Positions 1 to 64,000 of a stretch of DNA of 64,000 bases are shown here, in pieces. Position 1 is the stretch's first letter; the number at the start of each line of letters is the position of its first letter. A program made the translations under genes and the position numbers. Below the pieces are notes generated by a model. It had not been told where the DNA came from and made no database searches. It saw nothing but the letters and a program-made list of their open reading frames with translations. This stretch comes from Coffea arabica (Eukaryota; Streptophyta; Magnoliopsida; Gentianales; Rubiaceae): NCBI RefSeq assembly GCF_036785885.1, contig NC_092316.1, positions 50,415,001-50,479,000 on the forward strand. The letters are read 5' to 3'.

Positions 1-640
1 ACTTATCGTATTGGATAATATGTAATTTGAAAACTTTTAAATGTGTTTATTTCTTTATTTAGGTTATAATATAGGATAAAATAATTAAATTTAATATTTT
101 ATTTTTTAAAATACAAAACTATTCTTAAAGCAGCAAATTTGAGATCTTTCTAAAAGTACTTTTAATCCCAAAAACCCCACTCCTAATTTTATGGAATGAT
201 GTTAATTAAATTCCTCAAAAATACTTTTAACACCCAAAAGTGCTTTTTAACTAAAAGCACCATAATTTCAAATTGGGCCCTTAGTAGAATTTTTAGTCAA
301 AATGCTTATTAAATGCTTCATCATATTGTCTGTGTCCAAACTTGCAAAAGAACTTTTTTTATTTGACAATATGCAATTTCAAATTTTTAGAACATATTTA
401 TCTCTTCATTTAGTTTAAATTTTAAAATGAAGTTGTTAACTATTAATTTTTTAAATAATAAAATTATTCTAAAATCACCAATTGTGACCTTATTTCTAAA
501 AGTGCTAATGGTCAAAAGTTCTACTCCTAAATTCAAGGCACGATACTCACTAAACACATTAAAAATGCTTTTTATCTTCTAAACGCACTTTTTTAATAAA
601 AACAACGTAACCCCAAATGGAACCTTAGTGCGCTAAAGAA
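1..640. repeat. Diverged tandem duplication, about 350 bp period, AT-rich
   Basis: The stretches at about 1-285 and 351-628 run in parallel. Each has an 'ATATG.AATTT.AAA.TTTT' start, a long A/T block, then 'TTCTAAAAGT', an 'ACTCCTAA.TT' block and a final 'AAAGTGCTTTTTA'-like block ending before 'CAAATTGGGCCC' or 'CAAATGGAACC'. The copies are clearly diverged. No coding signal is visible. Inference: an old duplicated piece of a non-autonomous element. Confidence 0.5.
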
Positions 641-1055
641 TTATTTTATACACAAAATTTCATATTTTAACAAATTGTAGATATTAATGGATTATTTAAA
701 GGATTGATCTTCTTGACAATGTACACGCTGTCAACGTTGAATAAATAATAATTATATAAAATTTGAATTTGAAATTCAATTTTTATATATGTTATGAATT
801 CAAATGTATTAATATATATACGATCACTATATATAAGATTAATTCTTACTTAAATCCTATTATATCATATGTTAAATACACATCAGAGTTGGATCAAATG
901 TAATTTGTCGCAATAAATTTAATAAATTTGGGTCAGGGTATGCAAATACCGAGACAATGCTCTCCTGAACTAATAATTGCCCCAGTCCAACATCCCCGTC
1001 TTCGTTTTCCTAAGTTGAGGAGCTGTCATGTCCCTGTCGCTATGCATTCCTTTGT
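641..1055. other. Intergenic flank left of the large MULE; possible small MITE at 708-846
   Basis: No gene is seen. The part at about 708-846 shares the 'AAAATTTGAATTTGAAATTCAATTTTT' core and flanking GTACACGCTGTCA-like end with better-preserved copies at 24954-25118 and 28162-28293, so it is probably an older copy of that MITE family. The last six bases, CTTTGT (1050-1055), recur immediately after the right end of the large element. Confidence 0.4.
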
Positions 1056-1164
1056 GGATACGGGGCAGGACCGCTCCTGAACGGTCCCCTCACAAAATCG
1101 AACGTGAGGCGAGAAATGGTCCAAGTCAGCAAGCCTTCAGGTGAGACCAAAACGACGACGTTCT
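1056..1164 (+). repeat. Left terminal inverted repeat of the large MULE
   Basis: It aligns with the reverse complement of 21491-21615. It lacks about 14 bp present in the right end (the segment between CAGGA and CCGCTCCTG), so the longer terminal hairpin of the right end is reduced here to GGACCG..CGGTCC (1069-1088). Confidence 0.8.
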
Positions 1165-2139
1165 ATTAATTGAGAAGGGAAAAAAAAATCTAAAATCGTA
1201 TCTGGGGTAACGGCAAGTTACGGAACGGCAGCAACGTTGGTAAGTGTCCTCCCGCCCAAAATGAAAGGTTGAAAATGAAGGTTCCCACTTAGACCCTCTC
1301 CCAAACCCACGAAGCAGTTGCCACTATTCGAAATTCATAACTATCAAAAAACTAGGGCAATAGACGAGAGGAGAAATAATAGAGAAAAAGAGGAGATTGG
1401 CAAGAACAGTGTGACATTGGAGTCAAGCCGTGGAACTGTGGCATTGTTGAAGGCTGAGCAGAGGAAGCAGAAGGAAGAAGTGGTGGTAGAAGGCCAATTT
1501 TGTTGTGAATCGGCTTTAGTAAAAGAAGAAGAAACGTGAACCTCAGCTTCAAAGTTGAAGAGCGTGGGATCCTGAGTAGTTAAAGACCACAAATCGTAAA
1601 GGTAAAACATGTGGAAACCTGGGATGATACAGTTGTGTAATTTATACTTCAAAGTGGAAGGACCTTACTTGTGGTTGTTTTTGGTGTACACTATGACGCT
1701 TTTGTGTATAGTAAGTAAAAAAGTTCAGCGTGATAGAAGTGTTATGTAAAATTGTATGTGATCATCGAAACAGGAGATGGGAAAGGAGGGGGAAATCTTG
1801 CGGCACAACTGCTTGATAAAATGTGTGAATGGGTTTGGGATTTCGTAGGCGTAAAAATGGGTGTAGATGCTGAATTACAAAATGCTAAGTAGATAGTACA
1901 ATGCGTTGAGCGTATCATACACTGCGAAACTAAATAGTGACAAGATAATTCAGTGCAATGAAGGGTAATATAGCACGTTGGCTAAAAATTATGTTATGTA
2001 GGAAAAAAGTGACATAGAGAAACATTGATACGGTGTGTTAAAGTGTAAAACATTAACATAAGAAAGTCAAAACTTGTGAGATGTAGTACATAGTATAAGG
2101 AAAAGATGTAGAAAATGACAAAGGGTAGAGGCGAAGGAC
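1165..2139. other. MULE left interior, no gene recognised
   Basis: The region follows the left terminal repeat and precedes the 160 bp repeat array. Short open frames exist (for example 1318-1539) but overlap each other on both strands, lack splice context and match no family I recognise. The base composition is G/A-rich around 1360-1550. Confidence 0.4.
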
Positions 2140-2970
2140 AAATTAGAAATGATAGTCGGAGATTGGTATGTTATATTTGAGATTTCATTGATGTATGTCT
2201 AGTGTATCAGTTGATGTACATGAACATAATGTTGGATAAGTCTTACATGTCGTGGACTAACAGGCACAGAGAAGCAAAGAGTAGAAATATTAGTGTAAAA
2301 TTGGTATGTATCATTTTGTGATTTTCATTAGTGTATCTGTTTTATTAGTTCACGTGCATGAAGACAATGTTGGATAAATCTTACATATTGGTGGATAACT
2401 GTTACATGGTGTAGATTAATAGGTACAGGACAGAAAGAAAAGAGAAATGTTAAGACTGAAATTTGAATGGCGTATTTGGGACTTCATTGATGTATGTTTA
2501 TTGTATTAGTTGTTGTGCATGAACAAAATGTTGGATAGATGCTACATGGTGTTGGATAACTGTTACATGGTGTGTATTAGTAGATACCAGGCAGAAAGAA
2601 AAGAGAAATGTTAGATTGAAATTTGAATGTCGTACGTGGGACTGCATTGATGTATGTTTATGGTATTAGTTCTTGTACATGAACAAAGTGTTGGATAAGT
2701 GTTACGTGGTGTTGGATAAATGTTACATGGTGTGGATTAGCAGGTACCGGCGAGAAAGAGAAGAGAATTGTTAGATTGAAATTGGAATGTCGTATTTTGG
2801 ACTGCATTGATGTATGTTAGATTGTATTATTTATTGGATAAATGTTATATGGTGTGGATTAACAAGTACATAGAAGAAACAGAGTAGAAATGTTAGCGTG
2901 TTAACTCGTATGTCGTATTTGAGACTTCGGTGGTATATGTTTATTGTATTTGTTGTTATGCATGAACAGG
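2140..2970 (+). repeat. Array of about six 160 bp repeats ending at a start codon
   Basis: A block 'CATTGATGTATGT' recurs at 2186, 2326 (diverged), 2485, 2645, 2805 and about 2927 (diverged). Each is followed by 'TTGTGCATGAACAAAATGTTGGATAA', 'TGTTACATGGTGT', 'GATTA..AGGTAC' and 'AGAAA.AGAGAAATGTTAGA' or variants. Spacings are about 140, 159, 160, 160 and 120 bp. The last, shortened unit ends '..TATGCATGAACAGG' directly before the ATG at 2971. Inference: an upstream promoter array and/or a subterminal transposase-binding array of the MULE. Confidence 0.75.
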
Positions 2971-5900
2971 ATGGCACGAATAAGAAGCGAAAGACGGAAC
3001 AAGAGTTTAGGCGAAAATGAAGGAATAGATGCAGCGGGTACAAGTGAAGTTAGAGAACCAGTTCCACCGTTGAATGCGTGGATGAAGTTTAGGTAATATT
3101 GATGTTTATTGAAAATGATAATCATGAGTAGAATGCACAGCTAATTGGTTAATATTTAATGTGTGTAAGAAGGAGTATCAAAGCACCGTTCCAGCGAAAG
3201 GCATTAAGATAACAGAGGTATGTATTAAGAACTAAATAAAGCATTAATTGTTTATAGTTGTTGCACGGTAAAAGTAAAAAATACTATTAGAAAAGGGTTA
3301 ATATCAGAAACCTCCCTTGAGGTTTCTTTTAATCACACCTAGCACCCTCCATGTTTTCGAAATCACACTTAGCACCCCTGCAATGACAATTTTGGTGTCA
3401 TTGTCAGCCTCTCTATTTCAAAATGATAGGAAAAAAATGAATTGTAGGATAGAGACTTTATTTTTGTTCCACCTGTACCCATAGCCCAAAAAGAGTTTAT
3501 TTCCTAGTAGCAAAACAGGTCTAAATCTTGTTTTTTAGTATATGTAAATGATCATCTAATAAATAATAGGATAGCATCAGGGTTGTAACACAATTACATA
3601 TCTTCATACACCATGGAGTATGCTGATATGTATCGTTTGGAGGGATGCGAGGTAGGGAAGGGTGTTAGATCAATCATCCTTGAATAATGTAACACGTTTT
3701 GAACATTCTGTAATTTTATGTAAGTTTCTTGTATATCTTTACAATAGATTGCGTCTCTGCTATTAAGGTTTACAAATAATTCACGTAGAGTTACACATTA
3801 TTTAAAAAATGTTACATTGATCCGAACGGGGATAAAAAATATGAGTATGGATTCTCATAATGGCAGCAATAGTTTCAGAATGTGGTTGTAGTTGTAAATA
3901 AACTTGCTCTTCCATATTTGGGAAAATGCGGTCGTATAAATAGCTTTTTTCTGCATCGTAGTGGAATGGAGTTTGTAAGTTATTAATATTGCAATCCTCA
4001 GTGTCTAGATTATTGCTTGTAGATGGTGTTTTGGAAACATATGGATTGCGATACCCCATTATGTAGTAGAAATGGCTCGCTTAGGGTATATACTCATGAA
4101 TTCCCATCATCTTTGAACTACGTTTAGATTGTGTTATTATGTAGTTAGGAATTGCGATTTTGGCAATGGCACTATGTCCATTGCCAAAAGTTAACATTAC
4201 TGGAAACGGCATGACTAATTAATATTAAGGAGGGGGATAAGAACAGTTGTTAGATCAATCATCCCTAAATAGTGTAACATTTTTTCATCATTTTGTAATT
4301 TTGTATAAACTTCTTGTACATCCTTGCAACAGAAGTGTGATAAGTTGTTAGTGTAGATATGGGTATAGTATGTAATAATCGTACTTGTGTTGGTAAGTTT
4401 TACAGATAATTCAATTAGAGTTACACGTTGTACAAAGAATATTACATAATTCAGAACAGTTATCAGCAGTTTGTCAAAAGAATTTTTTGATTTTTTTTTT
4501 ATCTTTTTTGGTATGCAGTTTTCTTCTTAGTTCTTGTAGTGGAGTATTGGTCTCTGTATACTGCATTGATTATTTTTAAATTATGACCGTTCAACTTTGG
4601 TTATGGTATAACAATACTTATCCGAATTTCTTTTTGCCTCTGAACGAGTTAAGGTTGTTTGTGGCATGGGATAGATGTTGGTGATTTTTTGATAATTTCT
4701 CACCTTTTAATTAGGAGAACCTGTCACATCCTACTGTCGGGAATGCTATGTGTTATTTCAAAAACTTGGGGGATGCTACATGTGATTAGAACAAACATTA
4801 GGGGAGGTTTCTGATATTAATCTGTGTTAGAAAATATTGAATTACATATAACATGATTCACGATTATATGCATCCAATGCAGTATAATAAAATGGTTAAA
4901 GCAGCATATGATAAGTTGAGCGAGGAAGAAGTCCAGAATCGAAAAGAGAACTATCGAAAAGAGAAAGAGGAGTACAAGAGAGAAATGGCGCGTCTTGGAA
5001 AGACTATACCGGGAAAACAGCAGATTAAGGTAAGCACAAGGCATGGATGCTGAAATAGGTTGTTACGTGATAATGTGTGTATATCTAACTAGTTTTTGTG
5101 CTTGAACTTAATTATAGAATCCGAAGTACACCATTCGTTGTTCACCAAATCAGATGGTTTGGTTAGCATCGAACATTGATGAAACAAAAAAACAGCAAAT
5201 CAGAGATTTGGGGTTTGGAGGGCTGCTGGAAATAAAGTGTCGCTCCATTCCGAACGGCATAGCAACCTGGCTGATCGACAATTTTAATCTTACACTAAGT
5301 AGCTTTCAGCTACATAGAGATGGTGTGCTACCCTTAACAGCAAAAGACATCAGTTTAATCCTTGGAATCCCAAATGATGGCCCCTTACCAGTTGAAGATA
5401 CTGATAGCAGTGAGGGTGGAGATTCTGGACCAAGTCGCCGAACATACAAATGGAAAGAGCTGCCCGAAGAGTTAGTAAGCATGAGCGGTGGGGACGAGTT
5501 CAAGCGACTATTTGTTGCATTTGCTTGTGGATGTCTATTAGCTCCAACTACACGGGCTGAGCATAAAATTCGGCTATGGGATTGCACGAAGGTGGTTACT
5601 GAGGTGCTTTCATTAAATTGGGCAGAGTACGTTAGAAATATACTATGCAATAGGATATTAGAAGTACAGAAGAAAAGCGAAAAGCAGCACCAATATGTTG
5701 GGGGTTGCATGTTTGTCCTACTGGTAAGTTTAGTTATGTGATATTGAAAGTTAGTAAGTGATCTAAGTAGTAGGGGATGCAACGAAAAGAAATTTTAAGT
5801 TGGCACATGAAGGTTGTTTATGCATAGTACTTGAATTGCAGGTGATATAATTGATGTGTCAGTGTCTAATTATATTGCAGGTGCATTACCTTGATCGAGT

Positions 5901-8900
5901 GACAATACTGAAGCACAGAGTGGCTCGAGTTATACCAAGAGTAAAGGCATGGACAGATGCTTTAATTTCAGAACGGGATGCATTGGAGATCGATAATCTC
6001 GGAGGTTATGGAAAAGGAAAACTAGTAAGAGCGATAACTTTTTTTTGATGGATTTTAACTTACTAGTTTGTATGTATAGGCCACACATACCATGTACTTA
6101 TGAAGTGATGGTTTGATTTTGTTTTCGTAGATTGGGACGCATGAAGAAGAAGAGGCTGAATCTGGTGCACAGATAAATGAACTACCCCCTGAACTAGTTG
6201 GAATAATGATGGACAGCGGGCATCATGATATCGCAGTAAGCTGCCTAACTGTTAAAACTGATACTTCATTATGCGCTATTGTTGCTTAAGTTAAAGTTAT
6301 ACATTTTTTATAATTTGAACAATCATTCGTAAGCAGCCACAGCTACGTAACTTAGGAAAGTAATCTTGTCAAATACAATCATTAAGTATTGACGTACAGC
6401 ATACAATCATTTTGCATTTGCTATGTTTGACATACAAAATCAGAAAAGTTAGTTGTAAATCGAGTATGGGACAAAGAAGTAGTTAAGCTTTGTAAAAAGG
6501 TGGGAAGATTTTTCGAACGCCGATCACAAATAACACTAGTGCTCAGCTATAATCTAGCTACATTTGAAACGCAGTGTGCTCATGTCGTTTGTTCCATATT
6601 TTATGACAGAAACGAGAGAGAAAAAAAATTCTCGAATATTATTCATGCAAAATACAAAGTTAATTGTATACTTCATGCAATTCGTGTGCCAAATACAGCT
6701 TAGTCATTTTCATGTAACTTTTCTTGAAAAATATTTCACCACCTGAAAGCGAACAGGCAGATTTCATGAGGTCCATGAGTAAATAATACAGATCAATGCA
6801 TAATATGATGAATTCATCTGTTCAGATTAAGTCGAAACGGGCTATTCATTGTGGTTTGTTAATGTATAAGCAGGTTGAGCTTTCAGAAGTGTACAGTATG
6901 ACAGTGAGTTGCCAAAAAAGGATATTAAATATTGCAGAATTGCTGTGTTCTCATCCTAGGGCCAAAACAGCAACAACAGAGGTCGTTTCAAACGAAAAGC
7001 AGAAACAGAGGATGTCTGATTCAGAGCAAATACATCTTGATATGGACAGTGAAGATAATTCGGAATATCAATCCGCAGAAGCAGGAAAGGACTCCAATGC
7101 TGACCATGACGGTGATAGTGAAAAAGAACAAGATGCAGGCGGTAATGATGATGACATTGGGACCTCAACCAGAGCAATAGATGAGACTAAACCAACAAAT
7201 CGACATTCGATGGGGCAGACGATAGTTGGAAAAGAGCAAAGTGGGAGAACCACTGATGGGAAAGAGGCAGAAAATGTTGGCAACACAAGTGATGGAAAGG
7301 ACATTTCAGACAGTGTGTACAAGTCAAATGATACCCCAACAATCATCCAAGATGACTCAACAGGTCCCTTTCGAATTGAGCATCCTTTGGATCTGCCACA
7401 CACACCGAGAAGATTGCGGTCTTATAGTCGCAAAAGGAAAGGTTAGTGAACAAAAAAACAGTGTCTTGAATTTGATGTACAAGTACTCACAAATTAAATT
7501 TATTATGTTGTGTTCAGAAGATAGAAACCTTGATAGTATTTAGTCTGAATTAATAGTTACATTTGAGTTTTGCATATGAATTGAAGAATTCTTAGCTGAT
7601 CGGTTAAACGTTATTGCAATGTGCTGCCCCATTAAATTTTTGTATAACATGTATACCTAATCATTAGGGTTAATATCAGAAACCTCCCTTGAGGTTTCTT
7701 CTAATCACACCTAGCACCCCTCATGTTTTCGAAATCACACTTAGCACCCCTGGAATGACAACTTTGGTATCATTGTCAACCCCTCAATATTTTTGTTCCA
7801 CTTTTACCCTCCTTGTGAACTCTATTTATGTAACTCACATCCCTTCAACTTTAGTAACACTACAATATCGTGCCTGAACAGCGTAACATGTTTTGAACAT
7901 TTTGTAATTTTATATAAGTTTCTTGTACATCTTTATAACAGATTGCGTTTCTGTTATTAAGTTTTACAAATAATTCACATAGAGTTATACATTGTTTAAA
8001 AAATGTTATATTGATCTGAATGAAGATAAAAAAAATGTGAATATGGATTGTCAAAATGGCAGCAATAGTTTCAATATGTGGTTGTAGTTGTAAATAAACT
8101 TGCTCTTTCATTTTTGTGAAAATGAGGTAGTATAAATAGCTTTTTATGCATCCTAGTTGAATGGAGTTTGTAAGTTATTAATATTGCGATACCCTATTGT
8201 CAAGTAGAAATGGCTTGCTGATGCTATATACTCATGAATTTCCATCATCTTTGAATTACTTCTAGATTGTGTTTTATTCACTTAGGAATTGCAATTTTAG
8301 CAATGGCACTATGTCCATTGCCAAAAGTTAACGTCACTGGAAACTCCATGACTATTTAATATTAGAGAGTGGGATAGGAACAATTGTTTGATCAACCATC
8401 CCTAATTAGTGTAACATTTGTTGAATATTTTATAATTTTATGTAAACTTCTTGTACACCATTACAATAGAAGTGTGATAAGTTGTTAGTATACATACGGG
8501 TCCAATATGTAATAATCGTATTTGTGTTAATAAGTTTTATAAATAGTTCAATTAGAGTTACACTTTCTACAAAAAAATATTACATAATTACAGAATAGTT
8601 TTTCATAATTTAGGGAAAACCTCAAGGGAGGCTTTCGAAATTAACTCTACATAAATAGAGTTCACAAGGAGGGTAAAAGTGGAACAAAAATATTGAGGGG
8701 TTGACAATGATACCAAAGTTGTCATTCCAGGGGTACTAAGTGTGATTTCGAAAAAATGAGGGGTGCTAGGTGTGATTAGAAGAAACCTCAAGGTAGGTTT
8801 CTGATATTAACCCCTAATCATTATTCTGTCAGTGTGAACTACATAACATTTTGATTTTCTGATGTATTGATATCTGCAGCAGTTGTTGAAGATGAGAATG

Positions 8901-10820
8901 AGCACAGGCCAGCTCGGGCAACGAAGAAAAGCAGCATGCTACGGTCAGCCGAGTACGTTCTGCCTTCGCACGTGACAATCAGCATTTACGACAAAAGGAT
9001 CGCTGCATTCGCGTGGGAGGTACATAAGAATCCCAAGTAAGGTTCCTATATATTTATCATACGATTATGAGGTTATAATACAGGCACTTAAGGATTTATT
9101 GGTGCCACTATTTGTTAAATGCATCCCTCCAGTCCATTTGTAATCAATTCATGCATTTTTATGCTCTTCGAATTGGAATTCAATTTAGTCTAAAATGGTA
9201 TCAATTGTAACCATAAGATTGTAACATTTCTCCCGAATTACGTTTCTTGAACATCCTTTTTGTAATGAAGAACTAGCATAAGGTAGTAAAATTGATGAAT
9301 ATTAGGGAATGCATGGTTTATTTGTTGGCTGAAGTTGAATGTAACGTTATGATAAAGCAATGACTTTTTGTAGAACATGGTTGCTAACAACTGCCAATTT
9401 TAAAGTAACTCTTTGTCTGACTTAATGACAGGGAGACACTCATTCAGATGTTCCAACTTTCTCTAACACGAGATGACCTCAGGACTCTTTGTGATGGCAT
9501 GCATGTGTCGACTCGGGTTAGGCATATTTTTTCAGCCCGAGAAATAATACATTGTGTTGGTTTGGTAAGGTAAAGCGATACGTTTTCCAAATGGCAGTAA
9601 CTAAACCCATTCTGCTACTTGGCTGTAACTGTACGCAGGTCATGGACATATTTGCCAGGCATATAAACTGGGGTGGGGAAGCTAGTACAACCAGTAGACT
9701 CAAGCGCTATATTGTCGAGCCTATAGCAATTGTAAGTATTAAAATTATTGTTAGATAATGACTACCATTCAATAAAATATTATCAAAGTTTCACACAAAT
9801 GCATGTACCAATCTATTACCCGAGTCAGTGAAATTCACCCTAAACATCTATATCCCCTTGTACTGATTGCTAACAGGATGACATTTTGAATCTTCGAAAA
9901 TTCGAAACACAACCCGATGACATCCTAACTACTAAGCTTATGAAGTTGTTCAAGATCCGCGGGCCTGATAAAGCGGCTGATCCATCTAAGTGTCAGTTGG
10001 TATGGATATAACCTTATCGTAACTATTGATGAGACATGCTATATATTGGCAAGTTATTGGTAAACTACTCTATTATGCTCGTGCTGATGAAATTTTTTTT
10101 TATGCTGCAAATTCTTGTTCCTGTCCTCGTAGACAGCTGCTGGTTTGTGTACTCCTTCCATGTCTCACAACGCATAGTGCATCTGCTAGACCCTAACCCA
10201 CAACAAGCAAAGAGCAAAGATATTACAGTTCTAAAGCGCTTGGTATGAGTGTTTATAGGAGTTGTTCATTAATTTTTATCATACAAATAGTTACTTGACT
10301 CTGTTTCATGCAGCAACGTGCCCTCGGACTGATAATGACAGCTAAATTTGGGATGGAACTTGACTTTGCAACTTTCAAACTCTTAGTTGCTGATGTACCT
10401 CATGTGTCACCCGATCGCATGTAAAATATGGGATCTTTCAATACCACCCCGATACCTTACTATTGCAATGTGTACTCCAATCACTTTAGTATATTGTCCA
10501 TATTTCTGAGTCACAATATGTTGATCTGTACAGGTTCAATAGTGGAGTTTTCACGATGACCTTTCTTGAACACTGGAGTGGAAGATTGGCTGTGCGAATT
10601 ACTGAGGTGTGATCATATTCTATAACTATCTGTTTTTCTACTTGTGGCAATAAAACGGGTAATAAATACCTCAATCCCCGGGTTTACTAATACAAGAGGT
10701 GAAATTGTGCAGGAAAATGTTGCGAAATATCGAATTATCTACACCGCGCGGCTTTGTAGTTCGGAGCATAATACAAAGTTTCAGGACACTATTGTCGCCA
10801 CGGTTGGGAGTAAACAGTAA
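2971..10820 (+). CDS. MULE-borne HMG-box / plant-mobile-domain-like / Ulp1-like protein, 15 predicted exons
   Basis: Predicted exons: 2971-3092, 3170-3217, 4883-5029, 5118-5723, 5881-6024, 6131-6235, 6874-7441, 8880-9036, 9432-9516, 9639-9731, 9877-9999, about 10053-10242, 10314-10420, 10534-10606, 10713-10820. From exon 2 onward the GT..AG junctions keep one frame. Exons 1-3 read as an HMG box (PVPPLNAWMKF .. KGIKITE .. YDKLSEEE .. KEEYKREM), without the usual core Trp. Exons 4-6 resemble the plant-mobile-domain-like region of MULE Ulp1 genes (LGFGGLLEIKC, PLTAKDISLILGIPNDGP). Exon 7 is an acidic, low-complexity linker ending in RRLRSYSRKRKG, a possible nuclear signal. Exons 10-15 have a C48/Ulp1 layout (VDSCWFVYSF, IVHLLDPNP, FNSGVFTMTFLEHW), but His is replaced by Cys before the Trp and DCG by NSG, so protease activity is unlikely. 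Odd: exon 1 ends in phase 2 while exon 2 needs phase 0. The exon 12 start is uncertain. Introns 2 and 7 each hold a MITE. Confidence 0.65.
3295..4825. mobile_element. MULE-type MITE, copy 1, inside intron 2 of the HMG/Ulp1-like gene
   Basis: It begins GGGTTAATATCAGAAACCTCC and ends in the diverged inverse (GGAGGTTTCTGATATTAAT). The flanks are ATTAGAAAA (3286-3294) and GTTAGAAAA (4826-4834), an 8 of 9 match, as expected for an aged 9 bp MULE duplication. Its interior (about 3690-4420) is closely similar to 7885-8545 in copy 2. It is non-coding. Confidence 0.8.
7667..8813. mobile_element. MULE-type MITE, copy 2, inside intron 7 of the HMG/Ulp1-like gene
   Basis: It begins GGGTTAATATCAGAAACC and ends GGTTTCTGATATTAACCC. 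The terminal inverted repeats are about 165 bp (7667-7835 against 8640-8813). The 10 bp CTAATCATTA flanks it on both sides (7657-7666, 8814-8823). It is younger-looking than copy 1 because the ends are nearly identical. The mirrored short reading frames in its two arms are a by-product of the inverted repeat. Confidence 0.9.
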
Positions 10821-12460
10821 AACGTTGCAAGATCATCCTTGTTAAGAATGTAAATTCAGGACTCTTTTTGTATAGTAGCAAAGGATGTTTTTGAAGTAGT
10901 AGTTTTTCGACCTGGCCATATTAGCGACGAAATGTGCGTCTTTTTGTAACATACTGTTTATTTATCGGTTTTGGCCATAAAATCTGATTTTAAGTCATGT
11001 ATTTTGCGTTTTTCGAGTTGCAGTTGTCAGTAATAACATTAGCCGAACATGTATATTTATGTATATTTTCCGTAACTCTATGCCAACTACTTGTAATACG
11101 GGCACTATGAAGAGTATGGACAATGAAGACCCATGGCACCAATGCCATTTAGATTGAGGTACGATGAAGAGTATGGACAATGAAAAAAAATTAGTTACAT
11201 TTTCAAAGCATTAAGATGCATCCATGAAGTCCAAACTTGGTGCGAAGGACGCTGCCCTTCCAAATCTCCCTATTATATGGACCAAAGACACCATTTATTG
11301 TCATTAATAACCTCCCTTGTACAAGTATTTTTATAAAAACAAAATGAAACTATATGCTAAGAACTTGTAATACCGACCACAGGCATTAAAGTTTGGAGGT
11401 TTTATTATCTGTATCCATTTATTGTCAGTAACTACCACACTTGCTCAAACATAATACTTCTTTGAACAAGGTGTAAAGCCACGTCAAGTACTTGTGCATC
11501 AAATATTAAATATGGGGTCAAGATGATAAAGTGTGTGATGAAATAATGTACAGGTAAGGCATAAATTACGAAAAAATTCTTGTTTTTAACAAATACTGCA
11601 TGAAAAAACTTTATACACATATAAACGGTATACGGAAGGTTGGAAGCCTCAACCAACGCACATGACCTGCTGAGTTTTTGTTAATTTCCTTTCATGATAA
11701 AAAAAGGGCAAGTTTCCGTAACTGTTTAGTAACTCGCCGTAACACTCATCAAACGTCTCGACACTATCTCCTGTACGCCTTGTACTCAAAGTAGGTGTGA
11801 AATCAAATGGACATGATTCCAAGAAAGGATGTTACTCTATAGATTTCAATCCCGTCACCTACTTCCTGGCATGCCTATTTCATAGGTGTAGTAATGTAAA
11901 ATTTGCGGACATACACAGGAAAGGTTCCAAGTGCAATCGTTGCTGAAGGTGTGTGCATTTTGTATACTCCATAACTCTGTTTGCACATCGTGTAACTCCC
12001 GTTCGACAACGTGTAATTGTAGTACAAAATTAGAAGGGTTCCACACATATTGTTAAAAAATGTGGTATAAGATGATATCTAAACTGGACTAATTTTGTTT
12101 GGCCGAATATTAGCCATGAACAGCTCACAAACGTGTCGTTTGATGTCTGAGATGTTTTTGTGTCAGATCCCAGTCAACATGTTACTTATTTCATACTTGC
12201 TAATTTCTGAGAAGCATCTTTGCTAGTTTATATCGTCGACAAAAATATATTTTTCACCCCTAATGTTTAAGGTGTTAACCAATTTCATCCCTAAAGTTTC
12301 ATGCACAACACATTTTATCCTTGTAATTTTATAATTTTGATTAATTTCATCCTTCAAGTTCATAAATACACATTCCATCCTCATAATTTCCTAAATTTGG
12401 CAAATTAAGGACAATTGGTAGATTGTCAATCAGTTTGAATGGGATAGCGTCACTTAATTA
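10821..12460. other. MULE interior, non-coding; similar block recurs at 61.1 kb
   Basis: No gene is seen. The 22 bp stretch with GAAGAGTATGGACAATGAA occurs twice (about 11107 and 11166). The part at about 11945-12110 (CATTTTGTATACTCC, TCCACACATATTGTTAAAAA) resembles 61105-61270. The part at 12248-12420 is T/C-rich text like the ends of other MITEs here (CACCCCTAATGTTTAAGG) and may be an old insertion. Confidence 0.4.
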
Positions 12461-14143
12461 AAGGGCGCAGTTGTACTTTTATATCCCACAACAACAAAAG
12501 TTTGTTCATCCCCCTTTCATTATCGTTTACACTTTTCATTGTATTCCACTTCACACTTCCCATTTCATACTACTGAAAGGTGGCAATGAACCCGAATACA
12601 AAATTTATTATTAGTAGTCTTCCACCCCTCTCAAAGTTGGTGTACAGGACCAGAACAAGAAGACAGCTGGAAAATTTATTTTATTGTCTGAATTGATTTG
12701 AAATAATTCAGTAGCAGCATGTGACCCATCATGATGCTTCCACATTTGGGACGACATTGCTGTCATGTAAACGATTAGAAACAGCACGTAACACGTATAT
12801 TCACTGTCGGTACTACAAATCTAACGCTTTGTATGTAACGAAACTTATCTGACATGGTTCAAACACTGCATGTGAGTCTACAGTCTCTTCTCCCGTGATA
12901 TACTAGTTGGCTTCATATGCAAAAATGTCGATCTCACTATTTTAATGAGATATTCGAGAATGCCTCGCTACCGAATGTTTTGGGGTTCGAAACGATCATT
13001 GTAACTATTCCCAATAGACACTTAATAAAGTGTTTAAGAAATTTAATGTGTCAGTGGGAGGAATTATCATTTCTGCCAAGGGCAATAGCACAAACAAAAG
13101 AAGAGGAAAGTTTCATCGAATATTAACTAGTTGTATTATCACTAGATTGTAACATCAGGGAATATCTAGTTGGAATATTATTCAGTTTTAAATAGAGGAG
13201 ACGAAAAGTTGCAGATTGCAAATTCATTAGTTATAATTAATTGTAACATACACTCAACTGGTTGTAATTCAATCCGTACATAGTGAAATGTACAGGCCAC
13301 TGATGTGTAACTCTTTATCCACGTGACTCTTAATATTGGTGTACAGGTCATTTCATGACAAAAGCTGCATAATTTGTTTTATTGTCTGAACAGATGTGAC
13401 ACAGTTCAATGGCATGCATTGAACTCTACAGCTTCCACTGCCAGGACGAAATTGTTTGCCCTGGAATGCATTGAAGTGTGATATTTTAGCACATTGTTCT
13501 TTGTTGGCGGACTATAAAAGGGCGCGGGTGCAGTAGTATATCCCTCAACAACAAAAATTTTTTCGTCCACCTTTCATTACTGCACAAACATTTTTCATTT
13601 TAAATTACTTCACACTTCCCATATCATTCTACTGAAGGGTGGCAATGAACTCGTGTCTGAAATTTATTATTACTATTCTTCAACCCGCCTCTAACTTCAA
13701 TTGCAGTGTCATCAATAGAGGGTTCACACAAAAATCAAGTTCTTGGTTGTCAAATAGCAGCCAGTAGGTTGTACGATGTTCGAGAAGATCTCGCTAATTT
13801 AATGAGATGTTCGAGAAGGCCCCGCTACATCAATTGTTTTGGGATTCGAATCGATCATCTTTATGTTCTCATTAGACACTTACTAAAGTGTCTAATGAAA
13901 TTTTATGTGTTGGGGGGAGGACTTGTTGTTTGTGCCAAGTGCAATTGCACAAACAAGAGAAGAGGAAAGGTTCATCAGATATTAACTAGTTGTAGTATCA
14001 CTTGTTGCAATATCAGGAAATTTCTAGTTGTAATATCACTAGTTTTAAGTAGATAAGATGAAAAACTACCGATTGCAAATTCATTAGTTGTAATGAATTG
14101 TAACATATATATAACTAGTTGTAACTCAAAATGGTACATGGCG
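12461..14143. repeat. Two diverged copies of a long direct repeat in the MULE interior
   Basis: Matching landmarks: 'AAAGGGCGC' at 12461 and 13517; 'TATATCCC.CAACAACAAAA'; 'CACTTCACACTTCCCAT'; 'GGTGGCAATGAAC'; 'TTATTATTA.TA.TCTTC'; 'GAGATGTTCGAGAA'-like; 'ATTAACTAGTTGTA.TATCAC'. They follow in the same order in about 12461-13300 and 13517-14143, with a further partial match of 12640-12760 to 13340-13450. Open frames at 12917-13126 and 13706-14056 lie in equivalent parts but are not conserved as protein, so this is probably non-coding or decayed. Confidence 0.6.
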
Positions 14144-14860
14144 TAATCAAAATTTGTTGCATTTTAAATATTAGTTACCATACTTTCAAATTATTTGTCC
14201 CAACGAAGTATCATGTTCTTCTGTGAAACTGTTACTTATTATGTGGTCACGTGGAACCAAGCCGAGCCGCCAATTGTAAGTTCATTTCTGTACTGAAGGA
14301 GTACTACCTATTGAAGTGCTTGTAGTACAATCTGTAATACTTATCATTAATACAATTATAAACAAATTGTCTAAGTTTTAACATACAAGCAAATGACAAG
14401 GTGCCTGTACAAGCACATCAATAAGCGGTAACAGCTTATTAATTTCTTGTAACGTACATATGCTGGTTGCAACTTCTTGTTACACTTGAAAGGTAAGGTG
14501 ACTGACGTATAACTGGGTATTCACGACCCAATGGTTGTTGGAGTACAGGTCATGATCCAATCGAATTGAACCATTATTCCATCCACACACTATACATTTG
14601 ACCAAATGTTGAGTTTATTCTCTCGTTAATAGGTGGTTGTCATGGCTTCATCAACTCACCCAGGAGTACTATCCTGTGGAGAACAGCATGAAATGACACA
14701 GCAAGCAGTTGGTCAAGTTGCCAGAAGAAACCATTTACTATGCATGGTCTGAAACAGGTGCTCCGTTAAAAATTTCTACCTCTTTTTTTCTCCCACCTTT
14801 TTCTTTATCAGTAGATCCATTCTTTCATCCAACCAAAAAGCAGTAGCTATCAGCATAGTC
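14144..14860. other. MULE interior with recurring TTGTAAC motifs
   Basis: No gene is recognised. 'AACAGCTTATTAA.TTCTTGTAACGTACATATGC' (from about 14429) recurs at about 16326. A short frame from 14642 (ATGGCTTCATCAACTC..) ends after 36 codons. Confidence 0.4.
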
Positions 14861-15432
14861 ATGCAATCCACAAACGAAGGATCTCATACAAGCTCACCAT
14901 CAAATGTTCGGCAAAAAAGACAGAAAGTATCGTTGGGTCCAACAAATGCCATCAGCCAGTACGAAACACCAGACGAGAGGATTTTATATGGTATCAAACG
15001 CGAGTTCAAGAATGCTCCGCTTAACACCGACAACTCTCTGGGACTAGCTGGTCACATTTTTAAAAATACCGTCAATAATCATCTACCGTGTGGTTATTCC
15101 GTTATGAACCATGAGCCCATATGGGAGCCTGTTCGTGAGCGAAAAATGGAATTAGAGGTACTTTGTCGCTGGCATGGCCTCCGCGTCCCGAGAACAAGGT
15201 CGGCGGATCTTATTATAGGACCACAAGCCAATGATGCAAGCGTATTACATAGACTACAGCGAGAAGTTATGCAGATGAAGCGTAGGCTTCACAGGTTTCA
15301 CAAGATCCAAGCCGCAAAAAAACATGGTATTGGAAAACAATTTGATGTTTAGCACATTTTAGCAGATCTCATGCTTATATCTGATCCGGACCTATCTGAC
15401 TTTACTGAATCAAGCGACGATGACTTTCAAAG
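14861..15432 (+). pseudogene. Unrecognised MULE-borne ORF (163 aa) with an in-frame stop and open continuation
   Basis: An ATG at 14861 opens 163 codons ending at TAG 15350-15352. The same frame stays open for 26 further codons into an acidic segment (SDPDLSDFTESSDDDFQ) that ends at a good donor (AAAG|GTACAT, 15432/15433). The protein is Ser/Thr-rich at the start (RQKRQKVSLGPTN, a possible basic nuclear signal). A central part follows (DERILYGIKREF, GYSVMNHEPIWEP), and the end is basic and heptad-like (LHRLQREVMQMKRRLHRFHK). I do not recognise the family. Inference: the TAG is a nonsense mutation in a longer exon, or the true C-terminus is short. The ORF lies between the Ulp1-like gene and the transposase, so it was probably carried as MULE cargo. 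Confidence 0.45.
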
Positions 15433-16791
15433 GTACATACCCCATTGTCTAATGCATGACGGCGTTCCCAGGTGTTGTATGGGATACAACTGATAACAAG
15501 GGATGTAGTTCAATGTTTGTTAGGGTAGCGGTAAAACTATACTCATTATAATCTCTATTCAAACAAATTGCTTACCATATTTGGATATTAATCATGCCTG
15601 TTAAACAGTCGTAACTAGTTGTAACGTAACAGTAACATATCCCTAACTGGTTGTAATCCATTGTGTACTGTTCGTTCTTCCTTTTTTGTTGCATTGTAAA
15701 ACTTCATTTTAACGTTATAAATTAGTTCTCCAAGAAATCATTTTCTTATGCGCACCTATTACCAACATGTGGTCGTGACCTGACTTGACCATAATTTAAT
15801 TAACCTAAAAACTTGTAATACCAATTGATGTGCCTGTGATATATCATGTCAATGGTGCACTAAATTCGTCAAGCGATGCAAAACAAATGGCCTAAATAAT
15901 AATATTTTATAAAAATAGCCAAATAATAATTCGAATTTATCATCATAACAAAATCAAGACAATTTAGACTTTAGATTGTGTTATCCTATATATCGTACCT
16001 TTGGCGGTGCGATCTATGCCAATAAATATGTTATTAAGGTATGCAATTGAATGTAGTAGAATGGTATACATATCACGATAACCATTCAACTGTTATGGTC
16101 GATTTAGTGAAAAATATCCGATCACAAAAAATACGTTCAATTCTATTGTAAAATTGTTACTTCAATTTTCTACCAACTTTATAATTTTCTAACAATTTTA
16201 TACAACCCAATACAAACTATTGATGACTACTAACATTAGATGCGATTACAATTGTAATCCATTTGTCTAAATTTGAAAAGAGTGAAACATCAATGGTGCC
16301 TGTATAATCTCGTCAATAAGTTGTAACAGCTTATTAACTGCTTGTAACGTACATATGCAGCATTCTCAAGTTGGGATAACCACTTAATGTCTCGTTCAAA
16401 ATGTATAGTTACACATCATTCATCAACCTCATTTTGGGGGGAGGCGACGTCAACGCGTAGTTGCAATCCCTGTGTGTTATTTCTTCCCTGAAATGCGTAA
16501 CGATGGCAAATCAGCAAATATTATTAATAAAACATACGATTAATGATATACGATGTCCAAGTCTCCAATTAATAACATTACATAAATATGTGCTGTAACG
16601 ATAAAAGTTTATCACCTGAGGTGATGGTGCAAATACATGATATGCATCAACATCACAGTGTGTTGAAATTGCCCCACGCTCCTCCTACATTATATAGTAT
16701 AAGTAATCGACTGTCAACAAATCATTACCAGTGCCTATATTGCTCACTTATAAAGTTAAATTGGACTAGGCATTATAACAAAAATGATATA
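15433..16791. other. MULE interior, non-coding
   Basis: AT-rich with scattered TTGTAAC/TGTAAC words (for example CTAGTTGTAACGTAACAGTAAC at about 15611). No gene is recognised on either strand. The open frame at 16588-16803 overlaps the predicted last exon of the opposite-strand transposase and has no family resemblance. Confidence 0.4.
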
Positions 16792-19636
16792 TCAGACCAT
16801 TAAGACATCTCTGATGGAGTTATGCTTGAAAAAAATAGAAAATTTGGGATGCATCCATTCTGTAGGGACACTTGCAGGAGGCCCCTGATTAGCCAAACGG
16901 TGCATCTTGAAATAATAAAAAATAATACGTTATTAAAGCGAACATACGTTAACTACATAATTTGCATGATTTGACAGCTTTCGGGAGCCCACCGTTACAA
17001 TTAAAGAAAAAAAGGTAGCTCTACTACATGAACAAGAAGGTTTTATTTTAACTACTAAATGCATGCATACCGTTTGACTTTCATCGGTATCGGGAGCAAC
17101 AACATTTAGAGGGCCATTCACTGTCTGACTCATTGAATGCGTCTACAAGTTTCGTATGGGCCAAATCATTGTATAAGACAAACAAAATACATATATCATG
17201 AGGGATGACGGCCGTAACAACATTATCACACAATGTAACATCAATATAACTATTTATGCTGTTAGAAACATCCAAATAAAAGTAAGAGTCATGTCCATTT
17301 TATACTAACCGAAACAGAGTCAGTAGATGAACGGCATCCCATAAACATGTATTCCTCAAATGAAACCGATGTCGGCTCCGATTCTGAGACCTACAGTATT
17401 GACACGGCAATAATATTATTTCATAATGAATGTTACCTAAACTTTAGTTAATAGTATAACAATAACTTAGTTTTAACATAAATGTTCCCCAAGTACCAAA
17501 ATTTGATCCATACCGTAGTCTGTGTAGTTCTTGATAATCTAGATTTTCTTTTTACTTTGTCAAATTTATCGACCCAACTTCGCATCACTTTACTTTTCTT
17601 CCCACCGGCTCATTTTTTAATGCCTCTTGCGACTACTGCCTCCCCCATTTCATTTACAATTTCAATTTTATCTCGTTCCTCCATATTCAGATTTTTTTGA
17701 TTTTGCAAAGGTTGCTCTTCACTTTCTGAGAGGAGGAGCTCAACTCTCTTTGACAAATCGGATATGACAGTGATTGCTACTTTGCTGGTGTCCTCCGACA
17801 TTGCTGCTCGAGTTGCGACCTTAATCATGGCTGGAGCGAGCTCCCGATAACGAGTTGAAATCATGACTTTAGGATCAGCCACAACTTCCTGTCCTCGCCG
17901 ATCAAAACAATCTCCAGCCCGAGCTCTTTTTGTCCATCGCCTTTTAATGTATTCAGGAGGAATTATTTTTATACCCACGGTATCAAACACCTTCAACGCG
18001 TGCCCACATAAAATGCCTTCATTCTCGTATTTTTTGCAACTACAACGTACACTTAGATCATTCCGATTGAATACTACTGTTCTTTCAGGTCCTCCATCAT
18101 ACCTCATGACCGCAAACTCCACAAACATCGCTGCATCTTGTTGTCTCAATATAACCATAGCTGTTGACTCGCCATATTCATTTTGGAATGCAACAAATAC
18201 GGTTGGTGAATACGTCTCTAATGCATGCACAAGCATAGGTGTTTGCCTTAACCCTATCATGGGGAGCTTTTGCCTCATTTCATATTCTGCGATCAGTTCA
18301 TTTTGTCTCTTTTCATCAACCACCCGATTGAAATGTCTAAAGAACTGCACAAGGTCATGATCCAGTTTCAAATGATTTTTAATTGCTGCATTTAGGCTTT
18401 CGCTGAGTTGGGTGCTTCGCATTCCCGCGGTCCATCTTTCTTTCATCATGCACCTTGCCCATTTATCACGAATTTTGTACAACTCCGAGAGCCATTCATT
18501 ATTTTCAAGATTGTGTTTCTTCACCATCGCCTCCCACACCCTATTGAATTGTTCCACTTCTTCAAACTCATACATGCAGGCACCAAACATGTATGGAAGA
18601 TCACTATTTTCCTTGTAGTGATTGCCAAGATGTTTCATAAAATTACGCCTTATGTGAAACGTACATAGACCGTGAAATGTTTCAGGCATGACAATTGAAA
18701 GAGCGGCTGCCATGGCGTGATCTTGGTCGGTTAGTATGGTATTTGGATGTTTTCCGCACATTGCTTCTAAAAATGTACCAAACACCCATTTGAAAGAATC
18801 TATCGTCTCATCATACATAAGGGCAGCACCGAATATCACAATTTGCCTATGCTGGTTAAAACCCACAAATACTCCAAGTGGCCGGTATTCTTTATTTGTT
18901 TTGTAAGTTGTGTCGAATGTGACTACGTCTCCAAAAAAGTTGTAGTCAATTAACATTCCTGCATCAGCCCAAAAGATATTCGTTATTTGTTCTTCACAGT
19001 CTAGCTGAAGGATGGATTCTCGAGTGTTTGCTCTTGAAAATAATTCAGCATGCTACTTGCTTCTCCATATTTCAAGCTCCTTTTCCGTCTTGTTCGAAGA
19101 TATCGTTTAAGATCATCCCGAGTATATCCCACATTACCCATCCCACCTGCTTCCGTTCCCATAAGCTCATGGCTCTGTTTCAATGAAAGCCCAGCATCCT
19201 CGCTTATTTCAGCTTGGAATTCTTGAGTCACACTCACTTTTCTTTGTGATGGCATCATGTGAGCACATTGAGCAATGTGCAACTCATGATTATGCTCTAA
19301 GACAAGGTCATGCACACGGTACTTCATTGTCCCTCTAAACAACACGATAACCATCTTAGCTCCACACCCTGTTTTCGTCGGCGCTCGTGTCCTCTTTGGC
19401 ATCACATCACTTTCGTACTTGCGTTTCACACCTTCCTTGCAGCAACTATATCTCCTAGACGTGGTCATGCCGTCTTTGTCTTTATTCAGATAGTCTTTAC
19501 GTACACTGAAACCCATTTTAAAGGCATACTTGTTGTAAAACTTGTACGCATCCTCTTCACTGTTGAACTCCATTCCTAATTCAGGGGTCCCATTTTCTGC
19601 CAATTTGCTGCAATCCATTACTTCTACCCCTGCCAA
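16792..19636 (-). pseudogene. FAR1-type MULE transposase (MURA-like), frameshifted
   Basis: Read from 19636 leftwards. The first part (211 aa, 19636-19001) has a FAR1/WRKY-GCM1 zinc-finger domain: GMEFNSEEDAYKFYNKYA at residues 21-38, C65/C66, C91, H115-N-H117. The second part (18956-17610) holds the MULE DDE core, with D15 in TFDTTY, D77 in TILTDQDHA and a likely E186 in LSESLNA, plus a SWIM finger C305-S-C307..C317-G-H319 for DNA or protein contacts. Between them, after ENPSF, the frame shifts. The other frame reads QLDCEEQITNIFWADAG before LIDYNFFGD, so about ten bases (or another number not divisible by three) are missing near 19008. A stop after GIKK at 17610, with GGKKSKVMRSWVDKF in another frame beyond it, suggests a second lesion. 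Likely C-terminal exons follow near 17515, 17393-17310, 17140-17072 and 16900-16792 (ANQGPPASVPTEWMHPKF). Catalytic residues are intact, but the gene is broken. Confidence 0.85.
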
Positions 19637-20046
19637 TTATGCATCAAACACCCTAATTTGCAACATTTCATGAATAGTATGTACATAAACGACAATATAA
19701 ATGTATATTACCATTTATAATGTGTTATGAATCACACATTACTCGTATACCAAATCCTATTATTACGCTTATCAATATGATTAATGATTCACATCACCTT
19801 ACTTTTACTCTAAGACAACGGTATTATCTATGTACAAATACAACTCCATGTACACTAACTTATACGGACTGTAATGTATTGGTCACGCGTTGTAAGTCTA
19901 TTTGAACTGTATGTACATCCACGCTGGTGATTATATTTTGATTCTAGATTCTTTAGCTTACTGGACCTTATGTCATTCGTTAATGACAACCGCATAAACC
20001 AACTCCACATTTTCTACTTTTTCTACATTTTGAGGGCCAAACAAGT
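19637..20046. other. Upstream region of the transposase gene, within the MULE
   Basis: No coding sequence is recognised. This stretch would hold the minus-strand promoter of the transposase. It is rich in TGTAAT/TGTACA words. Confidence 0.35.
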
Positions 20047-20735
20047 ACTTTCTACTCATTGTAATATATTTCTTACATCATGTAATTGACTTACAACACA
20101 AGGTTCACCCATTTATTATTCACATATGTGTCTTTTCCTCTGTTTCACCCCATTCAACTCTATGCCTCTATTTTATACAACTGTATGGTCAGGAGAGGGG
20201 CAAACTAATATTACTCCATGAGCATGGACCAATTACTAGATGCACAATAATTCATATCAATTGTAATACGGTGGCTATAACATGTAACTAATTTACAACA
20301 AGATGTATATTCATTCACTTGTTAAATGTGACTTTGTTTCTCTCATCTTTCCCTAATTCCAGCCGATGATTTACTTGAATACATAACCCTACTTTCTACT
20401 CATTGTAATATATTTCTTACATCATGTAATTGACTTACAACACAAGGTTCACCCATTTATTATTCACATATGTGTCTTTTCCTCTGTTTCATCTCATTCA
20501 ACTCTACGCCTCCATTTTACACACACTATATGGTCAGGAGAGGGGCAAACTAATATTGCTCCATGAGCATGGACCAATTACTAAATGCACAATGATTCAT
20601 ATCAATTGTAATACGGTGGCTATAACATGTAACTAATTTACAACAGCATGTATATTCATTCACTTGTTAAATGTGACTTTGTTTCTCTCATCTTTCCCTA
20701 ATTCCAGTCGACGGTTTACTTGAATACATAACCCT
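20047..20735. repeat. Near-identical tandem duplication, unit 344-345 bp, two copies
   Basis: Copy 1 is 20047-20390 and copy 2 is 20391-20735. Both start ACTTTCTACTCATTGTAATA and end TGAATACATAACCCT. The difference is a handful of substitutions and one indel. Each copy has CATGTAAC (20281-20288 and 20626-20633), the inverse of GTTACATG in the left-end array. The copies look recent compared with the rest of the element. Confidence 0.9.
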
Positions 20736-21490
20736 AGGTCTTCCAAAAACTACTATCTCATTATAGTCCATCACTGAAAAGCTGAATGCTCACACAAACA
20801 CAGATACGGTACACACATACAAATACAGTACAACTTCACTATTCTTCTATCATCTTCATATTATGTCTTCAGTGACTCTAATTTCATCCTTCCTTTAACA
20901 GATGTGCATTTGGGTGACAAATTATTGGCCACAATTACTGACATGGTTCAGTCATGTTACCTTGGTCTGCTAATACGCTTCACGTTTCACCGAAGTCGGA
21001 GACGTAGCTGCTTCTGCTATTAAGTTGAAGGACAAAATCTGGTTTCGTGAGATGCTGAATTTCCTCTATTTGCTTCTACCTTACCGCCGCTCTTGCACGC
21101 ATTCAGAATACATACAACACTCTTATACCCAATTGGAGACCACAACTGCTTCTGCTATTCAATTTTACGGACAAACTTTGGCTTCATCTCTGTTTGCTTC
21201 TTCCATGCCGCCTGCCTCTCCATCCATTTTTCTGTCAATTGCTACTTTCATCAGAGTAGACTACACCCACTTCACCTAGAAACACCCAGTAGGTTGAATC
21301 CCACCTGAACTTCAGCTTTCTGCCTTCAGTGAGTGGTTGGTCAGAGTAGATTACCTTCACAATTTAATTATTTGGCTTCCCTCAGTTTTGTTTTCTGCGG
21401 CTAATTCAAAATTTCAACTTGAATTTCAAAAACCAATTCTCTTCCGTTTGCTCCGTCTGCTCCCGTTTGGAAGTCAACATTTTTTTATTT
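20736..21490. other. MULE right interior, no gene recognised
   Basis: Short plus-strand frames (21025-21279, 21093-21308, 21337-21675) overlap each other and run into the terminal repeat. None has recognisable domains. 'CTTCTGCTATT.AATTTTA.GGACAAA.T.TGG' occurs twice (about 21011 and 21149), a small local duplication. Confidence 0.35.
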
Positions 21491-21615
21491 GGAACGGCAT
21501 CGTTTTTGTGCCCTGCTTCAGCCTTGCTGACTTGGCTCATTTGTCTCCTCACGTTTTTTATTGTGAGGAGACCGTTCAGGAGCGGTCGTCTGAGGACCGC
21601 TCCTGCCCCGTATCC
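21491..21615 (-). repeat. Right terminal inverted repeat of the large MULE, with terminal hairpin
   Basis: It is inverse to 1056-1164. The outermost part holds GGAGCGGTC and GACCGCTCC arms (about 21579-21604) that can pair as a hairpin, followed by TGCCCCGTATCC at the extreme end. A similar end structure occurs at 61286-61323. Confidence 0.8.
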
Positions 21616-21868
21616 CTTTGTAGGTTGCAATGCAATTATCCCTGGTCAACGGCCAAACCACCTCAGCTTCCGTGATTAGCTTCGTGTCACGTTCACGTTT
21701 TTGCCGCCCCATATAGGTCGTTGAGGATCTTTCTTTTTCTTTTTTTTTTGGTCAAACGTTGAGGATCTCAGTTGTGTGATATTGAGGTCCCAACTGTGTG
21801 ACATTGAGGTTTAGTTGGATCTCAGTTGTTGGGGCTGTGTTTTCGAGGATGGAATTATTTGGGGATTA

Positions 21869-22484
21869 GGGTAAAAAACTTGGGGAGTTTCTAAACAATT
21901 ATCATTGTTCACTTGACCTCTAATTTAAATTTTATTTTCGATTTGCTTTTGAATAATTAAAACTGCATATTTTAAGGACTTTCAGTGATTTTAGACTTAA
22001 ATTTGTTCGGAGTTAAATGATATTTTTGTCCATTCACAATTGAAGCATCGAGACCAATATCAAAAATCCTAAAAAGAGGTAACTCTTCAATTTTTTAAGT
22101 ACACCATTAGATTTTTTTTCACAAATCCTTTGAAAACTGAGTTTTACCCAAAAGATTTGACGGTGAAACCTTTAAATGGCTGGAAAAAAAAAAACCCACA
22201 TGCTAGGCATGGTGCAAGGCTTTTTTCTTATGGTTAAAACTCTATTTTTCAAAGGATATGTGAAAAAAAAATCTAATGATGTGTTTAAGAAATTGAAAAG
22301 TTACCTATTTTTAGGATTTCTGATGTTGGTCCCCGAAGCTTCAATTTCTGAGGACTAAAGTCACCGAAAGTCCTTAACGTGTGAAGTTTTAATTGTTCAA
22401 AGGCAAATCAGAAACAAAATTTAGATGAGGTGTCAAAAGTAAACAACGGCAATAGTTTAGAGACTAGGTAGATTTTTTACTCTT
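21869..22484. mobile_element. Foldback MITE with arms of about 280 bp
   Basis: From GGGTAAAAAACTTGGGGAGT to TAGATTTTTTACTC the two halves are inverse copies. For example GATTTGCTTTTGAATAATTAAAACT matches the inverse of AGTTTTAATTGTTCAAAGGCAAATC, and ATTAGATTTTTTTTCACA matches TGTGAAAAAAAAATCTAAT. It contains no gene. No clear target duplication was found. It lies directly outside the large MULE. Confidence 0.75.
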
Positions 22485-23168
22485 TACTGTTATAAGAAGT
22501 TTTTAATCTATGTTCTGAAAGTTGGACCGGACAGCAGCTCGATGGAGATTAGTTTAAGAATCAGATGACATCATCATGATGTCATAAATATGTTTAATTT
22601 TAAAAATTAATATGCAATGTAAATTTTCTGAAAGCATAATAATCTCAAGGTATGTTCTTGCACGCTTGATGTTTCTAAAATATTTTACAAGGAAACATAA
22701 ATAAAGTAATATAATCAAATAGCAATCTATACAATTTAATACATATTCAACAAGTTTGGAATTAAATTAAAGGACTTATTTGAAAAATAATATTGGAATT
22801 AGGACAGAAATTATAAATTATAAAATGCTATTGCAGTGCATTAATAGTTTTCGTAATACTAGAAGTCAAATCATAAAATCAATAAAACTTTGGGCGTAAA
22901 CCGAGTGGTGCAAGTTATGCCACGCCACTATGTGCCAATCTCCCCCTCTTATCACTGTACTCGCTTCTGACTCTCTGCTCCTATGTCCTATCCTTATCAT
23001 CATCACCGCATCCCTTCTTTACTTCTTCTCTCTTTCCTCCCCAAAAGTTGTTACCAGTTTATTCCTTCTTCTTGCCTTCACCGGTACCTACTCCTCCTGA
23101 GATCCTTCTCCACCGAAACCATCACCCGTCAGTCTCATACAAGAACTTTGTAGCAACTTGAAGCTAAA
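22485..23168. promoter_or_regulatory. Upstream region of the dioxygenase gene
   Basis: AT-rich to about 22900, then a C/T-rich leader (CTTACTTCTTCTCTCTTTCCTCC, about 23017-23040) before the ATG. Inference: promoter and 5' untranslated region. No TATA box can be assigned with certainty. Confidence 0.4.
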
Positions 23169-25687
23169 ATGGCCAACAAAGTTTTTCCCACAGTTGATCT
23201 CTCCCCTTTCTTCAATGGAGAAAATGATGAGAATGGCAAAAAGAAAGCCAAAGAAACAATTAGCAAGGCCTGCTCTGAATATGGTTTTTTCCTCATCGTC
23301 AACCATGGGGTACCCCAAGAATTTTTAAGCAAAGCAATGCAACTCTCAAAGACATACTTCAAGTATCCAGATGAGGAGAAGCTCAAGTGTAGTCCTAAAT
23401 TTGGAGTACCTCTTCCTGCTGGTTACATCAAGCAGCCTCATAACGTACCTGATAAGAATGAATTCATTATCATGTTTCCACCGGACTCCAGCTTCAATGT
23501 GCTGCCTAGCAATCCACCAGAATTCAAGTAATTTCTGTTTCCATTCCTCCAAATACACACATATTTTTCAATTTTTTTGATAGAATAAATTATTACTATT
23601 ATTATTCATGTTATTATTATTGTTATTATTATTATTCTTGTTGTTATTATTATTGTTATGATGATGATGATGATGATGAATGAGACTGCTTAAAATTATT
23701 TAATGGGAATTTTAATTTTGAATGGATTTAAAATTGTTTAGTACAATTTGCTTGCTAAAAAATGGGATTGCTTAAATTATTATTACGAATGAGATTGCTT
23801 AAAATTTTCTAGTACGATTTACTTGACAAAAAATGGGATTGCTTAAAATTATCTAATGGGATTGCTTTTCAAAAATGCAAGTAATTTCTGTTTCCATTCC
23901 TCCAAATATACATATATTTTTCAATCTTGAGTTTTTTTTGATAGAATAAATTATTATTATTATGAATGAGATTGCTTAAAATTATCTAATGGGAAATTTC
24001 AGAGAGACTCAAAAAAATGTGAACATTAACATTTCAAGATTTGTTTTATGCCGCCAAAAAGTCTTGAAAGGCAAATTTCACGCTGTTAATAAATACATCA
24101 GTTATTAATATCCTTAATATTGACTTAATCTAATAGATTTCATTATTGTAGTTATATTATCTTACGTGTTTCCAAAGTATTATTTTCTTGCTTTTTAACC
24201 CATTATATGCCTTGGTCGTGCATTGTAATTGGACACTATTTTATCAATACATGACGTTACTTTCCAGTTCTGATTACTTCTTTTGTCCGAAAATTTTGAT
24301 AATTTTTCAGAATTCAACCTTTTAAAGATCATGTTGATAGGGATGATTGTTAATGTCTTTCCAACATTAAGCTCTCAATGAAAATTTTGAATATCAACAT
24401 ATCATCCATAAGAAAACCTTAAAATTTGTGCTTTGACAATTTAAAAATTACATATATTTTGGGACATACAAAAATGAGAAAACAAGGGTCACTCTAACAA
24501 CACCCTAACTAGTCCAACAAGATGCTAATACGTTGTTTTTTTTTTTTTTTTTTTTTTTTTTTGGACATCATTTCATTGGTAGGGAAACATTGGAAAAGAT
24601 GTTCATCTGCTTTTCCAAGCTTGGTGAACTGATGGAAAGCATCATAAATGAGTGTCTTGGACTCCCAACAAACTTCCTCAAAGAGTACAATCATGATAGG
24701 AGCTGGGATTTAATGGTGGCTATGCATTACTTTGCAGCTGTTGGAGCTGAGGATATAGGACAATCAGAGCATGAGGATGGAAGCTGCATATCCTTTGTTG
24801 TACAAGATGATGTTAGCGGCCTGGAAGTCCAATACAATGGAGAATGGATTCCGGTTATCCCTGAAGAAGGGAAAATAGTGGTCAATGTGGCGGACGTGAT
24901 TCAGGTAATTAAGGCTTCTATATTGGGTTAGCCTTTAGAGTAAATCTTATATATACTGATAGCGTATACACGATCATCATCGTTGGATTCATGATATATG
25001 TGCAAAAATTGAATTTCAAATTCAAATTTTATATAGTTCTCATTCATCCAACGCTAGCAAATTCAACTTTTGTACATATATTATAGATCCAACAATGACG
25101 GTGTATACACTATTAGTATAGGAATAATTAAACCTAACCTTTGTACCTCTACCATTTGAGTTGACATTTTCATTGTTTTTTACTTAGCTGGTAGGGATAT
25201 TAAGCCGTTAATAACAAGATCATTAATCTGATCGACTCTTAACCCTTCACCTTTATGAGACTTATTCCTTAAATCAGAAAAAAATTATTCTCTAGCCTTT
25301 TTCAATACTAATCTTGAACCATGATTCCTTCTCTCTCTTTTTTTTTTTTTTTTGGGTTTGAGGAAAAGTAATTTTTCTTGTTTCTTATTTTTGTAGGTGT
25401 TGACGAATAACAGGTTCAAAAGTGGAATGCATAGAGTTGCAAGTCCCAAAGGAAGAAGCCGAAATTCCTTTGCATTTTTCTATAATTTACCTGGAGAAAA
25501 GTGGGTAGAACCATTACCACAGTTTACTAAAGAGATTGGAGAGGAACCGAAGTACAGAGGGTTCAAAAACCAGGATTACCAAGCCTTGAGAATGCGGAAC
25601 AAGACTCATCCACCAGCTAGACCAGAAGATGTTATTCGCATCACTCATTATGCAATTCCTACCTCAGGAAACCAAAAATTTGCATAA
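23169..25687 (+). CDS. 2-oxoglutarate/Fe(II)-dependent dioxygenase, 323 aa, three exons
   Basis: Exons 23169-23527, 24583-24904 and 25397-25687 join in frame at GT..AG sites (split codon K120, phase 0 at Q227). The N-terminal DIOX_N domain has the typical YGFFLIVNHGVP (39-50). The jelly-roll core has the iron triad H183-E-D185 and H239 (SGMHRV) and the 2-oxoglutarate-binding R249-N-S251 (RSRNS). The length is normal for the plant DOXC class of soluble cytosolic enzymes, which oxidise small molecules such as hormones, flavonoids and alkaloids. The iron loop reads SEHEDGSCIS instead of the common HTD. The substrate cannot be told from sequence. The ATG follows a pyrimidine-rich leader and fits the family's usual start (FPTVDLSPF shortly after). 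Intron 1 carries a duplicated donor region and a 27-T run near its acceptor. All key residues are present, so it is probably functional. Confidence 0.92.
23525..23955 (+). repeat. Direct repeat that duplicates the intron 1 splice donor of the dioxygenase
   Basis: CAAGTAATTTCTGTTTCCATTCCTCCAAATA starts at 23525 (spanning the exon 1 end and GTAATT donor) and again at about 23879, in both cases followed by CATATATTTTTCAAT, TTTTTTTGATAGAATAAATTATTA. The offset is about 353 bp. The space between holds TTA repeats and several copies of 'ATGGGATTGCTTAAAATT'. Confidence 0.85.
23583..23680. repeat. ATT/GTT microsatellite followed by (GAT)n
   Basis: Interrupted ATT/GTT trinucleotide run to about 23655, then ATGATGATGATG to about 23680, inside intron 1 of the dioxygenase. 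Confidence 0.85.
24536..24562 (+). repeat. 27-T run just upstream of the exon 2 acceptor
   Basis: An uninterrupted T run 20 bases before the AG at 24581-24582. It may serve as an extreme polypyrimidine tract, and the length is likely to vary between alleles or assemblies. Confidence 0.85.
24954..25118. mobile_element. Short MITE inside intron 2 of the dioxygenase
   Basis: Ends ATACTGATAGCGTATACA and TGTATACACTATTAGTAT are inverse-related. The core has TTGAATTTCAAATTCAAATTTTATA, with CATCCAACG/CGTTGGATTCAT blocks. It is the same family as 28162-28293. Confidence 0.65.
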
Positions 25688-28161
25688 CAGATTGTGTTTG
25701 TCTAGGAACACAATTAATTGTTGGCTTCCCTATTTTTAGGCAAGGAAGTGTGTCTAAATAATTGCTGGTGTGAGGCTTCAAGGGACACCATATTTAAGGG
25801 ACAATATCATGTACCTCCCATGAGGTTTTACTAATTGCAGAAAGCTCCCCTCTAGTTTGAAAAATAACATCAACCTCCCTAATTGGTGCAAAATATCTGA
25901 ATTTATAGCAGTATGGAGGAGCTAATACAACTGATTTATAATTCGTCAGTTTAAGCATGCGAACTTTGTCATTAAGAGAAGAAAAAAGGCGAAAAACCTT
26001 GCCATTAACATGTCTAGCAAGTTTATTTCAAAAAGAAAAATAAAAGAAAAGGAAACATATTTTTTTTTTACAAAAGAATGTAGTCGACCAAGATAATACG
26101 TGATGTGATTCTAGCTATCAATACGATGCAGATTTGGACGCTACAAGAAGTTTGTAGTAGCAAAGTGGCACTGTCAAAATTCTACTATAGAAACTTTGAA
26201 TGTGATGAACAAACTTAATAGACTCTAAGTCAATTATTTGTAGTTATCCTATAGAATTTATAGAATTTTCATTTTTGTTTTGCAGGCTTCGACTTTGTTT
26301 TTCTTCCTTTTTCATTAATGAGCATAACAGACAAATTGGACTCTTCCACATATATTTCTATCCATTTTTTCAGATGATCACCACTAAAGAAGGCACTTGG
26401 ATTGGATAATTACATCTTTGAAATAAAAAAAAAATTATTACATCATAAACAAGTTTTTTCATTCACTTTTACTTTATTGTTTTCACATCACAAAAAATGC
26501 TACAGTATTATCCTAATGAATCAATCTTTTATTCAGACCACTATGACGAATACTATAGACATGATGCATCTATTCTAAATGAAAGTACTTATGCCTAGAA
26601 ACAAACTCAAGTCTAAACCTTATGACAAACCTCCCTAAGTTTGATGGGGGTAATTTTGGGAAGTCGAAAATGTGAAAAAAAAAAAAAAGAAATGGTCTAG
26701 ACTATGATAAAGAAATGAAAAGGAAATACAAATAGAAGGAAAACGTTTGATATTGAACTCTTGAACAACCAAAATCCAACTCAGCCATGGGCCATGTTGT
26801 TTGCAACTGAATTGGTGGGCTTGGTCTTGTAAGTATCCAAATAAGGCGTAACGAAATGGGCTTTGGTCTTGGAGGATTAATTGGACCATGACCCATTGAC
26901 CCAAGCAATTTAACACCCACAACACCAATTTCACGCTCGCATCCTGAAATTATCTTTTATGCGTTGAAAAAAAAATAAAAACAAAATAAAAAGATTTTAC
27001 AAAAATTCTGTTGGCCTCTTCCTTGAGTTGTTGCAGGAGGAAAGTTGGAGATGGGACAGCAAAAATGGATTTCAATTTCGTAAAATTCCAGAGCAGGGGA
27101 TTGAAAACCCTGATAATTTAGTTGCTCGAATAATCTCTCTAGATCAATATTATTAAAACATCCTTAACCAAAAAATTAATCAAAAAATATTTACTATGAT
27201 CAAATGAGTTAAGCTTTCTACATTTTTAGAAGAGTTCTCTACATTTCAAACAAAACTCTACACATATTTGAAAATAGAAAAAAAAACGATTAATTAATTA
27301 TGTGCCTATGCGACTACTATGCTCATCTTTCACTATTCTTTCTCTACTCTCTCGATCTGATAAATCTCACGCTCCTAATTTCTTTTTTCTTTTTCTTTTT
27401 GGAAAAAATAAAAAGCTCTCTCAATCTGTCTTACACTATTTAGCAATAATTGTCACAAACTATAAAGGAAGAGGAGCTAAATATGCATGTAGACAAACTC
27501 TATGTACATATCATCCAATCTTCTCAACAATTCGAATCTGCAAAACCCAAAGGATGCAGATTTATCTTGGGAATAAAGACGCAGATTTATCTTGGCTTCA
27601 TATCAGCTAAAACCCTTCCCAAAATCAAGACGTCCACAATTTGCATTACGTGCATGAAATTCAAAATTGATGTGAAGCATCATCGTCATCATCATCATAA
27701 TCTTGTGGAATTCTTAAGCTCACGTCTATGTCAAAGATTAGGCCCATTGTAAATTTGACAGTCATTTTCAGGCTTATTTGGTGAATTTTGATTGGATTGC
27801 ATTAGGATTTTATGGATAAGATAGACGTACGTGGTGGTGTTTTGGCTTAATGTATCTGGTTTGTTGTAGGGACAAGCAGCTAAAAGGCATAGAAAGTGAC
27901 TTTAGTCTTTTAGATGAGAATATCTCATGACAACTCCTTGATTTTCTCATTGTATTTTGGTTGAAAGGTTGCTCACTCAAAATACTATACTAGGCGGGAA
28001 TTTAATTAAATTTCTGCTTTTCATGGTTTGCTAATTCTTGTCGACCAGATCGAGGCCTTTTTCATTGGCAGAATTAGTAGGTATGTGTATCATTTTTGAA
28101 GCTACTTCAGCACAAGAAGAAACTTAAGTTAGCGTATTATATATAGGATTAATCTCTTAAA
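25688..28161. other. Intergenic, no gene recognised
   Basis: This is the 3' flank of the dioxygenase. A half-element end is visible at about 25797 (GGGACAATATCATGTACCTCCCATGAGG, similar to MITE ends elsewhere here), with no partner end found. Otherwise AT-rich sequence. Frames at 26635-26934 and 27302-27752 have no domain resemblance; the second contains a CAT/CATCAT run. Confidence 0.35.
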
Positions 28162-28293
28162 CACTGACAGTGTATATTCTATCAGCGTTAGATGAATGAT
28201 AACTATGTAAAATTTGAATTTGAAATTCAATTTTTTCATACATGTTATGAATCCAACAATGGTAGTGTATACACCGTCAGTGTAGAAAAAATT
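28162..28293. mobile_element. Short MITE (ACTGACAGTGTATA family)
   Basis: Ends ACTGACAGTGTATA and TATACACCGTCAGT are nearly perfect inverses. The core AAATTTGAATTTGAAATTCAATTTTT matches 24954-25118 (in inverse) and about 755-785. Confidence 0.7.
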
Positions 28294-29280
28294 TACTCTT
28301 ATATATAATGCTCAAATGAAGATGCCAAACATTCAAGGAAATGAAATTGAAAAGGAGAAATGAGAAGACGGATTTTATGGTGATACCAATAGCTAATAAT
28401 CTTTAGAACACTTTCAAATACACTAAATCCATAGATAAGTAATAAAAGGTTTTACCATCACAAATTAAATAGTTGAGACGTAGATCTTTTGCATAGTACT
28501 TATGTTCGTGATTTTCAATCGAGTTTCCCTCAGTATTTTCCATAATCTTTTGTTCTTAAGCTAGAATTAAGAATGTTAGTTTTTTTTTTTTTTTTAAAAA
28601 AAAAGAAAGAAATAACAATGCATAATAGTGGGGCTAGCTAAGTATATGCAAGTCTTTCTTTTTCCTGTAAAGGGCAGATATGCTTTCTTGGCCACTTTCC
28701 TTTATGAAAAGAACAGAAACAACTAATTCAACTGTTCAATCCACTAAATTGGATTCGAAATAGTCCAAAAAGAAATGCTGACTTATCTCTGGACCCTCAT
28801 TTAGGTTAATGTGTTTCACTAGAGAAAACATCTAACATGCATAAAGCCACAACAGTACAACACTAACAAATTAGAGTCTGGTTTCTAACCCTTTTTTTTT
28901 TTTTTTTTTTAATTTTCCCTGGCGTGAAACTAATATGGATGAATAAAATCCAGTGTCGATTATGGATTCCCTATTTGGAAAAGCAAAAAAATCTAAAGTG
29001 ATACCATTTTAAGAGTAATCAACGCTTTATCATCGAAGTCTATCTAAATTAGGCTCCTATGCGTCTTAATCAAGTTAAGATAGAAACTTTATGATTATAT
29101 TTCTAACACCACTAACGAGAAAATGACACACATTATATATTCGTCTGTCCAACTAAAAAGAAAGCTGCATGTCAAACTCATATGAATTTGCTCATTTTTC
29201 GTAGTTTCCAATCACAAGAAATTTTGTACATTGTCTTCGCACGTTGTTTACTTTTTCTTTCCTTCATTCGTTTTTTTGTG
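28294..29280. other. Intergenic, AT-rich, no gene recognised
   Basis: It contains T-runs at about 28579-28595 and 28890-28910. Nothing else is supported. Confidence 0.3.
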
Positions 29281-30056
29281 GGATAATTTCAGAAACCTCC
29301 CTTGAGGTTTTTAACAATTTCACCTAGTTCCTTTGATATTTGAAAAATTGCATATATCTCCCCCGAGTTTACTGTTTCCGTAACAAAAACTATTTAATGG
29401 TCAAAATTTTGAATGAATAACCCAAAATGCCCTCATGACATTGTGAAGTTCATTTTACCTTCTTATAAAATTATTCAAAAACTATGGAACATAAGCAAAA
29501 TTTTAAACTCATTTTCAACCCTCATCTCTACTATTTTAACCGTTTTCATATTACCACATTTTAAATTAATACTATTATCATCACGACCACTACCACCATC
29601 AATCCCTAAATTCTAAAACCTCAATCGAAATTTAAAAATTTGTCTTGTTAAACTCAAAAAATTTTAATAATCACATCAATATAACATCCTATCTCTCAAC
29701 TATTGGAGTATCAATACCAGCCCTATCCTTTTTAAACCCAATTTACATATTCTTCTATTCATCTTTAGATCCTCCAAATAAAGCTAAAATTAATTTTTAA
29801 TACATTATTATTGTGTTTAGGACATGATTGATTATTCCACGAGTGAATTTTATTTTTGTTAAATGTCTAATTGTGTGATGCATTCATATGAACAAGATTA
29901 ATAATGAAATGTTTAATTGCATGAAAAAAAAATATTAACATGTTAAAGCAATTATGGTCATTTTGTAGGGTCAAGGGAGGTACGCGTAATGTTGAAAACC
30001 TCAAGGGTACTAGGTGAAATTGTCAGAAACCTTGAGGGAGGTTTATGAAATTATCC
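29281..30056. mobile_element. MULE-type MITE with GGATAATTTC ends
   Basis: GGATAATTTCAGAAACCTCCCTTGAGG at the left and CCTTGAGGGAGGTTTATGAAATTATCC at the right are inverses, extended by CACCTAGT/ACTAGGTG. The flanks are T-rich (TTTTTTGTG, TTTTTTTTT), so the target duplication is only suggestive. The ends are related to 48602-49502 and to 3295/7667. No gene is seen. Confidence 0.8.
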
Positions 30057-31614
30057 TTTTTTTTTTAACTTTGATTGAATGGAAACTAATTCCACTTGGA
30101 ATTAGAGTAAAGATCATATTTCAAAAAAAAAAAAAAAAAGTGCAGTGCCAATCAATGGAGCAAAGTGAGAAAACTAGTAGTAAAGTGTGCCTCTTTACAA
30201 AATGATCAAATCACTAACTGTTAGATATGAATCAGATTCGTTTGATAATAGGCGAAGGAGATAAGATGGCGACATCTCTTTTAGTGCATACATAGACAAT
30301 CATAAAATGAAAATATTTTACTTTTACAACATTTTGCACATAATTTTGCCAACAATTTCACGTCAATCAAATACTTCAAAACATATAGTTGAAAAACTTC
30401 AAAATTCTAACCTCACTCGACCCGATATCCAATGAGGGATTGTAAGATGCAATTAATGATAGGGATGAATTTGATTAGAAATTAGACAAACAAGATTAGT
30501 TGTAAGACACAATTATTAAGAAATATCAAAATTTGTCACATTTTTACATGCTATTATATCGGTATTTACATCTTTTACATTAGTGTCTACGTTGTACGGC
30601 ACAATTGAAATTGGCAGCAGTAGGTGCCCTCATTTCATCCACCATGTGAACCGGCTACTAATATTTGGTGGTAACAGGATGATGCAAACCTACCGTTGGT
30701 TACTTTGTAGCAAGGGTGATGCATGGGAAAATGGTAGCTATGGCCATCCCATCCAAATATAGAAGCATGGCCGTACGTTGCAGGCACGCATTAAGATGCA
30801 CGGCCATGATAGTCATGTCTTCCTTAAGATACGTTAAAAGTCACCCCTATTCCCCGATTCCTCAGCCCTATTCCCTGCCCTACGCTGTCTAACTCAATTC
30901 TACTAATAGTAACTAATAGCAACAGTAGCATTCTCATTGGGCAGAGCATCTGTGTTTTTCAGGCCACCAGAATCCACTGCTGATTGCGATGGTGTGGTGG
31001 TGCTGATTAGCCTGAGATGAATGCTGCTTTTGATACGAGTATGTATTTGACATAGCCCAGCACGGGAACTTTGATAACAGTGACTCATCTTCTTACTTGC
31101 CAACAAGAAAGTCAGCCTTTCCTCCACCGAATTCAGGGCCAAGATTCCAACAGATTTTTCCTTTTTTTTTCTTTTTCTGGCATACCCAGAGTCTACGGAG
31201 AAAGACCATTTCCTTTTTTCTTTTTCTTTTTTTTTTTTGAAAAGAATTCAGGAATAGAAGAGATTGGAAATCTTTTATTTTGATATATTTCATCAAAAGC
31301 TGAAGAATGGAAAAGATGAATCGGGATGGGAGAATGAGGATAATGAGAAAAGAAAATGCAAAACTATCAAAAAAATTGAGGGTAAAAATAATATAATAAG
31401 TTGATAGCTTTCCAATCATGTTTTGACTCTAAAAATTTATTTCATTTCATATTCTTAGAAATTCTCACTTAACCCTTAAATTTTTTTACAGTTATCAATT
31501 TCTCCCAATTTGCACCTTTGAACTTTTTATTTTGGATCTTTTGCACGTTAAAGTTACGAGTTTATCCCAAGTTACTCATAACATGCACTACAAATGAAAG
31601 TAGGAAAAAAAAAA
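30057..31614. other. Intergenic, no gene recognised
   Basis: A small perfect inverted repeat CATGGCCGT..ACGGCCATG lies at 30766-30808. T-runs are at about 31161-31240. No supported gene. Confidence 0.3.
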
Positions 31615-32754
31615 TGGACTTTTTATCCCTGTTGTTTGGGAGTTGGACCAATTTAGTCCTCGTTGTTTTAGGGAAAATGTATTTTGTCACTTAAGTTTTG
31701 ATCTTCAACCAATTTCTGACAAGATCACTCAATTTAAGGTAAAAGTGACATTTATTTACTCAATTTGGATGGAATATATTACATGAGGGGCATGAATCAT
31801 TAGTAAAAAGACCAAGGGGAAACAAAATTCATCATAAAAAATTCATTAAAATTTGAAAATAATGTAGATAAAATGTGTGGGATGGTTGAATGTAAATAAT
31901 CATATGGAAGATGAAATGGGTTGGCTTTGATGAATTTTGCTCCCCTAGATATTTTTACTCATGATGCGTGTCCCCTCACACTTTTTATTTTATCCAAACA
32001 AAGTGATCAAACATCAATTTCTACCAAATTGAGTACAATAAAACCTCCATAAAATAATAATAGATAAATCAATAACCTTTATTAAATAATATTTTTTATA
32101 GTCCCGACTTGGGCTAACAAGCTAAATTAATAATTTCAATTAAATAATAAGATAATATTTTTTAAAAAACTTTATATAGTTCTTTGGTCCCGTTCATATA
32201 ATAAATTAGTGGTTCACTAAAATTACATATTATATTTTTCTAAAATATGAGTTTATTGTTGTAAGTTTTTTCTTAAAATTTAAATCTAACTAAATCTCAT
32301 CCAAAATCAACCATGACCGATCAATAATGCGTAAAGCATCATGTGAGTGAGTATAATAGAAAACATCCCACATGCATATGGACATCTATATTTTTTATAC
32401 CTATCATTTAGTATTACTAAATCTTTTTGATATCTTGATAACAGAAAAATGATATCAATTACTACATAATTGAAGATATTAATAGAATTAAATTATACTT
32501 GCAAATCAGGTGGATATGAATTGGTTTGTATTCCCTAGATAGAATTTTAAGTAAATTCAATAAATTAATTAATATCTTTTTAAATTAATAGAATTTGTAT
32601 GGTCCAAGGGTATTAATTTATAGAGGTTTTATTACAAAATATCAATTGTCTCTAATTGCTAAAAAAATCAAAACTCAAGGGAATGCGTTTGTACTAAAAG
32701 AATGGGGACTAAATTAGTCCAACTCCCAAACAATAGGGATATATGAAAAGTGCA
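31615..32754. mobile_element. Non-autonomous element with about 55 bp inverted ends
   Basis: TTATCCCTGTTGTTTGGGAG..GGACCAATTTAGTCC near the left end matches the inverse of GGACTAAATTAGTCC..CTCCCAAACAATAGGGATA near the right end. The interior is AT-rich, non-coding, with further partial inverse similarity. No clear target duplication is seen (the left flank is an A run). Confidence 0.7.
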
Positions 32755-34367
32755 TTTTTTGCCATGAAAGTATACAAACTAGATGCCCTTTATTTATTGA
32801 GAACATTTCACACAAGTGGGAGGAAAAAAAAAAAACATGTGCAACCTAAAATCTGGCTAAATTTGATGGTGAGCTGTGTTGGTCGCAGGCAACAGGTGCA
32901 AAATTCTGTGGCCTCAAAAGGAAGTAGCAATCACAGCCGGTCCACACAACCTATTCACGTGGGATCATTATAGGCAACAAAATTCATCAGTTGGTTGGAG
33001 AGACAACTGAATTTATCAAGTAGTATTTGTAGACAAACGCTAGTTGTAACGTTGCAATATCAACTGCTTTTTTGGTTTATTAATTGTTACACACTAATCT
33101 CATCAAATCACATTCTGAAGTTAGTAATTAGCTGTAATTATTAGATCTAATTAGTAGCAATTCCATCATTAATTCTACCATGTTTCTCTTGGAGAATTGT
33201 TTGCAAAATCTGTAACTTGCATAAGAATTACTGCAGTATAATCTCCATATGAAAAAATCACTTGCACATTATAAATTTTGACTTGTCTATATGCACAGGT
33301 TTGAGACTAATTAATTTGCATTCTGAAGGCCAGTTTTTCTTAATGAAACTGTTTATTTTAACTTAATTATCATTCTTTTTCTAAGGGTTAATTTGGCACT
33401 TTTTCGAGCCCTATATTTCCCTTTACAAGACCTGTCTCTTCATCCACGGGAGCTTTGATTAATTCTATCTACCAAAAAAGAAAATTATGTTTAATTGCCT
33501 TTGATTATCTTATCATGGAAAAAAGCTTCTCCAATTAATCCCATCAAGAATCATAGTATTTTCATCCCAGTGACTACTTCATTAAACCCTTAAATAATTT
33601 GACTTTAGGATGAAGGTTTGTGAATTAGCCAGCCTCTTCCTAAAAATTAATTAATCCCACAAGCACCAATAATTAGATTTATAATTTTGAAGTTTTTGTC
33701 GATAATAAACTATGAATTAACACTAGCTTCTTCTTCTTCTTCTTTTCTTTTTTTTGGGAGTTATTTTATGAAACACTAGTCATGAATTAATCATGGACAT
33801 TATTAACTAGCAAGGCATTCCTTAATACTATGAATCTGCCCAACCCTAAACATGAAATGGTGTTTTGTACATGACAAACTCATTTATATATTGCTTCCTC
33901 TATGTCTTTCATTTAACGTACACACATGTTAGACTGCTGAGAGGGACTCAGACAAGAAAGAAATACCATGCATCCACTATTGCTAGCAAAGAAGAGAAGA
34001 GACCCCTTGAATTAATGGCAGCTAGAGGTATTTATCATGAATACCCAAAAAAAAAAAAAACAGAAGAAAAAAAGAAGAAGAAAAATTGTCATCCTTCGGC
34101 TTAATTGGTAATTTGAATCTATTTCATGAGAGACATGCTTTGATTGAGTGAAATCCTAGACCAAACTACGCCCTCCTGCTTTGCATCTCATTTATTTGGA
34201 TAGTCGAAAACACGAAGGGAAATGTTATCATTTAATTCTTGATTTTCAGCACTAATATACGAAAACTTGAGTATTAAGGCTAAATGAAAAGGTTAAATGC
34301 GATATATATGCTTTTGAGGTTTACCTGGGATTAAGAGTTAGTGATTTAATTCTGATTTCTTCTGTTG

Positions 34368-34439
<72 letters not shown>

Positions 34440-35802
34440 ATTCCTTTCTTGCTTCAGCTAATTTGAACGATCAGTTTATATATCTTCCTTCTTGAAGTAC
34501 GTACGAGATGGATACAAGAAAATTTTCTTTTGCTTATCATTCCAAGACTCAAACAGCTCTAGAATGACTAAACAACAAAAAGGTGTTAATCTTGAATTAA
34601 CAGGTAATGGATAGGAAAATGACAATCTTAGTTCTTTCTACTTTCAAGTTGTCCTGCCCTGAGGGGAAAAAAAATTAAAAGAATACAGATTGTCATGGTC
34701 ACCATCACTTAGGTGGCAATGACTAAAGAGGTACAACACGTAATGTTACAGCAAAATAAGATGGCTTTAGCTTTTCCAACCTAAATAGTACGTGTGGATA
34801 CAATATAGCATGGTTCATGAAAAAGCACAAAATATGCTTAGATAATTTTTTTTGGCAACAGCAATAGTCAATTGCATACCAAAGATGTGACAAACATGAC
34901 AAATTTCTCCTTCCTCTCAACATCATTTCAACGTCTCTCTCCCTCAAAACCATCACAGAGAATAAAGGAAATTGTAATTTTACCGCTCTTTTGTTTATAA
35001 ATATATAGCACTTTTCTTGGCTCTTTAATTATGTGAATCAGATAAGAATTACCCCACCCCAATTTTTTTTTTTTTGTTGCTTTTTTTTGCATTTGCATCC
35101 ACTCCCTTATTATCAAATTGTAATTGACATAAAATGCAGGGTTACTTTTATCTTTTTACGCAAGTGGAAATCAGGAAAAATGCCATCAACAAGCATGAGG
35201 CAACCAAAAAAATATATAATCTTGAGGCCAGAAGTGAGAGTAATTAATGTCCTGATCAAACAGGAATATTGTATTTTGCCGGTTTCAAACATGAAATTGA
35301 TTGCATTCCAAACTTAAAAACGATGATTTGGCAGACATATTGATGTTCAATGTTGCCTAAGAAGTAATAAATAAATGTAATATACAAGTAATAAATTAGT
35401 GGCCTCGGTTTTAATGGACATAGAGCTGGCAAAGATAGAGGAACAATAAGTAATTTTGGTGTAAACTCTTCCTTGAGTTGATCATGCAAAAGACAGCCCG
35501 CTATAATTGATTGCATTTCTTGGGTTGCAAAGCATGATTACAGCCACCATTTTTGAATACCAAAAACATCACTACCCACACAAGAACGTCATCAAATCAA
35601 GTATCCTAGCGATTGATGTTGATTGTTATCGAGTACGTGCATAATTTAAATTCGGATGATCAAACTATAACCCTAAGATTTAATTTGCTCTTCAGCCATA
35701 GCAAATTTGCAACCCCACCACCACTTCATAGAAGTTTATATAAGCTATATTTTATTTTTAGTAGATCATGGGGATTTTCATATAGTTTACCTAAACTTAA
35801 TT
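32755..35802. other. Long intergenic stretch, no gene recognised
   Basis: AT-rich. CTTCTTCTTCTTCTT at about 33730 and A-runs at about 34049-34080. The open frames here are short, on both strands and without domains. Confidence 0.3.
34370..34430. repeat. (TA)n microsatellite, about 30 units
   Basis: Uninterrupted TA run followed by TGTATGTATA. Confidence 0.95.
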
Positions 35803-36125
35803 TAAGGGTAAATTCTACTTTGGACCCGGCCCTTAAACTGTGGATATATTGCCACTTTAGTTTTTGAACTTTTGAATACTATACTTCCTAATTAAAGTAT
35901 GAAATTCATCCACTTTAGTCTTAAATTTTAATTTTGGACACTTCACTTCTAAAACATGAAATCCACTCTATACAATTGCCAAAACTAATAGAAAAGTAGG
36001 CAACTGAACTCAAAATTTGAGAATTTAATTGGGATGGATTTCATATTTTAGAAGGTCAAGTGTTGAAAATGAAGTTTAAGAACTATAAGTTGAAGTGAAT
36101 CTATTAATTGTTTAAGAGTTCATCA
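35803..36125. repeat. Imperfect foldback element
   Basis: The two halves are loosely inverse. GAACTTTTGAATACTATACTTCC..AAACATGAAATCCA matches the inverse of TGGATTTCATATTTTAGAAGG..TTTAAGAACTATAAGTT. It is probably a decayed MITE. Confidence 0.5.
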
Positions 36126-37416
36126 AAATGGAAATTAGCCGAACTTTAACTACAAGAGAAGCAAATAGTTGAGTGATGAAATTAATGTGAGATAGTAATT
36201 AATCTAGATGTTGTTCGCCCTATGTGAGGTCCTAATTAAGGGTCATCTATAAAAGCCAACAGAAAAAGATATGAATTGTCATCCAGATGTAGTTCATCCT
36301 AAGTGAGGACTCAATTTCTCTATTCTCTTTCCTCCTCTTTTTTTTTTTGTTTTTTCTTTTGTTCTTTTGTGGCCAGGAAACTATTTTTTACCCATGCATG
36401 CAACCCTCTGCTTCAATATTTTTGTAACAAGATGCATCAAATATGGACAAAAAGTTATTTCCTATGTAAAATCCTTTCAAACAAAATCCATGTATGAAAG
36501 AAATCCCAAAAATTTTATGCAGCCCCAATAGTTGCTCAATTCAGTTTCAATAGTTGACTGGACATGTTATTGTGTAAAAACTTTTGCAAGCTTATGAAAA
36601 CATAAATTAATTGTATATAGATTTATTGCATAAGAGTCCAAAATCTGTTCTTTTGCTATCATAAGTCTGGTTTAGGCAGTTGTGTCCAGTTGAAGACCCT
36701 ACAGGAATTCCATTGAAAGCTCCCAACTAGTAGCAAAGATCTTAAACTTTGTGGGCATCATAGATTGGTGTAAACCTCTCCTCTTATGAGTGATATGGCG
36801 TGATAGTACATAAGGTAAGAAAATCATTTTTAGTATGATTTCTGAAAGTACGTAAGGGAATTATATTCGTGGAAACACTATGAAAAGAGTGAAAGTGCTA
36901 ATAAAGATTGAGAAAGAAAATGAAAAGAGGAAAACAAATTTTGAATTTTCACCAATTGCATTTTGGTTAAATTGTTAACAACCTGAAAAGTATCTCATAT
37001 ATATTACTGCTATCAATTTGTAGGGTTGAAGTAGTAGAGGTTAGAAAAGGTATATAAGGCAAGAACTCCTCGAGAATTCATTGTGTTCTAGACTTCATAG
37101 AGGGCAAAGTGATGATTTTACGCTAGGGAATTCAAACGTCCAAAGTGATGGTTTTATTTGTAATTAAGTGCATGTACTAATTAATATGCTTCAACGCAAT
37201 ATTAACAAGAACATCTACAAGTTCAACAAAGATGAATAGGTAGGGTTTTTGGGGCAAATCCTTAGAACTTGTGACCATTAATTTATACCTTTTTCTTTTT
37301 AATTTTTGGGGGGTTGGGGGGACAAGAAAAAAGGAGAAGAGTGGTAAGGAAGAAGCTAGAAATTATGGGGAAATGGAGCTATGAAAATGAAGCATTATAT
37401 ATATGCAAAACATAAA
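36126..37416. other. Intergenic, no gene recognised
   Basis: Nothing supported beyond a G-rich GGGGGGTTGGGGGG stretch at about 37307-37321. Confidence 0.3.
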
Positions 37417-37889
37417 GGGCAAATTCCACTTTACCCCCCTGTGGTTTAGCATTTTTCCACATAACCCCCCTATGGTTTCAAAAGCTATACATGACCCCCT
37501 TATGGTTTGGATTAAAGTGTCAAAGTAACGGAAGTAGTCACTCGTAACGGCGTCACCTAAAATGTCAAAAATAGCCTTATGTAAGGTTGAAATTTATGTA
37601 TTAACCAAGGGGGGTTATGTGTATATTTTGAAAATCATAAGGGGGTTATATGGTAAAGTATTAAACCATAAGGGGGTTATATGGTAAAATATAAAAATTA
37701 TAGAAGGTTAATGTGTCATGTATTTATAAGGGTAATTTCGACATTTTTAGAAGTTCCGTTACGAGTGACTATTTCCGTTACTTTGACACTTTAATCCAAA
37801 CCATGAGGGGGTTATGTATAGCTTTTGAAACCATAGTGGGGTTATGTAAAAAAAGGGTAAACCACAGGGGGGTAAAATGTAATTTACCC
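37417..37889. mobile_element. MULE-type MITE, 473 bp, with perfect 9 bp target duplication
   Basis: GGGCAAATTCCACTTTACCCCCCTGTGGTTT at the left and AAACCACAGGGGGGTAAAATGTAATTTACCC at the right. Long inverse arms include CATGACCCCCTTATGGTTTGGATTAAAGTGTCAAAGTAACGG. AAACATAAA occurs directly on both sides (37408-37416, 37890-37898). Confidence 0.92.
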
Positions 37890-40590
37890 AAACATAAATC
37901 ATTGTCTATTGAGATATATATATGCACTTATATATATTATCAAAAAAATATGCAGAAGCTTTAATTGTAACTTAATTGTTTCTGCCAACGTGAAACTTAT
38001 TATCAACTGACATGAAATACATTTTGCCTTTATTTGCTATTTATTACTAAAACCTTACCCGACCATAGATTAATTAACAACCGTGAACAATTAATTTGTC
38101 TGTCGTTAATCCCATTTTCAATTGGGAAATTAATAGAGGGATATGATATTAACTTGGCAAATGATCCTTCATTTGCGTTTGATCAAGAATCATCCTATGC
38201 CAGTCCATAATTGCCCACGTGGCACCATCAAATCAAGAAGAAGAGATTACTGAAAGTTTTCCTAGCTAGTTATTACGTGAAAAATGTCTAAATCCCTCAT
38301 GTAGAAAATTTTATTTAAAGCTATATATAATTTGCTAATAAATTTATGCACTATTGTCTACTGCATTTGAGTGCTTTTTCCTCCTTATAATCCTTCATGG
38401 TAAATTTTCTTTACCCTTTGAGGCGATAAGATACTAACCCTTTGGCGGACACAATTTGTTAAAGCAGATGTGAAGGATCTCTCAACTAATTTTCTGTCGC
38501 TCTCTTTACTGAAAAAATGAGATAAAATAAAAGTGTCACAAAGTGAAGTTAAAAAAAAAAAAACTTTGTTTAAAGAATAAATTGTTAAGCCCCTTAGCTT
38601 CTAATCAAGTTTTAATCCTCTGCTCCCCACAAGGGTGTAAGCACTGTTCAAGCATTTGATTTCTTCAAGAGATTAACAACTGTAATACCCCACCTCAAAA
38701 AATGACAAACACTAATTTCTCAAGATTTGACTTGATTAGATAATTAATTTCGTGTGAGTTTCTACTTCTTCAAGCTTTAAGTAATTACTCGAGGTTCATG
38801 TTTGAACCATTACTAGGTATTGGTGTCATGAACTTTAATACTTATTTCTCATCCTCATACCTATTTACGAACACTTCCTTAATCTTAATGTCTTAAATTT
38901 TTAAAAAGATAAAATTAATTAGAAAAAGTGTACAAATTAATATAACAGATGGTAATAATTACTAGTATATATATATGTATGGTAGGTTGAATGGAATTTA
39001 ATTACATTAACGAGTGCATATTGAACACCTATAACAAAAAAAACCGCTTCTTTTTTATTAGGATGTGGCAAATTGTGTTTAATTAAAACATATATACTAA
39101 ATGAAAGTAGCCGACTAATGACTAATGTAGGTATTAAAGCCAACATTGCCTCGACGATGCTGAAAAAACAAACCATTTTGATGGCTGCGTATGCATTTCT
39201 TTAAAATTCTTTTTTCCCAGCTGCCAGTCTTGCAGTCATACACACAGTCACACAGTACTCAATACTTCTTCCATTTCTTATCCTATCGATATGATCACTG
39301 ATCACTACTCAAAAAGGTGTGTACAAATAAAAAAAATACGAGGGAATTGAGGATGACCAAACCTGCATAAGCCTCCAAATCTTGGCAAATAATACTTATA
39401 TGTGAGATCAGCCCACCAAAAAGTTAATCATGGTATATATTTTATTTAGGGTCTACATCACAAAGACTTCACCAATATGGTCATTCTCCCGCGCGAATCT
39501 CGCCCGCTCTCTAATCTAATTATGCATATTTATATCTAATACGTGCTGGTTTTCTTGATTTTTCAAAGCACAATTTGTCAAGGTTTAGAATCTTCCTCCT
39601 CCTTGGCTTTGACATATGCTCCATCTCTTGCTAATTAATGATTTGATGGTCTTGATCGTCATGTTTTGGTCCTTGCCATATTTCTCCCTTATTAATCGAG
39701 AGTATATATATTCCATGTTCTTTTAAGTTTTGCCTATTTGAACCTAACTTTTAGTTCCTAGAGTTCCCTTGAAAAACACAAAAATGATAATAGTGAATAG
39801 AGCATAACACTCTCAATTTGATCTAGGAATGTTGGGATCTGCTCGTGAAATCTGACCAATTGAGCTATTCACAACCATGACTTTTGAGGCTCGATCATTT
39901 CCTAATTCGTTAATCTTTACTCTCTCTCTCCCTATTAGTAAATGTTCAAGAAGCAAACGAACTAGATTAGATGCAGTATAATTTTCAATTATCTTTTTAT
40001 CTCAAGTATATTAAATCAGTACTGTACATTTTTTTTTTTAATAAAACTAAAAAAAATTAGCAATCCAGAGGAGCTAAAAAATTTATGGAATTAATTTTAA
40101 CTGAAAACTATGCGATTTTAAATAAGAGCCCAAGTCTTGAATATTCTGCAAAAACCAAGGAGACAGATTTTTCACGACCAGTTATTTTTTTCATAGATAT
40201 ATATATATATAGGTATGGTATATACTAGTGGGACTGAAGTCTATTCGAGTTTGAGAAAGTAGTTGAAAATTGTCTAAGCTAAGGGAAGGCCCAAAAAGCA
40301 AAGGGCAGAATTCGGGAGGAATCCCAAAGTACCCTCCGACCCAGCAAAGGTGCAGAACAAAGGCAAAGGGCCAAAGGCAAAGGGAAATGATTGCTTGAAT
40401 GGTATGGGACCCTCCTCACCTTTGATAAATCTTTCCTTTCTAAGTCTCTCAATTTTTTGACTTGGGATTGGGGCCCATCCAGGCCACCATTGTCTTTATG
40501 GATTGAATGATAAAAAGAGCACCTCACGTGGAGTCTGAACCAAAGGCTCTGTCCAACCACAATAAAAAGAAAACAAAAGAAAACCCAAAC
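37890..40590. other. Intergenic / distal upstream of TCP gene, no gene recognised
   Basis: AT-rich. CACGTGG-type word at about 38216 (GCCCACGTGGCACC). No supported coding region. Confidence 0.3.
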
Positions 40591-40619
40591 CAATTCCATT
40601 GATTGGTATTTCCGTTTCC

Positions 40620-40914
40620 ATTTCCATTTCCATCCCCCCTCCCTTCCCCTTCTCCCTCTCCTTCTCCCCTCCCCTTGTGCTTTCAAGAAACAAATTTTCT
40701 CCTCCAAATCAAATCTAATTTGCCTGAAAGACGTATAAAAAAGACCCAACAAAAAGCACATATTTTCTTTTTTTCCGTTTGTCAAAATTTTTTTTGCTTT
40801 TAAAGCTCACCCCATATAATTCCCACTCATTATCTTTGTTGCTTAAAGCTCCCTTATCCTCCCCCCAACTCCCTTTCTCTTTCCCTTTCTCTTTCTCTCT
40901 CTCTTTCTCTCTCC
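40620..40914 (+). promoter_or_regulatory. CT-rich tracts in the likely promoter/5' leader of the TCP gene
   Basis: Nearly pure pyrimidine stretches lie at about 40620-40680 and 40860-40914 (CCCTTTCTCTTTCTCTCTCTC). Such CT/GA tracts are common near plant transcription starts. The region precedes the TCP start codon by about 300-600 bp. No TATA box is assigned. Confidence 0.5.
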
Positions 40915-41212
40915 ATTGTTGAACCAACACATCAGCGAATGTGGAAGAGAATTCCAGGCAACAAGTTTATTCAAAGAGGGAGAAATTTAGAGAGGAAAAT
41001 TTTTTTTTTTTAAGAGTATATGTAATTAGTACTTCCCTGCTACTATCATTTATTCTTTCTTTTTTTTTTTAAGTGTGAATAAGTGAGTAGCAAGTCCAAC
41101 AAAGAATTTAATTGGAGGATCTACCAGTACCACCTAGTCTAAGTCTACTACTTCCTACAGCTAATATTGTTTCCTCATAAAAATCAAGAACTTCTCTCAA
41201 ACAAAAGAGGGC

Positions 41213-42508
41213 TTGGATAGACTGAGTGAAAAAGGAGAGAAAGAAGTCAAGAAGTCTTCTCATGTGATCATGGAAGGAGGCGATGATCATCATCTCCACC
41301 ACCACCACCACCGCCCAAACTTCCCATTCCAATTACTCGAAAAGAAAGAAGACGAATCAGCCTCCTGCTCCAGCTCCGGCGCCGCGGGCTTCCCATCTCT
41401 AGCCATCTCCTCAGCCGATAACACCAGCCAAAACCCTTCAAGATCAACCTCTTCGAGCTTACAAATCTCAGCTGAGCCGTCCAAGAAGGCGCCACCGAAA
41501 CGAACTTCGACTAAAGATCGCCACACCAAGGTTGACGGACGAGGGAGACGTATCCGCATGCCAGCGCTTTGCGCTGCTAGGGTTTTTCAGCTAACGAGAG
41601 AATTAGGCCACAAGTCCGATGGCGAAACGATTGAGTGGCTCCTACAACAGGCCGAGCCCGCCGTGATTGCAGCCACCGGAACCGGTACAATCCCTGCAAA
41701 CTTTACCTCCTTAAACATCTCGTTACGCAGTTCTGGCTCCAGCATGTCCGTACCATCCCAGCTGCGATCCTCGTACTTCAGTCCGAATTTTTCGATGCCA
41801 CCGAGGAGAAGCCTCTTTCAGGGCATTGGGCTATCGACCGACAATTCTCCGTCTACAACAACGTTGTTGAACTTCCAATCTGGCAATATAAACCCTAGTA
41901 GTATGCTCCAGGCGAAGCAGGAGTTGAGAGAAAACAGCACCCACAATACCCTAGATTTGAGTGATGCAGCTGCAGCAGCAGCAGCTGGAGAAGAGAGCCC
42001 TCTTGCCAGAAAAAGAAGAAACGACCAAGAACTCCAACACCATCAGCAGCAAAATATCGGCAACTATTTGTTACAGTCCAGTACGGGGGCGATGCCGGCC
42101 AGCCACGCGTCGATTCCGGCCAACTTTTGGATGGTTCAGGCGAATTCCAGTAATCAGGTTATGGGAGGCCATGACCCGATATGGACATTTCCAAATGTTA
42201 ATAATAGTGCCGCTGCAGCCGCTGCTTTGTATAGAGGGAGTATGTCTAGTGGGTTGCATTTTATGAATTTTCCTACCCCGGTGGCACTATTGCCCAGTCA
42301 ACAACTAGGTACGAGTAGTATTGGTCCAACCGGTGGCAGTGGTGGCGGCGGCGGCAATGGTGGTTTAGCGGAAGCTCAATTGGGAATGCTGTCGGGGCTA
42401 AATCCATACCGCTCCAGTGGTGGCGGGGTGTCGGAATCACCGGCTAGCGGGTCCCACTCGCAGCACCACGGCGATGATCGGCATGACACCACAAGTCACC
42501 ATTCATGA
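41213..42508 (+). CDS. Class I TCP transcription factor, TCP14-like, intronless
   Basis: 431 aa from the first ATG. A second in-frame ATG (M20, 41270) begins [18 protein letters not shown], which matches the start region of Arabidopsis TCP14, so either start is possible. The TCP domain (about residues 96-155) has the class I basic region [17 protein letters not shown] (101-117), then helix-loop-helix ([39 protein letters not shown]). [19 protein letters not shown] follows. The C-terminus shows [31 protein letters not shown], poly-Ala, poly-Gly and a His/Asp-rich tail. It is a nuclear DNA-binding protein for GGNCCCAC-type sites. Arabidopsis TCP14/15 promote cell proliferation and germination and act as immune hubs; this job is inferred by similarity. 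The gene is complete and intact. There is no near neighbour, and long CT tracts lie upstream. Confidence 0.93.
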
Positions 42509-45500
42509 GGATGAAATGAGAAGGAATTGAAAATCATCAATTATCATTACTCGTCGGTCGTCATCCCCACTTGTGTGTAGTTTGATTTGTAACACACGTG
42601 AGGTTTGATTTGCTCCAGAGGCAACAAAAAAAAAAAAAAAAAAAAAACTGGAATTTTTTGTTTTCTTTGCTTTTCGAGATTCTCTAATTTTCTTCTTCTT
42701 TTTCTTTTCCCTCTTTTTGTGTGATTAAATATGGGAGTTTTTAGTTTAGGGTTTGCAGAAGGCAATATTCTAACAGGTGGTATTGGCTGGTTTTTTTGTC
42801 AAGAAGTGTCATTTGGTTTTCATTACACAATATCTTATTTACGATCATTGTTTGTGCAAATCTTCTTTTCTGCCACCGATAGATACATGTAATCTCATGT
42901 CTTGTTTGCATACGAATGAATTTCACTAACTGCATAAATCTCTTTTAAACATTGTTAGTTGTGTGAACAAACTGGCATCAACATTCACATGGAGGATATC
43001 CTTCTTCACAAACATTTAACTAGCACTTCATGAATCAATTAGTGTATCTTGACATCCTTCTTTGTGATGATTGTTCTAACATATTATCAATTGCGAATTA
43101 AGTTAATGTAGTTGCAACAGGCGGGGATCGATCGGAAGGTATATAGTCTTGATCATAAGCATTCTTTCCTGAAATCTTCTTGCTTCTGGACGGTACATTT
43201 TAAAGCCCTAACTAAAGTTTCTTTCTAACAATTTCATCAGGGCGTCTTCACATTCAGCTTGTGAAGAAATTAAGTTACTAATCTATCTATGCAGTTCTTT
43301 CCAAAATCTTTGGAAAAGTATGGTGAATAAGTTAAGTTATAACCATTCACAGTCATTCTTTTCAAAATTCTTGGTTCGACCGAATTCGGTAACGGTCATT
43401 TTTATTTTATTTTTTCAAAACCAAGTTCGGAAAACAAAAAAAAAAGTTTAATCTTGAAAAACCCTCCTCCCTAGCCCCAAAAAAGGAAAGAAAATTTAAA
43501 AAAGAAGAAGAAGAAGAAGGTCCACAGCCATATTGATGTGGGAATGGGGAAATGAAATGAAACAGGAGGGTTTACTAAAATGTAGGAGCTTAAGAAACTG
43601 GTTTCAGTGATTCTAACATCTGCCGTGAATCTCTCAAGTAGTTTCCAATTCCATCATGTATGACGAAAGGATTTTTTTTTTTTTTTTTTTCTCGTGCAAG
43701 TGTATCGGAGAGATGGGCTCGGTTAACAGTTCTGGGGTGGGGGCCCATACCTTATCAGCTCCAGGTGTTGGCTCAGGTGGCGAGGCCCACATGCTGGTAA
43801 TTGCCTAAACCAATGTACAATCCTACAATATTATCACAGACAAACAGGTGGATCATTCCTCTCTTTTACACACACACAGCAGTGCTGGCACTGTAAAGAT
43901 CAGTGGTGGGTGTTTCTGGCCCTACTGCCCTTGGCCCACCAGCTCATTGATCTGGACCGTTCAATATTTTTTAAATGTGGGCCCTCTGTCATTGGGCTCC
44001 CTGAATGATTAGTTCTCAGCAAGGGAAAGCTTAGCTAGAGAAATGTGGAGAATCTAAATCTCCCTTTTTCCCCCTTTTTTATTTTTGTTTTTTTCCCTGA
44101 TCCCCATGTCAATGTGTTTACCAATGTTTCCCAATCCCATCAGAGAGAATTTTTTTTAGTTAGCAAATGGAATGGAGGATGATTCTTTTGTGTGGTTTAG
44201 ATGATGGAACTTGGAAGAAGAGTTCAGCATTAATTTGCACAAGAATATGAATATCCCCTGTTTAATTAGTACATGTGATATATGGGGGATTTGGAGAATT
44301 GGAGTCCCATAAGATTGGAATGAATTTCCTTGATGATGCAAGTGGGTACAACTACTGCAAAGTATAGTCTGACAGTGCATGTTGAGGAGGCATTCTCTGT
44401 GTTTGATGCTCTAGGTGGGGAGAGGGAGGCTAGCAAAGGTTGCAACGACGACCACCATACAAGATTCATGGAACTCGATCATATGATGGTAGTGTAAAAT
44501 TCACATGGCTTTATGGGATAATTTACAATCATACAACGCTAAATTCTCGATTGTGTTTGAAAATTTTCGATACAGTTCATGACAGTTGTGACCGACAACT
44601 GTTCGTACCCCTTGTGCAAATGTTGAGTAAAGGGCACGGACATTTGTCTCTGACAATCGGTCGTTTGCAACAAGCAATGGCCAAGATTTGTCTAAAAACG
44701 ATTTCTTTGTTAATACACACGTCTGTTATTCATTGTACATAAACAGTTTGTTAACTGAATACGATACAAGTTTCACTAGATATAGACTCAAAAACTTGCA
44801 CCATTTTATTTCCCCTTTTTCACAGCGTGTTTTATTACTATAACAGTAGTGACTCGTCCCATTTCCCAAATTGGGAGTAACGGGAACGTGTCAGCATATT
44901 AATTTCTCATGCATGTGTGGAACCAAGTCAACCAACAGAAATGTAGATTTGGAAGGTGTCACCATTGAATTGGATAGGAGTATTACGGCAATGCGCGTAC
45001 AAAAATTGACAGTCAAAACACGTTGATGCAAGAATAAAACCAAGAAAAATGAAGGCCGACTTCATTTTCGTTGTTGGTTTTCCGTCAAAATCTTGTCATA
45101 GATAGGCATGAAAAATTTTCTAAAAGCAGCCTTTCACAAGGAATTATTCCTATTTTGAGTCTTACAAGAAGAGAAGAAGTGACTTTGCAAAATTGCAGAA
45201 CTGGTCCAGTGAAAATAATGCAGACTGCTATCAAATCAGACGTTGTTCAAGATGCATATATAGGTTAATACTACTATCACTTTCGTAGGATGATGAGCCA
45301 AGAAAATCCATATCAATTTCGTTTCTTTGCCCCCTCTGCCTCTCCACTTTTCCTATAAAAAGATATAAAAAAGTTGCTATAAATCCATTTCTTTATAAAG
45401 CAAAAAAAAAAAAACCCAGTATCGTCCAACAAAAATTTTCAAGTGGGGCTGGCACAAATCAGAAAGCTAAACGTTGCCCGCCCTGTAATCCTATGCACTC

Positions 45501-46051
45501 AAAAGAGGAATTGAAGGATGGTGAGATGAAGGAGGGGGGCATTCATGCTTCTGAATCTGCTGAATATGTGGTCTAACCTTCATGAAAGTGTACACCAATA
45601 GAACAGTTGGCGTTTTCAAGTGGTTGGAAATGGATAGAACAGCATCATCAATTCTCACTAGCCTTTATTGTTCATTTTGGTTTTTGTGGGAAAGATTGGT
45701 GTCATAGGCCATCATAATTTTTGAAGTAGAAATTGCTGGTCGTACGAATATGGCACATGGCCTGAAACCAATTGGTACAGCCATAGTGGTCCCAATTGGG
45801 GGGGGGGGGGGGGGGGGGGGGGAAGAAAATCTTGTGGACTTTGCTCAAATAGTAGTCTGATTAGACCATCCAAACCAAGCCAACCAAAATATGGCCTTCT
45901 TTTTGGAAGGTAAACCAACAAGTCGGCATCCAATTAGGAAGCAAACCCCCCTTTTCAAGGTTCCTGATGCCTACAAGTTTTCCTAGATTTGGTCCAATCA
46001 AGAAACCCTTAATCCCACTTTGGAGTTGTTAATGACATTGATATCTATATC

Positions 46052-46082
<31 letters not shown>

Positions 46083-46684
46083 CAGGTCTTTGTTTATTTC
46101 GTTTTGTTTTGCATCATCCCTTTTCATTCTTTGGTCAAATCTGCATCAAGTTTGCTCACTGATGAATGATGATGATGATGATACTATTGTACTGCAACTG
46201 CCTCATTTTTTAAGCCCTTTTCTTTCTTTTCTCTGTCTGCAATAAATTCTGCATGTAAATTGACCCGCCCATGCGAACCTGTCATTGCATAGTTTTCCCA
46301 CTCTAGTCGGCACACGATGCACAGAAGATGCCCTACCTTTTCATATTTACTTATTGAGCTCCTCTGGGCTCTAACTGCATCCTCTTTCTCTTGCCTGACA
46401 AAATACGGGCAGGCTATATAGCTAACTCTGAGAAGTGTGACCACAAGCACAAGAGCATCGCAGGGCGCACGTCTACGGAAAAGGGGCTCCCGCTGTACAA
46501 TTTTCATTTATAACACTATTACATCATATATATAGTACAATATATACATTGTCACATCAAGAAGTATGACATTAATCCATAATAGAAGTACATGCTTAAG
46601 TAGTAGTAACACCTTTGTAAAATGTTTTCTGTTTAACATGATGATGCTTATGGGAGTTACAATTATCGGTCAAATGCTAATTTA
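42509..46684. other. 3' flank of the TCP gene and long intergenic region
   Basis: An A-run at 42627-42648 lies in the likely 3' untranslated region. Further on there are T/A runs (43672-43690), (GAA)n at 43502-43517 and (AT)n at 46045-46079. A minus-strand frame at 46184-46507 (107 aa) is the only one with balanced composition, but I recognise nothing in it. No supported gene. Confidence 0.3.
45798..45822. repeat. Run of 25 consecutive G
   Basis: Uninterrupted poly-G (poly-C on the other strand) in intergenic DNA. Confidence 0.9.
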
Positions 46685-46821
46685 GGTTGTGTTTGGATTG
46701 TATTTTTCATGGAAAAAATACTGTAGCGATTTGATGTACGTGAGGAAAAAAAGTTATAAAAAAATGTAATTACGGAAAACGACGTAATTTTTCAACGAAA
46801 AACGGCAATCCAAACAAGGCC
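46685..46821. mobile_element. GTTTGGATTG-family MITE, copy 1
   Basis: GGTTGTGTTTGGATTG to CAATCCAAACAAGGCC. The internal ACTGTAGCGATTTGATGTACGTGAGG and CGGAAAACGACGTAATTTTT are shared with the other copies. Confidence 0.8.
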
Positions 46822-48601
46822 TTCCGGAGTTTACTCAACTTACATTGCTAGAATTTCACTTGCGACCGTAGAAGCCCTTTATTTTGATTTTCTGTGCTTA
46901 TATTGTTGCTGTGATGAATGAGTTGATCCAACGGTCTGTTTGGATTGTCAAATTTTTCTAAAAAATGTTTTTAGTTGCATCATCAACGTCTTTTCCAAAT
47001 CACGTTTCTTTATTTTCAATTACATTTTTATTGAGTACGTTGTACAACAATTCGGTGTACAACATTACTGAATGAATCATGAGTTGTATATATGCTAGAA
47101 TTCTACTTGCATGCAATAGTAGAGACACGTCATCCAACTTTTACATTGTACGTACGTGGGATATATATGGCTGGAAGAAATGATTAGAGTTTCATTGGAT
47201 TCATTTGCATCTGCAAATTTGTCCATGCTATGATTGGAAAACAACAGCTTATGAGAAATTTTTTCGAACCCTTGGAAAGCCACATGGTATAGTGGGATGG
47301 TCTTAAAGGTTTCATTGATTTGAGCAAGCATCCGTTGAAAAACTTTAAAATATTTACCTACCAATTCTGGATCCATGAAGAAACTCTCGAGCCAATTTGA
47401 GATTTAAGGATATACATATATATATTAGCTCGTAATCTTAGGATAATAATCTTTCAAATTTAACTTGATGTCAAAAAGATGAAAGTCTGAATTTAGAACC
47501 AAGACATAGGTTCTTGAGAGTCTTAATTAATATTGTAAGACTTATTAAGTTGCAGTTGTTGTGAAGAATATATATAGTTTTAAGATTAATGTTGTCTTGT
47601 GCTGTTGATGTAGCATATTTCTACATTGACAATTTTAGATATAAGTTATGTGTGTAAAATGATTAGTTCGAAATCATCGAGATAAAATTATATTGCTGTT
47701 TTCCGTCAAATAATTACGTCGTTTTCCGTAATCACATTTTTCTATTACCTTTTTCTCTTACATACATCAAATCGCTACAGTAATTTTTCCATAAAAAATC
47801 ATGAAAAATGCAATCCAAACACATTAGCTTACGAGAATTTGCATTGAGATGTAACGAAAGGACATAAGGCCTTGCTTAATTAATTGCCCTAATACAAAGT
47901 TGCATGTTGCTTTTCATTTCATCAAACCCTTGGAGTTTGATACTCAAGTATGTTTGGGAAGAAAGGATTTAGCTACATAATCATCTCTATGCTGCTTCAT
48001 CTTCATGATCCCCCCCCCCCTTTTTTTTTTACTTTTTCTTTTTGGAGGGTTGCTTGAGTTGAGAAATATATCCGTTCATCATGAAGGTAAGTTTCTTTTA
48101 AGGTATCACTCAACCTAGAAATAAAAAAAAATAGAATAAAATTAAAAAAAAATAGAGTGGTACAAATGTTATCCTTTTCTTTTTCTTTTTTTGCCAAATT
48201 TTTTCACTATAGGATTTGAATTTGCACAATGTCAAGTGATTATGACTTTGACGCTTCGTATTAGTATTAGTTTTTAGTTTGTTCTTTCTAAACTAAGGCA
48301 AAAGCTCGCGCAAGGCACAGGACTAAGATACTTGTTTTAATACTGAGATGAGAAATTATTATATAGAAACAATGAAATTTGGTGACTAAGGGGGAATTTG
48401 GATGCAAATAGTGAAAAGAAAATTTGAAAAAAAAATGAAATTTCTTAGATAATTCATGAATTTATAATCACAGATGATACTGCCGGCCAGCTTATGCAAT
48501 GAATTACACAGGTAAAAACAAAATGGAAGGTTGGAATTGTAATAAGCTATCGTTTAATATAAACATAGGAAGCATATAGCTAGACGTTGTTGAAAATAAA
48601 T
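46822..48601. other. Intergenic; one MITE fragment and one truncated MITE copy
   Basis: CTGTTTGGATTGTCAAATTTTT at about 46937 is a one-ended fragment of the same family as 46685. A truncated copy is at 47692-47820. C9/T runs are at 48009-48030. No gene. Confidence 0.35.
47692..47820. mobile_element. GTTTGGATTG-family MITE, copy 2, inverted, one end missing
   Basis: It carries the internal blocks in inverse order (AATTACGTCGTTTTCCGTAATCAC, CATCAAATCGCTACAGTAATTTTT) and ends GCAATCCAAAC. The opposite terminal GTTTGGATT is absent. Confidence 0.7.
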
Positions 48602-49502
48602 GGGATAATTTTAGAAAACTCCCCTGAGGCCTCTAAGTATTTCATTGGCCTCTCTTCAGATGTCGAAAATTACAGTAACCTACCTTGAGTTAATTATTTG
48701 TAACATTTAAGTTCAACCAGTAATTAAAAAGTGATATTATGAAAGAGAAGATAATATCGTTTTATCATTGCCCCTAATCTACTATATTATTTAGTTAATT
48801 TAATACCAACCCAAACATTAAAGAAAAACACTAAAATTTGTTGTTTATCATTAGTAATCAAATCATATGTAGCATCAAAAAATAGTATATCATTCTGTAT
48901 TTTTCACTTAATGCAAGATGCAAAGTACTCTTCTCAGTTACATACCCATTGTCAAACATGATCAATAACAAATAATACAAAAAAATTTGCAACCAAAATA
49001 TTACAGAGAACAAACTCTAACATCATAAATATCCTTGTCAACATATTAAGGTTAATTGCTAAGATTTTTACAGTATTAAAGTTACCTATTTACAATGCTT
49101 TGGTTGCAATTTTTTTATTATTTGTTGTTCATCATGTTTGACAATGGATTTATAACTGAAAAAAGTAATTTGGATATTATATTAAGTGAAATTTATAGAA
49201 CGATATACTATTTTTTGATACTATATGTGCTTTGATCCTTGATAATAAACAGCAACTGGTAGTAGTGTTTTCTTTATTGTTTGGTCTAGTATTAAATTAA
49301 CTAAATAAGTAAAGTAGATGAGGGGGAATGGTGGAATCATGTTATCTTCTCTCTCCTAATATCACTTTTGAATTGTTGGTTGGACCTATATGTTACAAAA
49401 ATAAATAAATAAATCTCAAGGGAGGTTAATATAATTTTTAAAATCTGAAGGGAGGCTAGTAAAATAGTTAAAAACCTTAGAGGAGGTTTCTGAAATTATC
49501 CC
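48602..49502. mobile_element. MULE-type MITE, 901 bp, perfect 9 bp target duplication
   Basis: GGGATAATTTTAGAAAACTCCC at the left and GGAGGTTTCTGAAATTATCCC at the right. Long inverse arms are visible (TGATTACTAATGATAAACAAC-like blocks; ATGATCAATAACAAATAAT against ATTATTTGTTGTTCATCAT). AAAATAAAT lies at 48593-48601 and 49503-49511. Non-coding. Confidence 0.92.
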
Positions 49503-51585
49503 AAAATAAATTGATGTAGAATGTACAATTTCTTTTTGTAAATAAATGATATATGCCTAGAGTTTTTTCGCAACTACAATATATATGCCTCTATCATTCA
49601 TCACCACTACGTAAGTTTATATCATCATCCATTTTTGAAATTTTTGAACTACAAACTCCGTACGATGGAGCAAATAACTATAGGAATTTGTCCCACTCTT
49701 TAATGGTCACAAACCTAAAAAAGTTGGAATTGGGAGGTCCATTAGTCTCTGCAATAGAATTTATAATACCTGCAAGAAAATCATTAATTGTATGAGGCCC
49801 TCGTGGATAATCCGACGTGAAAGTGCAAGACGATTGCATAATTAGGAAATGAAAGTAGTGGCTATTATTATTAAGCTTTACTCAACAGCTCTTGTCCTCT
49901 TCAAGGTATACCATTGTATACATGCAGTCAAGGCAAACCACACTTCTGGATAATTTATATAAAAAATATATTGGACAAGTCAATTTATGCAGTCAAGTAT
50001 CAATACATTGAATTGATAAATAATTGTAAATTAATCAATAATTATAGACAAGTCAATTTCGCAAACTAAAGTAAGATGTCAAAGTAAATATCTTATTGAG
50101 GAAATTCACAGAAAAAGGATGTAAACAACAATACTAAAACGTACTTGGCAGAAAGAGAGGATTGAAACTATGCAGAATTGGAATTTCAAGGAAATTGGAT
50201 ACTTAAAATTTAACAATCTCAAACGAAAAAAGACACAATTTTAAATTAAAATAAACAATCGTTCAAATCTGAAGCAGGCATAAAATAGAAGAATAATCAT
50301 AATTTTTTTGTTACCTTTCATCCCTTCCCGCAATCCTTCCCACCTCGAACTACCAAACCCACGATTTGAACCCTGAATTTGATAATGGAAATAACTCTAA
50401 GAACCCTTCTCTAAACACTGATCTAACTCCAATAGTTCATGACAAAAAATTTAAAAGCTGTCTTCAAAAAGATAAAAAGGGACCTACACTATGGCGAAAA
50501 CTTGAGAAAATCAAGACAAACTGTAAAATGGCTGTTTGGATTGCATTTTCTAGGATTCTTCATAGAAAAATTACTATAGCGATTTGATATATGTGAAGAG
50601 AAAAGTTAATAGAGAAGTGTGATCACGGAAAAGACACGATTTTCCAGCAGAAAAGGGCTGTCCAAACAAGGCCATATCTAATAGGAGGAAGAAAGTTTAG
50701 CTAAGCGAAACAAATGAAACAAAAAGCAACATCTCTACAATAATAAAATAATAAAGTGGGAGCAAGTGATTTGGTGTAAATAATCTGTCATCACCTTTTA
50801 GAGTTCTTTTTTAACCCTTCAAATAACTTCTCACCACTAATTCACTTCAATTCAACCACTAAAGTCACACAACTGACAAAATACACGTTTATCACTTAAA
50901 CACAATTGTTTATGGATAATTGCTTCATTTAATTTTTTGTTTAGTTTTTATGATTTTTTTGTATTGACTTTTTTAATTTACTACCACTAGATTTTGTTGT
51001 GAAATAATGAATTTACATTCATTAGTTCAACAGAGGATTTTTTTTTTCTCACTTGCACACACATCAAGTATGTGTTGATCACTAGTATATATAAAAAAGG
51101 AGCATGAAATTGTCAAAATATGGAAGAAGTAGGCATTCAAGTAATGGTAGTAACCATCACCAAGTCTATTATTGTTATATTTAATACAAATTTATGAGAT
51201 CAATTTCATAATCAGGAAGAAAGAGCTCAAAAAGTCGTGAAAATTGTGTCATCAGCATAATCATGAGCTTAATTAATTACAAGGAAAGTTGTGAATGACA
51301 GCAAACCCAACAAAATTTCCAACTTCAACATTGAAATGTTGCCTCCAAGGACAGAGAGGTAATTTTACTGTGTTTACAATTGAAGGGCTGCAGTTTATAG
51401 CATTTTGAATACAGGAGCGGATAAGATGATAATTTTACCGAACCACCATACTTAGACCACTTGTGCCTGATGCAAAACAAAGTATATCCCCGCTATATCC
51501 TAATTACAATTGTGCCCCTCCCTCCCAAGGCAGCTAAGATCATTGAAGTTCTATAAGAGAAAGTGAGAAACTCCTTATCATGCAG
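49503..51585. other. Intergenic, AT-rich, no gene recognised
   Basis: It holds one MITE copy (50530-50672). The frames at 49553-49795 and 50366-50587 have no domain resemblance, and the second runs into the MITE. Confidence 0.3.
50530..50672. mobile_element. GTTTGGATTG-family MITE, copy 3
   Basis: GGCTGTTTGGATTGC to GGCTGTCCAAACAAGGCC with internal ACTATAGCGATTTGATATATGTGA. Confidence 0.8.
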
Positions 51586-52931
51586 GGGTTAATTATATTT
51601 ACCTCCATTGAAGTTTGTCAAAACCACCAATTAGTCCCCAAGGTTTTGCCAAATAACAAAACAAGCCTTCTCACCAATAATTTCATAACAAAAACTCCCT
51701 TAGCATTAGTCAACAAGCGTTTGACCATTTATTTTGATGATGTCACCAGAAAATATGTGATTGAACTCCCAAAAATACCCATAACCCTTGCACCTTGCTT
51801 TTTCCCCTCTGTGTATCCTACCCAGAGATTATAGTCCAGATTTTTCTACCTCTTCAAAGCCATCAATCACTTCTTCTCAAGCCACCATAAATTAGCTCCT
51901 CTTTTTTTTTTTTGTCCCTTTCCCTAGTTTTGCATGTCAATTTTTAAATCAAAGTTACAACCCAGTACACCTTTGTGAAATTCGGAAGTTCATGAAATCC
52001 TGCAAAACAATTCAATATTAATCATGAACGAACTCCACAACTTGGTTTCAATTAAACTTTGGGGGTAGAATATATAAAAAGATAAGAAAAAATTAACCAC
52101 AGATTTGGTTCATAATACATTACAATCCAAATCCTAAGCATGGGCAAGTACCTCAATCATGGGAATTTGGATGTCAAGCTTCTTGCAAAACCTTAGGCCC
52201 CCGTTTGGACAGCCATTTTCTGTCCAAAAATTACGTCATTTTCTGTGATCACACTTTCTTATTACCTTTTTTCCTCACATATATTAAATCGTTACAGTAG
52301 TAATTTTTTTACAGAAAATCCAAGAAAATGCAATCCAAACAAGGCCTTAGTCATGAAATTTGAGATCTCAAACTTCTTGCAAAACCAAGAAAAGACTTGT
52401 CTAAATTTTTCTCCTTAATTAGTTTGTAAGTGGAGAGCATGTATACAGATGGAGGAGAGATGACACAAGATCTAAATTGAAGAATCAACGATAAAAACAA
52501 GAAAGGAAGAAACAGTGGCGGTGGTGATAGGTACAGTAGCCTAATGTCAGGTGGGCTAATAGTAGAAAAGAAGAGGTTTCGTGTTAGGTGGACTAATAGA
52601 GGTTAGAGTTTGTGAAAGAGATGCAGTTACGAAACTTGAAATTTGAAATTCTATGATTGCTTGTTCTTCTAATTTGTTTGTTGCGTATTATATCATTTAT
52701 CCTAATGAGATTTTTCTGTGTTCACTGTTAAATATCTTTTATCTTGATTTGTTTTATACACTTATCTACTTTTGATTTGGTACTTTTCTATGAAAGATAA
52801 TTCTAGTAGTTCACCACCCTTTGCAGTAAGATATAAATGTTACTGATAAGGGAGTGAATGCGATTTGGCCAAATCTCAGGGATTAATTAGTAATTTGACA
52901 ATATCTCAAGGAAGGTAAATGTGATTAACCC
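51586..52931. mobile_element. Non-autonomous element with GGGTTAAT ends
   Basis: GGGTTAATTATATTTACCTCC at the left and GGAAGGTAAATGTGATTAACCC at the right are inverse-related, followed inward by TTGTCAAA..CACCAATTAGTCCC against GGGATTAATTAGTAATTTGACAA. A GTTTGGATTG MITE is nested at 52197-52346. No clear target duplication. Non-coding. Confidence 0.7.
52197..52346. mobile_element. GTTTGGATTG-family MITE, copy 4, nested
   Basis: GGCCCCCGTTTGGACAGCC to GCAATCCAAACAAGGCC, with ATTACGTCATTTTCTGTGATCAC and ATCGTTACAGTAGTAATTTTTT inside. It sits within 51586-52931, so it is a later insertion. Confidence 0.8.
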
Positions 52932-52945
52932 TTTTATAATTGATA

Positions 52946-53294
52946 CTCCCTCCGTCCCGTTTTGTTAGTCTTGGTTTTTTTTCACACAGATTAAGAAAGT
53001 GTAATTAATTTGGTTGGAAACATAAATTTAGATTCATAATTTCCTAAAATACCCTTATGCTAATTACGAAAAGTGCCAATTAATATCAGTCACAGCTAAT
53101 GGGTTAGTATTGGAAAAACTCAATGTATTCAATGTAGTGGGTTAGTATTTAATAACAATGTATTAATAACAAGATATTTAATAAGGGTATTTTAGACAAT
53201 TTGAAAGATTACTACATTTCTTAATAGGAAAGTGGACTACAATTTGGGACAGACGAAAAAGGAAAACAAGACTATCAAAGTGGGACGGAGGGAG
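52946..53294. mobile_element. Stowaway (Tc1/mariner)-like MITE
   Basis: The ends are CTCCCTCCGTCCCGTTTTGTTAGTCTTG and CAAGACTATCAAAGTGGGACGGAGGGAG, flanked by TA on both sides (52944-52945, 53295-53296). CTCCCTCCGTCCC is the classic end of plant Stowaway/mariner MITEs. Confidence 0.92.
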
Positions 53295-53384
53295 TATATA
53301 TCCAACCCCCCTCCTTTCTTCTTCCTTTTCCTATTCTCTCCTCCCCTACAACCCTCAAGAGGTTGGGCGGGGAGGGGAGGGACT

Positions 53385-53484
53385 AGGAAGGAAGAAGGAA
53401 GGGAAGAGAGGAAAGAGAAGAGAGAGGAGGAAAGAGGAATAGAGAGGAGGAGAGAGATGGAGAGGGAGGGGAAGGGGGAGAGGC
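53385..53484. repeat. 100 bp homopurine tract
   Basis: Only A and G occur except T at 53440 and 53458. It starts about 90 bp after the Stowaway-like element. Strong strand asymmetry makes triplex (H-DNA) structure possible. Confidence 0.85.
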
Positions 53485-53537
53485 AATCGTGGATGATGGT
53501 GCTGGGTGGAGGAAGATGGAGGTGGTAGTTTTTTTTT

Positions 53538-53997
53538 GGGTTAAATACCAAAAACTCTCCTGTGATTTGACTAATGTTCACTTTACCTTCCTATGATTTG
53601 GAAACCTATAATTTGACTCCTCACCGTTTCAACTAAAGTAAAAATTTGACGGAAAACATCTAAACTAACGTCTAAAAGGAAAATGTCAAAATTGACCCTC
53701 TATAAGTCAAACCCTTAAAAAAATGTTTCGTGCATTTGAGAATGGGTAAAATACCAAAAATTCCCCTGTGGTTTGCCAAATATACACTTTACCTCCCTAT
53801 GATTTGGAAACTTACAATTTAACTTCCTGTCGTTTCACCTAAAATGAAAGTCTAACAGAAATACCATTATTGTAGATGTTTTCTGTTAAACTTTCACTTT
53901 AGTTGAAACGACAGGGAGTTAAATTGTAGGTTTCCAAACCATAGGGAGGTAAAGTGAATATTAGTCAAACCACAGGGGGATTTTTTATATTTAACCC
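53538..53997. mobile_element. MITE with doubled left end (same family type as 37417-37889)
   Basis: GGGTTAAATACCAAAAACTCTCCTGTGATTTG begins at 53538 and a second such end (GGGTAAAATACCAAAAATTCCCCTGTGGTTTG) begins at about 53744. One right end, CAAACCACAGGGGGATTTTTTATATTTAACCC, closes at 53997. The flanks are both runs of T, so a 9 bp duplication is possible but uninformative. Confidence 0.75.
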
Positions 53998-54204
53998 TTT
54001 TTTTTTAATTAGTTATATTTGAGATTTGTATGGATTAGGTATTTTTGAAATTATAGTACTATAGCATTGGATTTTTTTTTTTCAAATTATAGTACTATGG
54101 CATTTGAAATTATAGTATTTGTATGGATGAGATATTTGAAAAACTTATTTGTGAAAAAACCGATAAATTTGACTCGCAATCCTAAACTTCTTTAACCACT
54201 AATT

Positions 54205-54369
54205 AGGTTTGTTTGGATTGCAGTTTATTTGCCAAAATATATTTGCTTATATCATCATTACAATTTTCAACACACCTTTTTATCTTCCCAATTACTTTTT
54301 TATCTCACATACATCACATAACAAAAAGTGCTACAGTAAAAATATCTCTAATAATTCACAATCCAAACA
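54205..54369. mobile_element. GTTTGGATTG-family MITE, copy 5, more diverged
   Basis: GGTTTGTTTGGATTGCAGTTT to CACAATCCAAAC, with CACATACATCACATAACAAAAAGTGCTACAGTAAAAAT inside. Confidence 0.65.
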
Positions 54370-55643
54370 GTTGAATAGTCTCTCTTTCCCTTCAGATCAG
54401 ATGACACTTGGTGCACTCGAAACAAACAGAGAAACGAAGAGAAAGAAATTAAAAAAAAAAAAAGACCAGAAAATTGACGATTCACTTTTCCTTCATATAC
54501 AATGATGCACTCAAAAGGAAAAAGAAATCAACCGTTCATTTAATTCCTCCACAAGATACAGACAATTACTTAACACTTGATAATTAAACTGAAACTTCAA
54601 AGAATATACCTCAACATATAATTTGTTTCTCCTTTTCTTATCTTTATTTTATTGCTTGAAGCATAAACAAAATGAATACCAATAGATAGTTGTTGATGAC
54701 AAGTCATCACTTTTTCAGGTAAAGCAGAATTTCATGATGAGTTTTGTAACTTTAACAGTTAAAAGACTTCCAAAAATAAAAGAAAACACTCAGCTCAAGT
54801 CTGAAGAGACCAGAGCACACTCTACCCTTCACTCAACTCAGCTCAAGGGAAAAAAAATGTTTTCTTGAACAGAAAAAAAAAATTGAAAATTAAAAAAACA
54901 AGAATACAGCTGATGCAACCGAACGCACCCAAAAAATTGCCTAATTTAATAGCATTATCAGATGCCAACCATGCCTAGAGCGAGAAAATTGTGGGCTAAT
55001 TCAAATTTAGCCGCATTAATTATCTGGTTTATTTCTGCCTTGACTTTTTGGATTCTGTTTCAGATGCTTCTCCGCAGTTCAGCTCCCCCTTCTACGGGTA
55101 ATTATTTGTACTATTATTAGTATTAATTGATTCTTTAATCTGCTTTTATTAACCCCTTTTTATTCTGGGCATTGATTTTTGTTCTATGTATAGATTTCCT
55201 TTATGCTTAAATGGTAGCATGATTTTTTTTTTTTGTTTTTATTGAGAACGCATTAATTCTTGTTGATTATATGATCTGATTTGGGATTGTTCCCCATATT
55301 AGGCTGCCTTTATTACCGGGATGACTTTTAAATGAGGTGATTTGGGGAAAAAATGGAAACTTTTTGGGAGAAAATAGGTTTCTTGGTCACATAGATAAAT
55401 GGGATGTTCCAGAAGGGAAAGAATTAATGAATGTTGCAATCCGATCCCAGATTGTGTTTTGGATTACTTAAATATTGGGTTTCCCTTTTAATGTGTTGTA
55501 CTTCATGCAACAAAAGTAGTACATTGCTCTGAGGCACTGCCATTTGGTCCAATTCCCCTTGTTTGGTTTACTGTCGCTGTTATGTGATTAAATCAACAGA
55601 CACATATAAGCTGATATCCTGTTAGATATCACAATAAATTGAG
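54370..55643. other. Upstream region and possible first exon of the 2H phosphoesterase gene
   Basis: 54370-54970 holds nothing recognised. From the ATG at 54971 a frame reads 42 codons with one membrane-like segment (LAALIIWFISALTFWILF) and stops at a good donor (ACGG|GTAATT, 55097/55098). It could encode a membrane-anchor exon. The phase (1) does not match the next exon (acceptor before 55644, phase 0), so the link is not established. Confidence 0.4.
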
Positions 55644-55646
55644 TAC

Positions 55647-58600
55647 ATGGATGTTCTTGCATTAGGATCATCGATCTCGTATGAGGAACGAAGAACAAGA
55701 TTGTACGATAAATTGTCGAGGGAATTGGACGAGAAAGGAGCTGCGTTTCTAAAATATGGTGAAACTTCACAGTCATTGTCGCTCTCGGATCTTTTTACCA
55801 TAAAAGATGGAGCTGTAACACCTGTGCTTAAGGTATAAGTTCTGAATAAATTTTTTGCTTCATAGCTAGTGGATGTTTGTTCATTCTTTTGTTTTTGGTG
55901 CAAGAGAATGAAGAGTTTGCTCGTTTTTTGTGTAGGCAGCTAATCCCCCGGTGAGAGCGAATGTTTTGTATATGAGCCCTCAGTACTCTGTTCCTATAGC
56001 GTAAGTAGTTGATGTCTTTTTGTTTCACATCTTTGCTCTCACCATGTTTCTTAAATTTGAGTCTTTTAGCTTTACATGTTTGCTCTCAATTTATAAGGAC
56101 TAGACAAGTTGAAAAGGACATTTACAATTAAAAATTATATTAATGGTCATTATTCTAGAATATTTCTTGTTTATATCTTATGGTGATGTTGTAATCTGGC
56201 AGTTATACCCTATACATATAGATTGCTTTGGTGGCACCATCCTCTTGACTGACTGTTTGCTCTTAAACCATGCTGAAATGAATAAACACTGTCTGTATTT
56301 TTAGTAGCATTGCTTCAACTGGAAGTTAAATTGGCCTAGCAGTGTTTAGAATTCTGTGACAGAGCAAGATGAAGAGCGGGACTAGAATTTAAATCCTACT
56401 ATCACTGCTTGTTATGTCTAACTAGGAGTAAGGGACAAACTAGTCTGGTCATATGAATCCTAGTCTATGGTTGCTAAAAGTTCAAGGTTTGCATCCATGG
56501 GTGCTTTATCAATTTTTGTTAGGTTCATGAGTAAAGGGTTATGTCCTAGATTGGTTCGAGAGATGGAGAAAGAGCGGTTAATATGTAAATAAGGGGGTCA
56601 AAGTTGGGTTCCTAACATATATTGGGCTCTTTGGTAGACTCTCTCGAGGTGTTTCTCCCTATCAACTTTCACCCCAGTCCTACTACTTTGCCAAAGAATT
56701 TTAAGGTTGTTCGTTAGCAATCCGTCATGCGGCAAAAGCAATCCTTTATCCTTTTAGCTATAGATAACAAGAACAATCAAAGTACTTGGTGTAATGAAGA
56801 GGATATCTGCCATGATCACATGATCTCCTTGGGGGGCAAGAAAGCTGTTGAAATTTACGTAAATGCATTGGGGCATAGAGTTAATTTGGTTCGTCCAGTT
56901 TCACATAAGACACTTTTAAGTCCCTTATCCAATTTGAACAAAGCAAGGAATCAGCAGAAATTTGTTAATTTGTATTCCAGTCCACATCAATTTCTGCAGA
57001 CGGACAGGCCTTGACACTTGCAGGTCAAAGCCTAGAGTTTAACCTCTTTCTGACAGCAATTCAGTTGGACATAAGTGAAGAAGCCATTTGTCTCTAATTA
57101 TCAACACAAGACCATCCAAATGTTGGTTTTACTGTTTTTTTCCCTGTTTCCTCAATCATCGATAGGATGTCCCAAATTGCGCTGTCTTACGCACATAATG
57201 CGATGGAAATAATTGGTATGTGCTGACAACAATTGCAGTGACAAAGGTGGAGAAAAAATGCATTTTCTAGAAAAAAGCTTGATAAGTAGATTAGTTCCAC
57301 CAAGTTTGAGAGTTAGCTTCCACTACCTGTTTGAATTGTCTTTTTGGCCTTGGAATATGGCCATGACTCATCCTTGAATCCAGATGTGAAGTCATTGAAT
57401 AATATGTTCTCCAAAGAACCTAAGACACCAAATTGACCTACTGCAGAGACAAGGCAAGAAACTGCAATCAGTCCAACATTTTGACTATCACCCTAGAGTC
57501 GAAACGAGTCAATGTCATCTGAGATGGAGTCATCTTGGTTATTACATCTTTGCAACTTCAATACAAGAGAGCAAACAAATTTTTACTTGGATTTATGAGG
57601 ACTATCTCTGGCATCTTCATGTGATTTGCTGTCCTGAAAATATTTAGGTCAGAGGATTATGTACATCTTCTTTAGAAATCTGAGCATGTAGTTTTTATAA
57701 TGAAAAACAGGTAAAGAAAGCTATAGTGTTGACTGTTTATATTCATATGTGCATCTTTTGCTTATCATTGTGATACACATATTCATGCCCCTAATCTTAA
57801 TTCAACATCTTATGCTTTAAATTTCCTGTTATGTTCTTTTTTGTATCGCATCTTGTTTATATATTGGTTTAAGCTGATTGAAGATGCACACTTTGTTCTT
57901 TTCATCGTAGGGAGGCTGTGAAGAGTATACTTTCTCCATATTTTGAGAAAGGTGAGCTACCTTCTATTTGTATTAGTGGCATAGCGCAAAAATGGTTTTC
58001 TTTCATTTGATTTAATGCCATAACATACTAGACACTTTTCTTTTCTCATTATTTGTTTATTGGGATACTTATTTGTTTATTGGCTAGCAATCTGGTTTCA
58101 GAACTCTAGTTTGTATCATTTTAGCATGTTTCATGCTTCGCATCACATTTCTGGAGTTCCTGCCACAGAAGCAGAGGTGACTACTACTGTTGCCTCAACT
58201 ATTAATCCTTATCTTCTTCTAGTTAGATTATACTGATGGCTTGTTTGATTTTCAGATCGAAGCAGAGGTAAATGCTATAAAAGCTGTTGCAGAAGGTCTC
58301 TGCCCATTAAGAATCTCCTTGGATAGAGTAGTTTTGACTTCAACTGGGGTCCTTCTAGGTTGTTGGCAGGTTTTTTTCTTCCCTCTGAATCCACATCCCC
58401 CCTCTCTCTCGCATACACCCACACAGTGCACGCAGCTTTTTGATAGCAAGCTATCCGATGGGCTGAGGACCAATTGGTTTATGTTGTACTGCCTTTTGGA
58501 AACTAAAACATTTAAAGCAACGTTTCCGGAATATGATTTTGTGCTTTTCCCATGTCTGCTTCTGCAACTCAGGTGCTGGTTTACTGAAAGATCTAGTAGT

Positions 58601-60547
58601 TCTGTTTATAATCTTGATATTTTTATTTTCCTGAATGACACTTGTTGGTCTTTTCACAGATCCCCTATTAGTCTTATTCTTGTTTATGCAAAATAGTGAG
58701 AGTTACATCAACAGATAGTAGATAGATTTCTCTTTGCTTCATCATAGATGTCTAGTTGGAATATTGCCTTTCATAAATTGTACATCAGACCATTCTGCAT
58801 TTGGTGTGTGAGATTCAGAGCTTCAATTATTAAGCAAGATCCACAGACTGGCCTTTTGAACTATCATTCTAATAAATTTGTCGTACATTGTGGGATGAAC
58901 AAAGAAGAGAAGAAATTTTACTTTGGGTATGCATGTTGTAGTTCTCTCCCAGTTTTATCTGTAATAAATGTTGCAAGAATGATTAAAATGACAGTGCAAA
59001 TGACTTGGCATGAATTTCAAGCAACACAGACATCAGTTTTCATTTTGATGGTTTATTTTAATATAATGCTTTTCTTGCACAGGTGAACTCAGGTGTGGAT
59101 CCTGTTGTCCTTCGTGACAGATTGAGAACTGCTCTTCCACATGCACCACAAAAACAACTTGTAAGGACCGTACACGTGTTTTGCTTTATTCACATAAGAA
59201 TCAATGCCATAACATACAAATGATTGTAGGAATTTTAAGTTATTGGATTAAACAGCCACTATTGGATCAGAAAGTGTTGCCAGAGCAGTATCAACTTGAT
59301 ATGAGCACGACTTATATTTTCCTTCTTCACCATCAAGTGAAGTCTGTTAAATAGAATAGTTGCATCAATTAATCTCTAAAAAGGAGCTTGTGTGCTGTAT
59401 TATGATTGTTCCTGTCAGTCGATATTAGTGGCAACATTAATATCTATCTTATGGCTTACTTTGTGGTTTCCTCTAATTTCTTGTTAAACTGTTAATATCT
59501 CTGACATTGGCTGGTCTGTTTGTTTATGATTCTGATTTCCCTCTCAATAATTAATCTACAGTATGATGCTGCTATTCTCCACACAACATTAGCAAGGCTT
59601 CTCGGTCAACCTAAGTTGCCCAAGGTAGTATTCCACAATGCCACTTGAAACTGCCGCATGTGGTTTATGAGCAACAATAAAATGTTGATTAACTTCCTTG
59701 TTATGTGAGCTACTATTTCCACACAGAATCAAGGAAGATGATTATTAGAACTAGGTTGGATAACCCTGCCAATGGGCTTAACGTATGACTGCATTTCATC
59801 TTTAATGCGATTTGCTGGTTGCACCTCTTGATCTGTTCAGGCACTTAATTCCTGCTTGTATGTGCAACAAGAGACATTTGCGTGCATTTGTCCTATGAAT
59901 CTACTAATTGAATTTGAAGTTCAGAAAGCTCTCAAAATTGAAATGCTTCTTCATTTCATGTCCACAGGAATCTTAATAGTACCATGCACTTATGTGCAAC
60001 TTTTAAATTTTGCTAGGAAACAACATGGTTACTGTGAGTAGATATTCTTATAAACAGAGTATAATTGTTTATCAAGACCATACTCTGTAATCCATCTCTG
60101 TTCATTGGTTAGCTTATAAAAATCAAGATTTTTCCTCAAATAATCAATTTCTTCATCTCTTGGACAGGAGAACAGAATCACTGGGCTTCAATTTTTCCAC
60201 GACCTTGTAAATAAACTTAATAGCCAACTCCATGGCATCCAGGTACTCTTTTCCCTGATTATTGACATTATGACTTGTATTCTTAGTATGACATTTTAGT
60301 TCTCTTAGTTTTCACAGGCATCACATCTATGAGTAGATTGAATTGGATTTTTCTATCCCTTGAATTCATTAATACTTCAAAAATTTTTATCTTCGCCATG
60401 TTGATCTATGGGGTTGCATTCTCCATTTTAATCATCCAGGCACAGGTCTCTGAGCTGTGGTACGTGGAGGAGTATGACGTCTTGGCACTCGCATTGAATG
60501 GAAGAATGAAAGTTCACAAGCTTAACCTTGGCTGTTCAAAAGCCTGA
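55647..60547 (+). CDS. 2H phosphoesterase (LigT/cyclic nucleotide phosphodiesterase-like), nine exons
   Basis: Exons 55647-55832, 55936-56000, 57911-57951, 58088-58176, 58256-58369, 59083-59160, 59562-59624, 60168-60242 and 60440-60547 join in frame at GT..AG sites into 272 codons. The two catalytic HxT/S motifs of the 2H superfamily are H113-A-S115 (YHFSMFHASHH) and H198-T-T200 (AAILHTTLARLL), spaced as usual. The C-terminus is WYVEEYDVLALALNGRMKVHKL. Such enzymes act on 2',3'-cyclic or 2'-5' phosphodiester ends of RNA or nucleotides. This looks like the plant 'RNA ligase/cyclic nucleotide phosphodiesterase family' group, whose substrate I cannot name. The start at 55647 is conservative; a membrane-anchor exon may precede it (54971-55097). 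Introns 2, 5 and 7 are long. All key residues are intact, so it is probably functional. No gene symbol is given. Confidence 0.85.
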
Positions 60548-60583
60548 GGAATCCAGCATTGACTTGATTCCGCCATGCAGACA

Positions 60584-60609
60584 TCTCTCTCTCTCTCTCT
60601 CTCTCTCTC
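60584..60609 (+). repeat. (CT)n microsatellite in the likely 3' UTR
   Basis: CT run 37 bases after the stop codon of the phosphoesterase gene. Confidence 0.9.
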
Positions 60610-60927
60610 GGCTGCACCAGAAGGCTCCTCATTTCGCAAGACCTCAGCATACAACCACTGCCTTGCCATTATGCAGGATGGTCACTGTAAAATCTGAAAT
60701 TAACATAGGATGTTTGTCGCATGTATGTACAAGTAACGTTCACCCTTTCTCAGTGTAAATTTGGCAGATTTCCTGGATCCTCATTTCTCAGTGTAAATTT
60801 GCTCCTGTCATACACATTGTACACACTTGTAGGTGAATATTTAGCTGGCATAAAGATAAGAGGTTCTTGATTATTTATGTCTCTGGGAAGGCAAACGAGG
60901 GACTTCGATTTATCACAGGACACAAAG

Positions 60928-61078
60928 GGTCAGCCTTTTTTAGTCGGTTTTTTCTTTGTCCCAAGTTGGTGAGTTGAATAGGAGGAAAGGAAGCAAACAA
61001 ACTACACTAGAACTCATAGCTTCCTTGGCCTTCTGGCTAAGATGAAGCATCGTATCTGTTCTTGTCAGATTAATGTTT
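60928..61078 (+). pseudogene. Degenerate U2 snRNA copy with decayed promoter
   Basis: 61016-61078 aligns with the first 62 nt of U2 (CTTGGCCTTCTGGCTAAGATGAAG.. TATCTGTTCTTGTCAGATTAATG), with many changes. The branch-point-pairing GTAGTA is altered (ATCGTA) and the rest of U2 is absent. The upstream sequence also matches the intact gene: GGTCAGCC, AGTCGGTT, TTTTTTC, then GTCCCAAGTTGG where the USE should be (60958-60968). The TATA segment is missing. Inference: a DNA-level duplicate of the U2 locus rather than a reverse-transcribed copy. Confidence 0.75.
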
Positions 61079-61104
61079 GGCGGATCAGGAGCAGGAACGG
61101 TTGC

Positions 61105-61323
61105 AAGGTTATGTACATTTTGCACACGGCGGAACTCTATTTGTATATGGTGTAATCTACTTTCAATAATGTATAATTTTAAAACAAAATTTTGTGGGTC
61201 TCACACATGTTGTTAAAAACGAGGTACAAAATGAGATTTAAACCGCATAAATTTTTTTAACCAAATCTTGACTTTGAACTATTTAGGGACGGTCTGCCTG
61301 ATGACCGTCCCTACCCCAAATCC
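61105..61323 (+). mobile_element. Fragment with a hairpin terminus like that of the large MULE
   Basis: 61286-61323 reads AGGGACGGTC-TGCCTGAT-GACCGTCCCT followed by ACCCCAAATCC. The same layout (hairpin, then CCCCGTATCC) ends the 20.6 kb MULE at 21615. The adjoining 61105-61270 resembles 11945-12110 inside that MULE (CACACATGTTGTTAAAAA, TGTAAT, GTACATTTTGCACAC). The left end was not found. Inference: a truncated related element. Confidence 0.55.
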
Positions 61324-62122
61324 ATGTCTGGTATATGGCCATTTCTTGCACAACACACCTTTTGCTTGCCTTCTAACTTTCGTTTAAGATTAGGGATCTC
61401 AAGTAAAAACATTGGGATTACTGTTTAAAAAACTAATTAATGGACTCCTCTAAGGTAATGAAATGCAAATCTCCATATTAGATGATAGTTTTTGAATTTC
61501 ATAATTTTGGATTACATTTTGATTCACCCATGCGTTCTAAGCTAAACAAAATCAAATCACAAATACGTTTTAGTTTTGAAATTATACAGGCACATAACAT
61601 TCTTAACACTCCCATGCAACGAACAAGAAATTACTCATTGATGTAAATGTGATACTTTACCTTATATATTACTAACACAAAAAGGAAATCCTACGCAAAG
61701 TGATGTATGATTTATACGACAAAACACTGATCTACCTCGTTCTCATATTTGTATCAATTACTCAGTCATATCATGTTTTTAAAATCGATTTTTACAGGTA
61801 AACTCATGTACAGAATCCAACCAGATCCTAAACGCAAATAATTTTCTGTTAAATCCATTGAGTACACTTGTACATGATTAATTAGCTTCATTGAGCCAAG
61901 AAAAATATAATTCAAAGATCAGATTTTTTGTTTGGTATAAACCACATGTATCCACATTCGTTTTACAATCTGTGACTAATGTAATTCAAGTCGGGCCTAG
62001 GAGAAACTCTCCCAACGTTTTCTCTTTCCATTCCCATAGTTTCAAAGATCAGATGTGGGGAATGCAAAAGAGGGGAGTTTGAGATCAGACATGGTCAGCC
62101 ATCGAGTCGGTTAATTTTTTCC
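61324..62122. other. Intergenic, no gene recognised
   Basis: AT-rich. 'GGTCAGCCATCGAGTCGG' at about 62093 is the upstream part shared with the U2 pseudogene. Confidence 0.35.
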
Positions 62123-62173
62123 GTCCCACATTGATTACTTGTACAGGAGACAGAGCAGAGGAAAACTATAAAA
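62123..62173 (+). promoter_or_regulatory. U2 snRNA promoter: USE and TATA box
   Basis: GTCCCACATTG at 62123-62133 fits the plant upstream sequence element (RTCCCACATCG) with one change. TATAAAA is at 62167-62173. The 33 bp between them is the four-turn spacing of RNA polymerase II snRNA genes in plants (polymerase III genes use about 23 bp). The TATA start is 32 bp before the RNA start. Confidence 0.92.
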
Positions 62174-62198
62174 GCTGATTAACTGAACCTTTAAACGC

Positions 62199-62392
62199 AT
62201 ACCTTTCTCGGCCTTTTGGCTAAGATCAAGTGTAGTATCTGTTCTTATCAGTTTAATATCTGATACGTGGGCCAACGGCCCACATGATATTAAATGAATT
62301 TTTCTGGGGGAAAGGCCCATCACGGTAGCTTGCTACCGGGGCCTTCGAGCGTCGCCCATGCGTTGCACTGCTGCATGGGCCTGGCGCACCCC
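62199..62392 (+). ncRNA. U2 spliceosomal snRNA
   Basis: The sequence starts ATACCTTTCTCGGCCTTTTG and contains the branch-point-pairing GTAGTA (in CAAGTGTAGTATCTG). The conserved TCTGTTCTTATCAGTTTAAT follows, then stem IIa/b (GTGGGCCAACGGCCCAC), a U-rich Sm-type site (GAATTTTTCTGG), stem III (CGGTAGCTTGCTACCG) and stem IV (GCCCATGCGTTGCACTGCTGCATGGGC), ending CTGGCGCACCCC. The length of about 194 nt fits plant U2. It pairs with the intron branch site in the spliceosome. The promoter is intact, so this copy is probably expressed. Confidence 0.96.
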
Positions 62393-63517
62393 ACCAAATC
62401 TCCATCAAATGTTGTTTCTCGACTTTTAGTTGTATTTGGGGAATGAGCGCTGATCGTTTGTTGCCAAAAAAAAATTTATGCAGACGGGGGCTCTAATAAA
62501 TGACACGAAAACCATCTAGTTAAATATAGGTCTCATTTGGCAAATAAATTTTTTGAATGTTTATCTAAAAATTTTATTGTAATTTATTGAGAAATTTTTT
62601 AAGATTATTATAATTAAAGTTGTTAAAAAAATTTATAGCAGATAACCAGGCCCAGGTTGTGGAAATTAGTAGATAAAAGAAAGCATACAAAAACCTTAAC
62701 ACAAGGGATATGTATTTCTCTCCATTTATTTGAATGTTTGGGAAGAAATGAAATAATTTGAGACTCATATTTCTAGTCTTTTATGGGAAATTTGACATGG
62801 GTTTTTTTTGTTAGCCTCCTTAAACTTTAAATAAGTTGGATTAAGCACACCTACATTTGGTTTGATGTTTGACTTCGTCCCAAATCATTCTAACAAATCT
62901 TTGCCCTTTCTTTAACAAATATTGTGAGAACTTTTTAACATTGAATCATAATTTCAGAATTTTGTGGATAATTGTAATTCAACTCTCTCTCTCTCTCCTC
63001 TCTAAACCAGTGAAACAATTGGTCACGAAATATAAAATGAGAAATATTTCTTTAACTGCCCTTAGGTTGCCGTGGATTTTCACAAACATATTTATAGAAA
63101 AGACACATCTGTAGAGACCATGCAAAAGCACACCTAAAAACACCAAGAAATCACTTAAAAACATCTAAACAAACACGTTCCTAGAATCTTGAAAATTACC
63201 CAAAACACACTTCAACACCTCTTTTACCATCAAGCCCAATTTCTCTTCGGTATTACGCCCACCACAATAACCCTCTTTCAACCCTTGGCATAACTGCCCC
63301 ACCATCCTCCTCCTTCCCCCTTATCACTTGTTGTATCCCCATCTGCCATCCCACCTTGCAACAATTCCTTCCATCTTTTTTCCATCTTTGATATGCCCCG
63401 CCACCTTTGCCTAGCCTTTAATGTCGAAAGCTAGGGTAGCATTGGTAAGTGGATAGGTGGAAGAGGCTGTAGGGAAGAAAATAAATCAGTGACGTTGACA
63501 ATTTTTGGGGTCATTTT
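62393..63517. other. 3' flank of U2 and intergenic DNA, no gene recognised
   Basis: A 3'-box-like word (AGTTGTA, about 62428) may aid U2 3' end formation, weakly supported. (CT)n lies at 62983-62999. Nothing else is supported. Confidence 0.3.
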
Positions 63518-63885
63518 GGACAAATCAAACACCTCAGCGGCCACTAAACTATTGGTCAAATCATGTTTTGGCCATCAAACTATTTTTCATTAGTAATTGA
63601 CCACTAAATAACTTAATCAATAAACTCGTGACTATTTAGTCGATAATTGCTCTTAATCTGTAAAATTAGCAGTTAATCTGTAAAATAGGGTCGCGTAGTT
63701 GTTGGACAAATTATCTTGCATTTTGCCACTTGCACTACTAATTTCACAGATTAAGAACAATTATCGACTAAATGGTTACGGATTTACTGATTAAGTTATT
63801 TAGTGGTCAATTACTGATGAAAAATAGTTTGATGGCCAAAACATGATCTGACCAATAATTTAGTGGCCGCTGAAGTTTTTTGCCC
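63518..63885. mobile_element. Long-hairpin MITE, arms of about 140 bp
   Basis: CAGCGGCCACTAAACTATTGGTCAAATCATG.. continues almost perfectly as the inverse of ..CATGATCTGACCAATAATTTAGTGGCCGCTG. The arms also share CATCAAACTATTTTTCAT, AATTGACCACTAAATAACTTAAT and TTTAGTCGATAATTG. No target duplication was recognised. The near-identical arms suggest recent origin and strong potential for small-RNA production if transcribed. Confidence 0.9.
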
Positions 63886-64000
63886 TTTTTAAAATCCATA
63901 CAAGCACTTCGTTCAAATACTTTACAAAAACACATATCCACAATAAAATGTATTAGAAAAAATTCTTAAATAAACAACAATCCTAACCGGTGGTGGAGCC

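Follow-up and report, generated by a model that had tools for sequence, protein, structure and literature searches.

Here, we report that a large Mutator-like element (MULE), a member of a large family of such plant transposons, carries its accessory gene at positions 2971-10820 of the window, the 64,000-nucleotide stretch of Coffea arabica DNA analysed in this work; this gene lies opposite a FAR1-MULE transposase and encodes an N-terminal HMG box. Following this HMG box, the product very probably contains a conserved middle domain, an acidic linker that includes a basic patch, and a Ulp1-like (SUMO-protease-like) tail. The reading we favour, to which we give slightly less than an even chance, is an accessory protein of the VANC/Kaonashi kind whose HMG box would bind DNA. 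The openly licensed PMC literature searched yielded no account of Kaonashi/Ulp1-type MULE genes with an HMG box, in line with the sequence-only reading, which knew of no such combination.

The element spans positions 1056-21615 (about 20.5 kb) and is bounded by terminal inverted repeats at 1056-1152 (+ strand) and 21504-21615 (- strand), which pair over two segments, of 84 nt (80%) and 36 nt (78%). A 9-bp target duplication was sought at the flanks, and CCTTTGT alone was found at both ends, with the right CCTTTGT also covering the repeat's final base. The FAR1-MULE-SWIM transposase occupies 17610-19636 on the - strand, where it is split into two overlapping frames; in many other copies it is a 733-aa open frame. 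Pfam matched the window's transposase to MULE (PF10551, E 5.7e-26) and FAR1 (E 2.3e-21), as well as to SWIM at E 8.4e-4 with 19.3 bits, slightly below the cut-off of 19.6. The MULE transposase domain identifies the element as Mutator-like and bears out the MULE setting proposed from the letters alone. Among the matches listed, an antisense FAR1-MULE transposase lies downstream of the accessory gene in at least 89 of 126 exon-4 copies in the genome, and one on the same strand in 2; for groups A, B and C, the fetched DNA itself also shows the antisense context.

The accessory gene comprises 15 exons on the + strand. The HMG box starts near 3064 in exon 1 (2971-3092; PPLNAWMKFR), continues through exon 2 (3169-3217; KEYQSTVPAKGIKITE) and extends to about 4993 in exon 3 (4883-5029; YNKMVKAAYDKLSEEE...EEYKREMARL), as given by the spliced model and the HMG profile match, with the exon 3 junction TGCAG/TATAAT yielding ITE-YNKMVKAAYDKL. 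Exon 4 (5118-5723) carries the conserved middle domain, weakly PMD-like in profile comparison from about 5211, and the gene model places the end of this domain in exon 5 (5881-6024). Exon 6 (6131-6235) is followed in the model by exon 7 (6874-7441), which encodes an acidic variable linker with the basic RLRSYSRKRK at its end, and by exons 8 (8880-9036), 9 (9432-9564), 10 (9639-9731) and 11 (9877-9999). The Ulp1-like tail is found in exons 12 (10111-10242) and 13 (10314-10420) by gene model and Pfam and in exon 14 (10534-10606) by gene model, while exon 15 (10713-10820) includes the stop codon. Intron 2 contains an insert at 3294-4820, beginning AGGGTTAATATCAGAAACCTCCC, and intron 7 contains a related one at 7666-8813, as indicated by repeats shared between the two and, for the latter, by the spacing of exons 7 and 8 in other copies.

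Besides its split transposase frame, the window copy is broken at the acceptors of exons 2 and 12, both of which read AA. Because the exon 2 acceptor is AG in 20/20 other loci fetched from group A, the window's own lineage, the doubtful phase between exons 1 and 2 can be traced to this acceptor; the sequence-only reading had recognised the phase problem and missed the break at two acceptors. Of 19 models, those of L009, L010 and L018 run through 15 exons with GT-AG junctions throughout and no stops, confirming that exons 1-3 are in frame with exons 4-15.

The HMG box proposed for exons 1-3 was recovered by profile search. The spliced N-terminus of the window type matched Pfam HMG_box with 24.6 bits (E 3.5e-5; profile positions 3-67 of 69), close to the cut-off of 25.4, and two distant group C copies exceeded this cut-off with 34.2 and 27.4 bits. 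Lower scores were obtained for group B (22.0 and 21.1 bits), group D (22.8 bits) and the whole 888-aa protein of L010 (18.7 bits), and a whole-genome HMG scan returned a group C exon, in L053, among 18 HMG matches, below the cut-off. When the HMG region was used for a profile search of the PDB, HMGB3 (1.6e-6), SMARCE1 (1.8e-6) and TFAM (1.4e-5) led the ranking, and the first non-HMG match had an E of 0.11. We regard the HMG box as real because of these near- or above-cut-off scores and the structures ranked first. A charged helical stretch resembling an HMG box by chance is barely credible: the tested group A, B and D copies do stay below the cut-off, but the match covers nearly the whole profile, group C copies pass, and HMG proteins head the PDB search. 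As in HMGB and TFAM proteins, the box spans almost the entire Pfam profile; unlike in these proteins, it is a single box on a transposon-encoded multidomain protein.

By position, the HMG exon lies at most 500 nt upstream of exon 4 in 126/126 copies examined in the genome (107/107 of groups A/B and 19/19 of groups C/D). The HMG box therefore belongs to the accessory gene, and a fixed domain order is supported. The HMG region is under purifying selection, with omega of 0.13-0.35 over nine non-independent pairs from six copies, and the anatomy is conserved over lineages in the genome, between which dS is about 0.8-1.5. These values argue against a recent host HMG-box fragment carried as a passenger in Pack-MULE style, even though capture of host exons is common among MULEs (PMC5418596 and PMC2528002, both in excerpt). 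The intron positions point the same way: the breaks in the HMG box of the MULE gene, placed by eye, lie near positions 12 and 27-29, whereas among the host HMG matches a single exon covers positions 1 to 47-49 in three homeologous pairs and the others break elsewhere. Recent capture from host HMGB genes was therefore rejected in view of conservation, dS and intron positions, and a passenger fragment is very improbable.

The PMD/Ulp1-like architecture read from the sequence stood in its Ulp1 part and is weakly supported in its PMD part. PMD (PF10536) gave no Pfam match at E up to 10 in the accessory protein, including the 888-aa L010 protein, and the accessory loci were absent among the rows listed from a genome scan with PF10536 (117 of 2124 candidates scored). 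PMD identity by Pfam was therefore dropped. Comparison of the middle domain with same-genome PMD proteins by hhalign gave a probability of 12%, a P of 0.0025 and a score of 29.6, while eight column shuffles reached at most 19.3 and the reversed profile 16.3, suggesting that the middle domain is weakly PMD-like. The coffee elements thus resemble PMD-carrying MULEs as a MULE family with a possibly PMD-like, often antisense, domain (PMC6446971 and PMC5418596, as excerpted), and differ in that the accessory gene has no PF10536 match and a weak profile match at most.

The tail was matched to Peptidase_C48 (PF02902, cut-off 20.7) with 23.6 bits in the whole L010 protein and 57.0 bits in L032 of group C. 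At the positions that we take to be those of the catalytic His and Cys of Ulp1, the window has C (exon 12) and S (exon 14), L029/L055 have S and S, L030 has H and N, and L032 has H and C. Among 20 fetched group A loci, the His position is C or Y in 17/17 readable ones and the nucleophile Cys position is S in 16/16. The catalytic His and Cys thus appear to be replaced in the window's lineage and kept in a group C copy. A tail lacking both residues would serve as a SUMO-binding module rather than for cutting.

A candidate target for the protein, (A/T)GTTACA, was picked post hoc by a k-mer scan; group A and a single diverged group B element are enriched in it in their non-coding DNA, partly in tandem arrays. 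In the window element, GTTAC occurs 58 times vs 30.4 in shuffles (z 5.5), at 4.40 per kb compared with 1.16 in the right flank, with one occurrence in 2667 nt of CDS and none in the transposase. Three more group A copies, related by descent, have 38 vs 13.1, 31 vs 10.9 and 33 vs 13.6. In the group B element L029+L055, most of whose DNA is not alignable to the window, GTTAC ranks first among 5-mers (55 vs 16.4). Motif-bearing arrays are present in both, as a 134-nt unit repeated 5.8 times in L029+L055 and as repeats of about 160 nt at 2154-2973 in the window, 5' of exon 1, with exact GTTACA at 2401, 2562 and 2722; the latter array holds few of the 58 sites. L030, a second group B copy, shows weak enrichment (9 vs 5.8, z 1.4), the count is 0 vs 3.0 in four short upstream stretches from group B, and group C shows no enrichment of GTTAC (rank 202), although the HMG box is present there. 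Replication of the motif beyond group A therefore comes from one element, L029+L055. The two nested inserts also bear GTTAC (11 vs 5.7), so the motif extends beyond the DNA of the element itself. In group C, GTACA is top-ranked in L056 and L033 and not in L032; L032 and L056 being one and the same element, this is a weak lead at most. The binder of the motif could also be the transposase.

Against the favoured reading stand the low sequence preference with which many HMG boxes bind DNA and the lack of a DUF1985 match. In this reading, the HMG box would bind DNA, the accessory protein would bind the element's own motifs, and the bound protein would open or demethylate these motifs, counteracting silencing in cis and in trans as VANC does for Arabidopsis VANDAL. 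By analogy, such a VANC-like mechanism is somewhat less likely than not. The short motifs bound by VANC proteins are located in tandemly repeated non-coding parts of VANDAL elements (PMC5735166, in excerpt), and recognition of the coffee element's own DNA may likewise be aided by its second gene. The sequence-only reading had instead suggested DNA bending for targeting or end assembly. The HMG box would then act as a transposition cofactor that bends DNA and brings the two termini of the 20-kb element together, a function provided in cis here and by host HMGB1 or HMGXB4 for Sleeping Beauty. The length of the element and the HMGB, SMARCE1 and TFAM structures at the top of the profile ranking, in which some HMGB1 entries are presumably RAG complexes, favour this view, as does the role of host HMG proteins as Sleeping Beauty factors (PMC10138897 and PMC7827188, in excerpt). 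However, the motif is found throughout introns and interior and not chiefly at the ends, and the middle and Ulp1-like domains would have no evident role, so that we consider a cofactor distinctly unlikely. The scattered non-coding motif fits VANC-like self-recognition at least as well as bending.

A somewhat better, though still unlikely, alternative concerns a host-like gene with an HMG box and middle domain, present as a pair at C4:67.2 Mb and C3:67.6 Mb, which might be the source captured by the MULE or a domesticated copy. Both copies, among those listed, have open exon-4 frames, the HMG score is 22.8 bits, no transposase lies within 26 kb among the matches listed, and no Ulp1-like tail was found in the 7 kb read. 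Against this stand the coverage of a single genome and the fact that the absence of a transposase applies to the matches listed.

The VANC/Kaonashi-like reading places the gene among known MULE accessory genes with clear differences. Like VANC of VANDAL MULEs, it encodes a MULE accessory protein, accompanied by a short motif enriched in non-coding DNA and partly in tandem (PMC5735166, in excerpt). In contrast to VANC, whose domains include DUF1985 according to the same excerpt, the accessory gene has an HMG box and another motif, and gave no Pfam match to DUF1985 or DUF287 in the 888-aa L010 protein. With Kaonashi (KI) MULEs it shares a Ulp1-like accessory gene on the strand opposite the transposase (PMC2528002, in part); Ulp1-carrying VANC genes are named KIU in a review (PMC13317346, in excerpt). 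Compared with Kaonashi and other Ulp1-carrying MULEs of Arabidopsis, melon, rice and grapevine, the coffee gene has an N-terminal HMG box, its transposase contains FAR1, and the catalytic His and Cys are apparently replaced in the window's lineage. KI-MULEs are described in the excerpts as non-TIR, whereas the window element has terminal inverted repeats.

How accessory proteins of transposons recognise their own element, in terms of target-specificity regions, is a question that the VANC paper, in the part available, leaves to future work (PMC5735166). Recognition is directly testable here, since the N-terminus has a named DNA-binding fold, a candidate motif is available, and the motif possibly differs between diverged lineages. 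The element would also be a transposon that encodes its own HMG-box protein rather than borrowing that of the host. A broader and rather unlikely extension, drawn by analogy, would be a class of MULE self-recognition proteins whose HMG box reads the motif arrays in the non-coding DNA of their own element. Protein and motif would be swapped as a module from element to element, the motif being (A/T)GTTACA in groups A/B and perhaps GTACA in C; this would be a second VANC-like anti-silencing design, with a pseudo-protease SUMO-binding tail.

The accessory gene (plus strand, 2971–10820) lies within a Mutator-like element (MULE) of about 20.5 kb, which is bounded by terminal inverted repeats at 1056–1152 and 21504–21615 (sequence GGATACGGGGCAGG...). 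CCTTTGT is present at either end of the element, but the right-hand one shares a base with the end of the repeat, so that the two ends show no clean 9-bp target duplication. The transposase is encoded on the minus strand at 17610–19636 and contains FAR1 and MULE domains, with a SWIM match slightly below the cut-off. Since it is split over two overlapping frames here, compared with a single 733-aa frame in many other copies, the transposase of the window is probably broken. Elsewhere, a long open frame at 41165–42508 resembles by motif what we take to be a TCP transcription factor.

The genome (1.198 Gb searched, the window lying at C7:50415001–50479000) contains further copies, which were grouped by exon-4 identity to the window: group A, 81% or more; group B, 55–80%; groups C and D, below 55%, with D being the pair at C4:67.2 Mb and C3:67.6 Mb. 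Fifteen exons were placed through comparison of the window with 18 other group A copies. In L009, L010 and L018, every splice site is GT-AG and the 888–889 aa frame has no internal stop, while the remaining 15 modelled copies each show a stop, a failed exon or a lost splice site. No stop occurs in the window copy, but two of its acceptors, at exons 2 and 12, are AA. For exon 2, all 20 other fetched group A loci carry AG, and the AA in the window accounts for the doubtful exon 1/2 phase of the sequence-only reading. Two related inserts, both starting AGGGTTAATATCAGAAACCTCCC, occupy introns 2 (3294–4820) and 7 (7666–8813). Because the latter is carried by only some group A copies, as judged from exon spacing, copies seem to have multiplied after its arrival.

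In 126 rows of the exon-4 genome search, counted by position regardless of strand, an exon-3 HMG match lies at most 500 nt upstream of exon 4 in 107/107 copies with an identity of 55% or more. The 19 copies below 55% yielded no upstream match with that query and 19/19 with a group C query. This survey of related MULEs places the HMG box, earlier read as fused to PMD-like and Ulp1-like regions, by its position as part of the accessory gene and not of a neighbouring gene. The box is spread over two exons in group C versus three in A and B. Omega was 0.13–0.35 for the HMG region (nine non-independent pairs of six copies) and 0.09–0.60 for exon 4 (non-independent pairs), with some copies containing stops.

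Profile searches agree with the HMG assignment. Against PF00505 (cut-off 25.4 bits), the window-type spliced N-terminus scored 24.6 bits (E 3.5e-5, profile positions 3–67 of 69), the whole L010 protein 18.7, group B copies 22.0 and 21.1, and group D 22.8; group C copies reached 34.2 and 27.4 bits, above the cut-off. A seven-copy profile retrieved 51 PDB sequences at E ≤1, led by HMGB3, SMARCE1, TFAM and HMGB1, with the best non-HMG match at E 0.11. An unbiased PF00505 genome scan included the group C exon at L053 among its 18 matches, with a score below the cut-off. Host PF00505 matches are paired on C15/C16, C5/C6, C19/C20 and C3/C4, contigs numbered up to 22 being large; from both features we presume an allotetraploid-like genome.

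The Ulp1-like tail was likewise recovered by Peptidase_C48 (L010, 23.6 bits; L032, 57.0 bits). Of the 20 group A loci fetched, 17 could be read at the His position, all with C or Y, and 16 at the Cys position, all with S. The respective residues are C and S in the window, S and S in L029/L055, H and N in L030, and H and C in L032. The middle domain had no Pfam match. When it was aligned by hhalign with eight PMD proteins encoded in this genome, P was 0.0025 at a probability of 12%, exceeding eight column shuffles and one reversal, which is no more than suggestive of a PMD-like domain.

An opposite-strand transposase match lies 4–25 kb downstream in at least 89/126 copies (73/93 and 16/33 in two subsets); among the matches listed, 2 of 126 have a same-strand one within 26 kb. 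The group C element L032+L056 shows the layout of the window, with a transposase identity of 59–62%. The element L029+L055, of group B, shares 93% DNA identity with the window over 6.2 kb including much of the transposase (L055 3776–10000 versus window 12766–18992), while exon 4 of its accessory gene has a dS of 1.4–1.5 versus group A. With the transposase half so similar and the accessory gene next to it so far diverged, elements appear to have exchanged the accessory module. The group D loci L031 and L047 (C4:67206922–67213922 and C3:67643677–67645097) form a gene pair with 99.2% identity over 1421 nt, containing the HMG box and middle domain. The Ulp1-like tail was not found within the stretch read, nor a transposase nearby among the matches listed; a host gene or domesticated copy is possible. 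A decayed relative, L034 (C17:5558797–5561796), has lost most of exon 4 but retains exon 5 as well as exons 2 and 3, which are HMG-like.

The motif GTTAC, picked after a k-mer scan, has 58 occurrences in the non-coding DNA of the window's element (13,177 nt; 4.40 per kb), where shuffles give 30.4 (z 5.5). By comparison, the right flank has 1.16 per kb (49 vs 54.1), and the motif is found once in coding exons and never in the transposase. Three further group A copies, related by descent, are likewise enriched. In L029+L055, mostly not alignable to the window, GTTAC is the first-ranked 5-mer (55 vs 16.4), a partial replication. Both elements have motif-bearing tandem arrays of unlike units. The array in the window lies upstream of exon 1, has units of 160 nt and contains only a few of the window's GTTAC sites; the one in L055 comprises 5.8 units of 134 nt. 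Several results count against the motif: it also occurs in both nested inserts (11 vs 5.7), its enrichment is weak in L030 of group B (9 vs 5.8, z 1.4), it is absent from four short group B stretches (0 vs 3.0), and group C shows no enrichment (rank 202 among 5-mers). GTACA has the strongest enrichment of all 5-mers in non-coding L056 (27 vs 8.5) and L033 (23 vs 8.7), a pattern not seen in L032, and may be a separate target motif in group C.

According to PMC5735166, the non-coding DNA of VANDAL elements has tandem repeats with short motifs to which VANC proteins bind, leading to methylation loss; in a review, VANC genes carrying Ulp1 are named KIU (PMC13317346). The element resembles VANDAL, as described there, in layout, whereas its accessory protein lacks DUF1985 and is therefore not filed as VANC. 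The main rival holds that the protein is a cofactor bringing the element ends together. Owing to the VANC/VANDAL-like layout, we favour self-recognition by analogy. No report of an HMG box in such MULE accessory genes was found in the openly licensed papers searched, and as far as these show the combination, seen here in one plant genome, would be new. Through this HMG box, the accessory protein would recognise its own element.
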